Positions 1 through 64,000 of a DNA stretch of 64,000 bases are shown here, in pieces (the stretch's first letter is position 1; each line of letters begins with the position of its first letter). The position numbers and the translations under genes were made by a program. The notes under the pieces were generated by a model. That model was not told the origin of the DNA, made no database searches, and saw nothing but the letters and a program-made list of their open reading frames with translations. Source of the DNA: Prauserella halophila (GTDB lineage: Bacteria > Actinomycetota > Actinomycetes > Mycobacteriales > Pseudonocardiaceae); the NCBI RefSeq assembly GCF_024171895.1, contig NZ_JAMTCQ010000011.1, forward strand, positions 310,001 through 374,000, in the 5' to 3' direction.

Positions 1-285
1 GTCGGGCGGCTGCTGGAGGCCGCGGGCCGGTCACCGGTCCGCGCGGCGCACCTGCATTTCATGGTGACCGCGGCGAACCTGCGCACACTCGTCACACACA
101 TCTTCGTCGACGGCGACCCGCAGTTGGATATCGGCGATTCGGTGTTCGGCGTCAAGGATTCGCTGGTGAAACACTTCGACGAACAGGCCGCGGACATCCC
201 CACACCGGACGGCCGCGACCTGGGCGGGCGTACGTGGACGAAGGCCCACTTCGACATCGTCCTGGCCCCCACCACGGGCGCGTAG
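1..285 (+). CDS. Intradiol ring-cleavage dioxygenase, C-terminal part (cut by window edge)
   Basis: The reading frame is open from base 1 and ends at TAG 283-285, giving 94 residues of a longer protein. The visible part contains HLHFMVTA, the H-x-H pair that supplies two iron(III) ligands in catechol and hydroxyquinol 1,2-dioxygenases, followed by the typical tail with [10 protein letters not shown] and a run ending in VKDSLVKHF. Enzymes of this family open catechol-type rings between the two hydroxyls using ferric iron. The fragment looks closer to hydroxyquinol or chlorocatechol dioxygenases than to protocatechuate ones, but the substrate cannot be fixed from this end alone. Confidence 0.8.
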
Positions 286-428
286 CGCCTGCGGTGCGGG
301 CGGATACGCCCCGCGCGGCGCCCCGACAACGGGTTGATCAGTGCCCGGATAGCGATCGCGCCCGCACCCGCGCGGGCGAACACCGCGAGCCCGCCGACGG
401 TCCTCCGGAGCAGCCGGAGGCGCATGCT

Positions 429-1835
<1,407 letters not shown>

Positions 1836-2052
1836 CTAGCGGCAACGTACCGAACCGGCCCCGGCAGCGGCGGAAACCCGATCGGCCGCTGCGAGGTTCG
1901 GCAGGGCGTCTCCTGCCGATGAGCGGCGAGAACGGTGCCCCCTCGACCGGCAGTCCGGGCGGGAATGGTGACGGGACTCTCATGGCGGCCGTCACCCGGT
2001 CGGAGTCCGGTCCCGGGTGCGGCGGAACGCCGTGTCGGGTGGGACCCCGCCG

Positions 2053-2769
2053 TCAGCCGTGAGCCCGGACGACCCGCCAGCGCAGGTCACCGCCGAGATC
2101 GACGGCCTCCGACCAGTCCGGGCCGGGATCGTCACGGCGTAGCAGGGTTCCGCTCCACCAGCGGACACCGGTCGAGGCCACGACGCGGTCGTGTTCGTTG
2201 AGCAGCACGGTGTCCGGCGATCGCGACTGCACGGACTCGACCAGCAACCGCTCGACACCCTCGACCGCGACGTCGGCGCCCAGCACGTCGACGAACCCGT
2301 CGTCGTGGACCACCGGAACGGCCAGGGTGATGGTGTGTTCGTTGGTTCCGGCGAAGTCGACGAACGGGCCCGTGACCGTCGGCCTGCGCATCGTCCGGGG
2401 CAGTGCGAACCACTCCTTGCCGGCGTAGTCGTAGAAGTGGTTGTGCTCCGGGTCGAGGTTGTGGCGGACGAACTCGGCCGGTTCGCCGTCCTCGCTGCGC
2501 CACCACTCGATCCAGCGTGACGCGTCACCGAGGTGGCCGTCGTCGAACGCAATACCGACGCCCTGGACGAAGTCCCGGTGCCGGTCGATCACCTGCACCA
2601 GCGCGGGCTGCACCGCCGCGAGGTCGGACCGTCGCAGTGGTCGCCGCAGCGGTGCGAGGGTGCCGACGACGTCCCCCGCCGTCGCACCGAGGTCACCGAG
2701 AACGCGATCGACTCGCTCCCTGATGCGTTCCGCGGGGCGGCGCAGCGACGCCGGATCTTCGTCGGTCAC
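2053..2769 (-). CDS. Soluble Cache-domain sensor-like protein
   Basis: This is a 238-residue protein without a signal peptide or membrane segment. The region from about residue 70 to 215 reads as a Cache/PDC-type small-molecule-binding fold: FVQGVGIAFDD, HFYDYAGKEWF, a PFVDFAG turn, TITLAVPVV and VDVLGADVAV are its typical strands. Most Cache domains are extracellular parts of receptors, so a cytoplasmic stand-alone version is unusual. Its ATG overlaps the stop of the GntR gene upstream by four bases (ATGA), so the two are translationally coupled. A likely role is binding the ligand or modulating that regulator, but this is inference. Confidence 0.65.
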   Translation of the reverse strand: MTDEDPASLRRPAERIRERVDRVLGDLGATAGDVVGTLAPLRRPLRRSDLAAVQPALVQVIDRHRDFVQGVGIAFDDGHLGDASRWIEWWRSEDGEPAEFVRHNLDPEHNHFYDYAGKEWFALPRTMRRPTVTGPFVDFAGTNEHTITLAVPVVHDDGFVDVLGADVAVEGVERLLVESVQSRSPDTVLLNEHDRVVASTGVRWWSGTLLRRDDPGPDWSEAVDLGGDLRWRVVRAHG

Positions 2770-3548
2770 GTTCCTTCCCCTTCTCGCCTGTGCGTCGCCG
2801 TCATCGACGATTCACCGCGCACCACCAGGTCCAGGTGCAGATCGAGCAGGTGCTGCACGCGATCTTCGACGTGCCGCATCACCACGGCCCGCGCGGTGTC
2901 CGCGTCGGCACCCTCGATCGCCGCGATGAGCCCGGCATGCGCGCTCTCCGTCACCGGGTGATGGTCGACCTCGCCGCCGACCATCCAGAACAGTGACGCC
3001 AGCTCGTCGTGGAGATGGACGATGGCCTGCGTGAGCCGGGCCGAGTGCGCAATCACACCGATCTCGATGTGGAAACGGCTGTCCGCCCGGCGCCGCTCGT
3101 CCGCGGTCTCGGCGCCGCGGAAGTGCCCGGCCAGCGATCGCAGGTGTGTCACGTCGTCGCCGGCCGCGCGCCGGGCGGCGAGATACGCGGCGCCACCCAC
3201 GACGGCGGCGCAGGCGTCACCGAGATCACGAAGCGAGTCGGCGCTGCGCTCACGCAGCCGGTTCATCACGGCTTCGGGCGGTGGTTTCGAGGCGCTCCGC
3301 ACGAAGCTGCCGCCGCCGCGGCCACGCCGGGTTTCGATGACGCCGCGCTGGCGCAGGGTCTCCAGCGCCTGCCGGAGCGTTCCGGTGGAAACCCCCAGCT
3401 CGGCTGCGAGTTCGGACTCCGGGGGCAACCGGTCGCCGTGGCTGAGCAGCCCGACGGCGACCGCGGTCTCCAGTTGCCCGGCCACGTTCTGCGGAAGACC
3501 CGGGCCTTCGGTGGCGTCCAACCGCAGATACGCAGCAAAACTCGACAC
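2766..3548 (-). CDS. GntR-family regulator, FadR subclass
   Basis: The protein has 260 residues from the GTG at 3548, which is preceded by GAGGAA eight bases upstream. Residues 15-85 form a winged helix of GntR type (LPPESELAAELGVSTGTLRQAL, then RRGRGGGSFV). The rest is an all-helical FCD effector domain with the metal or carboxylate ligand pattern D-x3-H in RADSRFHIEIG and a later histidine in SAHAGLIAAI. It is divergent from the flavin oxidase and permease genes at 4057-6582 and coupled to the Cache protein, so it probably controls that divergent pair. The ligand is unknown. Confidence 0.85.
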   Translation of the reverse strand: MSSFAAYLRLDATEGPGLPQNVAGQLETAVAVGLLSHGDRLPPESELAAELGVSTGTLRQALETLRQRGVIETRRGRGGGSFVRSASKPPPEAVMNRLRERSADSLRDLGDACAAVVGGAAYLAARRAAGDDVTHLRSLAGHFRGAETADERRRADSRFHIEIGVIAHSARLTQAIVHLHDELASLFWMVGGEVDHHPVTESAHAGLIAAIEGADADTARAVVMRHVEDRVQHLLDLHLDLVVRGESSMTATHRREGEGT

Positions 3549-4056
3549 CGTTGGGTTTCCTCTGCTCACGAAGTTGGTCCAGGCGGGCTCGACGTGCGGA
3601 TGTGCACGAATCGCTCGCCCGTCACGGTACGGCACCGGACCCACCGCCCGGCGTCACCCGACTTCACACCGACTTGTCATTTAAATTTGAGTGTTTTATG
3701 TTTCCTCAGCCGCCGTTCACTCGGGGTGCCGCCGGCAGCGTTCAGCGTCGAACCTCACCGGCCGGTGCGCGCCTTCGACGAGCCTTCGGGAGCAGGTCCA
3801 TGACGACGCAGTCGGGCCGCAGGCACGCACGGGCCGATCCCCGCGTGCGGACAGGACCCTCGGCAGAGCTCGCGGGTGTCCGCTCGACGCCCGCTCCCGG
3901 ACGCGGCACGTCGTGGTCGACGCGCCCGGAGCGACCCCGGAATCACCGGGTGCCGATGACGACCCGCGACGACCAGCGCTGTCACGCCCGCGCCGCCCGC
4001 AGGGGGCGGGGGACGGCCGCCGACCGAGATCCGCTGCACAAGATCGGAGTATTCAC
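3549..4056. promoter_or_regulatory. Divergent intergenic region between gntR and oxidase genes
   Basis: About 500 bases without a convincing gene. The notable part is an A/T-rich island at about 3676-3703 containing ATTTAAAT, which stands out in this GC-rich DNA and is the best candidate for the divergent promoters or a GntR operator. The rest is GC-rich and shows nothing recognisable. Confidence 0.4.
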
Positions 4057-5319
4057 GTGACCGAGCCATCGCTGTCCGCACCCACCAGCTACGACCGGGT
4101 GTGGACCAACTGGGCGGGCAACCACACCGTCACCGCGTCGATGTACTCCCGGCCCCGGGACGAAGCCGAAGTCGTCGAGGCCGTCCGGTACGCGATCCGG
4201 CAGGGCATGAACGTGCGGGTCGCCGGAACGGGCCACTCGTTCACGCCGATCGTGCCCACCGGCGGCCTCATGCTCGACCTGACGCAGCTCAGCGGCGTGA
4301 CGGCGACCGATCCGCAGCGGCTGCGGGTCTCGGCACTGGCGGGCACCACGGTCGGCGAGCTCGGTGAGCCGCTGTGGGAGGCCGGGCTGTCGCTGTCCAA
4401 CCAGGGCGACATCGACAAGCAGGTCATCGCCGGGGCGCTCGCCACGGCCACGCACGGCTCCGGCATCCAGCTGCCGAACATGTCGGCCGCGATGCGCCGG
4501 GTGCGCCTGGTCGACGGTCGCGGCGAGGTCGTCGAGATCGGCGAGGACCGGATGCGCGAGCTGCGCGCGGCGCAGGTCGCCCTCGGCACGCTCGGCGTGA
4601 TGCTCGAAGTCGAACTCGAGGTCTCCCCCAAGTACTACATCGCCGAGGAGATCAGCTACCGGCCGTGGCAGGAGATCGAGGAGTCCTGGGACGAGCTGAT
4701 CGCGAACCACCGGCACTTCTCGTTCTTCTGGTGCCCCGCCGACCACTCGGTCGACCTGTACCAGCTCCCGGCACCTCCCGACCAGCCGATGAGCAACCAC
4801 TGCTACGTCAAGATCTACGACGAGGCCGAGGTCACCGAACCCGACGGGCTCGTCTCCGACGACGTGGGGAACCGGACCGATCGTGCCTACCGGGTCTACC
4901 CCGGCGGCTACGACGAGCCCTTCCACGAGATGGAGTACATGGTGCCCGCCTCCTGCGGCCTGGAGGCGCTCAACACGATCCGGCGGCTGATGCTCGACGA
5001 GTTCCCCGATCAGCTCTACCCGATCGAGGTGCGCTGGACCGCCGCCGATGACGCGTACCTGTCGCCGAACTACCACCGCGACACCATGGTGATCTCGGTC
5101 TCCGGCGCGCCCGGCACGGACTACTGGCCGTTCCTGCGCGCCGTCGACCAGCGGCTGCAGCCGTACCAGGCCCGCCCGCACTGGGGCAAGATCCACTTCA
5201 TGACGCGGGACCGGCTCGGCGAGCTGTTCCCCGAGTTCGACACGTTCCTCGCCGTGCGCCGGGAGTTCGACCCGGACGGTGTGTTCCTGAACGACCACCT
5301 GCGTCCGCTCCTGCGCTGA
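4057..5319 (+). CDS. FAD-linked sugar-lactone/alditol oxidase (ALO/GULO family)
   Basis: This 420-residue protein has the two-domain layout of D-arabinono-1,4-lactone, L-gulonolactone and alditol oxidases. The N-terminal FAD domain contains VAGTGHSFTPI, in which the histidine is the usual covalent flavin attachment site, and ATHGSGIQLPNMS, which contacts the flavin. The C-terminal ALO domain ends with HWGKIHFMTRD and FDPDGVFLNDHLRPLL. These enzymes oxidise a sugar alcohol or lactone with oxygen, giving hydrogen peroxide. The GTG at 4057 follows GGAG with proper spacing; longer upstream reading has no family similarity. It is likely co-transcribed with the permease 30 bases downstream. Confidence 0.85.
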   Translation: MTEPSLSAPTSYDRVWTNWAGNHTVTASMYSRPRDEAEVVEAVRYAIRQGMNVRVAGTGHSFTPIVPTGGLMLDLTQLSGVTATDPQRLRVSALAGTTVGELGEPLWEAGLSLSNQGDIDKQVIAGALATATHGSGIQLPNMSAAMRRVRLVDGRGEVVEIGEDRMRELRAAQVALGTLGVMLEVELEVSPKYYIAEEISYRPWQEIEESWDELIANHRHFSFFWCPADHSVDLYQLPAPPDQPMSNHCYVKIYDEAEVTEPDGLVSDDVGNRTDRAYRVYPGGYDEPFHEMEYMVPASCGLEALNTIRRLMLDEFPDQLYPIEVRWTAADDAYLSPNYHRDTMVISVSGAPGTDYWPFLRAVDQRLQPYQARPHWGKIHFMTRDRLGELFPEFDTFLAVRREFDPDGVFLNDHLRPLLR

Positions 5320-5349
5320 CCCCGTCCCCCACCGGAAGGAGGAGGACGC

Positions 5350-6582
5350 GTGGAGTCCTTCGGGAACCTGATCATCTACATCATGATGGTGTTCGTCGTG
5401 ATCGGCGCCGTGGCGTCGATCCGCGACGACGAGCACGGCCTCGGCAAGGAATTCAAGGAAGGCCTGCACTCCATCGGCGCCATCTTCATCCCCGTCGCCG
5501 GGATCATGGCCGCCATCCCGTACCTGTCGGCCCTGGTCGAGTCCGTCGCCGGGCCGCTGTTCGACGCGATCGGCGCGGATCCGGCGATCGCCGCGACGAG
5601 CCTGATCGCCGTGGACATGGGCGGCTACCAACTGGCGCAGGAAACCGCGGCCAGTACCGGTGGCTGGATCATGGCCACCGTCGTCGGCTACATGGCCGGT
5701 GCCACCATCATCTTCACCATCCCCGTCGGTCTGGCCATGTTGGACCGCAGGGACCATCGCTACATGGCGCTCGGCGTGATGTCGGGCGTCCTCGCGATCC
5801 CCATCGGTGTGCTGGTCACCACGACCATCCTCATGGCCACCTCGACGACGGTGCGCGGTGAGGTGTCCGCAGACAGCGCCTCGGACGCCGCACTGTCCGG
5901 GTTGGATGCCGGTTCGATGCTGCTCAACCTGCTTCCGCTCGCGGTGTTCGTCGTGGCGCTCGCCGCGGCGCTGTGGTTCGCGCCGAAGTTCATGATCCGC
6001 TTGTTCATCTGGTTCGGGCGCATCCTGGATGCGGCCCTGAAGCTCGTGCTCGCGGTGAGCATCATCGAGCACTTCACGGGTGTGTTCTCCGCCGTACTCG
6101 GCAGCTGGGGCTTCGACCCGATCATCGCCGACTCCCAGGACCAGTACCGGGCGCTCGAGGTGGCGGGCAACATCGGCATCATGCTCGCCGGGGCCTTCCC
6201 CATGGTCTACATGCTGCGCAAGGGACTCGCCCGGCCGCTGGGAGCACTCGGCCGCCGTGTCGGGATGAGTTCGGCGGGCACGGCGGGCCTGTTGGCCGCG
6301 GTGGCCAACGTGCTGGCCCTGTTCCGCCTGATCCGCGACATGCCCCCGAAGGACAGGGTGCTGTGCATCGCGTTCGCCGTCTGCAGTGCCTTCCTCGTGG
6401 GCGATCACCTGGCGTTCACCGCGAACTTCCAGCCGAACCTCATCGGGCCGTTGCTCATCGGCAAGCTCGTGGGCGGTCTGCTCGCCATCGCACTGGCGGT
6501 CGTCATCACGAAACCGGCCGTGCAAGCACTCGCCGCCGAGGAGCAGGAGGCGGAAGCCGACACGACGCCGGCTGCCTCCTGA
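5350..6582 (+). CDS. eutH: EutH-like ethanolamine permease
   Basis: This is a 410-residue polytopic membrane protein with about ten to eleven hydrophobic segments. It matches the EutH family along its length: SIGAIFIPVAGIMAAIPYLS, IAVDMGGYQLAQE, GYMAGATIIFTIPVGLAML, and the C-terminal GDHLAFTANFQPNLIGPLLIGKL. EutH is thought to move ethanolamine across the membrane. The GTG start at 5350 is preceded by GGAAGGAGGAGG. No ethanolamine ammonia-lyase or microcompartment gene is visible nearby; the partners are a flavin oxidase and a Cache/GntR pair. The true substrate may therefore be a different amino alcohol or polyol (inference). Confidence 0.85.
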   Translation: MESFGNLIIYIMMVFVVIGAVASIRDDEHGLGKEFKEGLHSIGAIFIPVAGIMAAIPYLSALVESVAGPLFDAIGADPAIAATSLIAVDMGGYQLAQETAASTGGWIMATVVGYMAGATIIFTIPVGLAMLDRRDHRYMALGVMSGVLAIPIGVLVTTTILMATSTTVRGEVSADSASDAALSGLDAGSMLLNLLPLAVFVVALAAALWFAPKFMIRLFIWFGRILDAALKLVLAVSIIEHFTGVFSAVLGSWGFDPIIADSQDQYRALEVAGNIGIMLAGAFPMVYMLRKGLARPLGALGRRVGMSSAGTAGLLAAVANVLALFRLIRDMPPKDRVLCIAFAVCSAFLVGDHLAFTANFQPNLIGPLLIGKLVGGLLAIALAVVITKPAVQALAAEEQEAEADTTPAAS

Positions 6583-6622
6583 ACCGTCGGTACACGGAAA
6601 GGCGGCCGGCACCCCCGGTGAG

Positions 6623-6668
6623 CCGTCGTGGCAACGCCCGGAACCGACTCCGGGCGTTGCCACGACGG
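6623..6668. terminator. Bidirectional hairpin terminator
   Basis: A perfect 20-bp inverted repeat (6623-6642 with 6649-6668) around a 6-base loop lies between the convergent eutH and megasynthase genes. There is no T-tract, as is common for actinobacterial terminators. Confidence 0.75.
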
Positions 6669-6707
6669 TGACGCGGCACGGCCGGCGCTCGGAGGGCGCC
6701 GGCGCGG

Positions 6708-9700
6708 CTACGGGTGCCGGGCGTCGCCGCGTTCACACAGTCGTGCCACGAACCACACGAACGGACCGGTGTGCCCGTTCAGTGCGCACGCACCGCTGAT
6801 CACACTGTCGAGCAAGCCCTCGGCATCGTTCGCGACCAGTGCCGCGATCGCGGCATCGTCGGTCAACCGCAGCGAGCAGTACGCCTCACCCGGCGGGGTC
6901 CGGCTCGCCACGGTTGCGGTGCCGTCGCGGAACGCGACCACCACGGCGTCGTCGCCTCCCGGAACGTCGATCGACACAGCCAGCTGCGGGATCGGCCCCG
7001 GCACGGCGGTCAGGGTCTTGTTCACGTATCCGCAGAATTCGTCGGCCCACACCTGCACGTCGTCGATGCCGTGATCGCGCACGGCCGGGACACCCGCACC
7101 GGCAGCCGGAATGCGCGGCCCGCCCGCACCGGTTCTCCGCACCTCATCCGCCTCCTCGTGAGCGGCGACGAGCGCGGACACGGTGACGTCGACGTCCTCC
7201 CGCGTGTGGGAAGCCGAGCAGATGAACCGCAGGCGACCCTGACCACGCTCCACGATGGGATAGGTGACGGCCGAGGTGTGGACACCGCGCGCGCTCAACC
7301 CCCGAGCCGTCAGGTAGAGCACCTCCTCGTCCCGGATCCGGGGTGTGATGATGGGGCCGTCGCCGGGGCCGGGGTCGTACCCGGCCGCTGTGAACCGGGT
7401 CCTCATATATGCCGTGGTGTCCCAGAGCTGTTCCCGGAGACTGTCGTCGCTACCGAGCCGCCGCAACGCCGCCAGCGCCCCGGCGATGTCCGCCGGCGTC
7501 GACGACGCCTGGAAGATGTACGCGTTCGCCGACGACTTCAGCAGGTCGATAGCCTCCTCCCCTGCCGCGACGACGCCGCCGAGACTCCCCATTGCCTTAC
7601 TGAGCGTCGCCATCACGAAATCGACCTGCTGCGAACACCCGGCGGCGGCACACATGCCGGCGCCCTGCGGACCGTAGATGCCGAACGAATGCGATTCGTC
7701 GACCAGGACGAGCGCTCCGTACGCCCGTGCGGTGTCGACGACCTCGCGGATGCGCGCGGTGCCCTCACCCATGCTGTAGGCACCTTCGACCACCACGAGA
7801 GTCGTCCGGTACGGCGACACCTCGCTCCGCAGTACGTCCGCCAGGTCGGTTTCGTCGTTGTGCCGAAAGGTGCGCATCGTGGCTCCCGACAGCCGGGCGC
7901 CGTCGACGATCGAGGCGTGACAGAGCTGGTCCATCACGACCGCATCGTGTGCGCCGAGAACACCGGCGATCACGCCCAGGTTCGCGGTGAAGCCCGTCGG
8001 AAAGAGGCATGCCGCAGACATGCCGACGGCGTCGGCGAACGTCTTCTCGAACTCGAAATGCAGGTCGATGGTTCCGGATGCCGTCGCCGACGTTCCCATT
8101 CCGGACCCGAAGCATTCCAGCGCGGATCGCGACGCGTCGAGTACGGTTTCGTCCCGGTTGAGGCCCAGGTACAGGTTCGTGGTCCACACGACGGACTCAC
8201 GCTCCTCGCCGGTGTGCACATCCGCCACCGTTCCGGCGGTCGCGCTGCCGCTGCGCACGAATCTGCTGTGCGGATCGTGACCGCGGCGGGCCAGCATCGC
8301 CTTCAACGCGCCGACCACGCGCGCCTTGTCCCGGGACGACCAGGCGAACGCCTTCGCGGCCGGGAACGGTGCATACCCCGACCGGATCCGTTCCTGGAAC
8401 CGCTGAAGGTCGTCGCCGCCGCGTGCCGGTGGGCACCGGTCCGCCTGCGTGTCGTTCTCGGTCGCGCCCACCGCGGCGAGGACGCGGGAGGCCAGGGCCG
8501 TCGCGGTCGCGTCCTCGGCGAGGTCCGCCGCGTCCATCCGCCGGCCCACGGCCGTCTCGATCCGCCGTCCCAGTTCGACGACCGACAGCGAGTCCACCCC
8601 GAGCGTGTCCAGGGCCACGTCCGGCGGCACGTCGCCGGGACCGGAGAGGCCGAGCATCAGCGCCACCTCCCGGCGGACGAGGGACACGGTCCGGGAATGC
8701 TCGGCCCCCGAGGCCGGAGTCGAGGCGGGAGCCGGGGCAGGAGTCAGGGCGGGAAGCGAGACGGACTCCGGCGCGTGCCGATCCGCCGGTTCCGCCGCCG
8801 GGACGTCCGGGCGCGGCAGGCTCGAGCGGTCGAGCTTTCCGTTGGGAAGGACCGGGATGTCGTCCACCACCGTGACCACCCCCGGGACCAGGTGGCGGGG
8901 CAGCAGTTCCCCGAGGTGCCGCCGCGCATCCCGGCCGGCGACCGAGCCGCCGCGGCACGTGACGTAGGCGGCGAGGTACTGCGCTCCGCCCGGCCCGTCG
9001 CACACCGTGGCCGCTGCCCGGTCGACGGCCTCCATCGACTCCAGCGCGGACTCGATCTCGCCGAGTTCTATCCGGAACCCACGAACCTTCACCTGGTCGT
9101 CGACCCGGCCCAGGAACTCGATTCTTCCCCGTTCGTCGAACCGGCACAGATCACCGGTCCGGTACAATCTGCTTTCCGGAATGGGATGGTGACTGCCGAA
9201 TTCGACGAACCGTTCCGTCGTCTGTTTCCGATCGCCCAGGTATCCACGTGCGAGCTGCCCTCCCGCCAGGTACAGCTCCCCCGCCACACCGTTCCGTACG
9301 ACGTTTCCGCCGGTGTCGAGAATGTAGGCGCGCGTGGTGTGCACCGGTTCGCCGATCGTGACCGGCTCGGCGGCCGATACGATGTCGGCGGCCGTCGCGA
9401 AGACGGTCGCTTCGGTGGGCCCGTACACGTTGATCACACGGGGTGGCCGGTCCCGGCTCGTGAGATCCTCGACGAGCGACCGCTTCAACGCCTCACCTCC
9501 CAGGACCACGCACGTGATCGCCGACGGGAGGCCGTCGCCTGCGAGCAATGCCTGCATGGCCGACGGAACCGTGATCACCGTGCGGGCGCGGGTTCGTTCC
9601 GGAAGCCGGCGCACCGCCAGCGCATCGGCGACCAGGACGACCGTGCCACCGAGGGACAGGGTGCCGAGAATCTCCATCACCGAGGGGTCGAAACAGACGG

Positions 9701-10334
9701 ACGTCGCGGCGATCACCCCGGACCGTTCCGTCTCGTCGAGCAGCACGCCCATAGACCGGCTCATCGCCACGACGCTCCGGTGCTCGACCGCCACGCCCTT
9801 CGGCCTGCCCGTGGTGCCCGACGTGTAGATCACGTACGCCAGGTCCTCCGCTGCCGGTGCCGTCACCCCGGCACGCGGCGTCCGCGTCACGCTGCCGAGC
9901 CACACCAGCTCGGCGGTGCCGGCACAGAGCGCTGCTCCGTCGCGATCGTCGACCACCACTGCAGCCGCCCCGGAATGGTCGAGGATGTCACGCATCCGGG
10001 CCTCCGGGTAGGTGGGATCGAGCGGAACATAGGCACATCCGGCACGCAGCACGCCGAGGAGCGTCGCCACCAGCTCCCACGTCCGCGCCACACACACCCC
10101 GACCAGCGAACCGTGCGCCACGCCCCGTGCCAGCAGCTCCTGGGCAACGGTGTCGGCCCTGGCCGACAGTGACGCGTAATCGATCTCGACGTCACCGTCG
10201 ACGACTGCCGTCCGGCCGGGATGGTCCCGCACCCACCGATCGATCAGGGAACACACGGTTTCGTTCTCGTATTCGTCATCGGATTCGGAAATACTGCGGT
10301 CGCGGTGATGATCGTTTCGGCGGGTCGATTCCAC
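6708..10334 (-). CDS. Single-module NRPS-like megasynthase: adenylation - carrier - alpha-oxoamine synthase - SCP2-like
   Basis: This is a 1208-residue multidomain enzyme. Residues about 30-510 are an amino-acid-type adenylation domain (YVIYTSGTTGRPKGVA, YGPTEATVFA, YRTGDLCRF, VKVRGFRIELGEIE, NGKLDRSSL with the catalytic lysine near 500). Residues 545-625 are a carrier protein with phosphopantetheine serine near 582 (GVDSLSVVEL). Residues 670-1050 are a PLP-dependent alpha-oxoamine synthase of the BioF/KBL/ALAS fold (VDESHSFGIYG; PLP lysine near 913 in ATLSKAMGSLGG). Residues 1090-1200 resemble an SCP2 sterol-carrier domain. There is no condensation or thioesterase domain. The logic is to activate an acid on the carrier, then condense it with a decarboxylating amino acid to release an alpha-amino ketone. 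The GTG at 10334 follows GAGGAGCG; a GTG at 10382 is possible. The product is unknown. Confidence 0.85.
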   Translation of the reverse strand: MESTRRNDHHRDRSISESDDEYENETVCSLIDRWVRDHPGRTAVVDGDVEIDYASLSARADTVAQELLARGVAHGSLVGVCVARTWELVATLLGVLRAGCAYVPLDPTYPEARMRDILDHSGAAAVVVDDRDGAALCAGTAELVWLGSVTRTPRAGVTAPAAEDLAYVIYTSGTTGRPKGVAVEHRSVVAMSRSMGVLLDETERSGVIAATSVCFDPSVMEILGTLSLGGTVVLVADALAVRRLPERTRARTVITVPSAMQALLAGDGLPSAITCVVLGGEALKRSLVEDLTSRDRPPRVINVYGPTEATVFATAADIVSAAEPVTIGEPVHTTRAYILDTGGNVVRNGVAGELYLAGGQLARGYLGDRKQTTERFVEFGSHHPIPESRLYRTGDLCRFDERGRIEFLGRVDDQVKVRGFRIELGEIESALESMEAVDRAAATVCDGPGGAQYLAAYVTCRGGSVAGRDARRHLGELLPRHLVPGVVTVVDDIPVLPNGKLDRSSLPRPDVPAAEPADRHAPESVSLPALTPAPAPASTPASGAEHSRTVSLVRREVALMLGLSGPGDVPPDVALDTLGVDSLSVVELGRRIETAVGRRMDAADLAEDATATALASRVLAAVGATENDTQADRCPPARGGDDLQRFQERIRSGYAPFPAAKAFAWSSRDKARVVGALKAMLARRGHDPHSRFVRSGSATAGTVADVHTGEERESVVWTTNLYLGLNRDETVLDASRSALECFGSGMGTSATASGTIDLHFEFEKTFADAVGMSAACLFPTGFTANLGVIAGVLGAHDAVVMDQLCHASIVDGARLSGATMRTFRHNDETDLADVLRSEVSPYRTTLVVVEGAYSMGEGTARIREVVDTARAYGALVLVDESHSFGIYGPQGAGMCAAAGCSQQVDFVMATLSKAMGSLGGVVAAGEEAIDLLKSSANAYIFQASSTPADIAGALAALRRLGSDDSLREQLWDTTAYMRTRFTAAGYDPGPGDGPIITPRIRDEEVLYLTARGLSARGVHTSAVTYPIVERGQGRLRFICSASHTREDVDVTVSALVAAHEEADEVRRTGAGGPRIPAAGAGVPAVRDHGIDDVQVWADEFCGYVNKTLTAVPGPIPQLAVSIDVPGGDDAVVVAFRDGTATVASRTPPGEAYCSLRLTDDAAIAALVANDAEGLLDSVISGACALNGHTGPFVWFVARLCERGDARHP

Positions 10335-10510
10335 TTCGGTCGCTCCTCGTCTCGGTACCCGATCGAATGACCGGCATGCCACCTCGACCTAGCACACGGT
10401 TAACCCCGCCACCACCGACCGATCGTCATCTTTCCGCGATCGATAAGCTCGGCCCGGCGTCGAGTTGTGAATCCGAGCCGGGGTTCGAATACGAAGCGTC
10501 ACAACGGCGA

Positions 10511-10543
10511 CAACGGCACAGCGGCGGCAACGGCACAGCGGCG
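10511..10543. repeat. Two-copy 17-bp tandem repeat upstream of the megasynthase
   Basis: The 16-base word CAACGGCACAGCGGCG occurs at 10511-10526 and again at 10528-10543, with related flanking words. It lies in the 269-base gap between bioQ and the megasynthase start, which must hold the megasynthase promoter unless the two are co-transcribed. No clear operator palindrome was found there. Confidence 0.5.
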
Positions 10544-10603
10544 ACAGCAGGTCGCGAACGCCGACAGCGGTGTCGCGGACCGATGCCGGTCAGAGTCGCG
10601 GAA

Positions 10604-11191
10604 TCACTCGCCGGTGCCGCACCGTCCGTACTGCCCGCGCGGAGCCAAGCGTGACCGCACCCCGTCCAGCAGCAGCTCGATCCCTCGCTCGAAGTCGGCC
10701 GAGTTATCCGGAGTCCGATCGATCGCCCCGGCACTGGCGGCCTGCATGGCGGTCTGCTCCTCCACCGTGTGACCGAACACGAGGTGCAGGAAGGCGCGGG
10801 TGCCGCTGTCGACGAGATCTTCGGCGAGGCCGCCGTCCCGCAATGCCGCGCGCAGCTCGTCGGCGGGTTCGGCGGCGCCGAGGCTGAACGTGTAGGCGGT
10901 CACGACCACCTCGGCACCGTCGCGGTAGGCCAGCATCGCGTCGCGGAGCTCGGTGCAGCTCTCGACCACACGCCGGTCCCAGCTCTCGGCCGCCCGGACG
11001 CGCCTGGCACGGGCGAGGATCTCGTCGGCGACCGCGGCCAGCAGCGCCTGCTTGTTCGGCACGTGATGGTAGAGGGCGCTCGGCTGCACGCCGAGCTCAG
11101 CGGCCAGGCGCCGCATCGTCAACGACTCCAAGCCGTACTCGTCGAGCACGTCGAGTGCGCGAGCCACGACGTCACCCCGGTGATAACGCAA
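10604..11191 (-). CDS. bioQ: TetR-family biotin repressor BioQ
   Basis: The 195-residue protein has a TetR helix-turn-helix at residues 22-55 (LTMRRLAAELGVQPSALYHHVPNK) and a TetR_C-type ligand domain. It starts at TTG 11191, supported by GGAAAGGA six bases upstream. It is divergent from bioB, and the gap between them contains two copies of a 13-bp palindrome of the BioQ type. BioQ is the known repressor of biotin genes in mycobacteria, corynebacteria and streptomycetes, so the position and site together support the name. It probably represses itself and bioBAFD, with the corepressor unknown here. Confidence 0.85.
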   Translation of the reverse strand: MRYHRGDVVARALDVLDEYGLESLTMRRLAAELGVQPSALYHHVPNKQALLAAVADEILARARRVRAAESWDRRVVESCTELRDAMLAYRDGAEVVVTAYTFSLGAAEPADELRAALRDGGLAEDLVDSGTRAFLHLVFGHTVEEQTAMQAASAGAIDRTPDNSADFERGIELLLDGVRSRLAPRGQYGRCGTGE

Positions 11192-11235
11192 GCGAGGTCC
11201 TTTCCGTTGACCGCCCGGCCACGACCAGTCTAACC

Positions 11236-11263
11236 TGAACGCTGTTCAACTGAACGCTGTTCA
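11236..11263. promoter_or_regulatory. Double BioQ operator
   Basis: Two identical 13-bp palindromes TGAACGCTGTTCA lie at 11236-11248 and 11251-11263, two bases apart (15-bp periodicity). They sit within a larger inverted repeat covering 11230-11269. The form TGAAC-N3-GTTCA is the known BioQ type of site. The pair lies between bioQ and bioB and could control both. Confidence 0.85.
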
Positions 11264-11313
11264 GGTTAGCCACCCGACAGGTCAGTCACCCGACAGTCGA
11301 TACCGGAGACGCG

Positions 11314-12387
11314 ATGAGCAACACCTTCCAGCAGCTTGCCGACGCGATCCTTGCCGGCACCCCGGCCACCCCCGACGATGTACTCGCCGTGTTGCGTGCC
11401 GATGACGCCGAGCTGATGCAGATCGTCGCTGCCGCAGGCAGGCTACGCCGCGCCGGTTTCGGCAACACGGTGAAGGTGAACTACCTCGTGAACCTGAAAT
11501 CCGGGATGTGCCCCGAGAACTGCAACTACTGTTCGCAGGCGCTGGGTTCCGACGCGCAGATCCTGAAGTACTCGTGGCTGTCCAAGGACAACACCATCGC
11601 CCAGGCGAGCGCGGGGTTGCGTGGTGGCGCGAGCCGGGTCTGCCTGGTCGCCTCGGGACGAGGACCCTCCACCCGGGACGTGGACAAGGTCACCGACATG
11701 GTCGAGTCGCTGAAGGCGGAGTATCCGGACGTCGAGGTGTGCGCGTGCCTCGGGCTGCTCGGCGACGGCCAGGCCGAGAAACTCAAGGCCGCCGGAGTCG
11801 ACGCCTACAACCACAACATCAACACCGCCGAGAGCAACCACGCCAACATCGTCCAGACCCACACCTACGACGACCGGATCGACACCGTCGAGAAGGCCAA
11901 GAACGCGGGGATCTCCCCGTGCTCGGGACTGATCGCGGGGCTCGGTGAATCCGACGAGCAGCTGGCCGAGGCACTGTTCGCCCTCCGCGAGCTGGACTCG
12001 GACTCGATCCCGGTGAACTTCCTGATGCCCTTCGAGGGCACGCCCCACGAGAACACCTGGGAACTCACCCCCACTCGCTGCGTGAAGATCCTCGCGGCCG
12101 CCCGCTTCATCTGCCCCGACAAGGAGGTCCGCATCGCAGGCGGGCGGGAGATGCATCTGCGGTCGCTGCAGCCGATCGCACTGCACGTCGCCAACTCGCT
12201 GTTCCTCGGTGACTACCTCACCTCCGAGGGCCAGGACGCCCGGGCGGATCTGGACATGATCCGCGACAACGGTTTCGTCGTCCTGGGCTCCGAGCAGGAC
12301 CCGTCCCAGCGGGCCGGCGAGCAGGAACCGGCCGATCCGGCGATCCGCCGCCGGGGCGCGGGCACCGACGTCCTCCCCAACGCGTGA
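11314..12387 (+). CDS. bioB: Biotin synthase
   Basis: A 357-residue radical-SAM enzyme that inserts sulfur into dethiobiotin. The cluster motif C-x3-C-x2-C is present as [10 protein letters not shown] near residue 68-77, and the family signatures [15 protein letters not shown] and [11 protein letters not shown] are intact. A C-terminal extension of about 20 residues is charged and probably disordered. The ATG at 11314 has GGAG five bases upstream. It is the first gene of a tightly packed bioB-bioA-bioF-bioD operon and follows the double BioQ operator. Confidence 0.96.
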
Positions 12388-13649
12388 TGCCCCCGGCCGA
12401 AGAGCTGCTCGCGTTCGATCGCGAGCACCTGTGGCACCCGTACACGTCGATGACCAGTCCGGCGCCCGTGCAGCTGGCCACGGGCGCATCGGGCAGCCGG
12501 ATCACCCTCGACGGCATCGGCGAGGTGGTGGACGGGATGGCGTCCTGGTGGTCGGCCATTCACGGATACCGGCACCCCGCGCTCGACGAGGCCGCGCGCC
12601 GCCAGCTCGACCGGATGTCACACGTGATGTTCGGAGGTCTCACCCACGAACCCGCGGTCGAGCTCGCCCGTCGTCTCGTGGACCTCGCACCCGGCGACCT
12701 CGACCGGGTGTTCCTCGCCGACTCCGGATCGGTGAGCATCGAGGTGGCGATGAAAACGGCGCTGCAGTACCAGCGCGGCAGGGGCAGGACGCAGCGCTGC
12801 CGGTTCCTGACCGTCCGAGGTGGATACCACGGCGACACCTTCGACTGCATGAGCGTGTGCGACCCGGAAGGCGGCATGCACTCGATGTGGTCGGGACTCC
12901 TGCCGCGGCAGGTGTTCGGCGAACAGCCTCCCCCGCTCGGCGGCGACGTCGATGCCTGGGCCGACGGCTTCCGCGCGCTGGCGGCGCAGCACCGCCACGA
13001 ACTCGCCGGCCTGATCGTGGAGCCACTGCTGCAGGGCGCCGGAGGTATGCACCCCTACCCCGCCGAGTGCCTGCCGGTCTTTCGCGAGGTGGCCGACGAA
13101 CACGGGCTGGTGCTGATCTTCGACGAGATCGCCACCGGGTTCGGCCGCACCGGAACGTTCTTCGCCGCCGACGCGGCCGGTGTGGCCCCGGACGTGATGT
13201 GCGTCGGGAAGGCACTCACCGGCGGTTACCTGTCGCTGGCGGCCACGTTGTGCACGGCCGACATCGCCCGCGGCCTCTCCGCGAGCGATTCCGGCGTGCT
13301 CATGCACGGCCCCACGTTCATGGGCAATCCACTGGCCTGTGCGATCGCCACTGCGAGTCTGGACCTGCTGGCCGAACGCGACTGGGCCAGCGACGTGGGG
13401 CGGATCAACGCCGGGTTGCAGGCCCTGCACGGGATCGGCGGTGCCGGCGTGCGTGTCCTCGGCGCGGTCGGCGTGGTCCAGCTCGACCGCGACGTGGACG
13501 TGTCCGCCGCGGCCGAAGCGGCACTCGCCCAGGGTGTGTGGCTGCGTCCGTTCCGCGACCTCATCTACACGATGCCGCCCTACGTGTGCACCGACGACGA
13601 CATCGCGACCATCTGCTCCGGAATCGCGGCGGCGGTGGAGGCGGCATGA
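12387..13649 (+). CDS. bioA: Adenosylmethionine-8-amino-7-oxononanoate aminotransferase
   Basis: This fold-type I PLP aminotransferase of 420 residues converts KAPA to DAPA, with S-adenosylmethionine as the usual amino donor. The start region has LWHPYTSM, the PLP aspartate is in [14 protein letters not shown], and the Schiff-base lysine is in [16 protein letters not shown]. The ATG at 12387 overlaps the bioB stop (TGATG); a GTG three bases earlier is an alternative. It overlaps bioF by four bases, so translation is coupled along the operon. Confidence 0.95.
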
Positions 13650-14779
13650 ACGCATGGGCGACGTGGCTCGCCGAGCAGCGCGCGGCCCGCGAGGCCGCGG
13701 GATTGCAACGCACCCTGCGGCCGCGGCAGGCAGACGAGGACATCATCGATCTCGCCAGCAACGACTACCTGGGCCTGAGCACGCACCCCGACGTGTGCAG
13801 GGCCACCGCCGACGCCGCCCTCACGTGGGGTGCCGGCGCGGGCGCCTCCCGCCTCGTCACCGGCACGACCACGTTGCACGCCGACCTGGAACGGGAGCTC
13901 GCCGAGTTCACGGGCCACGAAGCGGCGCTGGTCTGCTCGACCGGCTACCAGGCCAACCTGTCCGCGGTGACAGTACTGGCGGACCGGCATTCGCTGATCG
14001 TCTCGGACGAGCACGTTCACGCGTCGCTGATCGACGCGGCGCGGCTCTCGAAGGCCGCGGTCACGGTCGTCCCGCACAACGACGTCGGCGCGGTCCGCGA
14101 GGCGCTGGCGGACGCCGGGGACCGGCGCGCCGTGGTGCTGACCGAGTCGGTCTTCTCGGTCCTCGGCGACACCTCCCCGCTGCCCGAGCTCGTCGACGCG
14201 TGCACGGCGGCGAACGCACTGCTCGTGGTCGACGAGGCGCACGGGCTCGGCGTGGCCGGTGAGGACGGGCGCGGAGCGGTGCACGCCCGCGGTCTCGCGG
14301 GCCACCCGCACGTGGTCGTGACCGCGACGCTGTCGAAATCCCTCGGCGCGCTGGGCGGTGCCGTCCTCGGCTCCGCAGCCCTGGTCGACCAGCTCGTGAA
14401 CCGCGCCCGCCCCTTCATCTTCGACACCGGCCTCGCCCCCGCACCGACGGCCGGGGCGCTGGCGGCCCTGCGGTTACTGCGGGACCGGCAGGTCGGCCCG
14501 GCACGGATCCACCGGCGCGGCGCCGAACTCGCCGAACGGCTCGACGTCCCGCGGTCGGCGGGTGCGGTGCTGTCCGTACCGATGCCGTCCCCGCGGGCCG
14601 CACTGACCGCGCAAGCCGAGGCCCTGGCCGCCGGAGTCCGCGTCGGCTGCTTCCGTCCGCCGTCGGTACCGGACGGAGTCTCCCGCCTGCGGATCACCAC
14701 CCACATCGGACTCGACGACGAGCGCTGGGACCACGCGCTCGCCGTCCTGACCGCGGCCGTCGACCGGTGCCGAACGTGA
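13646..14779 (+). CDS. bioF: 8-amino-7-oxononanoate synthase
   Basis: A 377-residue PLP enzyme of the alpha-oxoamine synthase family that condenses a pimeloyl thioester with alanine. Visible landmarks are [14 protein letters not shown] at the start, [23 protein letters not shown] with the PLP aspartate and histidine, and the lysine in [13 protein letters not shown]. The ATG overlaps the bioA stop as ATGA. It is a close fold relative of the synthase domain in the megasynthase at 6708-10334, but that domain's conserved segments differ (SHSFGIYG, SKAMGSLGG). Confidence 0.95.
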
Positions 14780-15498
14780 TCACCATCGTCACCGGGACCG
14801 ACACCGGCGTCGGCAAGACCGTGGCCACCGCAGCGCTGGCGGTGCGCTGCGGCCCCGGAACGCTCGTCGTCAAGCCCGCGCAGACCGGAGCAGGCACCGA
14901 CGAACCCGACTGCTCCGTGGTGCGGCGCCTCGCGGCCCGTGAGGTCACCGAGTTCGTGCGGCTCGACGATCCCCTCGCTCCCGGCACGGCCGCCCGGCTG
15001 CACGGCCTCGACCTCCCCGCGGTCCAGGCGCACGCCGCCCGGATCCGCGAGCTCGCCCGCCGCCACCGCCGCGTGATCGTCGAGGGCAGCGGCGGACTCC
15101 TCGTCCGCCTCGACACCGGCGGCGGCACGTTGACGGACCTCGCGGCCGATCTCGTCCGGGATCACGACGTCGAGGTGCTCGTCGTGACCCGCATTGCCCT
15201 GGGCACGCTGAACCACACCGAGCTCACCGTCGACGCGCTCCGTGCCCGCGGCATCGAACCGGCGGGGCTCGTGCTCGGCGCCGTTCCGGAACAGTCCGGC
15301 CTCGCCGCGCAGTGCAACCGCACCGAACTGCCCCGCATCACCGGAGTACCGGTCGTCGCCGCACTTCCGGAGGGCGCCGGCGCTCTCGATCCGGAACAGT
15401 TCCGGGCACGGGCAGTCTCCTGGTTCGCCGCCTGGTTCGCCGCCTCCCCCGATGGCCGGCGGAATGCCGGACCGCGACACGCGGCCGACGACCGCTGA
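14767..15498 (+). CDS. bioD: Dethiobiotin synthetase
   Basis: A 243-residue ATPase that closes the ureido ring of dethiobiotin from DAPA, carbon dioxide and ATP. The P-loop GTDTGVGKT starts at about residue 10, VVKPAQTG supplies the substrate lysine, and VEGSGGLLVRL is the second conserved region. The GTG at 14767 lies inside the end of bioF, giving a 13-base overlap; no better start is available without losing the P-loop. It is the last gene of the operon. Confidence 0.95.
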   Translation: MPNVITIVTGTDTGVGKTVATAALAVRCGPGTLVVKPAQTGAGTDEPDCSVVRRLAAREVTEFVRLDDPLAPGTAARLHGLDLPAVQAHAARIRELARRHRRVIVEGSGGLLVRLDTGGGTLTDLAADLVRDHDVEVLVVTRIALGTLNHTELTVDALRARGIEPAGLVLGAVPEQSGLAAQCNRTELPRITGVPVVAALPEGAGALDPEQFRARAVSWFAAWFAASPDGRRNAGPRHAADDR

Positions 15499-15516
15499 CC
15501 ACCGGCTCGCCGCGCG

Positions 15517-15630
15517 CTATTCCCCTCGGTTCTCGGGACTGCGCCGGACCAGGTTGACGATCGCGAGCGCGAGACCGCCCCAGATCACCAGGATGGCGAG
15601 CAGCATCATCAACACCGCCGAGATGCCCAT
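15517..15630 (-). CDS. metS: MetS-like small subunit of an NSS importer
   Basis: The predicted protein has only 37 residues: one hydrophobic helix (VLMMLLAILVIWGGLALAIV) and a short charged tail. Small proteins of this kind accompany the NSS transporter MetP in Corynebacterium and are needed for methionine and alanine uptake there. Its ATG shares a base with the metP stop (TGATG), which is strong evidence that it is a real, coupled gene. Confidence 0.85.
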   Translation of the reverse strand: MGISAVLMMLLAILVIWGGLALAIVNLVRRSPENRGE

Positions 15631-17177
15631 CAGCGCACCTCCTCCTCGGTCAGTTCCATCTTCGTCCGGCTCTTCCACGGTGCCAGCGACGCCAGTGCGG
15701 CCAGGACGACCACACCGACGACGACTCCCCACCCGAAGGTCGCCAGCATCCAGGCCGGGTAGTCCTCGTACGGCGCGGAGATGTCGGTGACGAGCTGCCG
15801 GATCAGCACGTACAGCAGCGCCAGCGGCGCCACCACCCCGACCAGCACCCGCCACGCTCGGCCCAACGTGATCGAGCCGTGGTGGTTGAGGTGCCTGGCC
15901 AGCTCCGGCAACAGGCGGACACCCCATGCGAGGACCAGCATGCTGACCACGGCGACCGCGAGGATGCCGAACCGGTTGATGAAGTGGTCCACGATGTCGA
16001 GCACGTACAACCCGCTGGTCGTGGCGAACAGCACCAGACTGATCAGCGCGGTCGGGATCGCCACGGCGAGCGTGGCGGTGATGCGGGAGAGCTCGAACTT
16101 GTCCCGCACGCCGGAAATCACGACCTCGATCACGCTGATCAGGGACGTGAGCCCGGCGATCACCAGCGAGCCGAAGAACAGGACGCCGAGCACCGCCCCC
16201 GCCGGGGCCTCGCTGATGATGGCCGGGAACGCGACGAAGGCCAGGCCGATGCCGTCCGAGGCGACCTCGCCCACCGCCACACCGGAGGCCTGGGCCATGA
16301 ACCCCAGTGCGGCGAACACCCCGATACCGGCGAGCAGTTCGAAGCCGGAGTTGGAGAAGCCGACGACCATCGCCGACCCGGTCATGTCGGTCTTGCGCTT
16401 CACGTAGGACGCGTAGGTGATCATGATGCCGAATCCGATCGACAACGAGAAGAAGATCTGCCCGAAGGCGGCCGCCCAGACGCCGGGTTCGAGCAGAGCC
16501 GCCCAGTCCGGGGTGAACAGTGCGTTCAGCCCGCCGCCGGCACCCGGCAGCAACAACGCCTGCACCACCAGGGCGAGGAACGCGATCACCAGGATCGGGA
16601 TGAAGACCATCGCGACGGCGCCGATGCCGCGCTGCACGCCCAGCGCCATGATCACGATCAACGCGCCCCACACCACGAGCAGCGGCACCAGCACACCGGG
16701 CGTGAACTCCATGGCCACGCCCGGATCACCTGCGTGCAGGAAGTCCTCGAAGAAGAACGTTTCCGGATCGTCACCCCAGGCCTTGTTCACCGAGAAGAAC
16801 GTGTACCGCACGGCCCAGGCGAGCACGGCCGCGTAGTAGACGGCGATGAAGAAGCAGATCAGAACCTGCCACCAGCCCAGCGCCTCGGAGCGCTTGCGAG
16901 CGCGGGCGAACGACAGCGGCGCCGACCCACGGAACCGGTGCCCCAGTCCGTAGTCGAGCAGCAGGAACGGGATTCCCGCGGTCAGCAGCGCGACGAGGTA
17001 CGGCAGGATGAACGCTCCGCCGCCGTTCTCGTAGGCGACGTAGGGGAACCGCCAGATGTTGCCGAGCCCCACCGCGGACCCGATGGCGGCGAGGATGAAC
17101 ACGCGTCGGCTGGTGAACCCGCCGCGCCGGGTCTCCTCGACCTGTACTCCCGGCTCCGAGCCGGCCTTGTCGGTCAT
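15630..17177 (-). CDS. metP: Sodium-dependent NSS-family amino-acid importer MetP
   Basis: A 515-residue polytopic protein of the neurotransmitter:sodium symporter family. The first helix has the family signature AAIGSAVGLGNIWRFPYVAY, which contributes sodium and substrate contacts, and GGGAFILPYL follows. About twelve membrane segments are visible. The ATG at 17177 was chosen for its GGAGG box; the longer reading to 17216 has none. Pairing with the 37-residue MetS-like protein supports a methionine/alanine importer, though the substrate is inferred from the family. Confidence 0.88.
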   Translation of the reverse strand: MTDKAGSEPGVQVEETRRGGFTSRRVFILAAIGSAVGLGNIWRFPYVAYENGGGAFILPYLVALLTAGIPFLLLDYGLGHRFRGSAPLSFARARKRSEALGWWQVLICFFIAVYYAAVLAWAVRYTFFSVNKAWGDDPETFFFEDFLHAGDPGVAMEFTPGVLVPLLVVWGALIVIMALGVQRGIGAVAMVFIPILVIAFLALVVQALLLPGAGGGLNALFTPDWAALLEPGVWAAAFGQIFFSLSIGFGIMITYASYVKRKTDMTGSAMVVGFSNSGFELLAGIGVFAALGFMAQASGVAVGEVASDGIGLAFVAFPAIISEAPAGAVLGVLFFGSLVIAGLTSLISVIEVVISGVRDKFELSRITATLAVAIPTALISLVLFATTSGLYVLDIVDHFINRFGILAVAVVSMLVLAWGVRLLPELARHLNHHGSITLGRAWRVLVGVVAPLALLYVLIRQLVTDISAPYEDYPAWMLATFGWGVVVGVVVLAALASLAPWKSRTKMELTEEEVR

Positions 17178-17408
17178 CGGTCCTCCTCGGTGTCGACTCC
17201 GGCGCACGGTCCACACATATCGGCAGAGTCTATTCCGTGTGACTCACGGGAACAAAACGGCCACTACCCGACCGGGTTTCTCCCGTGTCGGCCGAATCTG
17301 TCAGCCGAACTCGGCCCGGACCCCGGTGAGGGCGGGCTCCCGGCTCGAGTGCACGTCGAACGCGCCGTCCGGCCGGCGACGGCCGGGCGGTCGGGCGGTC
17401 GGATCGCC
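17178..17408. other. Intergenic stretch without a gene
   Basis: This holds the metP promoter side and the end of the downstream SDR gene region. No gene or clear regulatory element was recognised. Confidence 0.3.
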
Positions 17409-18314
17409 TCACGCCCCGTAGACCGGTTCGGGTGCGGCGGCCTTCGGCAGCAGAGCGCGTACCGCTCCGCCGACGTCGGCAGCCTCCCAGCGGCTCCCGA
17501 GGTCGACACTCGGACCGTGCCGCCAGGCGTCCTCGACGCAGATCCGGCCGCCTTCGACCTCGACGACCCGGCCGGTCACGTCCGCCGCGTCCGCACTCGC
17601 GAGCCAGGCGACCACCGGCGCCACGTTGCCCGGGTGCATGGCGTCGAACCCGTCGGCGGGCGCGGCCATCGCGTCCGCGAACGCCCCTTCGGTCATCCGG
17701 GTCCTGGCCGCCGGGGCGATCGCGTTCACGGTGACGCCGTAGCGCTCCAGTTCCGCCGCGGCGACCAGGGTGAGGCCGGCGATGCCGGCCTTGGCCGCCG
17801 AGTACGCACCCTGTCCGACACTGCCCTGCAGGCCGGCACCCGAGGTGGTGTTGACGACCCGGGCTGCGCGGGCCCGCCCCGCCTTGGCCTCGGCGCGCCA
17901 GTAGGCGCCTGCGTGCCGCAGCATCGCGAAGTGGCCCTTCAGGTGCACGCGGACGACGGCGTCCCACTCGGCTTCCTCGACGTTGACCAGCATTCGGTCC
18001 CGGAGGAAGCCGGCGTTGTTCACCAGGACGTCGAGGGCGCCGAAGGTGTCGACCGCCTGCTCGATCAGCGCGGCCGCCTGCTCGAAGTCCGCGACGTCCG
18101 CACCGCTGGCCACGGCCTGTCCTCCCGCAGTGACGATCTCGGTGGCGACCGCTTCCGCGGGTGTCTCGCCGGTCCCCTCCCCCGCGGCCGAGACGCCGAA
18201 GTCGTTGACGACCACGCGCGCGCCGTGGCGGGCCAGCTCGAGCGCGTGTTCGCGCCCGAGACCGCGTCCGGCACCGGTCACGACGGCGACACGGCCTTCC
18301 AGGATTCCTGTCAT
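17409..18314 (-). CDS. Short-chain dehydrogenase of the steroid cluster (Rv3548c-like)
   Basis: This 301-residue SDR has TGAGRGLG for NAD(P) binding, LVNNAG, and the catalytic Ser-Tyr-Lys set in NTTSGAG and GAYSAAKAG. Its length and its position divergent from echA20 mirror the Mycobacterium tuberculosis SDR gene Rv3548c, a KstR2-regulon member. It probably oxidises or reduces a hydroxyacyl-CoA in HIP breakdown, but the exact step is not known. The ATG at 18314 has GAAGGAG upstream. A KstR2-like site lies at 18428-18441. Confidence 0.8.
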   Translation of the reverse strand: MTGILEGRVAVVTGAGRGLGREHALELARHGARVVVNDFGVSAAGEGTGETPAEAVATEIVTAGGQAVASGADVADFEQAAALIEQAVDTFGALDVLVNNAGFLRDRMLVNVEEAEWDAVVRVHLKGHFAMLRHAGAYWRAEAKAGRARAARVVNTTSGAGLQGSVGQGAYSAAKAGIAGLTLVAAAELERYGVTVNAIAPAARTRMTEGAFADAMAAPADGFDAMHPGNVAPVVAWLASADAADVTGRVVEVEGGRICVEDAWRHGPSVDLGSRWEAADVGGAVRALLPKAAAPEPVYGA

Positions 18315-18427
18315 CGGTGCTGCTCCTTCGGATCTGCTGGGCTGGACCGGCCGGCGACGCGGCGACAACGCTCCGGTGACGTCGCGGATCCACTGGCCGA
18401 TCGGGACCGTTCAGGGTTAGAGTACCA

Positions 18428-18441
18428 AGCAAACGCTAGGT
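18428..18441. promoter_or_regulatory. KstR2-like operator (weak)
   Basis: AGCAAACGCTAGGT fits the KstR2 consensus AnCAAGnnCTTGnT with two mismatches. It lies 10 bases before echA20 and between echA20 and the divergent SDR gene. The same flanked word with one base changed occurs at 37125, which supports function. Confidence 0.65.
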
Positions 18442-18451
18442 TAGGATCATC

Positions 18452-19192
18452 ATGACTGTCAGCACGGATTTCGTCGACGGGACCATCGCCGTCGTGACCA
18501 TGGCGCACCCGCCGGTCAACGCCCTGCCCGTGGCGGGCTGGTACGCGGTCGCCGACGCCGTACGCGGGGCCGCCGAGCAGGGCGCCCACGTCACGGTGCT
18601 GCGCGCCGAGGGGCGGGGCTTCAACGCGGGCGTCGACATCAAGGAGATGCAGCACACCGACGGCTTCGACGCGCTGCTGGGCGCCAACCACGGCTGCTAC
18701 GCAGCGTTCAAGGCCGTCTACGAGTCCCCCGTGCCCGTCGTCGCCGCCGTCCACGGCCACTGTCTCGGCGGCGGGGTCGGCCTGATCGGCAACTCCGACA
18801 CGATCGTGGCCGCCGACGACGCCTACATCGGCGTCCCCGAGGTCGACCGGGGCGCCCTCGGCGCCGCCACCCACCTGGCCCGCCTGGTGCCCCAGCATCT
18901 GATGCGCACCCTCTACTTCACGGCCCGCACCGTCCCGGCGGCCGACCTGCTCCGCTTCGGCTCGGTGTTCGACGTCGTTCCTCACGACCAGCTGGACGAA
19001 ACCGCCCTCACGATCGCCCGCGAGATCAACGACAAGGATCCCCGCGTGATCCGCGCGGCCAAGGAGGCGCTCAACGGGATCGACCCGATGGACGTCAACA
19101 AGAGCTACCGCTTCGAACAGGGATTCACCTTCGAGCTCAACCTCGCCGGCGTCGCCGACGAACGCCGCGACACCTTCGTCCGCAACACGTGA
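18452..19192 (+). CDS. echA20: EchA20, ring-D-opening crotonase
   Basis: A 246-residue crotonase-fold protein. The oxyanion-hole segments are GRGFNAGVDIKEM and HGHCLGGGVGLIGNSD, and the length equals mycobacterial EchA20. In that pathway EchA20 hydrolyses the bicyclic HIEC-CoA, opening ring D to give COCHEA-CoA. The ATG at 18452 has AGGA five bases upstream. It precedes ipdC by 27 bases, so the two probably share a transcript controlled by KstR2. Confidence 0.88.
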   Translation: MTVSTDFVDGTIAVVTMAHPPVNALPVAGWYAVADAVRGAAEQGAHVTVLRAEGRGFNAGVDIKEMQHTDGFDALLGANHGCYAAFKAVYESPVPVVAAVHGHCLGGGVGLIGNSDTIVAADDAYIGVPEVDRGALGAATHLARLVPQHLMRTLYFTARTVPAADLLRFGSVFDVVPHDQLDETALTIAREINDKDPRVIRAAKEALNGIDPMDVNKSYRFEQGFTFELNLAGVADERRDTFVRNT

Positions 19193-19219
19193 GCAGGCCG
19201 ACGCAGAACGGGAGAACCG

Positions 19220-20293
19220 ATGACCACACCGTCGCGGCTGCGCACACCGCTCACCGAGCTCACCGGCGTCGACCATCCGATCGTCCAGACGGGGATGGGT
19301 TGGGTCGCCGGACCGCGGCTCGTCAGCGCCACGGCACGCGCGGGCGCACTGGGCATCCTCGCCTCCGCCACGATGACCCTCGACGAGCTGGAGAAGGCCG
19401 TCCTCGAGGTGAAGGACCGCACCACCCGGCCCTTCGGGGTCAACCTCCGCGCCGATGCCGGGGACGCTGCGCAGCGGGTCGACCTCCTCATCGAGCACGG
19501 CGTCAGGGTCGCCTCGTTCGCGCTCGCTCCGACACCGGACCTGATCGCACGTCTCAAGGAGCACGACGTCGTCGTGATGCCGTCGGTCGGCGCCGCGCGC
19601 CATGCGCAGAAGGTGGCCTCGTGGGGTGCCGACCTGGTGATGGTCCAGGGCGGCGAGGGCGGTGGGCACACCGGATCGGTCCCCACCACGCTGCTGCTGC
19701 CCACGGTGGCCGACGCCGTCGACATCCCGGTCGTGGCCGCGGGCGGGTTCTTCGACGGCCGCGGGCTCGCCGCCGCCCTCACTTACGGCGCGGCCGGCAT
19801 CGGCATGGGGACGCGATTCCTGCTGACCAGCGACAGCACCGTGCCCGAGGAGATCCGGCGCCTGTATCTGTCCCACGGGCTGGACGGCACCGTCGTCACC
19901 GCGCGCGCCGACGGGGTGCCGCATCGGTTGCTGCGAACGGACTTCGTGGCGGGACTGGAGGACGGCAACGCGGCCAAGCGGCTCCTGTCCGCGGGCCGCC
20001 GGGCCGCGGAGTTCAAGCGCATGAGCGGCGTGAGCTGGCCGGAGTTCGTCCGCGACGGCTGGCGGATGAAGCGGGCCTCCGGTCGCACGTGGTCACAGAT
20101 GACGCTCGCCGCCAACACCCCGATGCTGCTGCGCGCCGGACTCGTCGACGGGGACACCGAGGCGGGCATGCTGGCGTCCGGGCAGGTCGTCGGTGTGATC
20201 GACGACCTGCCGAGCTGCGAGGAGCTGGTCGACCGGATCGTCGCCCAGGCCGTCGAGCGGATCGCCGCGAGCAGCGCAACTCTGGCCGACTGA
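19220..20293 (+). CDS. ipdC: IpdC, FMN-dependent reductase of HIP catabolism
   Basis: This 357-residue protein has the TIM-barrel layout of nitronate monooxygenase-like flavoproteins: GVDHPIVQTGMGWVAG at the start, VMVQGGEGGGHTGSV for phosphate binding and VVAAGGFFDGRGLAAAL. In the KstR2 pathway the IpdC member introduces the ring double bond of 5-oxo-HIC-CoA, before EchA20 acts. Its position directly after echA20 agrees with the mycobacterial arrangement, except that ipdA and ipdB are here moved 10 kb away. Confidence 0.85.
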   Translation: MTTPSRLRTPLTELTGVDHPIVQTGMGWVAGPRLVSATARAGALGILASATMTLDELEKAVLEVKDRTTRPFGVNLRADAGDAAQRVDLLIEHGVRVASFALAPTPDLIARLKEHDVVVMPSVGAARHAQKVASWGADLVMVQGGEGGGHTGSVPTTLLLPTVADAVDIPVVAAGGFFDGRGLAAALTYGAAGIGMGTRFLLTSDSTVPEEIRRLYLSHGLDGTVVTARADGVPHRLLRTDFVAGLEDGNAAKRLLSAGRRAAEFKRMSGVSWPEFVRDGWRMKRASGRTWSQMTLAANTPMLLRAGLVDGDTEAGMLASGQVVGVIDDLPSCEELVDRIVAQAVERIAASSATLAD

Positions 20294-20342
20294 CGGTCCC
20301 CGATCCGGCCGGCCGGCCGTCCCCGGATCCCGGCGGCGTGAC

Positions 20343-20374
20343 GGCGCCGCCCGCCGGTGACGGCAGGCGGCGCC
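20343..20374. terminator. Hairpin terminator between ipdC and fadA6
   Basis: A 9-bp GC stem (20343-20351 with 20366-20374) continues through one mismatch into a 4-bp inner stem. It lies between convergent genes, followed by imperfect repeats of CCACCATGGACAC. Confidence 0.65.
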
Positions 20375-20439
20375 ATCGCCCACCGTGGACACCTGGTCCA
20401 CCATGGACACGTCGCCCGCCATGGATACGCCGTTCGCCG

Positions 20440-21603
20440 TCAGAGCCGTTCGATGATCGTCACGTTGGCCTGGCCGCCGCCCTCACACATCACCTGCAGG
20501 CCGTACCGGCCCCCGCTGCGTTCCAGTTCGCCGAGCAGCGTGGTCATCAACCGCACGCCGGTGGCGCCGATCGGATGACCCAGTGCGATGGCACCACCGT
20601 TGACGTTGACCTTCTCGTGCCCGGCACCGATCTCCGCCATCCAGGCCAGGACCACGGAGGCGAACGCCTCGTTGCACTCGACGAGGTCTATCTCGTCGAT
20701 GCTCATGCCGGCGCGCGCCAGGGCGTGTTCGGTCGCGGCGATCGGCCCGGTGAGCATCCACACCGGATCGTCCCCGCGCACGGTGAGGTGGTGCACGCGC
20801 GCCCGTGGCCGCAGCCCGTGCTCGGCGACGGCCCGTTCCGAGGCGACGAGGACGGCGCCCGCGCCGTCGCAGATCTGCGAGGCGACCCCGGCGGTGATCC
20901 TGCCTCCCGGCGCCAGCGGTTCCAGTCCTGCCATCTTCTCCAGCGATGTCCGACGTGGACACTCGTCCGTGGCGAACGCGCTGCCGTCGTCGAGCACGAG
21001 CGGCTCGATCTCCCGGGAGAAGCGCCCCTCGGCTGTCGCCGCGTGGGCACGCTCGTGGGAGGCGAGCGCGAACTCCTCCATCCGGTCCCGTGGGATGTCC
21101 CACCGTTCGGCGATCATCTCCGCCGACCGGAACTGGCTGATCTCCTGGTCGCCGTACCGCGTGCGCCAGCCCGGCGACTCGGCGAACGGGGTCGAGAAAC
21201 CGTACTGCTGGCCGACCAGCATGGCCGCCGAGATCGGGACGGCGCTCATGTTCTGCACCCCACCGGCGACGACCAGGTCCTGGGTCCCCGACATGACCGC
21301 CTGCGCGGCGAAGTGCAGCGCCTGTTGACTGGAGCCGCACTGCCGGTCGACGGTCACGCCCGGCACCGTCTCCGGCAGGCCGGCGACCAGCCATGCCGTG
21401 CGAGCGATGTCGCCTGCCTGCGAACCGAGCGTGTCGGTGCAGCCGAGGATCACGTCGTCGACCGCGGCCGGATCGACCCCGGCGCGCCGGACCACCGCGG
21501 CCAGCACATGGCCACCGAGGTCGGCCGAGTGGACCTCGGCAAGGGAGCCGCCGCGTTTGCCGACGGCGGTGCGCACGGCATCGATGATGTAGGCCTCGGA
21601 CAT
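20440..21603 (-). CDS. fadA6: FadA6 thiolase
   Basis: A 387-residue acetyl-CoA acyltransferase. The nucleophilic cysteine is in DRQCGSSQQAL near residue 88, the general-base histidine in GGAIALGHPIGATG, and the second cysteine in QVMCEGGGQAN. In HIP catabolism FadA6 performs the thiolytic step late in ring C/D breakdown. The ATG at 21603 has GGAG upstream. It is the last gene of the fadE30-ipdF-fadA6 set on this strand, 50 bases after ipdF. Confidence 0.9.
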   Translation of the reverse strand: MSEAYIIDAVRTAVGKRGGSLAEVHSADLGGHVLAAVVRRAGVDPAAVDDVILGCTDTLGSQAGDIARTAWLVAGLPETVPGVTVDRQCGSSQQALHFAAQAVMSGTQDLVVAGGVQNMSAVPISAAMLVGQQYGFSTPFAESPGWRTRYGDQEISQFRSAEMIAERWDIPRDRMEEFALASHERAHAATAEGRFSREIEPLVLDDGSAFATDECPRRTSLEKMAGLEPLAPGGRITAGVASQICDGAGAVLVASERAVAEHGLRPRARVHHLTVRGDDPVWMLTGPIAATEHALARAGMSIDEIDLVECNEAFASVVLAWMAEIGAGHEKVNVNGGAIALGHPIGATGVRLMTTLLGELERSGGRYGLQVMCEGGGQANVTIIERL

Positions 21604-21653
21604 GGGTCTCCTCAGGGTGCGGGTCGCTGCACACGCGACGCGGAATCGCCGGC

Positions 21654-22463
21654 TCAGGCGTGCTGACTGCTGGCGGACAGGACCTCGCCGGTGAGGTACG
21701 AGGCGTAGTCACTGGCGAGGAAGACCATCACGTTCGCGATCTCCCACGGTGCGGCCGCGCGGCCGAACGCCTCCGCGGACTTGAGTTCGGCGAGCAGCTC
21801 GGGACTGGTGACCTTTTCCAGGAACGGATGCATGGCCAGACTGGGTGAGACGGCGTTGACCCGGATGCCGTGCGGTGCGAGATCCATCGCCGCCGAGCGG
21901 GTCAGGGCCGTCACGCCCGCCTTCGCGGCTGCGTAGTGCGCCTGCCCTTCCTGGGCACGCCAGCCGACGACCGACGCGTTGTTGACCACGACGCCCTTCT
22001 TGCCCGCCGCGACGAAGCGGCGACCGGCTGCGCGGGTGCAGCGCATGGTTCCGGTCAGAGTGACGTCGAGGACCAGGTTCCAGCGCTCGTCCGGCATCTC
22101 GAGGAGGTCGTCGGTACCGCCCAGCCCGGCGTTGTTGATCAGGACGTCCACGCCGCCGAACGGCTCGGCCGCGTCCAGCAGCGCCGTCACCTGTTCCTCG
22201 TCGGTGACGTCGCAGACCCGCGCACCGACGCGGTCCTCCCCGAACTCCTCGGCGAGCGTGCGGTGCGCCTCCCCGAGGCGTCGCTCGTGGGCGTCACCGA
22301 TGACGACCGCGGCCGCTCCTTCCTCGAGCACCTTGCGGGCCGCGGCCGCGCCGATCCCGGCACCGGCCGCCGCGGTCACGACCACGACCCGGCCGGCGAG
22401 CAGGTCGTGACCGGGCACGTACTCGGGGACGGGCTGCTCCGGCGTGGTCGGCGGTCGGGTCAT
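21654..22463 (-). CDS. ipdF: IpdF-like short-chain dehydrogenase
   Basis: A 269-residue SDR with VTAAAGAGIGAA, LINNAG and the catalytic NNASVVGW and HYAAAKAG sets. It overlaps the fadE30 stop by four bases and precedes fadA6. In mycobacteria the SDR next to fadE30 (Rv3559c, IpdF) oxidises 5-hydroxy-HIC-CoA to the 5-oxo form. Size, neighbours and regulation match that enzyme, so the name is well supported by context. Confidence 0.85.
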   Translation of the reverse strand: MTRPPTTPEQPVPEYVPGHDLLAGRVVVVTAAAGAGIGAAAARKVLEEGAAAVVIGDAHERRLGEAHRTLAEEFGEDRVGARVCDVTDEEQVTALLDAAEPFGGVDVLINNAGLGGTDDLLEMPDERWNLVLDVTLTGTMRCTRAAGRRFVAAGKKGVVVNNASVVGWRAQEGQAHYAAAKAGVTALTRSAAMDLAPHGIRVNAVSPSLAMHPFLEKVTSPELLAELKSAEAFGRAAAPWEIANVMVFLASDYASYLTGEVLSASSQHA

Positions 22464-23641
22464 GGGCGAGGCTCCTTCGGTAGGCCGAGCACCCGCTCGG
22501 CGATGATGTTGCGCTGGATCTCGTCGGATCCGCCGTAGATCGTGTCGGCGCGGCTGAAGAGGTAGAGACTCTGCTGGTCGTCGAGCGCGTACGGCGCCCC
22601 GGCGACGGTGAGTGCGTCGGCCCCGCGCACCGCCATCGCCAGTTCGCCCAGGTCACGGTGCCAACGCGCCCACAGCAGCTTGCTGACCGAGACCTCCGGA
22701 CCCTGCGTGCCTGCGGCGACGGAGCTGAGGGTGCGCAGGGCGTGGGTGCGGATCACGTCGAGGCCGAGCCGGGCGCGGGCGAGCCGGGCACGCACGACCG
22801 GATCGTCGTAGGTGCCGTTCGCGCGGGCGGTCGCGACGATCCCGTCGAGCTCCTTGGCGAAGCCGACCTGCTGGCCGATGGTGGAGACGCCGCGCTCGTA
22901 GCCGAGGGTCGCCATGGCGACGCGCCAGCCGTCACCGGGTTCGCCGACGACCATCTCCGCGCCGGTCCTGGCACCGTCGAAGAAGACCTCGTTGAACTCC
23001 GACGTGCCGGTGAGCTGTTCGATCGGCCGAACCCGGACACCCGGCTGATCCATCGGCACCAGCAGGTAGGACAGGCCGGCATGGCGCGTCGAGCCGGGGT
23101 CGGTGCGCGCGAGGACGAAACACCAGTCGGCGTGCTGCGCCAGCGAGGTCCAGACCTTCTGCCCGTCCAGGACCCATTCGTCGCCCTCCCGCCGGGCACG
23201 GGTGCGCACCCCCGCGAGGTCGGAGCCCGCGCCGGGTTCGGAGTAGCCCTGGCACCACAGCTCGGTGACGTCGGCGATGCCCGGCAGGAACCGTTGCCGC
23301 TGCTGCTCGGTGCCCAACTCGATCAGGGTCGGCCCGAGCAGCTCCTCCCCGAGATGGTTCACCCGGGCGGGAGCGCCGGCGCGGGCGTATTCCTCGTGGA
23401 AGATCACTTGCTGGAAAAGGCTGAGTCCGCGGCCGCCGTACTCGACGGGCCAGCCCAGACAGGTCCAGCCCGCCTCGGCCAGACGCCGGTTCCAGGCGAC
23501 GCGCTCCTCGTAACACTCGTGTTCCCGCCCGGATCCGCCGCGACCCTTGAGCGCGGCGAAGTCGCCGACCAGGTTGTCGGCCAGCCACTGCCGCACCTCG
23601 GTGCGGAAAGCCTCGTCCTCGGCCGAGTAGGTCAGATCCAC
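22460..23641 (-). CDS. fadE30: FadE30 acyl-CoA dehydrogenase
   Basis: This 393-residue acyl-CoA dehydrogenase has GYSEPGAGSDLAGVRTRA for FAD and substrate binding and YGGSDEIQRNIIAERVLGL at the end. FadE30 in mycobacteria dehydrogenates 5-OH-HIC-CoA, an early step after FadD3. The GTG at 23641 was chosen because AAGGAG lies six bases upstream and the length then fits the family; the frame remains open for 44 codons further upstream without similarity. It is divergent from an enoyl-CoA hydratase gene across a perfect KstR2 box. Confidence 0.88.
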   Translation of the reverse strand: MDLTYSAEDEAFRTEVRQWLADNLVGDFAALKGRGGSGREHECYEERVAWNRRLAEAGWTCLGWPVEYGGRGLSLFQQVIFHEEYARAGAPARVNHLGEELLGPTLIELGTEQQRQRFLPGIADVTELWCQGYSEPGAGSDLAGVRTRARREGDEWVLDGQKVWTSLAQHADWCFVLARTDPGSTRHAGLSYLLVPMDQPGVRVRPIEQLTGTSEFNEVFFDGARTGAEMVVGEPGDGWRVAMATLGYERGVSTIGQQVGFAKELDGIVATARANGTYDDPVVRARLARARLGLDVIRTHALRTLSSVAAGTQGPEVSVSKLLWARWHRDLGELAMAVRGADALTVAGAPYALDDQQSLYLFSRADTIYGGSDEIQRNIIAERVLGLPKEPRP

Positions 23642-23685
23642 AGCATCTCCTTGCCGTTCCGGTCGTGACACCGGCAACCTACCAA

Positions 23686-23699
23686 ACCAAGCACTTGTT
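23686..23699. promoter_or_regulatory. KstR2 operator
   Basis: ACCAAGCACTTGTT is an exact match to AnCAAGnnCTTGnT, flanked symmetrically. It lies between the divergent fadE30 operon and the hydratase-fadE31-32-33 operon. Confidence 0.9.
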
Positions 23700-23742
23700 T
23701 GGTAGCATCGATGCAGCACACCCCCGGGCACAGAGGAGCGGC

Positions 23743-24630
23743 ATGAGTCACGCGGATCCGACCACCGAGCCACCCGAGGACGACCGGGTCGTCACCTACG
23801 AGGTACGCGGGCACATCGCGCTGGTCACGATGAACCGGCCGGAGTACAGCAACGCCCAGAACTCGGCGATGACCTACGCCCTCGACACGGCGTTCACGCG
23901 CGCCGTCGACGACGACCGCGTGAAGGTGATCGTGCTCGCCGGCGCCGGCAAGCACTTCAGCGGCGGCCACGACATCGGAACGCCGGGCCGCGACATCGAC
24001 CAGGCCTTCGAACGCCGCGCCGTCATCCACTGGGATCACACCGACAAGCACGGAGTGGACTCCCGCTTCGCCCGCGAGTCCGAGGTCTACCTCGGCATGT
24101 GCCGCCGCTGGCGCGAGATCCCGAAGCCGATGATCGCGATGGTGCAGGGCGCCTGCATCGCCGGCGGCCTGATGCTGGCCTGGTCCTGCGACTTCGTCGT
24201 CGCCTCCGACGACGCCTTCTTCGCCGACCCGGTCGTGCGGATGGGCATCCCCGGTGTCGAGTACTTCGCCCACCCGTGGGTCATGAACCCGCGCGCAGCC
24301 AAGGAGCTGCTCTACACCGGCGACCGTTTCCCGGCCGCGCGCGCCCGCGAGCTCGGCATGGTCAACCAGGTCGTCGCGCGCGAGGACCTGGAACGGACGG
24401 TCCTCGACATGGCGGAACGGATCTCCGCGATGCCGCGCCTCGGCCTCGCTCTCACCAAGAAGGCCGTCAACCAGGCCGAGGACGCCATGGGGATGCGCAC
24501 CGGTATGGACTCGGTGTTCGGCCTCCACCACGCCGCGCATGCGCACAACGCCGAGACCGCGGCCGACTCCCTCTCCGGTCTCGACGCGAGTGCGATGGCG
24601 GAAGCGAACACGACGGCGAGTCAGGAATGA
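23743..24630 (+). CDS. Enoyl-CoA hydratase/isomerase of the steroid cluster
   Basis: A 295-residue crotonase-fold enzyme with the oxyanion-hole segments GKHFSGGHDIG and GACIAGGLMLAWSCD. It is longer than EchA20 and carries a C-terminal helical tail. The ATG at 23743 follows GAGGAGCG; the frame extends upstream but through the promoter. It overlaps fadE31 by four bases (ATGA), so it belongs to the KstR2-controlled fadE31-fadE32-fadE33 operon. Hydration of the enoyl-CoA made by these dehydrogenases is the simplest role, but this is inference. Confidence 0.8.
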   Translation: MSHADPTTEPPEDDRVVTYEVRGHIALVTMNRPEYSNAQNSAMTYALDTAFTRAVDDDRVKVIVLAGAGKHFSGGHDIGTPGRDIDQAFERRAVIHWDHTDKHGVDSRFARESEVYLGMCRRWREIPKPMIAMVQGACIAGGLMLAWSCDFVVASDDAFFADPVVRMGIPGVEYFAHPWVMNPRAAKELLYTGDRFPAARARELGMVNQVVAREDLERTVLDMAERISAMPRLGLALTKKAVNQAEDAMGMRTGMDSVFGLHHAAHAHNAETAADSLSGLDASAMAEANTTASQE

Positions 24631-25808
24631 CGCCCGCGAGCGCGGGCGTCTCCGGCGCGCTGGAGTTCACCGAGCAGGAGCAGGCCTTCCGTGCCGAGGC
24701 CCGGGCCTGGCTGGCGCAGCACCACCCGGGCCGGCTGCCGTCGATGGACACCGAGGAGGGCGCCCGGGCGCACCGCGAGTGGGAACGCACCCTGGCGAAC
24801 GGCCGCTGGTCGGTCGTGGCCTGGCCGGCCGAGTTCGGCGGCCGCGACGCCTCACTCGCCGAGTGGGTCGTCTTCGAGGAGGAGTACTACCGCAGCGGCG
24901 CACCGACCCGGATCGCGCAGAACGGCATCTCCCTGCTGGCGCCGATCGTGTTCGCGCACGGAACGCCGGAGCAGCAGCAGCGGATCCTCCCGGCCATGGC
25001 CGGCGGCACCGAGGTGTGGGCCCAGGCCTGGTCCGAACCCGAGGCCGGCAGCGACCTGGCCGGCATCCGCAGCCACGCGGTCCGCGACGACACCCGGGGC
25101 GGCTGGGTCCTCAACGGACAGAAGATCTGGAGTTCGCGCGCACCGTTCGCCGATCGCGGGTTCGGGCTCTTCCGCACCGATCCCGGCGCGGAGCGGCACC
25201 GGGGACTGACGTACTTCCTGTTCCCGCTCGACGCGAGCGGCATCACGGTTCGCCCGATCGAACAGCTCGACGGGAACACGGGGTTCGCGGAGATCTTCGT
25301 CGACGACGTGTTCGTCCCCGACTCCGACGTGCTCGGCACCGTGGGCGACGGCTGGCGGGTCGCGATGAGCACCGCGGGCAACGAACGCGGCCTGTCGCTG
25401 CGGGCGCCCGGACGGTTCTGCGCCGCCGCAGAACGCCTGCTGGACCTGTGGCAGGAGCGGGGAGCAGCCGCACCGCACCTGCGTGACCGGGTGGCGGACG
25501 CCTGGATCGGCGCGGAGGCCTATCGGTACTACACCTGGGGCGTCGTCGACAGGTTGCAGCGCGGCGGCGACGTCGGCGCCGACGGCAGCGTCAACAAGCT
25601 GTTCTGGTCGCAGCTCGACGTCGACCTGCACGAGACCGCCCTCGACCTGCTGGGGCCGGAGGCCGAGCTGTGCGGCCGCTGGACCGACGACTACCTGTTC
25701 TCGCTGGGCGGACCGATCTACGCCGGTACCAACGAGATCCAGCGCAACATCGTCGCCGAGCGGCTCCTCGGGCTTCCTCGCGGCGACAACGGAAGGGCTC
25801 GACGTTGA
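24627..25808 (+). CDS. fadE31: FadE31-like acyl-CoA dehydrogenase subunit
   Basis: A 393-residue acyl-CoA dehydrogenase containing the FAD-binding WSEPEAGSDLAGIRSHA and the C-terminal IYAGTNEIQRNIVAERLLGL. The ATG at 24627 overlaps the previous stop. It is followed without gaps by two more dehydrogenase-like genes. In mycobacteria FadE31 forms alpha2-beta2 complexes with FadE32 or FadE33, and the gene order here is the same, so a heteromeric enzyme acting on a ring C/D intermediate is expected. Confidence 0.85.
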   Translation: MTPASAGVSGALEFTEQEQAFRAEARAWLAQHHPGRLPSMDTEEGARAHREWERTLANGRWSVVAWPAEFGGRDASLAEWVVFEEEYYRSGAPTRIAQNGISLLAPIVFAHGTPEQQQRILPAMAGGTEVWAQAWSEPEAGSDLAGIRSHAVRDDTRGGWVLNGQKIWSSRAPFADRGFGLFRTDPGAERHRGLTYFLFPLDASGITVRPIEQLDGNTGFAEIFVDDVFVPDSDVLGTVGDGWRVAMSTAGNERGLSLRAPGRFCAAAERLLDLWQERGAAAPHLRDRVADAWIGAEAYRYYTWGVVDRLQRGGDVGADGSVNKLFWSQLDVDLHETALDLLGPEAELCGRWTDDYLFSLGGPIYAGTNEIQRNIVAERLLGLPRGDNGRARR

Positions 25809-26785
25809 AGTTCTCTTTCGACGAGGAGCAGCACCAGTTCGCCTCGGCGCTGGACGACCTGCTCTCCGACGCCGACGTCCCCGCCGTGACCCGCGCCTGG
25901 ATCTCCGGCGACCGATCCCCTGGCCTCGAGCTGTGGGAGCGGCTCGCCGAGCTGGGTGTAGCGGGTCTGACCGTTCCCGAGGCGGCGGGTGGCTCCGGTG
26001 CGGGACCGGTCGACCTCGCGGTCGCCGCGGAATCGCTCGGCCGTCACTGCGTACCCGGACCCTGGATCGAATCGGTCGCGGTCGTGCCGGCATTGCTGGC
26101 CGGAACGCCGTACGAGGAGCTGCTCGGCGGGATCGCGAAGGGCACCGCCCGCGTGACCCTCGCGGCACCGCCGGTCACCCCGTACGCCGTGGACGCCGAG
26201 GCCGCCACGCACGTCGTCCTGGCCAGGGACGACGGCCTGGCGACTGCGACGCCTGGCCCCGGTCACGGGTCGCTGGACCCCAGCCGGACGTTGCACCCGG
26301 TGACCGCAGCCGAACAGCCGTCCCCGCTGCCGGAGGACGCCCTCGAGTGCGCCCTGGACCAGGGCGCACTCGCCTGCGCCGCCGCGCTGGTCGGCTCGGG
26401 CGACCGGATGCTGGCGCTCACGACCGCGTACGCCGGGCAGCGGCACCAGTTCGGCCGCGCGATCGGCGAGTACCAGGCGGTCAAGCACGAGCTCGCCGAC
26501 GTGAAGGTCGGCCTCGACTTCGCGCGGCCGCTGGTCCTCGGCGCGGCCCGCGAACTCGCCGCCGGCTCTCCCACGGCACGGCGCACGGTCTCGGCCGCCA
26601 AGGTCACCGCGTCCACCGCGGCCCATCGCGCCGCCCGGACGGCTCTGCAGGTGCACGGCGCGATCGGCTACACGCGGGAGCACGACCTGAGCCTCTGGCT
26701 GCTGCGCAGCCGTGCCCTGATCGGCGCGTGGGGAACGCCCGCCCACCACCGCGGCCGGGTACTCGACGACCTGACGAGGACATGA
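25805..26785 (+). CDS. fadE32: FadE32-like acyl-CoA dehydrogenase subunit
   Basis: A 326-residue short acyl-CoA dehydrogenase-like protein. The C-terminal half has QRHQFGRAIGEYQAVKHELA for flavin contacts and HGAIGYTREHDLSLWLLR, while the middle domain is reduced, as in partner subunits of heteromeric enzymes. Translation starts at a TTG that overlaps the fadE31 stop (TTGA), with GGAAGG upstream. The coupling suggests equal production with FadE31. Confidence 0.85.
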   Translation: MKFSFDEEQHQFASALDDLLSDADVPAVTRAWISGDRSPGLELWERLAELGVAGLTVPEAAGGSGAGPVDLAVAAESLGRHCVPGPWIESVAVVPALLAGTPYEELLGGIAKGTARVTLAAPPVTPYAVDAEAATHVVLARDDGLATATPGPGHGSLDPSRTLHPVTAAEQPSPLPEDALECALDQGALACAAALVGSGDRMLALTTAYAGQRHQFGRAIGEYQAVKHELADVKVGLDFARPLVLGAARELAAGSPTARRTVSAAKVTASTAAHRAARTALQVHGAIGYTREHDLSLWLLRSRALIGAWGTPAHHRGRVLDDLTRT

Positions 26786-27888
26786 CCATGCAGTTCGGCC
26801 TCACCGAGGAACAGCAGGAGCTGATGACCGCGGTGCGCACGCTCGTCCAGCGCCGCGCCGCCGACCGTGATCTCCGCAGCGTCGTCGCCGACGGCAGCGG
26901 ATACGACGACGACCTCTGGCGGGCGGTGACCGAGCAGATCGGAGCCGCCGCGCTGGCCGTGCCCGAGGAGTACGGCGGCGGCGGTTTCACGTCTCTCGAA
27001 ACCCATCTGGTGCTCGAGGTGCTCGGCGCCGCCCTCACCCCGTCGCCGCTGCTCGGCTCCGGGGTCCTGGCGACGCAGGCGCTGCTCCTGGCAGCGGCAC
27101 CCGCCGACTGTGCACGGCTGCTGCCCGCGATGGCGACCGGCGAGCGCATCGCCGCCCTGGCCTGGGCGGACACCGCCGGACGGTGGCGCCTCGACGGTTC
27201 CGACGTCCACGCGGCCGCGCCGGGCGAGGGCTGGCGGCTGTCCGGTTCCGCCCGGCTGGTCCTCGACGGAGCCGCGGCCGATGTGGTGCTGGTGGTGGCG
27301 ACGACCCCGACCGGGGCCGGCCTCTTCGAAGTCGCACCGGACGCCGCGGGGCTCACCCGAACCCCCACTCCTGCGCTCGATCCGACACTCCGGTTCGCCA
27401 CCGTGGAGTTCGACGACGTCCCCGCCACAGCGCTCTCCCTCGACGCAGGCGCCGCGCTCGCACAGCTGTGGTCCCGCGCCGCCGTCGCCGTGACCGCACT
27501 GCAGGTCGGCGGCGCCCAGCGGGCCCTCGACGACACCGTCGCCCACCTGAAGGAACGCACCCAGTTCGGCCGCCCTCTGGGCTCGTTCCAGGCTCTCAAA
27601 CATCGCGTGGCCGACGTGCTCGTCTCCGTCGAGACGGCCCGCTCGATCTCCTGGGCCGCGGCCTGGGCTGCAGCCCGCAACGCGCCCGACCTGACCACCG
27701 AAGCGGCCCGCGCCAAGGCGTGGTGCAGCGAGGCCTTCTCACACGCTGCAGGCGAGATGGTCCAGCTGCACGGCGGGATCGGTATCACCTGGGAGCACGA
27801 CGCCCAGCTGTACTTCAAGCGCGCCCACGCCACGTCCCACCTCTTCGGGTCCGCGGACGAGCACCTGCGCGTTCTCGCACCGATCTGA
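26782..27888 (+). CDS. fadE33: FadE33-like acyl-CoA dehydrogenase subunit
   Basis: A 368-residue acyl-CoA dehydrogenase with ERTQFGRPLGSFQALKHRVAD and HGGIGITWEHDAQLYFKRA near the C-terminus. The ATG overlaps the fadE32 stop as ATGA. It is the last gene of the operon, followed by a strong hairpin. By analogy with Mycobacterium, it may pair with FadE31 as an alternative partner to FadE32. Confidence 0.85.
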   Translation: MTMQFGLTEEQQELMTAVRTLVQRRAADRDLRSVVADGSGYDDDLWRAVTEQIGAAALAVPEEYGGGGFTSLETHLVLEVLGAALTPSPLLGSGVLATQALLLAAAPADCARLLPAMATGERIAALAWADTAGRWRLDGSDVHAAAPGEGWRLSGSARLVLDGAAADVVLVVATTPTGAGLFEVAPDAAGLTRTPTPALDPTLRFATVEFDDVPATALSLDAGAALAQLWSRAAVAVTALQVGGAQRALDDTVAHLKERTQFGRPLGSFQALKHRVADVLVSVETARSISWAAAWAAARNAPDLTTEAARAKAWCSEAFSHAAGEMVQLHGGIGITWEHDAQLYFKRAHATSHLFGSADEHLRVLAPI

Positions 27889-27916
27889 TCCCGCCGACCC
27901 TGCAAGTCCGGGCCAG

Positions 27917-27960
27917 GAGCGCTTCCGGTCCACTTCGGACGAGGTGGACCGGAAGCGCTC
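27917..27960. terminator. Bidirectional hairpin terminator
   Basis: A perfect 17-bp stem (27917-27933 with 27944-27960) and a 10-base loop lie between fadE33 and the convergent SDR gene. Confidence 0.75.
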
Positions 27961-27973
27961 TCGTGGCCGGACG

Positions 27974-28768
27974 TCAGCGCTTCCGATCCGGACGGGCCGG
28001 AAGCCGCGGAGGCATCCGGAGTGCGCCGTCGATCCGGACGGTCTCGCCGTTGAGATACGGGTTCGTGAGGCATTCCAGGATCAGGCTCGCGACTTCGTCC
28101 GGCGAGCCCATGCGCCGCGGAAAGGGCACGTCCTCGGCCACTCGCGCCTTGAACACGTCGGCCTCGTCGCCGGTTCCGAAGATCGGGGTGTCGATGAACC
28201 CGGGTGCGATGCCGGTCGCGCGCACGCCGACCGCGGCCAGGTCACGGGCCAGCGGCAGCGTCATGCCGGCGATCGCCGCCTTCGCCGCGGCGTACGCCAC
28301 CTGACCCTCCTGCCCGTCGAAGGCCTCCACACTCGACAGCATCGCGATCGCCCCGCGCTCGCCGTCGTCGGCAGGCTCCTGAGCCGCCATGACCTCTGCG
28401 GCCGTGCGGACGACCTCGAAAGTGCCGAGCAGATTGGTCCGAACCACCCATTCGAAGGATTCACCGGCGTGTGCGTGGCCGTCGTCGGAGACGGTGCTCT
28501 CCGTCCACCCGACGCCCGCGGCGGTCACCACCGCGCGCAGCGGCCCCGCGGCCGCGGCCTCGGATACCACCCGGCCGACCTCGTCCGCGCGCGTGACGTC
28601 GACGCGCGCGAACGTCCCGCCGATCTCGTCGGCGACGAGGCCGCCCCGGTCCTCCTGCAGATCGGCGATCACGACCCGCGCGCCCGCGGCGGCGAGCCTG
28701 CGGGCAGCGGCGGCCCCGAGTCCCGAAGCTCCTCCGGTGACGACGGCACTGGTTCCTTCGAGTTCCAT
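27974..28768 (-). CDS. Short-chain dehydrogenase, 3-hydroxyacyl-CoA dehydrogenase-like
   Basis: A 264-residue SDR with VTGGASGLGAA, the catalytic serine in AMLSSVEAF and tyrosine-lysine in VAYAAAKAA. The sequence pattern is close to type-2 hydroxyacyl-CoA dehydrogenases, which oxidise 3-hydroxyacyl-CoA and some hydroxysteroids. A KstR2-like site directly upstream (28776-28789) places it in the HIP regulon. A beta-oxidation role after the hydratase is plausible but not proven. Confidence 0.8.
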   Translation of the reverse strand: MELEGTSAVVTGGASGLGAAAARRLAAAGARVVIADLQEDRGGLVADEIGGTFARVDVTRADEVGRVVSEAAAAGPLRAVVTAAGVGWTESTVSDDGHAHAGESFEWVVRTNLLGTFEVVRTAAEVMAAQEPADDGERGAIAMLSSVEAFDGQEGQVAYAAAKAAIAGMTLPLARDLAAVGVRATGIAPGFIDTPIFGTGDEADVFKARVAEDVPFPRRMGSPDEVASLILECLTNPYLNGETVRIDGALRMPPRLPARPDRKR

Positions 28769-28775
28769 GACAAAA

Positions 28776-28789
28776 ACCTAGCACTTGCT
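28776..28789. promoter_or_regulatory. KstR2-like operator
   Basis: ACCTAGCACTTGCT matches AnCAAGnnCTTGnT with one mismatch. It is 8 bases upstream of the SDR start and overlaps the last codons of the truncated VOC gene. Confidence 0.8.
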
Positions 28790-29002
28790 TGCTTTATCGG
28801 CCCAGTGTGCACCCGGCGGGTCGACGAAGGCCCGATGCACGACCACACCCGGATAACCGGTGACCGCGTCGACCCTCGGACCACTGCGCCGCCACGGCCC
28901 GAACCGCCGGCCCGCGAGCAAATCGACATAGAAGGCGAGCGACCGTTCGATGTCGCCGACCGTGATCCCGACGTGATGGATGACTCCGACCTGGCCGGAC
29001 AT
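28778..29002 (-). pseudogene. Truncated VOC/glyoxalase-superfamily gene
   Basis: The gene has a good start (GGAGACGTC before ATG 29002), and residues 5-65 form the first half of a vicinal-oxygen-chelate domain (VIHHVGITVGDIERSLAFY). It stops after 74 residues, whereas single-domain VOC proteins have about 120-150. The second beta-alpha-beta half and its metal ligands are missing. The 3' end runs directly into the KstR2 site and start region of the SDR gene, so the remainder was probably lost by deletion. Confidence 0.7.
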
Positions 29003-29082
29003 GACGTCTCCTCACGACGAGCGGTGCCGACGTGCGGGACACGACGGGTGACGCGGGGGGCGGTCAGCTGCTAGCGTTCAGA

Positions 29083-29096
29083 ACCAAGCGCTTGCT
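29083..29096. promoter_or_regulatory. KstR2 operator
   Basis: ACCAAGCGCTTGCT is an exact match to AnCAAGnnCTTGnT. It lies 32 bases before the SDR gene at 29128 and between it and the VOC remnant. Confidence 0.9.
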
Positions 29097-29127
29097 TGTC
29101 ACGCGGTCGAGTAGCGAAGGAGATGCC

Positions 29128-29865
29128 ATGAAGCCCCTCGTCGATCTCGAGAATCACGTCGTCATCGTCACGGGAGCGGGCCAGGGCATCGGCGCCGCAC
29201 ACGCCAGGACACTCGCCGGACTGGGCGCGTCGGTGGTCGTCACCGACCTCGCCGCCGAACCCGCCGGGAAGGTGGCGGCCGAGATCGACGGCGACGCGAT
29301 CGGACTCGCCCTGGATGTCACCTCGCCCGGGAACTGGGCCGAGGTCGTCGGCACCGCCGCCGATCGCTACGGCCGGATCGACGGACTGGTCAACAACGCC
29401 GGCGCCTACGGACTCGCCTCGATCATGGACACCACCGAGGAGGTGCTCGATCTGCATCTGCGGGTCAACGTCCACGGCGCGCTCTACGGCATGCAGGCGG
29501 TCCAGCCGTCGATGCGGTCCGACGGCGGCGCGATCGTGAACATCTCCTCGATCGCCGGACTGACCGGGCACGCCACGGCCGCCGCCTACGCCGCGTCCAA
29601 ATGGGCCGTACTCGGCCTCACCCACTCGGCCGCCCTCGACCTCGGCACGGACGGCATCCGGGTCAATGCGGTGTGCCCCGGCGCGGTCGACACCGCCATG
29701 ATCTCGGAGGCGACGCGCAGTGGTGGCGGTGCCGTGGCTGACATCCCGATCCCCAGGCCCGCGAGGCCGGAGGAGATCAGCAACATGGTCGCGTTCCTGC
29801 TCAGCTCGGCGGCCGGCTACTGCACCGGGCAGCACTTCGTCGTCGACGGCGGGCAAGCGGCGTGA
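29128..29865 (+). CDS. Short-chain dehydrogenase (hydroxysteroid/hydroxyacyl type)
   Basis: A 245-residue SDR with VTGAGQGIGAAHA, VNNAG, catalytic NISSIAG and AAYAASKWA. ATG 29128 has GAAGGAG upstream. The pattern resembles 3-alpha/20-beta-hydroxysteroid dehydrogenases and FabG-type enzymes. It leads the ipdA-ipdB segment, and the KstR2 site upstream places it in the HIP regulon. The particular step is not determined. Confidence 0.8.
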   Translation: MKPLVDLENHVVIVTGAGQGIGAAHARTLAGLGASVVVTDLAAEPAGKVAAEIDGDAIGLALDVTSPGNWAEVVGTAADRYGRIDGLVNNAGAYGLASIMDTTEEVLDLHLRVNVHGALYGMQAVQPSMRSDGGAIVNISSIAGLTGHATAAAYAASKWAVLGLTHSAALDLGTDGIRVNAVCPGAVDTAMISEATRSGGGAVADIPIPRPARPEEISNMVAFLLSSAAGYCTGQHFVVDGGQAA

Positions 29866-29971
29866 CCCGTCCCGCCGGACGGCCGCACTCCGGACGCGAG
29901 TGACGTTCCGTTCCCCCTCGCGGCAAGCACAACCGACCACCTCGAAACCAGCGCTACGAGAAGGCAGGCAC

Positions 29972-30844
29972 ATGAGCGACAAGACGATGCCGCTGACCGA
30001 ACTGCCCCGGCACATCGAATCCGGCATGACGCTCGGCATCGGCGGCTGGGGCTCGCGCCGCAAACCGATGGCGGCGGTACGCGAGCTGTTGCGCAGCGAC
30101 GTCACCGATCTGACGGTCGTGACCCTGGGCGGCCCCGACGTCGGCCTGTTGTGCGCGGCGGGCAAGGTGCGCAAGCTCGTCTACGGATTCGTCTCGCTCG
30201 ACAGCATTCCGCTCGACCCGCATTTCCGGGCGGCGCGGGAATCCGGAAGTATCGACACGTCCGAATACGACGAGGGAATGTTCGTCACCGCGTTGCGGGC
30301 CGGGGCCAACCGGCTGTCCTTCCTGCCCACGAGGGCGGGCCTGGAAAGCGACGTCATGGCGATGAATCCGGAACTGAAGACCGTCACCTCGCCCTACACC
30401 GACGAGGACTACGTCGCCGTGCCCGGCGTGCGGATGGACGTGGCGTTGATCCACCTCAATCGCAGCGACGCCGCGGGCAACGGCCAGTACCTCGGCCCGG
30501 ACCCGTACTTCGACGACCTGTTCGCGATGGCCTCGGACACGACCTTCCTGTCCACCGAGAAGGTCGTGCCGACTCCCGAACTCGGCGCGGGTGGGCCGCC
30601 GCAATCACTGCTGCTGAGCCGCATGTTCGTCGACGGTGTCATCGAAGCGCCGCACGGTGCACACTTCACCGGCTGCGAGCCGGACTACGGACGTGACGAG
30701 GCGTTCCAGCAGCACTACGCCACGGCGGCCAAGGACCCCGAGTCCTGGCAGCGGTTCACCCGCACCTTTCTGACCGGCGACGAGGCGTCCTACCTCGCCG
30801 CGGTGGCGGATTTCCACTCGTCCCACAAGGAGCAGGCATCATGA
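29972..30844 (+). CDS. ipdA: IpdA, alpha subunit of COCHEA-CoA hydrolase
   Basis: A 290-residue protein of the class I CoA-transferase fold: TLGIGGWGSRRKPMAAVREL at the start and long Rossmann-like segments after it. IpdA and IpdB together open the last ring of steroids by hydrolysing COCHEA-CoA; despite the fold they are hydrolases rather than CoA transferases. The gene overlaps ipdB by four bases. The ATG at 29972 follows AAGGCAGG. The separation from echA20-ipdC differs from the mycobacterial order. Confidence 0.9.
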   Translation: MSDKTMPLTELPRHIESGMTLGIGGWGSRRKPMAAVRELLRSDVTDLTVVTLGGPDVGLLCAAGKVRKLVYGFVSLDSIPLDPHFRAARESGSIDTSEYDEGMFVTALRAGANRLSFLPTRAGLESDVMAMNPELKTVTSPYTDEDYVAVPGVRMDVALIHLNRSDAAGNGQYLGPDPYFDDLFAMASDTTFLSTEKVVPTPELGAGGPPQSLLLSRMFVDGVIEAPHGAHFTGCEPDYGRDEAFQQHYATAAKDPESWQRFTRTFLTGDEASYLAAVADFHSSHKEQAS

Positions 30845-31641
30845 ACGTCAGCATCGACGACCGGACGACCGGCGAGCCGACCGGCACCGGCGCCACCCGC
30901 GCCGAGGTCTGCATCACCGCGTGCAGCGACGCCTGGCGCGACTCCGGCGAGGTGCTCGCGCACGCGGTCGGGATCGTGCCGATGATCAGCGCGCGCCTCG
31001 CCCGGCTGACCCACTCCCCCGAGCTGGTCGTCAACGACGGTGAGTGCTTCTTCATGGCGGAGGCGCCGCCGCTGGGGGAAACCGCCGCTGCCGGCGGCGT
31101 CGTCGAGAGCTGGGTGCCGTTCCGGCTGATCTTCGACATCCTCAACAGCGGCAAGCGGCACAGCATGATGGGCGCCAGTCAGATCGACCGGTACGGCAAC
31201 CAGAACATCTCCTCGATCGGCGATCGGCGCACTCCGACCCGGCAACTGATCGGCGTCCGCGGCGCACCCGGCAACACCGTCAACCACCGCACCGACTACT
31301 GGATCGCGCACCACAGCACGCGGATCTTCACCGAGTCCGTCGACGTGGTCTGCGGCGTGGGCAACGACCGGGCGCGCCGGCACCCGACGCAGAGCCTGCG
31401 GTTCCACGACCTGGGCGTCGTGATCACCGACCTCGCCGTCCTGGGCTACGACCCGGAGGGGCACCTCGCGGTTCGCTCGCTCCACCCCGGGGTGACCGCG
31501 GCGGACGTCCGCGACGCCACCGGTTTCGAGATCGACACCAGCGGCGCGGGAACCACGCGCCTGCCCGACGCCAGGGAGCTGGAGCTGATCCGCACCGTGC
31601 TGGACCCCACGGGGATGCGCGAGCGTGAGGTGCGGGGCTGA
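30841..31641 (+). CDS. ipdB: IpdB, beta subunit of COCHEA-CoA hydrolase
   Basis: A 266-residue partner of IpdA with the same fold, containing VVNDGECFFMAEAPP, MMGASQIDRYGNQNISSIG and LRFHDLGVVITDLAVLG. The catalytic glutamate motif of true CoA transferases (S-E-N-G) is not seen, as known for IpdB. Its ATG overlaps the ipdA stop. It is followed by a hairpin and the convergent kstR2. Confidence 0.9.
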   Translation: MNVSIDDRTTGEPTGTGATRAEVCITACSDAWRDSGEVLAHAVGIVPMISARLARLTHSPELVVNDGECFFMAEAPPLGETAAAGGVVESWVPFRLIFDILNSGKRHSMMGASQIDRYGNQNISSIGDRRTPTRQLIGVRGAPGNTVNHRTDYWIAHHSTRIFTESVDVVCGVGNDRARRHPTQSLRFHDLGVVITDLAVLGYDPEGHLAVRSLHPGVTAADVRDATGFEIDTSGAGTTRLPDARELELIRTVLDPTGMREREVRG

Positions 31642-31654
31642 GCACGTCCCGCAC

Positions 31655-31705
31655 CCGGCCTGCCTGCCGGCCGGCCCGAACCGGGTCAGCCGGCCAGCAG
31701 GCCGG
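31655..31705. terminator. Hairpin between ipdB and kstR2
   Basis: A 9-bp outer stem (31655-31663 with 31697-31705) continues into imperfect inner pairing. It overlaps the last codons of kstR2 and lies between convergent genes. Confidence 0.45.
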
Positions 31706-32312
31706 TGTGGAGAAGGAGCAGACACTGCTCGGCGAGCGTGTCGTGCCGCATCGTCCCGTCGGGGTTGTACCATCGCACCGAGGACCAGACCGCGTCCCGG
31801 ACGAAGCGGTAGACCAGTGCGGGCTGCAGATCCTCCCGGAAGTCACCGGTCCGCCGCCCTTCCTCGAGGACGGCGATCCAGATCGCCTCGACCCGGCGAC
31901 TGTTCTCCTCCACGAAATCGAAGTCGGGCAGCCGGCTCAGCAGCGCGATCTCGTTCTGGTACAGCGACACCGCGGCCTGTTGCTCGTGGATCGCGGTGAA
32001 GGAGTAGCGGACCAGGCCGTCCAGTGCCTCACGCGGCGTGGCGGCCCCGGCGACGATCTCGTGAAAGCGTTCGAGCAGACCGTCCATGAAACCCCGGAGG
32101 ATCTCCTCGAGCATCGTCTCCTTGGAGCTGAAGTGGTGATAGAGGCTTCCGGAGAGGATTCCGGCCTCGTCGGCGATGTCGCGGACGGTTGTCTGCGAGT
32201 AGCCCCGGGTCGCGAAGAGCCGGGCCGCGATCTCCAACAGCTCCGCGCGCCGCGCCGACCCGGCACCGTTACCGGGACGCTTCCGGGGCTTTTTCGTCGT
32301 GCTCTCCGTCAT
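31686..32312 (-). CDS. kstR2: TetR-family repressor KstR2
   Basis: A 208-residue TetR regulator with the helix-turn-helix YSQTTVRDIADEAGILSGSLYHHF near residues 38-62. KstR2 represses the HIP genes until HIP-CoA binds. The ATG at 32312 has AGGAGGAG upstream. It is divergent from fadD3, whose product makes HIP-CoA, with one exact KstR2 box between them. Seven such sites occur in the 20 kb around it, which strongly supports the identification. Confidence 0.9.
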   Translation of the reverse strand: MTESTTKKPRKRPGNGAGSARRAELLEIAARLFATRGYSQTTVRDIADEAGILSGSLYHHFSSKETMLEEILRGFMDGLLERFHEIVAGAATPREALDGLVRYSFTAIHEQQAAVSLYQNEIALLSRLPDFDFVEENSRRVEAIWIAVLEEGRRTGDFREDLQPALVYRFVRDAVWSSVRWYNPDGTMRHDTLAEQCLLLLHTGLLAG

Positions 32313-32397
32313 CGCTTCTCCTCCTGCCGACCGACGCCCAGCGCCACGTGGACGGATCGCACCGTGGTCCGCCGGGGCCGACCCTACTAGAATACCG

Positions 32398-32411
32398 AAC
32401 AAGCACTTGCT
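32398..32411. promoter_or_regulatory. KstR2 operator
   Basis: AACAAGCACTTGCT is an exact match to AnCAAGnnCTTGnT between kstR2 and fadD3, 16 bases before the fadD3 start. Confidence 0.92.
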
Positions 32412-32426
32412 TCCTGGGAGGCTGCA

Positions 32427-34019
32427 GTGACCGGACCACTCACGATTCCCGCCCTGCTGTCCGCCGGCGAGCGCCGTTTCGGGCACCGGCCCGCCGTCGT
32501 GGACGGGGAGGACACGCTGAGCTATGCCGAACTGGCCGCCCGGGCACGGCACGCCGCACGGAGCCACCTCGCCATCGGCGTGCGTCCCGGTGACCGCGTC
32601 GCGATCTGGGCCCCCAACGGAACCGAGTTCATCGTCGCACTGCTCGGCGCCCAGCTCATCGGCGCCGCCGTCGTGCCGCTCAACACGCGCTATCGCGGTC
32701 AGGAGGCCCGCCACATCCTGGCGCATTCCCGAGCCGGTGCACTCGTCGTCGCCGGCGACTTCCTCGGAGCCGACCGGGTCCAGCTGCTGATCGATTCGGC
32801 CGGGCCGGACGCCGGCACGACCGGCCCGATCCCCGGCCTCCCCGACCTGCACACGGTCGTCGACGTGGGGACGACCCCCCGAGCGGACACGCTGTCGTGG
32901 CCGGATTTCCTCGCACGTGGTGCCACGGTCCCCGACACCGACCTCGCCGCGGCGACGGAGGCCGTCACCCCCGACACCGTGTGCGACATCCTGTACACCT
33001 CCGGCACCACCGGACTGCCGAAAGGCGTCATGAGTGGCCACCGGCAGACGCTCGGCGTGGCACACGTGTGGGCCCGGGGCGCCGAGCTGACCGAGACGGA
33101 CCGGTACGCCGTCGTCAACCCGTTCTTCCACAGCTTCGGCTACAAGGCCGGACTGCTCACCTCGCTCACCGCAGGCACCGCGATCTATCCGCTGGCCACC
33201 TTCGACGCCGAACAGCTGCTGCAGCTCGTCGAGGCCGAGCGGATCACCGTCCTGCCGGGACCGCCCACGATCTTCACCACCCTGATCAACCACCCACGGC
33301 TGCCGCACCACGACCTGTCGTCACTGCGCTACGCCGTCGCCGGAGCCACCTCCGTACCGGCGAACCTCTTCGAGCAGATGATCGACGTCCTCGGTATCGA
33401 CCGGGTCGCCCAGCCGTACGGACTCACCGAATGCGTGGTCGCGACCCACTCCCGCGCCGATGACGACCCCCGCCACATCGCGGAATGCTGCGGCCCGGCC
33501 GTCGACGGCATCGAGGTGCGCATCGTCGACACCGGCGGACACGACCTGCCGGCCGGATCCGACGGGGAGGTACTGCTGCGGGGCGAGAACGTGATGCTCG
33601 GCTACCTCGACGATCCGGCGGCCACGGCGGACGCGATCGACTCCGGAGGCTGGTTGCACACCGGCGACGTCGGACGGCTCGACGAACACGGCTGCCTGAC
33701 GATCACCGACCGGCTCAAGGACATGATCGTCGTCGGCGGCTTCAACGTCTATCCGGCCGAGGTGGAGAACGTGCTCAGCACGCATCCCGACGTCGTGGAG
33801 GCTGCCGTGGTGGGGATTCCCGACGACCGGCTGGGGTCGGTTCCCCGCGCCTACCTCGTCGCTCGCGCCGGGGTGACCGTCGACGAGGACGCGACGATCG
33901 CCTGGTGCCGGGAACGGCTGGCCAACTTCAAGGTGCCGCGCGAGGTCATCGCCCTCACCGAACTGCCCCGCAACGCCAGCGGGAAGGTGCTCAAGCGGGA
34001 ACTGACCGGCCCCGCGTAA
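32427..34019 (+). CDS. fadD3: FadD3, HIP-CoA ligase
   Basis: A 530-residue acyl-CoA synthetase of the adenylate-forming family: YTSGTTGLPKGV binds ATP phosphate, YGLTECVVATHS is the central motif, and the C-terminal domain has TGDVGRLDEHG, VGGFNVYPAEVE and the catalytic lysine in NASGKVLKREL. FadD3 loads HIP with CoA and starts ring C/D degradation; its product is the KstR2 inducer. The GTG start at 32427 follows GGGAGG. Confidence 0.9.
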   Translation: MTGPLTIPALLSAGERRFGHRPAVVDGEDTLSYAELAARARHAARSHLAIGVRPGDRVAIWAPNGTEFIVALLGAQLIGAAVVPLNTRYRGQEARHILAHSRAGALVVAGDFLGADRVQLLIDSAGPDAGTTGPIPGLPDLHTVVDVGTTPRADTLSWPDFLARGATVPDTDLAAATEAVTPDTVCDILYTSGTTGLPKGVMSGHRQTLGVAHVWARGAELTETDRYAVVNPFFHSFGYKAGLLTSLTAGTAIYPLATFDAEQLLQLVEAERITVLPGPPTIFTTLINHPRLPHHDLSSLRYAVAGATSVPANLFEQMIDVLGIDRVAQPYGLTECVVATHSRADDDPRHIAECCGPAVDGIEVRIVDTGGHDLPAGSDGEVLLRGENVMLGYLDDPAATADAIDSGGWLHTGDVGRLDEHGCLTITDRLKDMIVVGGFNVYPAEVENVLSTHPDVVEAAVVGIPDDRLGSVPRAYLVARAGVTVDEDATIAWCRERLANFKVPREVIALTELPRNASGKVLKRELTGPA

Positions 34020-34028
34020 CAGCCGGGC

Positions 34029-34078
34029 ACACGGGACGAGCCCACACCGGTGCACGCCGGTGTGGGCTCGTCCCGTGT
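34029..34078. terminator. Strong bidirectional hairpin terminator
   Basis: A perfect 22-bp stem (34029-34050 with 34057-34078) with a 6-base loop lies directly after fadD3. Confidence 0.8.
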
Positions 34079-34080
34079 CG

Positions 34081-34152
34081 CGGCGGGCCGCACTCACGCC
34101 ACGCCGGTACCCCTCACCCCAATCCCCGGAACGGAGTGAGTGCGGCCCGCCG
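34081..34152. repeat. 17-bp inverted repeat after the fadD3 terminator
   Basis: Arms at 34081-34097 and 34136-34152 are perfect complements around a 38-base spacer. This may be a second terminator for the convergent KstD-KSI gene. Confidence 0.6.
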
Positions 34153-34169
34153 CCAAGTGCCGGATGTCA

Positions 34170-34249
34170 GCGCACAGTCACGTCACTGCACAGTCACGTC
34201 ACTGCACGGTCACATCAGCGCACGGTCACATCAGCGCACGGCCACGTCA
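34170..34249. repeat. Five-copy 16-bp tandem repeat at the 3' end of the fusion gene
   Basis: Units of 16 bases (type GCGCACRGTCACRTCA) are repeated five times without spacers. The last unit contains the final codons and stop of the minus-strand gene at 34231, so the array looks like repeated duplication of the gene's tail. Confidence 0.85.
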
Positions 34250-36177
34250 TCGGGTGACCAGAAGGCCCGCAGTGCGACGATCCGGCACCGGTCGTCGAGG
34301 GTCATCACGTCGATCGGCGAGATGGTGGTGCATCGGCCCTCCGCGGTCGCGGTGACCCGGAAATGGAACGCCGCCTCCCGGCCGGCGACGCGAAGGTGCA
34401 GCAGCTCGGTCTCCACCCGCGCCCCGGCCATGGTCTCGAAGAACCCGGCGATCGCGCCGCGGCCGACCAGCGGATCGCTGCCGGCGGGATCCTCCATCGT
34501 TCCGTCCTCCGTGTACAGCGCGGCGATCCTCGCCCCGTCCGCGGAGGCGATCGCGGCCAGATAGCTCTCGACGGTCGCGCGAACCGCCTCCGGCGCCGGC
34601 GTGTCCGCGCCGGCGCGCCCTTCGCCGCCCGCGGCTGCCATGTCCCGCACCGCGAGGTGGGCGAAGAGCATGCTGGTGCCGATCGGGTTGCCACCGCCCG
34701 GATACACCTCCCCGCTCGGCGCGGCCATCGTGTTGCCGGCCGCGTAGAGCCCGCGCATGGGCTCGCCGCTGCCGTCCAGCACACGCGCCGCCGTATCGGT
34801 ACGCAGTCCGCCCTTGGTGCCCAGATCGGACAGTCCGAACGCCGCCGCATGGAAGGGACCCTTCTCGATCGGTACGAGGGGTGACCCGCCGCCGGAGAAG
34901 GAACGGTCGTACGCCTCCCGGCCGCGGTGGAAATCGCGGTCCTCACCCATTTCCACCATGGCGTTGAACCGGGCCACGGTCGCCTCCAGTTCGCCCGCAG
35001 GAACGCCGATCCGGTCTGCCAGTTCCGCCAGCGTGCCGGCCGTGTGCCACAGCCCGGCGGCCCGGTAGTCCTCGGTCGGCGAGAAGGAGACGTTGGGAGC
35101 CTGGACCGGCGGCACCTCGCCGTCGCGGTCGTCGTAGATCATCCAGAAGCGCATGGTGCGCTCCCCCGGCGGCAGCTGCCGTACGACCTCCCGCGCCAGC
35201 CGGTCGTACGGCGCGGACTCGTTCACGAATCGCCTGCCCCCGGCGTCGACGAAGATGCCTCCGGTGAATCCGAGGGCGAACGCCGAACGTCCGTCCGGGT
35301 GCGTCAGTCCCGGCGACCACCACGCCTGGTCCATCAGGTCGACGTCGGCGCCCACCGCCGTCGCGGCCCGGTGGGCGCCCCCGACGTTGCCGGCTGGTCC
35401 CATGGTGTCGCGCGCGGCACCGGGCACCCCGTGCGCGAGGCGCATCTCGTCGTTGCGTTCGAAGCCGCCTGCGGCCAGCAGGACGCCGCGGCGGGCGCGA
35501 AGCCGCAGGCGCTGCGTCTCGCGCCCCTCGGTCCGCTCGACGACGGCCCCGACGACCGCACCTCCCTCGACGACCAGTTCCACCAGCGGGGAGTTCCGCC
35601 ACAGGCTCGCCTTCGGGTGATCGGCCAGCGCCGTGAGGAACCGGCCGATGAGCGACTGGCCGCCCACCAGCGGGTCCGGCAGGGCTGCGCCCAGCCGCTC
35701 GGCGTCGAGTGTCCCCCGCAGCACGTCCCGCAGCTCGCCGATCTCGGCGGCGGGCAGCGGTGCCGGCACGATGTGGCGGTAGCCGTCCGTCCTGGCTTTC
35801 GGGGCCGCGCCGAAGTAATCGGGCCACGGGTAGGCCATGAACTCGAACCGCTCGTCGGACTCGAGGTACTCGACGAGACCGGCGCCGCCTCGCACGTAGG
35901 TCTCCTGCAGCGCGGCGGGCGTACGGTCACCGACGACGGCTCGGTAGTACTCCAGCGCGTCCTCGACGGTGTCGTCGGCCCCGGCCCGCTGCAGCACCGG
36001 ATTCGCCGGGAACCAGACACCGCCTCCGCCCGAGTACGCGGTGGTCCCGCCGAAGTGATCGGTCGCCTCGACGAGGACGACCTCCAGCCCTTCGCGGGCC
36101 GCGGTGTAGGCCCCGGCCATGCCGCCGCCACCCGACCCCACCACCACGACGTCGGCCTCACGGTCCCACTCGGTCAC
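34231..36177 (-). CDS. KstD-like flavoprotein fused to a ketosteroid isomerase domain
   Basis: A 648-residue protein. Residues 1-525 are an FAD-dependent 3-ketosteroid dehydrogenase-like flavoprotein: VVVVGSGGGGMAGAYTA at the start, a tyrosine in PWPDYFG at the position of the KstD active-site tyrosine region, and GLYAAGNTMA with VYPGGGNPIG near its end. Residues 529-648 are a complete NTF2-fold ketosteroid isomerase, with all three acid-base residues of the bacterial enzyme conserved: Tyr 539, Asp 563 (MEDPAGS) and Asp 623 (SPIDVMT). Together they could isomerise a delta5-3-ketosteroid to delta4 and dehydrogenate ring A. GTG 36177 follows AGGAGG. The fold assignments are firm; the coupled activity is inferred. 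Confidence 0.85.
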   Translation of the reverse strand: MTEWDREADVVVVGSGGGGMAGAYTAAREGLEVVLVEATDHFGGTTAYSGGGGVWFPANPVLQRAGADDTVEDALEYYRAVVGDRTPAALQETYVRGGAGLVEYLESDERFEFMAYPWPDYFGAAPKARTDGYRHIVPAPLPAAEIGELRDVLRGTLDAERLGAALPDPLVGGQSLIGRFLTALADHPKASLWRNSPLVELVVEGGAVVGAVVERTEGRETQRLRLRARRGVLLAAGGFERNDEMRLAHGVPGAARDTMGPAGNVGGAHRAATAVGADVDLMDQAWWSPGLTHPDGRSAFALGFTGGIFVDAGGRRFVNESAPYDRLAREVVRQLPPGERTMRFWMIYDDRDGEVPPVQAPNVSFSPTEDYRAAGLWHTAGTLAELADRIGVPAGELEATVARFNAMVEMGEDRDFHRGREAYDRSFSGGGSPLVPIEKGPFHAAAFGLSDLGTKGGLRTDTAARVLDGSGEPMRGLYAAGNTMAAPSGEVYPGGGNPIGTSMLFAHLAVRDMAAAGGEGRAGADTPAPEAVRATVESYLAAIASADGARIAALYTEDGTMEDPAGSDPLVGRGAIAGFFETMAGARVETELLHLRVAGREAAFHFRVTATAEGRCTTISPIDVMTLDDRCRIVALRAFWSPDDVAVR

Positions 36178-36298
36178 GGTGCCCTCCTTTGTCGATCCAC
36201 GGAAGCAGGTGGCCGCGACCCTAGGGAGGAGCCGGGCCTCGTCCGCCCGCCGATCCCGGCCAGCGGGACCGCGGCGGCGCCCCGATGGGCACGGCCGC

Positions 36299-37078
36299 TC
36301 AGGACCGTCCGGCGTTCGGGGTGTGCTGGAGGAACGCGGGCCGTTCGCCGCCACCGTCGACGTCCAGCACGGCGCCGGTCACATGCTCGGCCAGCGGCGA
36401 CGCGAGCAGCAGGCAGGCCTGCCCGACGTCCTGCGGGGTCGCGAGGACGCCGCGGGGAATGGTGGCGGCGACCCGGGCCGCCTGTTCGTCGCTGCCGTAG
36501 TGGCCGGTGGACCCGGGGGTGGCGACGAGGCCGCAGCTGACCGCGTTGACCCGCACCCCGGGTGCCCATTCGACGGCCAGACTGGTGGTGAGACTCTCCA
36601 CGGCGGCCTTCGCCGCCCCGTACACCGCTGTGCCCGGACTGGGCCTGCGGGCCGAGATCGACGTGACGCTGAGCATCACCCCACTCCCGGACCGCCGCAG
36701 CAGCGGATATGCCGCGTGGGCGACATGGACGACACCCATGAAGTTGAGGTCGTTGATCTTGGCGTGGAAGCGGGGGGAGCCGTCGCCGAACTCCGCGAAC
36801 GGCGCCCCACCGGCGTTGTTGACCACGATGTCCAGGCGCCCCCTGCGGGATTCGATATCGGCGATCCAGTCGGCCACCTGGTCGGCCTCGCGGATATCGA
36901 CCGCCGAGAAGTGCGTGCGGCGCTCGTCGACCTCGATCGCGCTCTCCGGTTCCCGACGTCCGCAGATCTCCACGGACGCGCCGGCACGGAGGAACACCTC
37001 GGCGATCCCCGCCCCGACGCCGCGGCCGCCCCCGGTCACCAGCACCACCCGGTCGGTCATGTCCATCTCGTACGTCAC
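36299..37078 (-). CDS. Short-chain dehydrogenase of the KstR2 regulon (Rv3549c-like)
   Basis: A 259-residue SDR with VTGGGRGVGAG, VNNAGGAP, catalytic SVTSISA and AVYGAAKAA. Length and regulon match the mycobacterial SDR Rv3549c, a neighbour of echA20 there. The GTG at 37078 has AAAGGG upstream. A KstR2-like site lies at 37125-37138. It probably acts on a hydroxyacyl-CoA or hydroxy-indane intermediate; the exact reaction is not clear. Confidence 0.78.
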   Translation of the reverse strand: MTYEMDMTDRVVLVTGGGRGVGAGIAEVFLRAGASVEICGRREPESAIEVDERRTHFSAVDIREADQVADWIADIESRRGRLDIVVNNAGGAPFAEFGDGSPRFHAKINDLNFMGVVHVAHAAYPLLRRSGSGVMLSVTSISARRPSPGTAVYGAAKAAVESLTTSLAVEWAPGVRVNAVSCGLVATPGSTGHYGSDEQAARVAATIPRGVLATPQDVGQACLLLASPLAEHVTGAVLDVDGGGERPAFLQHTPNAGRS

Positions 37079-37124
37079 GTGCACCCTTTCCCGTGTCGGT
37101 GCCCGCAGCCTACCCGGAATACCA

Positions 37125-37138
37125 AGCAAGCGCTAGGT
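37125..37138. promoter_or_regulatory. KstR2-like operator
   Basis: AGCAAGCGCTAGGT matches the consensus with one mismatch. It is 47 bases upstream of the minus-strand SDR start. Confidence 0.8.
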
Positions 37139-37160
37139 TCATTCAGTTCGTTGTCGGGAA

Positions 37161-37174
37161 ACCAAGCGCTTGCT
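37161..37174. promoter_or_regulatory. KstR2 operator
   Basis: ACCAAGCGCTTGCT is an exact consensus match. It lies upstream of the plus-strand genes at 37187/37258 and 36 bases from the weaker site at 37125, so this divergent promoter has two sites. Confidence 0.9.
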
Positions 37175-37186
37175 AGTTTCGCTGGC

Positions 37187-37261
37187 ATGCCCCACGCCAC
37201 CAGCCCCCGTCCCGACCAGCCCAGTCCCGACGAGGCGAGCGAACGGAGACCGGACGCATGA
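37187..37261 (+). CDS. Possible 24-residue leader peptide
   Basis: An ATG 13 bases after the KstR2 box opens a 24-codon frame, rich in Pro, Asp and Ser, whose TGA overlaps the ATG of the SDR gene (ATGA). It has no clear ribosome-binding site and no recognisable function. The overlap is the only support; it may be chance. Confidence 0.25.
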   Translation: MPHATSPRPDQPSPDEASERRPDA

Positions 37262-38013
37262 ATAGCGCGGACGCGGCCGGCGCGGCCCTGGTGACCGGAG
37301 CCTCCGGCGGACTGGGGCGGGCCGTCTGCCGCCGCCTCGCCGCCACCGGCTCTCGCCTGGCCGTGCTCCATCACACCCGCAGACCCGACGACCTCCTCGC
37401 CGAACTCGGCGATCGGGTGGTCCATACTGCGGCCGTCGATCTCGCGGACCCGGACGCGACGCACGCCGCGCTCGCCGCAGCTCTCGAGAGCTGCGGCGAC
37501 GTCCGTACCGCGGTCCACACCGCGGGACCCCACGTGCCGATGGTGCACCTGTCCCGCGTCACCTCGCAGCAGCTGGCCCGCCAGCTCGACCAGGACGTCG
37601 ACGCGTTCTTCAACCTGATGCAGGCGCTGCTGCCGTCGCTACGCCGCACCCGTGGATCGATGACCGCCGTCACGACCGCCGCCACCCGTCGTCACCCGGT
37701 ACGGGACGGGCTCTCGACCGCCCCGAAGGCGGCGGTCGAGGCCCTCGCCCGCGGTTTCGCCGCCGAGGAGGGCCGATTCGGCGTCCGGGTGAACTGTGTC
37801 GGACCGGGCATGCTCACCGCCGGCATGGCCCAGCGCCTGATCGGCTCCGGCGATCTCGACACCCGCGCGCTCGACGCGGCCCGCGCCGCCATCCCGCTAC
37901 GCACGTTCGGCACCGCCGACGACATCGCTGCGGCGGTCGCCTTCCTCGCCTCCGACGAGGCCGGATTCATCACCGGGCAGAAGCTCGACGTCGACGGCGG
38001 GTACAGCGTCTGA
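37258..38013 (+). CDS. SDR-fold protein lacking the catalytic tyrosine
   Basis: A 251-residue protein with an intact cofactor site (VTGASGGLGRAV) and the C-terminal FITGQKLDVDGGYSV of short-chain dehydrogenases. The active site is changed: at Y-x3-K the tyrosine is Ser (LSTAPKAAV), the catalytic serine position is Thr (TTAAT), and the NNAG asparagine is replaced (HTAG). The lysine remains. It may bind nucleotide without being a normal oxidoreductase, or it may use other residues. The ATG at 37258 has GGAG nine bases upstream, and an exact KstR2 box is further upstream. Confidence 0.75.
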   Translation: MNSADAAGAALVTGASGGLGRAVCRRLAATGSRLAVLHHTRRPDDLLAELGDRVVHTAAVDLADPDATHAALAAALESCGDVRTAVHTAGPHVPMVHLSRVTSQQLARQLDQDVDAFFNLMQALLPSLRRTRGSMTAVTTAATRRHPVRDGLSTAPKAAVEALARGFAAEEGRFGVRVNCVGPGMLTAGMAQRLIGSGDLDTRALDAARAAIPLRTFGTADDIAAAVAFLASDEAGFITGQKLDVDGGYSV

Positions 38014-38364
38014 CGCCGGCGCGTGGTCGCACGCCCCGCGGGCCAGACCGCTGCCGGAACGCTCCGGCCGCCCGGGAGCACACCGGCCGGATCGCCGGAC
38101 GAGAGGCACTGCCGCCCAGCGGGAGTACGGCCCCATCGGCGCCCGCTTCGGTGTCAGCCTCGACCGACACCGGAGAGTGATGCAGGTCACTGCACGGCGG
38201 TGGTCCCGACCGTCCGCACCGAAAGGGTTGTGCATGCCCGACACCGACCTGGCGGCGCGACCGCGCGCCGTGGAGGCCACGGAAGCGATCAAGACCCCTG
38301 AAGCACCGGTACCTGCGCGCCTGCGACCGCAAGGATCCCGGCACGTTCCCGAGAGGACGAACCG
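38014..38364. promoter_or_regulatory. Upstream region of the kstD-like gene with shared motif
   Basis: About 350 bases without a convincing gene. At 38112-38132 is a 21-base segment (core CGCCCAGCGGGAG) that matches the kstD-kshA upstream segment at 45554-45574 in 18 of 21 positions. Short frames between 38177 and 38368 have no recognisable similarity. Confidence 0.5.
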
Positions 38365-39897
38365 ATGAGTGAGAAGACACCCGTGTCCGCGCTCGACGTC
38401 GCCGAGATCGACTCGTTCGACCACGAGACGGACGTGCTGGTCGTGGGTTTCGGCTGCGCCGGGGCTGCCGCCGCGTTGGAGGCCCACGCAGCCGGCGCCC
38501 GCACCACCGTGCTCGAACGGCAGAGCGGCGGAGGCGGGTCCGCCGCGATGTCCGGTGGCGAGATCTACCTCGGCGGCGGCACGCCGATCCAAACGGCGTG
38601 CGGCTTCGCCGACACCGCCGAGGAGATGGAGAAGTTCCTCCTCAGCGCACTCGGTCCCGACGCCGATGCGGAGAAGGTCGGGCTCTACTGCCGGGGCAGC
38701 CTCGAGCACTACCGCTGGCTGACCGGCCTCGGCGTCCCCTTCAAACCGTCGCTGTGGGACACCCCGACGTGGGTGCCGCCGACCGACGACGGTCTGATGT
38801 GGATGGGCGAATTCGCCCATCCACACTGCGACGTGGCCGTTCCTGCGCCACGCGGACACCGCGTCACCGCTGACGGATTCGGCGGCAGGGTGCTGATGTC
38901 GGTGCTGGGCGATGCCGTCGCCGCCAGCGACGTCGCAGTCCACACCGACACCGGCGCCACGCGGTTGATCGTCGAGCGCCACAACACAGCGAGACACAGC
39001 ACCGACCGGAGCAGCTCCGACCGGGGTAGCGCTGACGGGCCCCGCGTCGTCGGCGTCGTGGCACGCCACTTCGGAGAGACGGTGACCTACCGGGCACGGC
39101 ACGGCGTCGTCCTCACCACCGGAGGTTTCGCCGACAACGCCGACATGGTGGCCCAGCACGCGCCGCAACTGGTCGGACTTCCGGCCAACAGCGACGGCGG
39201 CGACGACGGCCGCGGCATCGTGATGGCCCAGGCCGTCGGCGCCGCGGTCAGGCACATGTCGGCCGGGCAGGTCGGCATCGCGCTCGTGCCCGGCATGATG
39301 GTGCGAGGAATGATCGTCAACGACCAGGGGCAGCGTTTCGTCAACGAGGACACCTACCCGGGACTGGTCGGCCAGGCCGCGCTGTTCCACCACGGCCTGA
39401 AGGTCTGGGTGATCCTCGACCAACAGGCCTACGAGGAGGTCCCGGAGGACCAGCGCTGGGGCGTCGTCCCGCACTTCGTGGCCGAGACCGCCGACGAGCT
39501 GGAACGGGAGATCGGCATGCCCGACGGTGCGCTCCGGACCACCATCGGCGAGTACAACCGGCACGCCGCCCGGGGCGAGGATCCCTACTTCCACAAAACG
39601 GCGCGCTGGCTGCGGCCGTTGAACCCTCCCCTGGCCGCGATCGACGTGCGCCGCGGTATCACCCCGCCCGAGCACGGCGATGCCGGAGGCGGTGGTGCCG
39701 AGGTCTTCACCCTCGGCGGGCTCCACACCACGGGCGACGGAGCCGTCCTCGACCTCGACGGCGGAACCGTCGCGGGCCTGTACGCCGCGGGCCGGGCCAC
39801 CTCCGGGCTCCACTCCTGGGGCTACATCAGCGGCACCTCACTCGGCGACGGCACCTTCTTCGGCCGCAGAGCCGGTCGAGCCGCCGCGGGCCGCTGA
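38365..39897 (+). CDS. FAD-dependent oxidoreductase, 3-ketosteroid dehydrogenase-like
   Basis: A 510-residue flavoprotein of the fumarate reductase/KstD superfamily. FAD binding is by VLVVGFGCAGAAAALEA and the late GLYAAGRATSGLHSWGY; SGTSLGDGTFFGRRAG closes the protein. It lacks the SKGYSDYHPE-type segment of the true KstD at 43742 and is shorter, so delta1-dehydrogenation is uncertain; a delta4 or other ring double bond is possible. ATG 38365 follows GAGAGGACG. It is in the ring A/B region and shares an upstream motif with kshA and hsaA. Confidence 0.7.
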   Translation: MSEKTPVSALDVAEIDSFDHETDVLVVGFGCAGAAAALEAHAAGARTTVLERQSGGGGSAAMSGGEIYLGGGTPIQTACGFADTAEEMEKFLLSALGPDADAEKVGLYCRGSLEHYRWLTGLGVPFKPSLWDTPTWVPPTDDGLMWMGEFAHPHCDVAVPAPRGHRVTADGFGGRVLMSVLGDAVAASDVAVHTDTGATRLIVERHNTARHSTDRSSSDRGSADGPRVVGVVARHFGETVTYRARHGVVLTTGGFADNADMVAQHAPQLVGLPANSDGGDDGRGIVMAQAVGAAVRHMSAGQVGIALVPGMMVRGMIVNDQGQRFVNEDTYPGLVGQAALFHHGLKVWVILDQQAYEEVPEDQRWGVVPHFVAETADELEREIGMPDGALRTTIGEYNRHAARGEDPYFHKTARWLRPLNPPLAAIDVRRGITPPEHGDAGGGGAEVFTLGGLHTTGDGAVLDLDGGTVAGLYAAGRATSGLHSWGYISGTSLGDGTFFGRRAGRAAAGR

Positions 39898-39933
39898 CGA
39901 TCCGGTGCCGCTGACGATCCGGTGCCGCTGACG
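39892..39933. repeat. 17-bp tandem repeat at the gene end
   Basis: CGCTGACGATCCGGTGC occurs at 39892-39908 and 39909-39925, followed by a partial third copy. The first copy contains the stop codon of the flavoprotein gene, as also seen at the fusion gene's tail. Confidence 0.8.
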
Positions 39934-39989
39934 AGCGGGAATCACTGGCGAACAGGGGGATCACTGACGAGCGGGCGATCCCAGCACCC

Positions 39990-40031
39990 GCGGGAGGGTT
40001 CCGGATCACGGACGACCCGGAACCCTCCCGC
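39990..40031. terminator. Bidirectional hairpin terminator
   Basis: A perfect 15-bp stem (39990-40004 with 40017-40031) and 12-base loop lie between the convergent flavoprotein and BVMO genes. Confidence 0.75.
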
Positions 40032-40036
40032 AGCCG

Positions 40037-41692
40037 TCACGAGCCGAGCACGAAGCCGGCGTAGTCGTTGTCCCGGCACTCGGCGCACTTGTCGATGTAT
40101 CCCTTGAATCCGCCGATGTAGGGCATGAAGACCCGCTTCTTGCCCTCGATGTTGGCACCCATGTACCACGACGGTGCCTCGGGGAAGAGGGTCGTGCGGG
40201 ACAGCTCGTCGACGTGCGTGGTCCAGGTCTCGGCGGCGTCGTGACGAGCCTCGACCCGAGTGTGGCCGTGGGCGTCGCAGTGGTCGAGCAACTCCATCAC
40301 CCAGTCCACCTGCTGCTCTGCCGCGAGCACCATGTTGATCAGTACCGACGGGCTGCCCGGCCCGTTGAGAGCGAACAGGTTGGGAAAGCCGGGGATGCCC
40401 ACGCCCAGGTAGGTCAGCGGGCCACCGGACCAGGTGTCGGCCAGGCGGTCGCCGCGGGGGCCGACGATGTCGATCCGGGTGAGTGCACCGGTCATGGCGT
40501 CGAAACCGGTGGCGTAGACCAGCACGTCGAGCTCGTGGATGCCCTCCTCCGTCTTCACGCCCCACGGGGTGACCTCGACGATCGGGTCACGCCGCAGGTT
40601 GACGAGGCTGACGTGGTCGGCGTTGAAGGTCTCGTAGTAACCGCGGTCGGTGCAGATCCGCTTGGTGCCGATCGGATGGTCGGTCGGCGTCAGATCCGCG
40701 GCGGTCTGCGGATCGCGGACGATCTCACGGATCTTCCGTTCGGCGAAGTCGCGCGCCGCCCGGTTGATCTCCGGGTCGACCGTCTGCCGGTCGAAGGTCT
40801 TGCCGAACAGCACGCCTCCCTCGGCCCACCGGGCCGCGAACGCGGCTTCGCGTTCCTGCTCGTCGATCTCCCAGAAGTCCTTCGGGTACGCGGTGTGCGG
40901 AGACCCCGCTCCGCTACGCCAGGACGCGGCGCGGCGATCGGGGTAGCCGGCCTGGAGACGTTCCCAGTCGTCGTCGGTGAACTCGTGGTTGAGCACGGGA
41001 ACGGTGTAGTTGGCCGAACGCTGGAACACCGTGAGCGACTCGGCCGCCTCGGCGATCAGCGGAATCGCCTGGATCCCGGAGGACCCGGTACCGATGACGC
41101 CTACCCGGTTGCCGGTGAGGTCGACGCCCTCCGCGGGCCACTGGGCGGTCATCAGTACCTCGCCCTCGAACGAGTCGCGCCCCGGCAGATCCGGCAGGTT
41201 CGGAGCCGAGAGCGAGCCGGTGGCGAGCACGACGTGGCGGGCTCGGTACCGCTCCCCGTCCTCGGTGCCGATGGTCCAGACCGCGTCCCGGTCGTCGAAG
41301 TGCGCGCGGTCGACCCGGCGGCCGAAGCGGAGGTGCGGCCGCAGGCCGAACCGGTCGGCGACGTACTCGCAGTACCGGCGGATCTCGGGTTGGGTCGCGT
41401 ACCGTTCGCTCCACACCCAGTCCTGCTGCAACGTCTCGTCGAAGGAGTAGGAGTAGTCGACGCTCTCGACGTCGCACCGGGCGCCGGGGTAGCGGTTCCA
41501 GTACCACACCCCGCCGACGCCGTGACCGGCTTCCAACGCGACCGCGGTGCGGCCGCTGTCGAGCATGCGGTGCAGGGCGTACATCCCGGCGAATCCGGCC
41601 CCGACGACGACGGTGTCGAGCAGGCCGCCGTCGGGGTCGGGGACGTCCCGAGTCTCCGGGACGGTGTCGGGATCGGTCACGGTCCGGTTCAT
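40037..41692 (-). CDS. Type I Baeyer-Villiger monooxygenase (steroid/ketone type)
   Basis: A 551-residue flavin monooxygenase with the FAD site VVVGAGFAGMYALHRM, the NADPH site GVIGTGSSGIQAIP, and an ATGFDAMTG segment. The family fingerprint F-x-G-x3-H-x3-W is present at 175-185 except that the central His is Met 181 (FEGEVLMTAQWP). These enzymes insert oxygen beside a ketone, using NADPH and oxygen. The ATG at 41692 follows AGGAG and overlaps the esterase stop by four bases. The coupled esterase would hydrolyse the ester made, as in progesterone side-chain removal (inference). Confidence 0.85.
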   Translation of the reverse strand: MNRTVTDPDTVPETRDVPDPDGGLLDTVVVGAGFAGMYALHRMLDSGRTAVALEAGHGVGGVWYWNRYPGARCDVESVDYSYSFDETLQQDWVWSERYATQPEIRRYCEYVADRFGLRPHLRFGRRVDRAHFDDRDAVWTIGTEDGERYRARHVVLATGSLSAPNLPDLPGRDSFEGEVLMTAQWPAEGVDLTGNRVGVIGTGSSGIQAIPLIAEAAESLTVFQRSANYTVPVLNHEFTDDDWERLQAGYPDRRAASWRSGAGSPHTAYPKDFWEIDEQEREAAFAARWAEGGVLFGKTFDRQTVDPEINRAARDFAERKIREIVRDPQTAADLTPTDHPIGTKRICTDRGYYETFNADHVSLVNLRRDPIVEVTPWGVKTEEGIHELDVLVYATGFDAMTGALTRIDIVGPRGDRLADTWSGGPLTYLGVGIPGFPNLFALNGPGSPSVLINMVLAAEQQVDWVMELLDHCDAHGHTRVEARHDAAETWTTHVDELSRTTLFPEAPSWYMGANIEGKKRVFMPYIGGFKGYIDKCAECRDNDYAGFVLGS

Positions 41693-42687
41693 CGGCGGGT
41701 CTCCTGATTCGAGGTCGGTCGGTCGAGCTGTGCCTGCAGGTCGGCCCAGAGCAGGTCGCGCGCCGAGGCTGCGGGTGCGAACGGGAGGATGGTCAGGAAC
41801 CCGTGGAACAGTTCCGGATACGTGCGACGGCGCACCGGAACGCCGGCGCCGCGCAACGCGGTCGCGTACGCCTCGCCCTCGCTGTACAACGGATCCCGGG
41901 CGGCGCTCACGACGACCGCAGGAGGCAATCCGGCCAGCGTGGCCGCACGGGACGGCACGACGTACTCGCCCGGCTCCGGCAGGTCGCCGGGCACGTACTG
42001 CTGCCAGTACCACTGCATCGCCGCGAGCGTGTTGACCTGGCCGGTCGAATAGCGCCGGTAGGACTCGGTGGTGAAGTCGGGTTCGATCACCGGGTACAGC
42101 AGTGCCTGCGCGGCCACCCGCGGACCGTCCCGGTCGCGCGCCATCAGGGCCACGGCGGCGGCGAGGTTGCCGCCCGCGCTGTCGCCGGCCACCACGAGCC
42201 GCTCGGGATCGATCCCGAGCGCCGTGGTGTTGTCGGCGGCCCAGCAGGTGGCCCGGTACGCGTCCTCTGCGGCCGCCGGCGCCGGATGCTCCGGGGCCGG
42301 CCGGTAGTCGACGGAGACGACCACCGCGTCCAGATCCCGCGCCATCCGGCGGCAGAATCCGTCGTGGCTCTCGACGCTGCAGAACACGAATCCCCCGCCG
42401 TGGCAGAACACCACCCCGGCGCGGGGTCGCGGCTGCCCGTGCGGTTCGTAGACCCGCACCCGCAGCGCCTCCTGGCCGGGATCGGGCGGAAGCCACCGGT
42501 CGGTGGCGGACCGTACGTCGTCGAGGTTGGCGACCGGCTGGACGCGCGCGTCCATCGCCGCGCGGGCCTGCTCCCCCGTCATCTCCCACACCGGCGGGAA
42601 TCCCTCCTCGAGGACGGTCCGCATCCGGTCGACGGCACCGGTGATCGGCCCGACCCGGGACGTCGCCTCAGCGCCGGCCTCACTCAT
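41689..42687 (-). CDS. HSL-family esterase (alpha/beta hydrolase)
   Basis: A 332-residue carboxylesterase of the hormone-sensitive lipase family. The oxyanion hole is HGGGFVF, the nucleophile is in VAGDSAGGNLAAA, and the aspartate and histidine are in SAARDPLYSEGE and PELFHGFL. The ATG at 42687 follows GAGGAGG. The stop overlaps the BVMO start, so the pair is co-translated. Hydrolysis of a steroid or alkyl ester produced by the BVMO is the likely role. Confidence 0.88.
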   Translation of the reverse strand: MSEAGAEATSRVGPITGAVDRMRTVLEEGFPPVWEMTGEQARAAMDARVQPVANLDDVRSATDRWLPPDPGQEALRVRVYEPHGQPRPRAGVVFCHGGGFVFCSVESHDGFCRRMARDLDAVVVSVDYRPAPEHPAPAAAEDAYRATCWAADNTTALGIDPERLVVAGDSAGGNLAAAVALMARDRDGPRVAAQALLYPVIEPDFTTESYRRYSTGQVNTLAAMQWYWQQYVPGDLPEPGEYVVPSRAATLAGLPPAVVVSAARDPLYSEGEAYATALRGAGVPVRRRTYPELFHGFLTILPFAPAASARDLLWADLQAQLDRPTSNQETRR

Positions 42688-42796
42688 CCCTACCTCCTCG
42701 TCCGTGTGGCACCAGCTCGTACATCGGCCCGACCTTGGCTCAGCGGCGGGATGTCCGGTCCGGGAAGTTCCACGGCACGGAACCCGGGAACAGGTC

Positions 42797-43627
42797 TCAG
42801 CCGGCAGGCGGTTCGCCGTCGAGGAGCAGCCTGCCCCGTGCCGACCGCAGTTCGGGACCTCGCTGCGGATCGGTGAAGACCCAGAAATCGCCCCGCGCGA
42901 TCCCGTCGAGAATCCGCGCGGCAGCGTCCGCCGGCGCCAGGCCCTGCGCAGCCATCGACGCACTCATTCCGGACAGGTGCTCGTGCGACGAGGCAGCACC
43001 GGCCGGTCCCGCGGCCAGGGCGTCCTCGAAGATCCGGGTGCGCACCCAGGACGGAAGGACGGCCGAGACCTGCACCGGCGCGCCGATCTCGGCGAGCTCC
43101 CGGTGGAGGCATTCGGTGAATCCGAGGACGGCGTGTTTGCTGGCGACGTACGCGCTCTGCCGCGGCGGCGTCGTGACGGAGCCGACGGACGCCACGTTGG
43201 CGACGATCGCGGGGGCGCCCCGGGTCAGCATCCGCGGCAGGAACGCGCGAACGCCGTGGAAGACACCGTCGATGTTGACCGACATCAGCCTGCGCCAGCG
43301 GACGGGGTCGATCTCCCAGACCCGACCGCCGAGCTCGACGCCCGCGTTGTTGAGGAGCAGATCGACGCTGCCGTGCTCGGCGTACGTCGCCACCGCCAGG
43401 TCCTCGACCGCCGCCGGGTCGGCGACGTCGACCGTACGGGCCTCGGCACGTCCTCCGTGGGCACGCAGCCGCCGCGCCACGGTCCCCGCGCGGCCCGCGT
43501 CGGCGTCGGCGACCACGACGGCCATGCCGTGCCCGCACAACTGCTCGGCGAGGGCCTCACCGAGACCGCATCCGGCGCCGGTCACCACCGCCGTTCCGCG
43601 GCCGAATCGCTGCGGTGTCGTGGTCAT
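42797..43627 (-). CDS. Short-chain dehydrogenase
   Basis: A 276-residue SDR with VTGAGCGLGEAL, LLNNAG, catalytic ANVASVGS and SAYVASKHA. It lies upstream of the esterase-BVMO pair on the same strand, with a 109-base gap. A 3-beta- or 17-beta-hydroxysteroid dehydrogenase role fits the module, oxidising the alcohol released by the esterase, but the sequence alone does not show the substrate. The start has only a distant GGAG, so 43627 is moderately certain. Confidence 0.78.
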   Translation of the reverse strand: MTTTPQRFGRGTAVVTGAGCGLGEALAEQLCGHGMAVVVADADAGRAGTVARRLRAHGGRAEARTVDVADPAAVEDLAVATYAEHGSVDLLLNNAGVELGGRVWEIDPVRWRRLMSVNIDGVFHGVRAFLPRMLTRGAPAIVANVASVGSVTTPPRQSAYVASKHAVLGFTECLHRELAEIGAPVQVSAVLPSWVRTRIFEDALAAGPAGAASSHEHLSGMSASMAAQGLAPADAAARILDGIARGDFWVFTDPQRGPELRSARGRLLLDGEPPAG

Positions 43628-43644
43628 CGCCCATGGCTCCGGGT

Positions 43645-43746
43645 TCAGTAGTGGGTTCCGTCGTCGATGCGGATCTCGGTCCCGGTGAGGAACGCCCCGT
43701 CGGTGCTCGCGAGCATCGCGGCGACACCGGCCACGGCGCCGTCAGT
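43645..43746 (-). pseudogene. Remnant of an SDR C-terminus
   Basis: About 33 codons ending at 43645 read GVAAMLASTDGAFLTGTEIR and on to DDGTHY, the typical last strand and tail of short-chain dehydrogenases. The frame has no start and runs upstream into the end of kstD in another frame. The rest of this SDR appears to have been deleted, leaving the tail between kstD and the intact SDR. Confidence 0.65.
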
Positions 43747-45469
43747 GGACCGGGGCCGCCGATTCCGTGTCGACCCCGCCGTGAGCGGCCGCGTGCCGGG
43801 CCGCCACGGTGCCGTAGACCAGGCCTTGCCCGATCGTCGCTCCGGCTCCGGGGTAGGCGGCACCGAAGGCGTTCGCCGCGGTGTTGCCGATCGCGTACAA
43901 CCCACCGAACGGGGTGCGGTCCTCGCGCAGCACCCGCGCCTGCCCGTCGGTCGCCAGTCCGCCGCAGGTTCCGAGGTCGCCGAGGACGATCCGCACCGCG
44001 TGAAGCGGCCCGTCGAGGGGCCGCAGATTGGGATTCGGGGTCACGGTCGGGTCGCCGTAGTAGCGGTCGTAGGCACTGCTGCCCCGCCCGAAGTCGTCGT
44101 CGACCCCGGCCGCGGCGAGCGTGTTGAACCGGTGCACCGACGCGGTCAGCGCCTCGACCGGCAGCCCGGTTCGGCCGGCCAGATCGGCCGGACCCTCGGC
44201 CCGGTGCGCGATGCCCGCGTCGTACCAGCTGTCCGGGATCGGCATGCGCGGGAACAGCTCGGCGGCGAACACGTAGCTGTTGCGGTAGCGCTGGTCGAAG
44301 ACCATCCACATGTCCCCGACGGGGTCCCCTGCGCGCTCTCGTTCGAGGATGCGCTGGCCGATGCTCATGTAGTCGGTCGCCTCGTTGACGAACCGGCGGC
44401 CGTGGCGGTCCACGATCAACGACCCGGGCAGCGACCGCTCCGCCAGCAGGACCGCGGGCGAGCGACCGGGCAACGGTGCCACCGCCGGGAACCACCAGGA
44501 CTGATCCATCGAGGCCACGTCGGCGCCCGCTGCACGCCCCAGCCGGATCGCGTCGCCGGTGTTGCCCTCGCTGCCCAGGCTCCAGCCCGGCTCCAGCGCA
44601 GGCGACTGGAACTCGCGGCGCAGGGCGATGTCGTGGTCGAAACCGCCGGCAGCCAGGACCACGCCCCGGCGCGCCCGCACCGTCACCTCGCGACCGTGCT
44701 GTTCGAGCACCACGCCGGTCACCCGGTCGCCGTCGGTGATCAGCTGCTGCAACGACGTCTCCGTCCACACCGGTATCCCCGCCCGCAGCACGCCGGCGTA
44801 CAGCCCGGCGGCCAGCGCCTGGCCACCGGCGGCGTACTCGCGGCCGAGGACCTTCCCGCCGATGCCCTGTGCGACCCGGTGCACCACCCGCGGCACCCCG
44901 CGGCGGGGCATCCGCGCCATCAGGTTCATCCACTTGTAGTCGAACCCGGTGATCGGCATGGGCATCGGGGACTGCAACACCGTGGGACGCAGCCGCGCCC
45001 GCTCGGCCCCGAGCGTGGCGAGGTCGAACGGCCGGCATTCACAGCTCCGGCCTGCCGAGGATCCTCCCGGCAGCTCCGGGTGATAGTCCGAGTACCCCTT
45101 GCTCCATATGAACCGCATCGGCGTGGTGCGCTGCAGGAGCCGGACCGTCTCCTCACCGTGGTGCAGGAAGCTCTGCCACCGTTCGTCCGGCGAGGTGCCT
45201 GCCACGACGGCACGCAGATAGTCCTCGGCACGCTCGCGCGAATCGACCGCGCCCTCGCCGGCGAGCAGCGAGCTCGCCGGGATCCAGAACGCACCGCCCG
45301 ACAGGGCCGTCGACCCGCCGACGTACCCGGTCTTCTCCACGATCACCGTCTCCAGGCCCAGCTCGTCGGCCGCGAGGGCCGCGGCCATCCCGGTACCGGA
45401 GCCGATCACGACCAGGTCGACGGTCGTGTCGTGGGCCGGTGCGGGCGTCAGCGTGCTGCGGTCGGACAT
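43742..45469 (-). CDS. kstD: 3-ketosteroid delta1-dehydrogenase
   Basis: A 575-residue flavoprotein that introduces the C1-C2 double bond in ring A. It has LVVIGSGTGMAAALAADE for FAD, the active-site segment WSKGYSDYHPELPGGSSAGR typical of true KstD, a tyrosine in RNSYVFAAEL, and FGAAYPGAGATIG near the end with the catalytic Tyr/Gly pair. ATG 45469 follows GAGGAG. It is divergent from kshA; together they make the 9-hydroxy-1,4-diene that opens ring B spontaneously. Confidence 0.92.
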   Translation of the reverse strand: MSDRSTLTPAPAHDTTVDLVVIGSGTGMAAALAADELGLETVIVEKTGYVGGSTALSGGAFWIPASSLLAGEGAVDSRERAEDYLRAVVAGTSPDERWQSFLHHGEETVRLLQRTTPMRFIWSKGYSDYHPELPGGSSAGRSCECRPFDLATLGAERARLRPTVLQSPMPMPITGFDYKWMNLMARMPRRGVPRVVHRVAQGIGGKVLGREYAAGGQALAAGLYAGVLRAGIPVWTETSLQQLITDGDRVTGVVLEQHGREVTVRARRGVVLAAGGFDHDIALRREFQSPALEPGWSLGSEGNTGDAIRLGRAAGADVASMDQSWWFPAVAPLPGRSPAVLLAERSLPGSLIVDRHGRRFVNEATDYMSIGQRILERERAGDPVGDMWMVFDQRYRNSYVFAAELFPRMPIPDSWYDAGIAHRAEGPADLAGRTGLPVEALTASVHRFNTLAAAGVDDDFGRGSSAYDRYYGDPTVTPNPNLRPLDGPLHAVRIVLGDLGTCGGLATDGQARVLREDRTPFGGLYAIGNTAANAFGAAYPGAGATIGQGLVYGTVAARHAAAHGGVDTESAAPVH

Positions 45470-45494
45470 CGAGTCTCCTCGCGGGTGACATCGG

Positions 45495-45527
45495 CGTGGT
45501 GGCGTGCTGCAAGCGCACGCCACCACG
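45495..45527. promoter_or_regulatory. 13-bp-arm palindrome between kstD and kshA
   Basis: Arms CGTGGTGGCGTGC (45495-45507) and its exact complement (45515-45527) flank a 7-base spacer in the divergent promoter. It is 26 bases upstream of the kstD start, outside both genes, and is a good operator candidate for an unidentified regulator. Confidence 0.5.
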
Positions 45528-45553
45528 TTCTCGCTCGCCGCGCGAGGCACCTC

Positions 45554-45574
45554 CCGCTCAGAGGGAGTGCGGCC
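45554..45574. promoter_or_regulatory. Shared motif of ring A/B promoters
   Basis: The core CGCTCAGAGGGAG (45555-45567) is embedded in a 21-base segment matching 38112-38132 at 18 positions, and its first 14 bases match the segment upstream of hsaA at 12. A binding site for a common regulator is possible. Confidence 0.45.
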
Positions 45575-45711
45575 GCTCGTGCGGCGTCGTCACGGGGCAC
45601 CGACGACGCACAGTGCCGCGCAACGGGAGAAGCACGGTGTGTCCCGCCCACCACTCCCTACGGTCGAGCTCCGCCCGAACCATGCAGCAGACCGCAGGAA
45701 GGACCGAGGTC

Positions 45712-46857
45712 ATGACGACCGTTCCCGACGTCCCCCGCCGAATCGAAACCGACCCCGTCGCCGAACGCTACGCTCGAGGCTGGCACTGCCTCGGTCTGTC
45801 GGACGACTACCGCGACGGCTCGCCCCACCAGGTGACGGCCTTCGGCACCAAGCTCGTCGTGTGGGCCGACGCCGACGGCGAGATCCACGTACTCGACGCC
45901 TACTGCCGCCACATGGGCGGGGACCTGACCCAGGGCACCGTCAAGGACGGCAACATCGCCTGCCCGTTCCACGACTGGCGCTGGGGCGGTGACGGCCGCT
46001 GCAAACAGATCCCGTACTCGCGCCGGGTGCCGCTGCGGGCCCGGACCTCGTCCTGGCCCACGCTGGACCAGGACGGCATGCTGTTCGTCTGGAACGACCC
46101 CGAGGGCAACCCGCCGATCGAGGAGCAGGCCATCCCGAGGATCCCGGGAGCCACCAGTGACGAGTGGACCGACTGGCACTGGTACAGCATCCGCATCGAT
46201 GGTTCCAACTGCCGCGAGATCGTCGACAACGTCGTGGACATGGCGCACTTCTTCTACGTCCACTACTCGATGCCGACCTACTTCAAGAACGTCTTCGAGG
46301 GCCACGTCGCCACCCAGTACATGAACGGCGCGGAACGGGCCGACGTCGCCATCCCGAGCGAGGACGGCGCCGAGCTGCTGGAGATCCGGTCGACCGCGTC
46401 GTACTTCGGCCCGTCGTTCATGATCGACGATCTGGTGTACGAGTTCGACACCGGCGACTTCGAATCGATCCTGATCAACTGCCATTACCCGATCGACACC
46501 AACTCCTTCGTGCTGCAGTACGGCATCATCGTCAAGAAGCCGCAGGGCGTCTCCGACGAACACGCCGCGGCCTCGGCCAAGACGATGGGCGATTTCATCA
46601 AGACCGGGTTCGAACAGGACGTCGAGATCTGGCAGAACAAGGCCCGGATCGACAATCCGTTGCTGTGCGAGGAGGACGGGCCGGTCTACCAGCTGCGGCG
46701 CTGGTACCAGCAGTTCTACACCGACGTCGCGGACGTGCAGGCCGAGATGACCGACCGGTTCGAGTTCGAACTCGACATGACCCGGCCCGCCGAGGCATGG
46801 TCCCGGGAGGTCGCCGACAACGTGGCACGTCGCGACGAAGCCGCCGGGGCGCACTGA
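45712..46857 (+). CDS. kshA: 3-ketosteroid 9-alpha-hydroxylase, oxygenase component
   Basis: A 381-residue Rieske oxygenase. The [2Fe-2S] ligands are CRH and CPFHDW about 17 residues apart near residue 64-89, and the mononuclear iron ligands lie in NVVDMAHFFYVHYSMP (D-x2-H-x4-H). KshA hydroxylates C9 of 3-ketosteroids with electrons from KshB. ATG 45712 was chosen because AGGAAGG precedes it; an in-frame ATG at 45682 is an alternative. The stop overlaps the next small gene. Confidence 0.93.
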   Translation: MTTVPDVPRRIETDPVAERYARGWHCLGLSDDYRDGSPHQVTAFGTKLVVWADADGEIHVLDAYCRHMGGDLTQGTVKDGNIACPFHDWRWGGDGRCKQIPYSRRVPLRARTSSWPTLDQDGMLFVWNDPEGNPPIEEQAIPRIPGATSDEWTDWHWYSIRIDGSNCREIVDNVVDMAHFFYVHYSMPTYFKNVFEGHVATQYMNGAERADVAIPSEDGAELLEIRSTASYFGPSFMIDDLVYEFDTGDFESILINCHYPIDTNSFVLQYGIIVKKPQGVSDEHAAASAKTMGDFIKTGFEQDVEIWQNKARIDNPLLCEEDGPVYQLRRWYQQFYTDVADVQAEMTDRFEFELDMTRPAEAWSREVADNVARRDEAAGAH

Positions 46858-47171
46858 TGGCCATCCGCACCACCACCCCCGGGAACGAGAAGGCCGACCG
46901 GCCCGAGGTCCGTCCCGACGTCCGGCTGGAGACCGCTCCGATGGTGCCGGTCTCGTGCGAGAGCTGCGGCATCACGGTCGAGGCGCGCAAGAGCAGCTGG
47001 GAGCAGACCAGTATCCAGTGGCACGGCGACCTCGACGGTTGTCTCGAGCGCCGGGCGGCCCCACCGCCGACCATCGCCGGTACCGCCTTCCGTGGCTGCA
47101 CGGCGCTGCGCAACACCCTCAGCCACGCTGTGGACCGCGGCGCGCTGCCGGTACTCACCGAGAGCGAGTGA
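46857..47171 (+). CDS. Small four-cysteine protein coupled to kshA
   Basis: A 104-residue protein whose ATG overlaps the kshA stop (TGATG). The middle has VPVSCESCGITVEARKSSW, then single cysteines at DGCLERR and FRGCTALRN. A C-x2-C plus two more cysteines could bind zinc or an iron-sulfur cluster, but the spacing matches no ferredoxin that I recognise. The first 35 residues are polar and probably disordered. Coupling suggests a helper of KshA, for example in electron transfer or assembly. I do not recognise the family. Confidence 0.7.
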   Translation: MAIRTTTPGNEKADRPEVRPDVRLETAPMVPVSCESCGITVEARKSSWEQTSIQWHGDLDGCLERRAAPPPTIAGTAFRGCTALRNTLSHAVDRGALPVLTESE

Positions 47172-47205
47172 TCCTCGGCGCCGGCTCATCGGTGAGGCAC
47201 CTGTC

Positions 47206-47254
47206 AGGGCCGGTGAGGTCCCCGCCGCCCGGCGGCGGGGACCTCACCGGCCCT
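47206..47254. terminator. Very strong bidirectional hairpin
   Basis: A 24-bp perfect inverted repeat (47206-47229 with 47231-47254) lies between the convergent kshA-associated gene and kshB. Confidence 0.8.
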
Positions 47255-47314
47255 CGTGGTTGCCGAGCCGCGGCAAACGGGGGCTGTGGCCCCGGGCTCC
47301 GGGCCCCGACTCGG

Positions 47315-47351
47315 TCTCGGGTTCGGGTTCGGGTTCGGGTTCGGGGTTCGG
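47315..47351. repeat. Hexanucleotide repeat after kshB
   Basis: The unit GTTCGG is repeated four times exactly (47321-47344) with degenerate copies on each side. It lies just after the kshB stop. Such short arrays may vary between strains. Confidence 0.8.
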
Positions 47352-47362
47352 ACTCTCGTCGG

Positions 47363-48409
47363 TCACCCGTCGTAACTCACACGCACCCGGTCGCCGACGG
47401 GCCGCGCCTGGCACGAGAGGACGAGCCCGTCGGCGAGGTCGGCATCGTCGAGCACCTCGTTGGACTCCATCTCGACCTCCCCTTCGGTCACGACGCAGGC
47501 GCACGCGCTGCAGGCGCCCTCGCGGCACGAGTAGGGCGCCGCCACGCCCGCGGCGAGCAGCACGTCGAGCAGCGTGCGTGAGCGTTCCCAGCCGAGGGCG
47601 TGGGTGGTGCCGTCGAGCTCCACCTCCAACGCGACGGCGCCGGACTCCTCGTCGGCGCCCGACGGTACGTCCGGCGCGGCGAACGGGTCTCCGGTGAGCG
47701 AGACGAACTCTTCCTTGTGCCAGCGTTCGGCGGGCATCCCCAGGGTGGTCACGGCCTTCTCGACGGCACCCATGAACGGGCCGGGCCCGCAGACGAACGT
47801 CTCCCGGTCGAGGTACGGCGCCAGTCTGGGCGCGAGCATGTCCGCGCCCGGGGTCCCGTGCAGCGACTCCAGCCAGTGCAGCACCACCAACCGGTCCGGG
47901 TGGCGCCGTTCCAGTTCGGCGAGGCGGCGCGCGAAGATCACCGACCACTCGTCGCGGTTGGCGTAGACCAGCGTGATTCGGCCGGTGCCGATCTCCAGCG
48001 CCGCGAGCAGAATGGACATGACCGGGGTGATCCCGCTGCCTGCGGCGACGAGGAGCAGGTCGCGGTCCGGGTCCCGCGGGGTGAAGGTACCGGCCGGTGG
48101 CAATGCGTCGACGACGTCGCCGACGGCGAGGCGGTCGCACATCCAGGACGAGCCACGGCCGCCGGGGATCCTCTTGACCGTGACGGCGAGCCGATCCGGA
48201 TCGCTGTGGGGCGAACTGCTCAGCGAATAGCAGCGGGCGAGGTGCGACCCGCTCTCCCCCGCCCCGCCGTCCGCGGCCGGAACCCGGAAGGTGAGGAACT
48301 GCCCGGGGCGGTAGCGGACGGCGGATCCGTCGGCGGCGGCCAGGACGATCGAGCAGGCGTCCTCGGTCTCGGCGACGACGTCGACGACCCGCAGTCGAAT
48401 GCCGGTCAT
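47363..48409 (-). CDS. kshB: 3-ketosteroid 9-alpha-hydroxylase, reductase component
   Basis: A 348-residue reductase with three domains. An FAD/NAD-binding reductase part carries RCYSLSSSP and GSGITPVMSILLA, and CGPGPFM is the NAD motif. A C-terminal plant-type ferredoxin has cluster cysteines in SCREGACSACAC with the fourth in LSCQA. It passes electrons from NADH to KshA. The ATG overlaps the hsaD stop by four bases, so the two are co-translated. Confidence 0.92.
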   Translation of the reverse strand: MTGIRLRVVDVVAETEDACSIVLAAADGSAVRYRPGQFLTFRVPAADGGAGESGSHLARCYSLSSSPHSDPDRLAVTVKRIPGGRGSSWMCDRLAVGDVVDALPPAGTFTPRDPDRDLLLVAAGSGITPVMSILLAALEIGTGRITLVYANRDEWSVIFARRLAELERRHPDRLVVLHWLESLHGTPGADMLAPRLAPYLDRETFVCGPGPFMGAVEKAVTTLGMPAERWHKEEFVSLTGDPFAAPDVPSGADEESGAVALEVELDGTTHALGWERSRTLLDVLLAAGVAAPYSCREGACSACACVVTEGEVEMESNEVLDDADLADGLVLSCQARPVGDRVRVSYDG

Positions 48410-49284
48410 GACGCGTCCGGCCGGGTCAGGAAGGCGAGCACGACGCTCTCCCAGGCATCCTTCTGCTCGATCATCGCCCAGTGGCCGCAGTCCGGAAAGA
48501 TGTGCAGTTCCACATCCGGGATGGTGCGCATCGGCAACAACGCCATGTCGACGGGACTGACCCGGTCGTCACGTCCCCACGTGATGAGCGTCTTGGCCTT
48601 GATCTTGTGGAGCATGGCCCAGTAGGGCGCGGCGTCCGAGTCGGCCATCGCCGCCGCCGTGGCTTCGAAGGCCTCCCGCCCGTACATGCCGCGCGCGCCG
48701 GCCAGCGTGGCCGGCTCCGTGGCCTGCTGCCAGCGCTGCTCGATCATCTCCTCGGTGATGATGCTGCGGTCGTAGACCATCGAGTGCAGCCAGTCGACGA
48801 GCCGTTCGCGGGTCGGATCGTCGGTGAAGTCCATCAACAGGTTGATGCCTTCGCCGGGCCCGGGGGAAAGCAGGTTGCGGCCCACACCACCGACGGTGAC
48901 CAGGCGCCGCACCCGGTCCGGTCGCTCCGTCGCGAGGATGGCGCCTGCGATACCGCCCATCGAGTTGCCGACGACGTCGACCCGGTCGAGACCGAGTCCG
49001 TCCAACAGCCGGGTCGCGGCCTCGACCGAGGCAGGCAGTAGCGGCCGGTCCGTGGGGTGGCTGACGCCGAAACCGGGGAGTTCGAGGACGAGGCACCGGA
49101 AGTGGCGCGAGAACGTCTCCAGGTTGCCGGAGAAGTTCCGCCACCCGGTGACGCCCGGACCGGAGCCGTGCAGCAGCACCAGTGGCGGTCCTTCCCCGAT
49201 CTCGTGGTAGCGCAGTACCCCCTGCTCGGTGGGCAACTCGCGCAGGTGCGACGTGGCATCGAGCGTCGTAGCAGTCGGGTCCAT
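48406..49284 (-). CDS. hsaD: 4,9-DSHA hydrolase
   Basis: A 292-residue alpha/beta hydrolase of the meta-cleavage product type. The serine is in VVGNSMGGIAGA, the aspartate in WGRDDRVSP, and the histidine in PDCGHWAMIE; HGSGPGVTGW is the oxyanion segment. HsaD splits the ring-cleavage product 4,9-DSHA into HIP and a hydroxyhexadienoate. There is no clear ribosome-binding site before ATG 49284, though the start and length fit the mycobacterial enzyme. Confidence 0.92.
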   Translation of the reverse strand: MDPTATTLDATSHLRELPTEQGVLRYHEIGEGPPLVLLHGSGPGVTGWRNFSGNLETFSRHFRCLVLELPGFGVSHPTDRPLLPASVEAATRLLDGLGLDRVDVVGNSMGGIAGAILATERPDRVRRLVTVGGVGRNLLSPGPGEGINLLMDFTDDPTRERLVDWLHSMVYDRSIITEEMIEQRWQQATEPATLAGARGMYGREAFEATAAAMADSDAAPYWAMLHKIKAKTLITWGRDDRVSPVDMALLPMRTIPDVELHIFPDCGHWAMIEQKDAWESVVLAFLTRPDAS

Positions 49285-49416
49285 GGATCGGCACGTTAGG
49301 TGCCGGCCCGGTGCCACCGCCGGATCGATCCCGCTGCCCGGGAGGAGCGACGGCTGCCGCGCACCGGCGGCCGTACGGTCCACGCGACCGACCCCGCGAC
49401 GGGAGGAGCACGACGA

Positions 49417-49983
49417 ATGTCCGAAGCGGCCGTGTCCGCGCACACGCCACCGGTGGTCCTCACGCCCGACCCGCAAACGATGCGCCACACGATGGGCATC
49501 TTCGCCACCGGAGTCACCATCGTGACCGGAGCCGACGACGCCGGGCCGACGGGCTTCGCCTGCCAGTCGTTCGCCTCGGTGTCGCTCGCCCCGCCCCTGG
49601 TGCTGTTCTGCGCGGACCACCGTGGCCGCGCCTGGCCCCGGATCCGGGAGGCGGGGCACTTCTGCGTCAACGTCCTCGGCGACGACCAGGCCGACCTCTG
49701 CCGGCGGTTCGGTTCCGCGGCCGGAACCAAGTTCGACGGCCTGCCATGGACCGCATCGCCGTGGGGGACGCCACTGCTTCCCGACGTGCTCTGCCGGGTC
49801 CACGCCGCCGTGGAGGCGGTGCACGCCTCCGGGGATCACGACGTCGTGATCGGCCGGGTGTCGGGCCTGGAAACGCCCCGGCGCGCCTCCCCGCTGGTTT
49901 TCTACAAAGGACGGTTCGGGATCGAGGACGACAGCGCCCACGCCCTGCCTGATCTCTTCGGCTGGAACGACGTCTGGAGCTGA
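49417..49983 (+). CDS. hsaB: HsaB, flavin reductase of the HsaAB monooxygenase
   Basis: A 188-residue flavin reductase-like protein (GIFATGVTIVTG, GFACQSFASVSLAPPLVLF, FCVNVLGDDQ). HsaB supplies reduced flavin to HsaA, which hydroxylates 3-HSA at C4. The ATG at 49417 has GGGAGGAG upstream. It is divergent from hsaD and 3' to 3' with hsaC, an arrangement different from the hsaACDB operon of mycobacteria. Confidence 0.9.
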   Translation: MSEAAVSAHTPPVVLTPDPQTMRHTMGIFATGVTIVTGADDAGPTGFACQSFASVSLAPPLVLFCADHRGRAWPRIREAGHFCVNVLGDDQADLCRRFGSAAGTKFDGLPWTASPWGTPLLPDVLCRVHAAVEAVHASGDHDVVIGRVSGLETPRRASPLVFYKGRFGIEDDSAHALPDLFGWNDVWS

Positions 49984-50045
49984 CCTGCCGGCTGAGAGGC
50001 GGCACCGCACCGCTGCCGCCGGCTGCCTGAGGTGACACGCGACGA

Positions 50046-50074
50046 ATCCCCCGGTTCCTCTCGAACCGGGGGAT
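50046..50074. terminator. Hairpin terminator between hsaB and hsaC
   Basis: A perfect 12-bp stem (50046-50057 with 50063-50074) with a 5-base loop separates the convergent genes. Confidence 0.75.
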
Positions 50075-50112
50075 GTCGCCACGTGCCCGCTGTGGTCGTT
50101 ACGCGCTCGGGC

Positions 50113-51045
50113 TCACTCGGGCGGAGCGAACGCCGCCAGCGGTTCGGACCCCGACCAGTCGTGTCCCCAGTAGGAGTCGGCGGTGATCTCCTCGGCCGTG
50201 TAGTGGCTCTCGTCGACGCGCATCCCGTCGGTGCCGTACTCGATGTCCCAGCCGCCCGGGGCACGGACGTAGAACGAGACCATCCGGTCGTTCGTGTGGC
50301 GGCCCAGCGTGGACGACAACGAGAAGCCGCGCTCGTCGACCCTGTCGAGCGCCCTGCCGACCGCGTCCAGCGTGTCGACCTCGACCATGAAGTGCACGAC
50401 GCCCGGCACCTCGCCCCGCGGGGCACCGATCAGCGCGAGGCTGTGGTGCCGCTCGTTGACACCCATGAACCGCACGCGCGGCTGGTAGCCGCTCTCCGTC
50501 GGCGGGCCCGCCTTCATCGCGCCGCGGTTGAGGAAGCCGAGCACCTCGGTGTAGAAGGCGAGGCTCTCCTCCGGGGCCATGGTCGGCACGACGACGTGGC
50601 CCAGCCCCTGGTCGCCGGTGACGAACCGCTGCGCCAGCCCCGTCAGGACCGGGCTGTGGTCGAGTTCGGGCGCGAAGAAGATCTCGGTCGGGATGCCGCC
50701 GGGGTCGGTGAACGTGATGCCGTCCTCGACGCGGCGTTCCGCCTTCTCCTCCGCGGTCATCGGTTTGACCGCCACGGCGGCCGCCTCGAGGTCGCGGGTC
50801 ACCGCGGCGAGTGCCAGGTGGTCCCGCACCTCCCAGCCGATGGCGAGTACCCGGTCGGGTGCGCCGGGCGAGACGACGAGCCGCGCGGCCCGTTCGTCCA
50901 TCCGCAGGTGGAGACTGTCGGGGTCGGGGCCCGCGACCTCCTGGAAGCCGAGCGCGTCGACGGTCAGCTCGCGCCAGCGGGACAGATCCTGGCTCTGCAT
51001 CCGGATGTAGCCGAGACCGCGGATATGACGTTCGTTGCGGGTCAT
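50113..51045 (-). CDS. hsaC: HsaC, extradiol dioxygenase
   Basis: A 310-residue two-domain extradiol dioxygenase. The iron ligands are His in GLGHVVVP, His in GVVHFMVEVD and Glu in WDIEYGTDG. HsaC cleaves the catechol 3,4-DHSA in ring A. ATG 51045 follows GAAAGGA. It is 17 bases after hsaA and surely co-transcribed with it. Confidence 0.93.
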   Translation of the reverse strand: MTRNERHIRGLGYIRMQSQDLSRWRELTVDALGFQEVAGPDPDSLHLRMDERAARLVVSPGAPDRVLAIGWEVRDHLALAAVTRDLEAAAVAVKPMTAEEKAERRVEDGITFTDPGGIPTEIFFAPELDHSPVLTGLAQRFVTGDQGLGHVVVPTMAPEESLAFYTEVLGFLNRGAMKAGPPTESGYQPRVRFMGVNERHHSLALIGAPRGEVPGVVHFMVEVDTLDAVGRALDRVDERGFSLSSTLGRHTNDRMVSFYVRAPGGWDIEYGTDGMRVDESHYTAEEITADSYWGHDWSGSEPLAAFAPPE

Positions 51046-51062
51046 CGAGGTTCCTTTCGTCG

Positions 51063-52247
51063 TCAGATCATCGAGCGCAGGGGCCCCGGCGGTGGCACGA
51101 TGTCCAGCCGGCCGAGTGCCGAGGCGTGGAAAACGGCGCCCGGCACGTGGATCGCGTGCGCGAGTCCCATGTGGCCGTCCCGCCAGAAACGCTGCATCGG
51201 GTTGTCGTTGCGCAGGCCGTTGCCACCGGAACGGGCCACGACGTCGTCCATCGCCCGCACGGCCCGCCACGCGGCGGCCACCTGGGTCTCCCGGTTGCGC
51301 GCCCGGTCGGCGAATGCGAGCTCCCTACCTGCGGCCGCCTCGTCGTAGGACCACCGCATGCTGTCCAGCAGAGCGATCCGGGAGGCCCGCAGCTCGGCCG
51401 CGGCGGCGCCGACGGCGGACAGCACGTACGGGTCCTCGCGCGCCTTCGTGCCGGTGATCTGCAGCCGATCACGCTGATAGGCGAGGTGGTGGGCCAGCGC
51501 GCCTTCACAGATGCCGATCACGGCCGAGGTGATCCCGGCGGGGAACACCGTGGTGAACGGCATGTGGTAAAGCGGGTTGTCGATCCCCGCGTCCCTGGGC
51601 GCGGAGCCGTCGACGAGCCGGTCGTAGGCGAGCACTCGGTACTCGGGGACGAACACGTCCTCGACGACGATGTCCTTGCTGCCGGTGCCGCGGAGACCGA
51701 CCACGTCCCACGAGTCGGCGACGATCTCGTAGTCCGACCGCGGCAGGATCACGTGCCGCATCCCGGCCGAGTGGTCCGGGTTGCCGTCGGAGCCGGCCAC
51801 GGTGGCACCGAGGAAGATCCAGTTGCAGTGGTCGGTGCCCGAGGAGAACTGCCACCGGCCGGAGAAGAGGTAGCCGCCGTCGACGGGACGCAACATACCC
51901 ATCGGCGCGTACGGGGAGGCGATCCAGACCTCGGGATCCTCGCCCCAGACCTCCTCCTGCACCCGGTTGTCGGCCATCGCCAGTTCCCAGGGATGGAGGC
52001 CGACGATGCCCGCCACCCATCCGGCGGAACCGTCTGCTGCCGCGACCGCCATCACCGACTCGGCGAAGTCGGCCGGATGTGCCTCCGCGCCGCCGTACTT
52101 CGCGGGCTGGAACATGCGCATGACACCGGTCTCCCGCAGCAGGTCGACCGCTCGCTCGTCCAGTTGTCCGCGCTGCTCGCTCGCCGCGCCGGTGGCCGCA
52201 ATCCGATCGGCGCGCTCGTCAATGGCGGCAAGTACGTCATTGGCCAT
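51063..52247 (-). CDS. hsaA: HsaA, flavin-dependent 3-HSA monooxygenase
   Basis: A 394-residue protein of the acyl-CoA dehydrogenase-like flavin monooxygenase group, the same length as mycobacterial HsaA. Typical segments are RMFQPAKYGGAE, FSGRWQFSSGTDHCNW and WDVVGLRGTGSKDIVVEDVF. It hydroxylates 3-HSA to the catechol 3,4-DHSA with FMNH2 from HsaB. ATG 52247 follows AGGAGGAGG. Upstream are a palindrome and a shared promoter motif, then the divergent MarR gene. Confidence 0.93.
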   Translation of the reverse strand: MANDVLAAIDERADRIAATGAASEQRGQLDERAVDLLRETGVMRMFQPAKYGGAEAHPADFAESVMAVAAADGSAGWVAGIVGLHPWELAMADNRVQEEVWGEDPEVWIASPYAPMGMLRPVDGGYLFSGRWQFSSGTDHCNWIFLGATVAGSDGNPDHSAGMRHVILPRSDYEIVADSWDVVGLRGTGSKDIVVEDVFVPEYRVLAYDRLVDGSAPRDAGIDNPLYHMPFTTVFPAGITSAVIGICEGALAHHLAYQRDRLQITGTKAREDPYVLSAVGAAAAELRASRIALLDSMRWSYDEAAAGRELAFADRARNRETQVAAAWRAVRAMDDVVARSGGNGLRNDNPMQRFWRDGHMGLAHAIHVPGAVFHASALGRLDIVPPPGPLRSMI

Positions 52248-52287
52248 GATTCGCCTCCTCCTGATCGCAGCTCGCGACCGGGCTGCA

Positions 52288-52305
52288 CCGTCGCAAAGGC
52301 GACGG
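52288..52305. promoter_or_regulatory. Palindrome between hsaA and marR
   Basis: CCGTCGC and its complement flank AAAG (7-bp arms). It lies 40 bases before the hsaA start in the divergent promoter, and may be an operator or part of the leader. Confidence 0.4.
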
Positions 52306-52359
52306 GTCCGGCACCGACGTACTCCCGCCGAACGGGATCGCAGCCCGGCACTCCGCACG

Positions 52360-52373
52360 CCTCCCGTTGAGCG
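52360..52373 (-). promoter_or_regulatory. Shared ring A/B promoter motif, hsaA copy
   Basis: On the minus strand the core reads CGCTCAACGGGAG (52361-52373), differing from the kstD-kshA copy at two positions. It lies 114 bases upstream of hsaA and 45 bases upstream of the divergent marR. Confidence 0.45.
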
Positions 52374-52417
52374 GCCGTGCCCGGTGGCGCGGCACAATGC
52401 GGGTAGGGAGTCAGTGA

Positions 52418-53437
52418 ATGCGGAACATGCAGACCTCGGTGACACGATCGGAGTTCGCGGTGACCTCGGAGTCCACCTCCAGCCTGGAGTTCGTGACTCT
52501 GTCGCTACTCAACGACTTCGCCAGCACCTCGTTGAGCAGGGAACACTCGAGCTTCTTCGAACAGCTGACCGGCGTCGCCCTGCCGACCTCCGAGATACGG
52601 CTGCTCGAGTACCTCAGTGGACGCGATCCGGTGCCGGCGAGCACGATCGCGACCGCACTCGTCATCGACCCCTCCCGCACGAGCCGCCTGGTCCGCCGGC
52701 TCGAACGCGTCGGCTACATCGGGCGGGAACCGGACCCGGTCGACGGTAGGCGAACACTGCTCCACCTAACGGCCGAGGCCCAGACGGTTATGAACACCTC
52801 GCTCCTGCGCTTCACCGATCGCTACCTCCAGATGACCGCGAACTGGGCCGACACGGACGTCAGCGATCTGAACGAATGGCTGCAGCACGTGTATCGAGGC
52901 CTGACCGGCTGGCTTCCCGATCGGCCCACGTCACAGGCGGGACGGGTGTGGCGACGCCTGGTCGCGAACGGGTCCGACTACTCGGCCGCACAGCTGGAGC
53001 TGGGCGAAACCGCGATCCTGGTCTTCACGTGGATATCCCAGGCACGCTGGTTCGAATACCTCCTCGAGAGCCGGTCGGTGCCCCTGGGGCAACAGACGTT
53101 CCTCAGTCTGTGCGCGATCGAGCGGCGAGGGCCCCTTCCCGTTGCCAAACTCGGCGAGATCACCTGGGTCGACCACACCCAGGCGAGCAAGCGGATCAGT
53201 CGGCTCGACGAACTCGGCCTGGTCGAACGGGCCGTGGACTCCTTCGACCGGCGCAGCAGCCTGGTGCGCTGCTCCCGTCGGGGAACGGCGCTGGTGCGGC
53301 ACCTCGCCGACGAACAGCTGGGCGACCTCGAGGCAGCCGTCGGCCCCGTGGAGCCGACGCGGCGCGCGCAGTGGACCGAGCTCATGCACCGCTACCTCAC
53401 GACCTTGACCGAGCAGGGCCTCCTGCTGAACCCGTAG
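52418..53437 (+). CDS. Regulator with two MarR domains in one chain
   Basis: A 339-residue protein, about twice normal MarR length. Residues 57-118 are one winged helix (LPTSEIRLLEYLSG, then wing DPVDGRR), followed by its dimerisation helices. Residues 221-290 are a second one (VPLGQQTFLSLCAI, wing DSFDRRSS), again with helices to the end. MarR proteins normally dimerise, so the chain may fold as an internal dimer with two unlike DNA-reading heads. It is divergent from hsaA, making ring A/B genes its probable targets. The ATG 52418 follows GGGAG. Confidence 0.82.
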   Translation: MRNMQTSVTRSEFAVTSESTSSLEFVTLSLLNDFASTSLSREHSSFFEQLTGVALPTSEIRLLEYLSGRDPVPASTIATALVIDPSRTSRLVRRLERVGYIGREPDPVDGRRTLLHLTAEAQTVMNTSLLRFTDRYLQMTANWADTDVSDLNEWLQHVYRGLTGWLPDRPTSQAGRVWRRLVANGSDYSAAQLELGETAILVFTWISQARWFEYLLESRSVPLGQQTFLSLCAIERRGPLPVAKLGEITWVDHTQASKRISRLDELGLVERAVDSFDRRSSLVRCSRRGTALVRHLADEQLGDLEAAVGPVEPTRRAQWTELMHRYLTTLTEQGLLLNP

Positions 53438-53456
53438 GCCTCTCGAACCCCTATCG

Positions 53457-53606
53457 ATCTCGAATCTCCAGCACTCCGGTCTCGTGGGTTCCGGTCCCTT
53501 GGCACTCCGGTTCCCTGGCACTCCGGTTCCCTGGCACTCCGGTCCCTTGGCACTCCCGAGCCTCCAGTGCTCCGGAGCCTCCAGCGCTCCGGAAATCTCG
53601 GACTCC
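53457..53606. repeat. Degenerate 16-17-bp tandem array
   Basis: Four close copies of GGTYCCYTGGCACTCC occupy 53493-53556, flanked by about four more diverged units. The array lies directly after the MarR gene. There are no spacers, so it is not CRISPR. The remaining bases to 54032 are unusual in being G/T-rich on this strand and hold no convincing gene. Confidence 0.8.
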
Positions 53607-54032
53607 GAGTCTCTGAGGCGACGAGCCTCTGGGAGCGGTTCAGGAACGGTTCCTGTTGTTTGGATGCGGGGAGGTCTCCACGGTTTCGTCGTCCCACTTC
53701 CGAGTGTGTTTTCGGAGCGTGTTGTCGAGTTGATGTGGAGGTCGATGTGCGGGTCGAGTTCCCTGGGGGTGAGTCGGCCGGGGTGAGTCGGCCGGGGTCA
53801 GCCAGTCGCGGGTGGTCCGGCCGGGGTGTGAGCCGGTCCGGTCGATCGTTCGCTGGGCAGGCCGGCCGGGTGCTGGGTCGGTCCGTCGTCGGTTGCTCGT
53901 GCGGTTCTACGGCGTGACGAGGCGGCATGCCTGGACTGTGGTGACGGTGTGACTGTTGTGTTCCCCGTGGTGCAGGTGGTGGTTCAGACACGTCCCACCG
54001 GATTCTCGTCACACTGTTGTGTCATGGTTATA
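53607..54032. other. Gene-free, G/T-biased stretch
   Basis: No convincing gene is visible. Short words such as GGTCGGCCGGGG recur, and one minus-strand frame (53392-54012) is low-complexity and rich in Pro, Arg and Thr without family similarity. It may be eroded DNA. Confidence 0.3.
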
Positions 54033-54048
54033 TCGAACTTTAGTTCGA
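54033..54048. promoter_or_regulatory. LexA SOS box
   Basis: TCGAACTTTAGTTCGA is an exact match to the actinobacterial SOS box TCGAAC-N4-GTTCGA. The symmetry extends outward to 9-bp arms. It ends 13 bases before the ATG of the HNH gene, so LexA binding should block it. Confidence 0.88.
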
Positions 54049-54061
54049 TATCATCGACACG

Positions 54062-55399
54062 ATGGATGGTGTGAGGGAGAAGGTCGAGCGGGTCGGTGTT
54101 GTCCGGGCTCGGCGGGCGCGGCTCGACGCCGAAGAACTCGAACTGTTGGCGGAGATCGCGGCGGATGTGAGTGACGATCGGGGTGTGGTGGAGGAGTTGA
54201 CGCCGGTGTTGCGGGTGTCGACGCGCGAGGTGGAGCGGCGGATCGAGGACGGGCGGTCGGTGGTGCGGCGGATGCCGCAGCTGCACGCGGCGATGCAGTC
54301 CGGTGAGGTCGAGTCGTACGGGGCGCGGCGAGTATTGGCCGTGGTTGATCCGCTCGATGACGACACCGCCCGCCAGGTCGACGGTCTCCTGGCGGAGAGG
54401 CTGACGGATGCGCCGGAGACGGCGTGGCAGCCGGGCAACCTCGCACAACGCGTACGCAGACTCGTCGAGAAGACCGACCCCGACGGGCAGACCGAACGGG
54501 CCCGGCGGGCGCGGGCGGAACGCAAGGTCGAACTCACGCCCGGCGAACACGCGATGTCGTCGCTGGAGGTGAGTCTGCCGTCCGAGACGGCGGGTGCCTG
54601 TTATTCGCGGGTCGATGCGATGGCCCGGTCGCTGCGGCACGGTGGTGACCGCCGCACCCTGGACCAGCTACGCGCCGACGTAGCCGCCGACCTGCTACTG
54701 GGACGTGACCCCGGTGTCTCCCCGCCGGAAGCGGCAGCCATGGTCTACCTCCACATACCCGTCGACGCGGCCCTGTCACTGTCCAACAACGGGTGCGAAC
54801 TGGACGGGTACGGGCCGATCCCCGCGCCGATCGCGCGGGAGATCATGACGAACGAGCGGAGTATCTGGCGTGCGGTGTTGTGCGACCCGGGCACGGGTGA
54901 GCCGGTGGATCTGGGGCGCAGGAGGCGGCGGCCGAGTGCGGTGATCCGCGAGTTGGTACGGGTACGCGACCGGGAATGCGTCATGCCCTGGTGCCACCGG
55001 CCCGCCCGGCACTGCGACCACGACCACGAACACCCCTGGACCACCAGCAGCAGTGACAGTGACAGTGACGGTGGTGGGTCGACGTCAGTCGCCAACGGCG
55101 GACCCCGCTGCCGACGACACCACCGACTCAAAGACCACCCCGACTGGAACACCCGCTACAACCCCGTCCACGGCATCACCCACGTGACGACACCACACGG
55201 AGCGACCTACACCGCACACCGCCACCCCGTCCTCACCCCGACGGGACAAGCCCCGGCACGCGACGCCCCGGCACGACAAGACTCGAGACGTCAGGACCCG
55301 GGACGCACAGCCCCGACACGACAGGACCCGGGACGACAGGACCCGGGACGACAGGCGCCGACACGCCGCACCGCCGCACACCGCCACCCCGCCGAGTAG
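54062..55399 (+). CDS. DUF222/HNH endonuclease-type protein (13E12 repeat family)
   Basis: A 445-residue protein. Residues 1-300 correspond to DUF222. An HNH nuclease domain follows with CVMPWCHRPARHCDHDHEHP and GGPRCRRHHRLKDH, in which the cysteine and histidine pairs bind zinc and metal. A Ser/Asp/Gly tract lies inside the HNH domain. The last 50 residues are a low-complexity tail repeating RQDPGR. Family members are common, often many per genome, in actinobacteria and some in M. tuberculosis are DNA-damage induced. The SOS box just upstream agrees. The cellular role is unknown. Confidence 0.85.
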   Translation: MDGVREKVERVGVVRARRARLDAEELELLAEIAADVSDDRGVVEELTPVLRVSTREVERRIEDGRSVVRRMPQLHAAMQSGEVESYGARRVLAVVDPLDDDTARQVDGLLAERLTDAPETAWQPGNLAQRVRRLVEKTDPDGQTERARRARAERKVELTPGEHAMSSLEVSLPSETAGACYSRVDAMARSLRHGGDRRTLDQLRADVAADLLLGRDPGVSPPEAAAMVYLHIPVDAALSLSNNGCELDGYGPIPAPIAREIMTNERSIWRAVLCDPGTGEPVDLGRRRRRPSAVIRELVRVRDRECVMPWCHRPARHCDHDHEHPWTTSSSDSDSDGGGSTSVANGGPRCRRHHRLKDHPDWNTRYNPVHGITHVTTPHGATYTAHRHPVLTPTGQAPARDAPARQDSRRQDPGRTAPTRQDPGRQDPGRQAPTRRTAAHRHPAE

Positions 55400-55498
55400 A
55401 ACCGGAGCGAGAAGCCACCGACCCGGAACGCCAGGACGACGACAACCCACCGTTTCAGGAGCTGTTCAGGAACGAGGGGGCGCTGTGGGTATGAGGAG

Positions 55499-55549
55499 AG
55501 GTCTCCGGTAGAGGGATCAACGACCAAGAAGATCAACTACCGGAGACCT
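55499..55549. repeat. 13-bp inverted repeat at an IS edge
   Basis: AGGTCTCCGGTAG (55499-55511) and its complement (55537-55549) flank 25 bases, immediately before the transposase remnant. It may belong to the left end of the insertion sequence. Confidence 0.5.
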
Positions 55550-55551
55550 CG

Positions 55552-55830
55552 ATGGGCCGTGTATCGGCCGGGGCGCGTCAGGACCTCACGGACCGGCAGT
55601 GGCGAGCATGTCAACGCGTCCTCCCGCCTCGACCGCAGGCAGGACGGCATCCGAAGTGGACACGGCGTCAGGCCTACTCGTCCGCAGCCAACCGGCGTTA
55701 CCTGCGGCGACGCAGAACCCCGGCCACCATCACGATCCCGAAAGACCGGATCGCCCACCGCCGTGCCCGCACTCCTGAACCGCCGGCCACCCTCGACTCG
55801 GCGCCTCTTGCGCCTACGCCACTCCGTTGA
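55552..55830 (+). pseudogene. Internally deleted IS5-type transposase remnant
   Basis: The 92-codon frame begins with DLTDRQWRACQRVLPPRP, the start of IS5-group transposases, has a ribosome-binding site CCGGAGA, and then jumps at about residue 40 to a YLRRRRTPATITIPKDRIAHRR segment that normally lies more than 100 residues later near the end. The stop comes early, and related codons continue in another frame to about 55900. The catalytic acids are lost, so it cannot be active. The rest to 56129 shows no gene. Confidence 0.7.
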
Positions 55831-56129
55831 CCGGCAGTGTGTCCGGCAACGCGATCGGCAGCGTGCCCAGCCGCTCCGAACCACAGATTTTCGTGCATTC
55901 GGTCCACTACCTTCGCCCGAGTGACGAGACCGGTCGTCGACACCCCCGCGAGCCACATTTCCCCTGTTCAACACCGGAATCAGCTATCGAACACCGGGAC
56001 GTCGACGGCGACGCGCCCGTGATCGGCCGACCTCACGGATGATCTCGAAAGAAGATAAGTGCCAATCATCCACTTGATTTCGATCGTGACGGTCAGCACA
56101 CTCCGGGGTAGTCCAACTCGAGGAGTGCC
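55831..56129. promoter_or_regulatory. IS debris and IclR gene promoter region
   Basis: The first 90 bases are out-of-frame transposase remains. An A/T-richer segment at 56047-56092 with AAGTG and CACTT as an inverted pair probably carries the promoter or autoregulatory site of the IclR gene. Confidence 0.35.
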
Positions 56130-56918
56130 ATGACCATCCCCACCGACATCGCCGCAGCCGACGTCCCCACCGACCGCCGCATCCCGCTCGGCGTCGTGGG
56201 TCGGGTGACCCGCGTCCTGGACGCCTTCAGCGAGGCCCCCGGCCGACTCATGCTCGAGGACATCATGCTGCTCACCGGGCTCCCCCGCTCGACGGCCTTC
56301 CGCATCCTCGGCCAGCTCGTCGACGAGGGCTGGCTCGAACACGACACTCGCGGTTACTGCCTCGGCCCGCAGGCGCCCACACTGGTCGGCCAGCCCGGCC
56401 GGCACGAGGAGGTGCGGGTCGCCGCCTCCGCCCACCTCAACGAATTGCATGCGATCACGGGTGCCGTGGCCCATCTGTCCGTCCTGGAGGGAGACCGGGT
56501 CCACTACCTGGACAAGATCGGCGGCCCCGCCGCCCGGTCCGTACCGTCGAGGGTCGGAGCCCGGCTGCTCGCCTCCGACACCGTCAGCGGGTGTGCCCTG
56601 CTCGCGACCTGCTCGCCGGAGTACGTCGACCAGGCACTCGGCGGGCGACTCGACGCCGACCGCATCACGGCACTCCATCGCGAGCTGGCGACCGCACGGC
56701 AGCGTCACGGCGTCGTGCACTTTCCGCCGCATCCGACCACGAACATCGAGTCGATCGCCGCGCCGGTGCCGGGACCGTCGGGGGCGGCAGCGGCGATTTC
56801 GCTGGCAGGGTTGCAGGACCTGTCGCCGGAACGCACCAGCCCCCTGTTGCTGGCTCAGGTACGGCGCATCACCGAAGCGCTCTTCCCGAACCAGCGCCGC
56901 GGGAACACGCCGCCGTGA
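56130..56918 (+). CDS. IclR-family regulator
   Basis: A 262-residue protein with an N-terminal winged helix (RLMLEDIMLLTGLPRSTAFRIL near residue 40-62) and a C-terminal IclR effector domain (AVAHLSVLEGDRVHYLDKIGG, then the IAAPVPGPSGAAAAISLAG region). IclR proteins often control aromatic or steroid catabolism. The start ATG 56130 follows GAGGAG. It lies 4 kb from hsaA and next to no structural gene, so its targets are unclear. Confidence 0.85.
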   Translation: MTIPTDIAAADVPTDRRIPLGVVGRVTRVLDAFSEAPGRLMLEDIMLLTGLPRSTAFRILGQLVDEGWLEHDTRGYCLGPQAPTLVGQPGRHEEVRVAASAHLNELHAITGAVAHLSVLEGDRVHYLDKIGGPAARSVPSRVGARLLASDTVSGCALLATCSPEYVDQALGGRLDADRITALHRELATARQRHGVVHFPPHPTTNIESIAAPVPGPSGAAAAISLAGLQDLSPERTSPLLLAQVRRITEALFPNQRRGNTPP

Positions 56919-57089
56919 TCTGGTCCGGCGAACGCCGTCATTGACCTGGACAACACCGGAATGGTGAAGGCGCGCCTGCACCCGGACGGCACGCTCACAT
57001 GCACCGAGTGGGACAACTCGGCACGGCGGGTGCCGCGGAGGCAATCGGGCCGATGAACACCCGGATGACGAGCACCCGATCGATGAAGA
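56919..57089. other. Short gap before tRNA gene
   Basis: A 31-codon frame from ATG 56962 (MVKARLHPDGTLTCTEW) looks protein-like, but no family is recognised and no start signal is clear. Confidence 0.25.
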
Positions 57090-57175
57090 TGGTGTCCGAG
57101 GGGGGACTTGAACCCCCACGCCCTTGCGGGCACTAGCACCTCAAGCTAGCGCGTCTGCCATTCCGCCACTCGGAC
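57090..57175 (-). tRNA. tRNA-Leu(GAG), CCA encoded
   Basis: The minus strand folds as a class II tRNA: acceptor 5' GTCCGAG pairs with CTCGGAC, the anticodon loop TTGAGGT gives GAG, a long variable arm follows (TGCCCGCAAGGGCG), and the T arm has GGTTCAAGTCC. The 3' end continues with discriminator A and CCA. It reads CUC and CUU. Confidence 0.95.
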
Positions 57176-57176
57176 C

Positions 57177-57522
57177 TGCTGCAGGAAAGGTTACCGGACG
57201 CCGCACGACGCACACACAGGGGGACGACCTCCCGCAGACACCGAATGGCACAGCAGCAGAGCGGCGCAACAGCCGAACAGCAGCACTCGGCGCGCAGCCG
57301 CCCGATCCGGACAACCACGCGCCGACACACGACACGGATCGGATCGGATCGGGAACCGTATTCGCCGAGCGAACCACCTCGCCACGGGAAACCCGTGGAA
57401 CAAATGGTTCTTCCCGGAACACGTCCCCGGAACAGGGGGACGACAGAACAGGGGGACGACAGAAAAACGGGCCGAACCCGCAGGTCCGACCCGTTCTCGA
57501 TCTCCCGGAGAAGATCGGATTG
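57177..57522. repeat. Inter-tRNA spacer with 16-bp duplication
   Basis: The spacer has no convincing gene. ACAGGGGGACGACAGA occurs twice in tandem at 57432-57463, and GGATC is repeated three times near 57336. These may be traces of the event that duplicated the tRNA gene. Confidence 0.45.
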
Positions 57523-57606
57523 TGTCCGAGGGGGGACTTGAACCCCCACGCCCGTTACGGGCACTAGCACCTCAAGCTAGCGCGTCTGCCATTCCGCCAC
57601 TCGGAC
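57523..57606 (-). tRNA. tRNA-Leu(GAG), CCA not encoded
   Basis: A nearly identical second copy 347 bases away on the same strand. Acceptor, anticodon loop and T arm are the same; the variable arm is one base longer (TGCCCGTAACGGGCG), and the 3' end after discriminator A reads CA rather than CCA. Candidate -10 elements (TACTCT; TAACCT in the other copy) precede both. Confidence 0.93.
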
Positions 57607-57693
57607 TTGCTGGCGAATAGAGTAGCGGACACGGCGGCCCTCGCACACAGGGGGTCCCGCCTTCCTGACCCCACATGTCTCACCTGCACCAAC

Positions 57694-57719
57694 GGTCTCA
57701 GTGATAGGTCTCAGTGATA
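57694..57719. repeat. 13-bp direct repeat before the M20 gene
   Basis: GGTCTCAGTGATA is repeated exactly in tandem, ending 11 bases before the GTG start of the peptidase. It could be a regulatory site or a slip duplication. Confidence 0.75.
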
Positions 57720-57730
57720 GGAAGGTCCCC

Positions 57731-59050
57731 GTGACCGACAACCTCATCGAGGCGGCCGCCGACGAGGCCGTGACTCTCACCAGCGAGCTCATCCGCATCG
57801 ACACGACCAACACCGGCGACCCCGACACGGTCGTCGGCGAACGCGCGGCGGCCGAGTACGTCGCCGAGAAGCTCACCGAGGTCGGCTACGAGGTCAGCTA
57901 CGTCGAATCGGGCGGGACGAACCGGCACAACGTCGTCGCGCGGCTGCCCGGCGCCGATCCGTCACGCGGCGCACTGCTCGTGCACGGCCACCTCGACGTC
58001 GTGCCCGCCGACCCCGCCGAGTGGTCCGTGCACCCGTTCTCCGGCGCGGTGCAGGACGGCTACGTCTGGGGCCGCGGCGCCGTCGACATGAAGGACATGG
58101 TGGGCATGACGCTCGCCCTGGCGCGCCACTACAAGCGCGAGGGCATCGTCCCGCCCCGCGACATGATCTTCGCGTTTCTGGCCGACGAGGAGGCGGGCGG
58201 CAAGTACGGCGCCCAGTGGCTCGTGTCGAACCGGCCCGAGCTGTTCGAGGGCGCCACCGAGGCGATCAGCGAGGTCGGCGGCTTCTCGATCACGCTCAAG
58301 GACGACGTGCGCGCCTACCTGGTCGAGACGGCCCAGCGCGGGATCCGCTGGATGACGCTGCGCGTGCGCGGCACGGCGGGCCACGGCTCGATGATCCACC
58401 GCGACAACGCCGTCACCAAACTGTCCGAGGCCGTCGCGAAGCTCGGCAACCACCGTTTCCCGCTCGTCGTGTCCGACTCGGTGCGCGAGTTCCTGGACGG
58501 CGTCACCGAGATCACCGGCTGGGAGTTCCCGGACGACGACCTCGAAGGCAGTGTCGCCAAGCTCGGCAACATCTCCCGCATGATCGGCGCGACGCTCCGC
58601 GACACCGCCAACCCGACGATGCTCACGGCCGGCTACAAGGCCAACGTCATCCCGTCCGTGGCCGAGGCGTCCGTCGACTGCCGCATCCTGCCCGGCAGGC
58701 TGGAGGCCTTCGACCGCGAACTCGACGACCTGCTCGGCCCCGACGTGGAACGCGAATGGATGGAACTGCCGCCGGTGGAGACGACGTTCGACGGCGCGAT
58801 CGTCGACGCCATGAGCGCGGCCGTCACCGCCGAGGACCCCGGCTCGCGCACCCTGCCCTACATGCTCTCGGCAGGCACGGACGCGAAGGCGTTCCAGCGG
58901 CTCGGCATCCGCAACTTCGGGTTCGCTCCCCTGCAGCTGCCGGCCGACCTGGACTTCTCGGCCCTGTTCCACGGCGTCGACGAACGGGTTCCGGTGGACG
59001 CACTCAAGTTCGGCACCCGCGTGCTCGACCGGTTCTTCCGCAGCGCCTGA
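57731..59050 (+). CDS. M20-family metallopeptidase
   Basis: A 439-residue cytoplasmic metallohydrolase. The two zinc sites use His in LVHGHLDVVPAD, Asp in WGRGAVDMKDM, the catalytic Glu pair in LADEEAGG, and the final His in ALFHGVDERVP. A lid/dimerisation domain lies between residues 190 and 320 (RGTAGHGSMIHRDNAV). Family members remove amino acids or acyl groups from small peptides or acylated amino acids. The GTG at 57731 follows GAAGG. Confidence 0.88.
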   Translation: MTDNLIEAAADEAVTLTSELIRIDTTNTGDPDTVVGERAAAEYVAEKLTEVGYEVSYVESGGTNRHNVVARLPGADPSRGALLVHGHLDVVPADPAEWSVHPFSGAVQDGYVWGRGAVDMKDMVGMTLALARHYKREGIVPPRDMIFAFLADEEAGGKYGAQWLVSNRPELFEGATEAISEVGGFSITLKDDVRAYLVETAQRGIRWMTLRVRGTAGHGSMIHRDNAVTKLSEAVAKLGNHRFPLVVSDSVREFLDGVTEITGWEFPDDDLEGSVAKLGNISRMIGATLRDTANPTMLTAGYKANVIPSVAEASVDCRILPGRLEAFDRELDDLLGPDVEREWMELPPVETTFDGAIVDAMSAAVTAEDPGSRTLPYMLSAGTDAKAFQRLGIRNFGFAPLQLPADLDFSALFHGVDERVPVDALKFGTRVLDRFFRSA

Positions 59051-59108
59051 CCGCGGCCGGCGCTGCACTCAGACCCGTGTGTCCTGCACTCGTGACCGAG
59101 CGCGTCGC

Positions 59109-59176
59109 CACGGCACCCTGTTCGCCACGGCACCCTGCTCGGCACGGCACCCTGTTCGCCACGCCACCCTGCTCGG
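59109..59176. repeat. Four-copy 17-bp tandem repeat
   Basis: Units CACGGCACCCTGTTCGC and CACGGCACCCTGCTCGG alternate over 59109-59176, between the convergent peptidase and ABC permease genes. It is similar in style to the arrays at 53457 and 39892. Confidence 0.85.
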
Positions 59177-59197
59177 CGCGCCACACGGTCGCCGGCG

Positions 59198-60052
59198 TCA
59201 CTTGCGGTTGTAGCGCCGCATCGTCAGCGGGCCGAAGATCGCCAGGATGATCCCGGCCGAGACGAACATCCACAGCGTCGCCGAGCCGTCCCACTGCCCG
59301 CTCAGCGCGCCGCGCACGGCCGCGACCAGATGCGCGATCGGGTTGACGTCCACGAACCCCTGCAGCCACTCCGGCATCGTCCGCGGGTCGACGAACACGT
59401 TGCTGAGGAACGACAACGGGAACAGCACCATGGCGCTGACACCCATCACCGAACGTTCCGAGCGCAACACCAGGCCGAGCAACGTCCAGATCCACGAGAA
59501 CGCGAACGAGAACACCAGCAGCAACCCGATGCCCACCAGCACGCCGAGCACGCCGCCGCCGGGCCGGTACCCGAGGACCAGCCCCAGCACGATGATCACC
59601 ACCGAGGCCAGCGAATACCGGCAGACGTCGCCGATCACCGCGCCCACCAGCGCGGACGGCCGCCAGATCGGCAGCGTGCGGAACCGGTCGAACACGCCCT
59701 TCTGAATGTCGGCGTTCAACCCGACACCGGTGTACATCGTGATCATCGCGACGCTCATCACCAGCACGCCCGGCAGGAGGTACTGCAGGTACTCCTCGGG
59801 CGATCCCGCCAGCGCACCACCGAACAGGTAGGTGAACATGAGCGTCATGATCACCGGGAACGCCGTGACGTCGAACAGCTGCTCCGGCACGTGCTTGATC
59901 TTGAGCATCGCTCGCCATGCGAACGTCACCGACGCCGACCACGCGCTCGGATGCGTCGGCGGCTCGCCGCTGGCCAGCACCGCGCCCAGATTGTCCGCGA
60001 CGGGCGTGTAGCCGTCGGCCTCGGCGCGTTCCGCGCTCGACGTGCTCGTCAT
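59198..60052 (-). CDS. ABC-2 type permease, DrrB-like
   Basis: A 284-residue membrane protein with six predicted helices and the ABC-2 core ([50 protein letters not shown]-type segment near 210). The ATG at 60052 overlaps the ATPase stop by four bases, so the two form a translationally coupled exporter. Related proteins export drugs, lipids or antibiotics; the substrate is not known. Confidence 0.88.
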
Positions 60053-61026
60053 GGCCGGGTCTCCTTCCGATCCGTCAGAGCCAGGAACACCTCGTCGAGG
60101 CTCGGCTGGCCGAGTGAGAAGTCGTCGACGGTGATGCCGTCCTGAGCCAGCCGCGCGAGCGCACGCGACGCGTGCTCGGCCGCCCCTCGCCCGGACTCGC
60201 CACCCGAGATCCGGGCCGTCAGCGCCACCGGGTCGGCGTCGAAGTGCACCTGGGTACCCAGTTCCGCGGCCAGCACGCGTTCGGCCTGGGCCCGCTCCTC
60301 GCCGCGGCGCAGCCGCACGTGGACCGACCCTGCACCCACGGACGACTTGAGCTCGCCGGGCGTGCCCTCCGCGATGACCGTGCCGTGGTCGATCACCGCG
60401 ATCCGGCCCGCGAGATGATCGGCCTCGTCGAGGTACTGCGTGGTCAGCAGCACGGTGGTGCCCTGCTCGACGATGATCCGCACGATGTCCCACACCTGGT
60501 TACGGCTGCGCGGATCGAGCCCCGTCGTCGGTTCGTCGAGGAACAGCAGCCGGGGCGTGGAGATGATGCTCGCGGCGATGTCGATTCGCCTGCGCATGCC
60601 GCCGGAGTAGTTCTTCACCTGCCGGTCCGCCGCATCGGTCAGGCCGAACGCCTCGAGCAGTTCCCCCGATCGCCGCTTCGCCGTGGACTTGCCGTGCCCC
60701 AGCAACCTGCCCAGCAGCACCAGGTTCTCGGTGCCCGTCAGGTCCTCGTCGATCGACGCGTACTGGCCCGTCAGGCTCACCTGCCTGCGTACGAGCGCGG
60801 CGTCGCCGACGATGTCCCGCCCGAACACGGTGCCGTGCCCGGCATCCGGCCGCAGCAGGGTGGCCAGCATGCGCACGAACGTCGTCTTGCCTGCTCCGTT
60901 CGGCCCGAGAATCCCGTACACGGCCGCCTCCGGCACGCGCAGGTCGATACCGTCGACCGCGCGGGTTTTGCCGAAGACCTTGACGAGGCCGGACGTCTCG
61001 ATGGCCGGAGCGGTCGATACTGTCAC
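60049..61026 (-). CDS. ABC exporter ATPase, DrrA-like
   Basis: A 325-residue ATPase with Walker [10 protein letters not shown], the signature [13 protein letters not shown], Walker [13 protein letters not shown], and the DrrA-type C-terminal domain ([10 protein letters not shown] through [10 protein letters not shown]). The GTG at 61026 with GGGGAA upstream gives the family-length N-terminus. It powers the permease coded immediately after. Confidence 0.92.
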
Positions 61027-61145
61027 TGCTTCCCCTTTCGCCACACCCGCACCGGGGTGACCGGTTCCCGGATACGAACCGCACTGCGGTGAACGGTTAG
61101 ATTGCCCCTGCACATTCCGACCTCACCGGAAGAAGGGCACGCGAC

Positions 61146-61925
61146 ATGGACGGCGAGATCCGCGAACTGTACGTCTACCCCGTGAAAGGGCTGAGCCCAC
61201 AGAAGCTGTCGTCGGTCACCCTCGAACCCGGTCGCGGCGTGCCGTACGACCGGGCGTTCGCGCTCGCCCGGCCCGACGGCCGATACACCCCTGGCTCGTC
61301 CGAACCGCTGCCGAAGACCCAGTTCTTCATGCTCGCCCGCAACGCGTCGCTCGCCGGCTACCGCACCCGATTCGATCCGGAGACCGGTGTACTGCGTGCG
61401 GAGCGGGACGGTCGCACCGTGCTCGAGGCGACCCTCACCACCGACGACGGCGCCGCGGCCGTGACCACATTCTTCGCCGAGGTGCTCGGCCTGTCCACTC
61501 CGCCCGTGCTGGCCCGTGTCGACGGCAGGCGGTTCACCGACGTCTCCGTCGTGTCCGACGCGATGATGAACGCCGTCTCGCTGGTGAACCTCGCCTCGGT
61601 GCGTGCCCTCGGCGAACGTCTCGGCACGGAACTCGACCCCCGCCGGTTCCGGGCGAACCTCTACTACGACGGCCTGCCGGCCTTCAGCGAGCGCGACCTC
61701 GTCGGCGAGGAGATCACGGTCGGCGATCTCCGGCTCCGTGGTGTGCTCGCCACGAAGCGCTGCGCCGCGACCGAGGTCAACCCGGACACCACCGAGCGCG
61801 ACATCGACCTGCCGCGACGCCTCCATCAGGAGTTCGGCCACAACGAGATGGGCGTGTATGCCGAGGTGGTCGCCGGCGGCACCGCCCGCCCCGGCGACGC
61901 GGTCGACCATCCGGTCGCCGGCTGA
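61146..61925 (+). CDS. MOSC-domain protein
   Basis: A 259-residue protein with an N-terminal beta-barrel MOSC_N region (ELYVYPVKGLSPQKLSSV) and a MOSC core (SLVNLASVRALGERLG, RFRANLYYDG, ATKRCAATEVNPDT). The cysteine in TKRCAAT is the molybdenum-cofactor ligand of mARC/YcbX-type enzymes. These reduce N-hydroxylated compounds. ATG 61146 follows GAAGGGCACG. Confidence 0.85.
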   Translation: MDGEIRELYVYPVKGLSPQKLSSVTLEPGRGVPYDRAFALARPDGRYTPGSSEPLPKTQFFMLARNASLAGYRTRFDPETGVLRAERDGRTVLEATLTTDDGAAAVTTFFAEVLGLSTPPVLARVDGRRFTDVSVVSDAMMNAVSLVNLASVRALGERLGTELDPRRFRANLYYDGLPAFSERDLVGEEITVGDLRLRGVLATKRCAATEVNPDTTERDIDLPRRLHQEFGHNEMGVYAEVVAGGTARPGDAVDHPVAG

Positions 61926-61979
61926 CGACGTGCCTGCCGCGCTGTCACACCGCCGGCCGCACGATCTACAGTGTGCCCC

Positions 61980-62327
61980 GTGAGTTCCGACTGCCTGTTC
62001 TGCAGCATCGTCCTGCGGTCCGTACCCGCCACGATCGTCCACGAAACCGACTCCGTGCTGGCGTTCCGCGACATCAACCCGCAGGCGCCCACGCACGTGC
62101 TGGTCATCCCGAAGGCGCACCATTCCGACGCGGCGTCGATGGCCACCACCGATCCGGCACTGGCGGGCCGGGTACTGGACGTCGCCGGTCAGGTCGCCGC
62201 CGCAGACGGGGTCGACGCCGCCGGTTACCGGCTCGTGTTCAACACCGGCAAGGACGGCCAGCAGACCGTGTTCCACGCCCACTGTCACGTCCTCGGCGGG
62301 CGCGGCATGGAGTGGCCTCCGGGCTGA
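61980..62327 (+). CDS. HIT-family (HINT-like) nucleotide hydrolase
   Basis: A 115-residue protein with CLFCSIVLRSVPA at the start and the histidine triad in VFHAHCHVLGG. HINT enzymes hydrolyse nucleoside phosphoramidates. The start is probably GTG 61980 (a GTG at 61971 is possible); there is no ribosome-binding site, but TACAGT is close upstream, so the transcript may be leaderless. Confidence 0.88.
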   Translation: MSSDCLFCSIVLRSVPATIVHETDSVLAFRDINPQAPTHVLVIPKAHHSDAASMATTDPALAGRVLDVAGQVAAADGVDAAGYRLVFNTGKDGQQTVFHAHCHVLGGRGMEWPPG

Positions 62328-62401
62328 CGATACCCACAGTGACCGTGCAGCCGGCCACTGGAGTCCACTGTGGACAGCAGCTCCGGACAACCGTGGCGTT
62401 C

Positions 62402-63259
62402 TCACGAACGAGCCTCCGCCAGCCGTGCCAACAGCCGGGCCGCTTCTGCCGTCGCTTCGGGTCGTGCGAGGAATCCCGCGTGACTGCCGGGCAACGTGTG
62501 CACGTCGAACGGGTTGCCGGGTGTCACGGCGTCCGCGTCGGCGATCAGCCGATCCTGCATCGCCGGTGGCATCGACGTGTCCGCCGCCAACCGCACATAC
62601 GTGTGCGGCACGCTCCCCCACCGGCCGATGTCTGCCGGCTCACCCGGGTCGAGGATCTCGTCGGGGTCGAGCAGGGCCAGGTAGGCGAGGAATTCGTCGT
62701 CGGTGACGTCGGCGAGCATCGCGTCCTTGAGCGCTGCGAGCACGTCCGGGTCGGCCGTGCGCCAGTTCATCCGGAGCGCGCCGAGCTGCGCGGGATCGGC
62801 GACGAGCACGTTCGGCAGGTTGTTCAGCGCGCTGGCGGCGTACTCGGGCGTGGCCATGTACTCGGCGACCGTCGCCGCGACCGGACACCACGCCGAGATG
62901 TACACGGCCCGGTCGACCAGCTCCGGCTCGGTGCTCAGCAGGGTTGTGAGCGGCAGCCCGCCCCGGCTGTGCCCCACCACGACCACCGGCCCGTGCTCCC
63001 GTGCCCGGCGGACGGTCGCCGCGAGGTGCTCGGCCGCACCGGCCACCGTCACCCCGGCGGCCTGCGACGGCACGGCGCCGAGCGCCGACGGGTCCTGCGG
63101 CGCCTGGTACGCGACGGGCCGCGTGCTGCCGAAGCCGTGACCGGGAAGGTCGACGGCGAGGGCACGCACACCCAGCAGAGTCAGCTCCCGCAGCAACGGC
63201 GCCGCCGAGAAGGAGTTACTGTTCGAACCAGGAACGAAGACGAGGGTCGGTGACGGCAT
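62402..63259 (-). CDS. Alpha/beta hydrolase
   Basis: A 285-residue hydrolase with LVFVPGSNSNSFS as the oxyanion region, the serine in VVVGHSRGGLPL and the histidine in PGSHAGFLA. The pattern resembles aclacinomycin methylesterase-like enzymes. ATG 63259 follows AAGGTCG. A broken TetR gene lies upstream on the same strand, and a palindrome between them may be its operator. The substrate is unknown. Confidence 0.85.
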   Translation of the reverse strand: MPSPTLVFVPGSNSNSFSAAPLLRELTLLGVRALAVDLPGHGFGSTRPVAYQAPQDPSALGAVPSQAAGVTVAGAAEHLAATVRRAREHGPVVVVGHSRGGLPLTTLLSTEPELVDRAVYISAWCPVAATVAEYMATPEYAASALNNLPNVLVADPAQLGALRMNWRTADPDVLAALKDAMLADVTDDEFLAYLALLDPDEILDPGEPADIGRWGSVPHTYVRLAADTSMPPAMQDRLIADADAVTPGNPFDVHTLPGSHAGFLARPEATAEAARLLARLAEARS

Positions 63260-63376
63260 GCGTCGACCTTGGCAGCCCACTGCGTGGCGCGCCCAGCGAT
63301 TTTTCCCGGCCTCCGCGCGATGTCGGTGAGTGGCGGCACCCGGGCGAGGGTGAGGGAAGCCTGCACATGAGCGATT

Positions 63377-63396
63377 CCGTATAGGACGTTATACGG
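63377..63396. promoter_or_regulatory. Palindrome upstream of the hydrolase
   Basis: CCGTATA and its complement flank six bases. The symmetry and the position between a TetR remnant and the hydrolase suggest a TetR operator. Confidence 0.45.
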
Positions 63397-63426
63397 CTGG
63401 CCCGGCTGTTCGCCCGTCTCACTCGG

Positions 63427-63773
63427 TCACCCGCTCGTCTCGCCCGACGGCGCCTGCTCGGCGCGCTGCAGGTGTTCGACCAGCATGTCGTCGGCATTCC
63501 GCCGCAGCATCACCTCGACCACGTCGCGAGCAGTCGCCTCCTCGAGCGCGGCCGCGGTGGGCGACTGCTCGGCCGAGTTGTACAGCTCGACGGACTCCCG
63601 GAAGAGATCCTCCTTGGAGCCGAAAGCCGCGTAGAGGCTCGTGGCCGTGATGCCCATGGCCGAGGTGAGCATGCTCATCGAGCGCCCTCGTAGCCGTGCT
63701 CCCAGAACAGCACCATCGCCGTTCGCAGTGCCGCTTCCCTGTCGAAGCGCCGCGGGCGTCCACGTCCCGCCAC
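63427..63773 (-). pseudogene. TetR-family gene split in the helix-turn-helix
   Basis: GTG 63773 (GGAG upstream) opens a TetR N-terminus (RGRPRRFDREAALRTAMVLF) that stops with TGA at 63677-63675 in the middle of the DNA-binding region. The second part (MSMLTSAMGITATSLYAAFG, then SKEDLFRESV) starts at an ATG overlapping this stop (ATGA) in a different frame and itself ends after 83 residues, short of a normal TetR. A one-base frameshift plus C-terminal loss is the simplest view; recoding cannot be excluded. Confidence 0.65.
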
Positions 63774-64000
63774 GACATCACTCCTCGGCCGCTCGATCCG
63801 GTCGACGCGGCGGTTCGACGACCGGCCGCCACGCGCCGGGCCGGCTGTGCCAGGGCATGCCGTGACACAGCCGCGTCGCCTACGTGCGTTCCCGCCGGCA
63901 GGGACGGGCGGCGTGCACGCTCCACGGCGCGCGTCGCGCCCCGGCCATCGAGACACCCGCCGTCGACGCGGGAATCGTGGCCGGCTCCGGCGCGAGCGAC
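63774..64000. other. Window end without a recognised gene
   Basis: A short stem GGCTGTG/CACAGCC lies near 63841-63870. Nothing else recognisable. Confidence 0.25.

Follow-up and report, generated by a model that had tools for sequence, protein, structure and literature searches.

A predicted A-PCP-AOS megasynthase of Prauserella halophila as a candidate one-gene pathway to an alpha,alpha'-diamino ketone

The alpha-oxoamine synthases (AOS) serine palmitoyltransferase (SPT), KBL, ALAS and BioF are stand-alone enzymes that use thioesters of CoA or ACP. From acyl-CoAs and a range of amino acids, a thermophilic AOS produces amino ketones (PMC10230504), and TamD of tambjamine YP1 is a two-domain ACP-AOS protein encoded in a 19-gene operon, for which a condensation with serine is its authors' hypothesis (PMC4698589). 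Proteins with adenylation (A), carrier (CP) and AOS domains were tabulated by Milano et al. in 2013 for Microscilla marina (A1ZVW4) and Blastopirellula marina (A3ZWL3); their Table 2 gives no product (PMC3870968).

We analysed a 64,000-nt window of the Prauserella halophila genome (contig NZ_JAMTCQ010000011.1, positions 310,001 to 374,000), in which a preliminary description had pointed out one gene for an A-PCP-AOS protein ending in an SCP2-like domain and proposed it as a candidate new small-molecule pathway. The layout itself had thus been tabulated in 2013, but no product is named for it, or tied to it, in the open-licence PMC literature searched. No papers combining a sterol carrier with an NRPS were found in the open-licence PMC literature. 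The flavipulchrins of PMC12819058 are unrelated to this layout.

Gene, domain order and family

The megasynthase gene is real. Its frame lies on the minus strand (6708-10382), which the preliminary description had left unstated, and is open over 1224 codons, and the plus strand contains a stop in the same frame. A GTG at 10334 with GAGGAG ahead of it fits the start of a 1208-residue protein, the length given previously. Residue numbers used here are counted from the frame start at 10382 and not from this GTG.

A Pfam search (E ≤ 0.001) found five families in the protein and confirmed the order A, PCP, AOS-type domain. AMP-binding matched residues 48-382 (E = 8.6e-75), AMP-binding_C residues 442-516 (E = 1.1e-5), PP-binding residues 569-633 (E = 1.7e-7; 31.8 bits against a cut-off of 20.8) and Aminotran_1_2 residues 731-1071 (E = 7.3e-37), the last overlapped by a match to Beta_elim_lyase. 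In agreement with the preliminary description, none of the five was a condensation, reductase or thioesterase family. Ser598, Lys929, His822, Asp895, Arg1052 and Lys516 were invariant in all 28 family sequences. All four parts of the protein are under purifying selection, with NG86 dN/dS values in six close pairs of 0.08-0.33 (A), 0.10-0.47 (PCP), 0.02-0.17 (AOS) and 0.23-0.42 (C-terminal domain, CTD). One match to the ACPS family (PF01648) was found in the genome.

Table 1. Features of the locus, with positions in the window
Feature	Position	Strand	Basis
A-PCP-AOS-CTD megasynthase gene, 1208 aa	6708..10334	-	Open frame, Pfam, GAGGAG before GTG 10334
Adenylation domain and C-terminal subdomain, residues 48-516; code DPMTVGVVFK; Lys516 at 8835-8837	8835..10241	-	Pfam, TIGR01733, motif anchoring
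Peptidyl carrier domain, residues 569-633; Ser598, the phosphopantetheine site, at 8589-8591 (28/28)	8484..8678	-	Pfam, alignment
Alpha-oxoamine synthase-type PLP domain, residues 731-1071; Lys929 at 7596-7598; His822, Asp895, Arg1052 invariant 28/28	7170..8192	-	Pfam, PDB similarity, alignment
C-terminal domain (residues 1105-1218) with at best a weak likeness to SCP2; Cys1169 27/28, Cys1199 28/28	6729..7070	-	Pfam, PDB profile, profile alignment
TetR-family regulator	10604..11191	-	Pfam; TetR-bioB pair also in same-genus G003

Homologues were located at 63 loci; the 27 full-length ones (L009-L034, L039) were used and 36 partial matches were set aside. The full-length proteins are 44-58% identical and come from three phyla, Actinomycetota, Pseudomonadota and Bacteroidota, in which they occur sporadically; the genera include Pseudoalteromonas, Streptomyces, Nocardioides and Sinomicrobium. 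Within Pseudoalteromonas a homologue is present in 23 of the 108 genomes, in one case as a fragment. A single match at E ≤ 1e-110 was found in each of the 17 genomes checked, while 99 other relatives gave none at E ≤ 1e-150 and plasmid records none at E ≤ 1e-100. Two genomes of the same genus (G005, G006) have the site without the megasynthase.

One gene or several

We favour the reading, with a probability of about 0.55, that this is a self-contained, horizontally acquired one-gene pathway that makes an alpha,alpha'-diamino ketone by means of its A, carrier and AOS domains. The A domain would adenylate one hydrophobic alpha-amino acid and load it onto Ser598. At the PLP domain a second amino acid, taken up in free form, would then lose its carboxyl group as it is acylated by the aminoacyl thioester on the carrier. 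Since this reaction would also free the product, a thioesterase or reductase would not be needed. The expected diamino ketone could cyclise or dimerise, to a dihydropyrazine or pyrazine, without more enzymes.

The strongest competing explanation is a longer pathway, in which other genes lie elsewhere or are specific to a genus and the amino ketone is a pathway intermediate, passed on to tailoring enzymes or transporters. The genome does hold other NRPS genes (open frames of 3082, 3570 and 5130 aa), and some genera have a close downstream gene of their own. In Pseudoalteromonas a gene of 163-170 aa follows the homologue in the same direction at 45-66 bp (5 of 9 loci), and at locus L022 the 170-aa gene is still 45 bp behind while other shared neighbours lie farther away. 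In Sinomicrobium it is a same-direction 144-aa EthD-like, lipoprotein-like gene at 87-270 bp (2 of 3 loci), and in Nocardioides a same-direction membrane-protein-like gene at 97-98 bp (both loci). However, these downstream genes are mutually unrelated, the gene downstream of the megasynthase in the window is a convergent EutH, and no gene family around the gene was common to at least 3 of the 10 genus groups, a test limited by crude gene calling and contig ends. We therefore regard a longer pathway as rather unlikely. The earlier statement that no tailoring genes adjoin is supported in that the family has no common partner gene across the 10 genus groups, and a one-gene pathway is plausible.

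Two neighbours were considered as partners. The TetR-family gene is disfavoured as a dedicated one and is more likely a regulator of the divergent bio operon: a TetR-bioB pair occurs in G003, and DNA matches span both genes in G001 and G004. A role for the adjacent biotin operon was rejected, as the same bio operon is present without the megasynthase in G005 and G006. The only bioB match in this genome (E ≤ 1e-60) is that of the adjacent operon. In G003 and G004 EutH adjoins SNF, with neither the bio operon nor the megasynthase there.

Substrate and release chemistry

The A domain scored 379.1 bits with the amino-acid adenylation model TIGR01733, above the cut-off of 317.4, and the A10 residue Lys516 is present in 28/28 sequences. 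Motif anchoring with GrsA position numbers gave the pocket code DPMTVGVVFK and so reproduced the earlier reading. The family contains 11 distinct codes, all of which fit the pattern DPM-x-[VIF]-G-[VAL]-V-[FY]-K (28/28). The code is unusual, in line with the earlier description. No open-licence PMC papers were found on 6 of the 11. Because the pocket is conserved, the whole family probably takes one hydrophobic alpha-amino acid. Asp at the motif-anchored position 235, the usual mark of alpha-amino-acid substrates, was found in 28/28 sequences. With this Asp retained, the product set free is expected to be a 1,3-diamino-2-ketone and not a simple alpha-amino ketone. Activation on the carrier and AOS release, as first proposed, agree with the domain logic and the catalytic residues, but "an acid" and a plain amino ketone should be replaced by an amino acid and a diamino ketone.

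An A domain that loads an acid lacking the alpha-amino group, fatty or aryl, would instead lead to a simple alpha-amino ketone or a sphingoid-like base, the reading implied by the preliminary description. Serine palmitoyltransferases are among the nearest solved relatives of the AOS domain, and the sphingolipids of Pseudomonas MYb115 are described as coming from a PKS/AOS pair (PMC12134224). Given the invariant Asp235 and the TIGR01733 score, we consider such loading improbable.

The PLP domain was most similar in the PDB to the serine palmitoyltransferase 3a2b, followed by KBL-type 8s1y, SPT 2jg2 and ALAS 7x98. It aligns nearly end to end with SPT and KBL and retains the AOS Lys, His, Asp and Arg, and by fold family and these PLP residues it belongs to the AOS-type class, with a predicted AOS activity. 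The NCBIfam equivalog models all scored below their cut-offs (KBL, 303 of 460 bits; SPT, 296.7 of 500; BioF, 295.8 of 426.45; ALAS, 235 of 338.55). The distances to the KBL, SPT and BioF models are much alike. The family motif SMGEG, invariant in 28, compares with SMEGD in 3a2b, SMLGD in 2jg2 and SMDGD in 8s1y. Both this motif and the sub-threshold scores with every AOS-class equivalog among the best 25 families would suit a different PLP reaction (transamination, racemisation, decarboxylation or aldol) on an amino acid, whether free or bound to the carrier, but the near end-to-end alignment and the four retained residues make this the least probable of the alternatives.

C-terminal domain and comparison with known systems

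The CTD is conserved, with a near-invariant Cys pair (Table 1), and no Pfam family reaches its cut-off for it. SCP2 (PF02036) did not match the protein or its tail at E ≤ 10, with most matches weaker than about 0.1 removed by the HMMER filters, nor any of the 28 family tails at E ≤ 5. The strongest Pfam match among the tails was KH_SLS1_1 (2 of 28 tails, best E = 0.0018). A tail profile searched against the PDB at E ≤ 10 returned no SCP2. We also aligned the profile by hhalign to 30 genuine SCP2 domains, namely the SCP2 matches given as loci, with shuffled, reversed, same-protein and true-SCP2 controls. The score was weak (15.4), although 0 of 100 column shuffles reached it. With 14 more family members it rose to 18.1 (HH probability 2.9%), and 1 of 200 shuffles scored higher; seven true-SCP2 controls scored 32.5-70.0. 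Overall HH probabilities were 1-3%. Any likeness to SCP2 domains lies in a weak profile alignment, covering just 40 and 63 columns by default and colinear end to end only at low -mact, whereas the untrimmed profile in global mode was not colinear. SCP2 identity is a weak possibility. The SCP2-like C-terminus described earlier is therefore not established, and consequently neither is its suggested holding of lipids or a hydrophobic product. The CTD, whose fold is perhaps distantly SCP2-like, would bind the product, shield it or help in the transfer.

More tentatively, and well short of an expectation, the gene may be a mobile single-gene pathway of Gram-positive and Gram-negative bacteria whose alpha,alpha'-diamino ketone, or spontaneous dihydropyrazine dimer, functions as a signal or as a weapon. 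The enzyme would then combine a new, distantly SCP2-like product-handling domain with a conserved Cys pair and an unstudied mode of NRPS release, in which the AOS both offloads and completes the molecule. If one gene suffices, a laboratory host that expresses it by itself would reveal the effect of AOS release in an NRPS, as well as a metabolite common to Pseudoalteromonas, Streptomyces, Nocardioides, Sinomicrobium and others. The enzyme would be a compact biocatalyst joining two amino acids by a C-C bond. It would also offer a test case for its C-terminal domain, which is conserved but which no Pfam family covers at its cut-off.

With SPT, KBL, ALAS and BioF the megasynthase shares the PLP fold, the catalytic residues and the expected decarboxylative condensation. 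In contrast to them, its AOS is joined in one chain to A and PCP domains of its own and reached none of their equivalog cut-offs among the models examined. The A-CP-PLP2 (AOS) proteins of Milano et al. have the same order of A, carrier and AOS-type Aminotran_1_2 domains in one chain; the likeness seen is one of domain order, and no C-terminal domain is listed for them (PMC3870968). TamD has the carrier-AOS fusion in common with the megasynthase (PMC4698589), which in addition carries an A domain and lacks a family-wide partner gene. Single-module NRPSs with a reductase, which lead to pyrazines and pyrazinones, are likewise NRPS-like enzymes of one module whose products may cyclise spontaneously. 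As described for them, an aldehyde is released by reduction, whereas the AOS of the megasynthase would release its product by forming a C-C bond (PMC8658869).

Gene structure and selection

The megasynthase frame has a GTG at 10334 with GAGGAG a short way ahead of it, consistent with the 1208-residue length given in the preliminary description. At a computed G+C content of 70%, a long open frame (1152 aa) is also found on the plus strand of the same region. Long opposite-strand frames are common at 70% G+C, and the family matches and homologues correspond to the minus-strand product, not to the plus-strand frame. A Pfam search gave the order AMP-binding, AMP-binding_C, PP-binding and Aminotran_1_2, with a Beta_elim_lyase match overlapping the last, and so recovered the adenylation (A), carrier (PCP) and alpha-oxoamine-synthase-type (AOS) domains in the order previously read from the sequence. 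Among the best 25 of 110 NCBIfam families, the A domain scored above the amino-acid adenylation cut-off (379.1 versus 317.4 bits), and the PLP domain scored 303 bits with KBL, 296.7 with SPT and 295.8 with BioF, each below the cut-off of its model.

All 28 family members (27 full-length homologues and the window protein) conserve the A10 lysine, the serine of the carrier and four AOS residues (lysine, histidine, aspartate and arginine). NG86 dN/dS was 0.08-0.33 for A, 0.10-0.47 for PCP, 0.02-0.17 for AOS and 0.23-0.42 for the C-terminal domain, in six close pairs and with noisy values for the short domains. Selection seems to hold all domains, AOS most strongly, and the C-terminal domain and carrier are the faster-evolving parts.

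Features of the window, its genome and homologous loci (L numbers)
Feature	Location	Strand	Remarks
Megasynthase open frame	6708-10382	minus	1224 codons
Cys1199, C-terminal domain	6786-6788		near-invariant
Cys1169, C-terminal domain	6876-6878		near-invariant
One flank of megasynthase			GDH, cache-like sensor protein, GntR regulator, ALO-type oxidase, EutH
Other flank			TetR regulator, bioB, Aminotran_3 gene (bioA position), bioF, bioD-like gene, SNF symporter
Variable spot in genus	5350-17216
tRNA-Ala call (ARAGORN)	13631-13724	minus
Two tRNA-Leu (gag) calls (ARAGORN)	57090-57606		~350 bp apart
Other NRPS-like genes of the genome	G000:C1:1206862-1228637; G000:C7:22596-28721		open frames 3082, 5130, 3570 aa
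Pseudoalteromonas 163-170-aa gene	L020:13525-14037; L022:13543-14055; L023:13486-13995; L026:13582-14073; L039:13489-14001
Chitinophaga japonensis gene adjoining homologue	L011:13679-16816		eCIS core domain

Family distribution, neighbours and insertion site

In 84,980 species genomes, a scan that relied on exact short peptide matches, so that its counts are lower bounds, found at least 63 loci; full-length homologues account for 27 of these. These homologues, 44-58% identical to the window protein, occur in Fulvivirga, Sinomicrobium, Chitinophaga, Nocardioides, Streptomyces, Pseudoalteromonas, Microbulbifer, a Lysobacter MAG and Janthinobacterium, with one match per host genome at E<=1e-110 (17/17 checked). 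Matches were found in 23 of 108 Pseudoalteromonas genomes, one only via a 467-aa frame. With two candidates scored per genome and the centre genomes set aside, none of 394 sampled genomes from the phylum of Fulvivirga imtechensis and none of 368 from the class of Pseudoalteromonas rubra matched. Because matches are sparse in these genome sets the gene is considered rare; the family is real and scattered, and apparently intact.

On the tree, the window protein falls within a 12-row set (support 100/100) that also holds nine Actinomycetota, the Lysobacter MAG, its closest relative there by identity (57%), and Janthinobacterium. The window protein sits on a long branch (1.01), and its exact placement is unsure. 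The nine other Actinomycetota form one group, as do the six Bacteroidota, and the distribution of Pseudomonadota requires two changes. The most divergent homologue, L027 of Pseudoalteromonas sp. T1lg23B (44% identity, end branch 1.63), is placed apart from the remaining Pseudoalteromonas and is possibly a separate subfamily.

Around the 27 loci and the window, no protein family occurred in at least three of ten genus groups (E<=1e-5, 50% coverage), in a comparison that used crude gene calling and in which several contigs terminate near the gene (L009 lacks an upstream call; L018, L028 and L029 a downstream one). Six families were each shared by two groups, with dissimilar spacing (0.5 to 12 kb). 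Among the 40 widest clusters of an all-ORF comparison, recurrent flanking neighbours were seen in Pseudoalteromonas loci, and a single one was common to three Streptomyces loci. Downstream genes recur within genera: the 163-170-aa Pseudoalteromonas gene, without a Pfam family, lies 45-66 bp away in the same direction in 5/9 loci, keeping its position in L022, where other shared neighbours are more distant; a 144-aa Sinomicrobium gene lies 87-270 bp away in 2/3 loci (EthD, E 0.0008 and 0.026, just under the cut-off); and in both Nocardioides loci a membrane-protein-like gene lies 97-98 bp away, with an LVIVD-repeat gene upstream of the homologue. These downstream genes are mutually unrelated. 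Ten neighbours scanned from seven loci include a transposase, an eCIS-core protein, RibD_C, a TonB receptor, an FAD hydroxylase and an AraC regulator, and three have no family. A family-wide partner is thus absent, and some genera possibly have a local accessory gene, for which the Pseudoalteromonas gene is a candidate.

The 99 relatives searched, six of them congeners, gave no megasynthase match at E<=1e-150. The variable spot reads EutH-SNF in two congeners (G003 and G004), where the bio operon is not at the site, EutH-bioBAFD-SNF in two others (G005 and G006), and EutH-megasynthase-TetR-bioBAFD-SNF in the window, where EutH is convergent with the megasynthase. Since only 104 and 131 bp separate the matched EutH and bioB blocks in G005 and G006, the 4.6 kb with the megasynthase and TetR is missing there. 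Gain here would be a simpler reading than loss elsewhere. The TetR gene probably belongs with the biotin genes, because in G003 a 73% identical TetR adjoins bioB. The operon, which contains the sole bioB of the genome and a bioF identified by its AOS-type match and tblastn, looks ordinary; the tRNA-Ala call, overlapping where the bioA frame ends and the bioF region starts, is probably false.

C-terminal domain

Residues 1105-1218 could be aligned in 28/28 proteins, with Cys1199 in all and Cys1169 in 27; candidate roles for these cysteines are disulfide, metal or thiol chemistry. Pfam gave no SCP2 match for the megasynthase, its tail or any of the 28 tails. KH_SLS1_1 was weakly matched by two tails (best E 0.0018) and MDMPI_C by one (E 0.063), and the tail profile had no PDB match at E<=10. 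Using hhalign against 30 SCP2 domains from the window's genome and relatives, the tail scored 15.4 (40 columns by default; 0/100 shuffles as high) and, with 14 family members added, 18.1 (63 columns; 1/200 shuffles higher, at 21.4). Nine other segments of the protein reached at most 14.4, the reversed profile 13.7, and seven true SCP2 controls 32.5 to 70.0. An end-to-end colinear alignment appeared only at low -mact, and a global run with the untrimmed tail profile was not colinear. With no Pfam or PDB match and HH probabilities of 1-3%, the SCP2 C-terminus of the preliminary description, which had driven part of its surprise, is not established; a remote SCP2-like fold is possible, though unproven.

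Substrate, product and known systems

Motif anchoring reproduced the pocket code DPMTVGVVFK first read for the window A domain. The 28 codes, 11 of them distinct, vary little (DPM, T/M/V/A/G, V/I/F, G, V/A/L, V, F/Y, K). Asp235 would indicate an alpha-amino acid substrate, and the rest of the pocket would be hydrophobic, with a putative partial likeness to Ile/Leu-type codes. If both AOS partners are amino acids, the product would be a 1,3-diamino-2-ketone, which corrects the simple amino ketone of the preliminary description. A fair case can be made for a one-gene pathway.

Among solved structures, the AOS domain comes nearest to serine palmitoyltransferases (3a2b/8guh), KBL-type enzymes (8s1y/7poa), SPT 2jg2 and ALAS 7x98; the family has SMGEG, in contrast to SMEGD (3a2b), SMLGD (2jg2) and SMDGD (8s1y). 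None of the six pocket codes, out of 11 distinct ones, that were sought in open-licence PMC papers was found there, and searches of these papers brought up no product for the A-CP-AOS layout and no mention of its C-terminal domain. Among related systems, sphingolipids in Pseudomonas MYb115 are made by a PKS plus an AOS (PMC12134224), and for Lentzea a discussion exists of pyrazines that come from one-module NRPS releasing through a reductase (PMC8658869). A-CP-AOS proteins of Microscilla marina and Blastopirellula marina were tabulated by Milano et al. 2013 (PMC3870968), in entries without a product. The megasynthase layout is a variant of this already tabulated layout, not a new kind.
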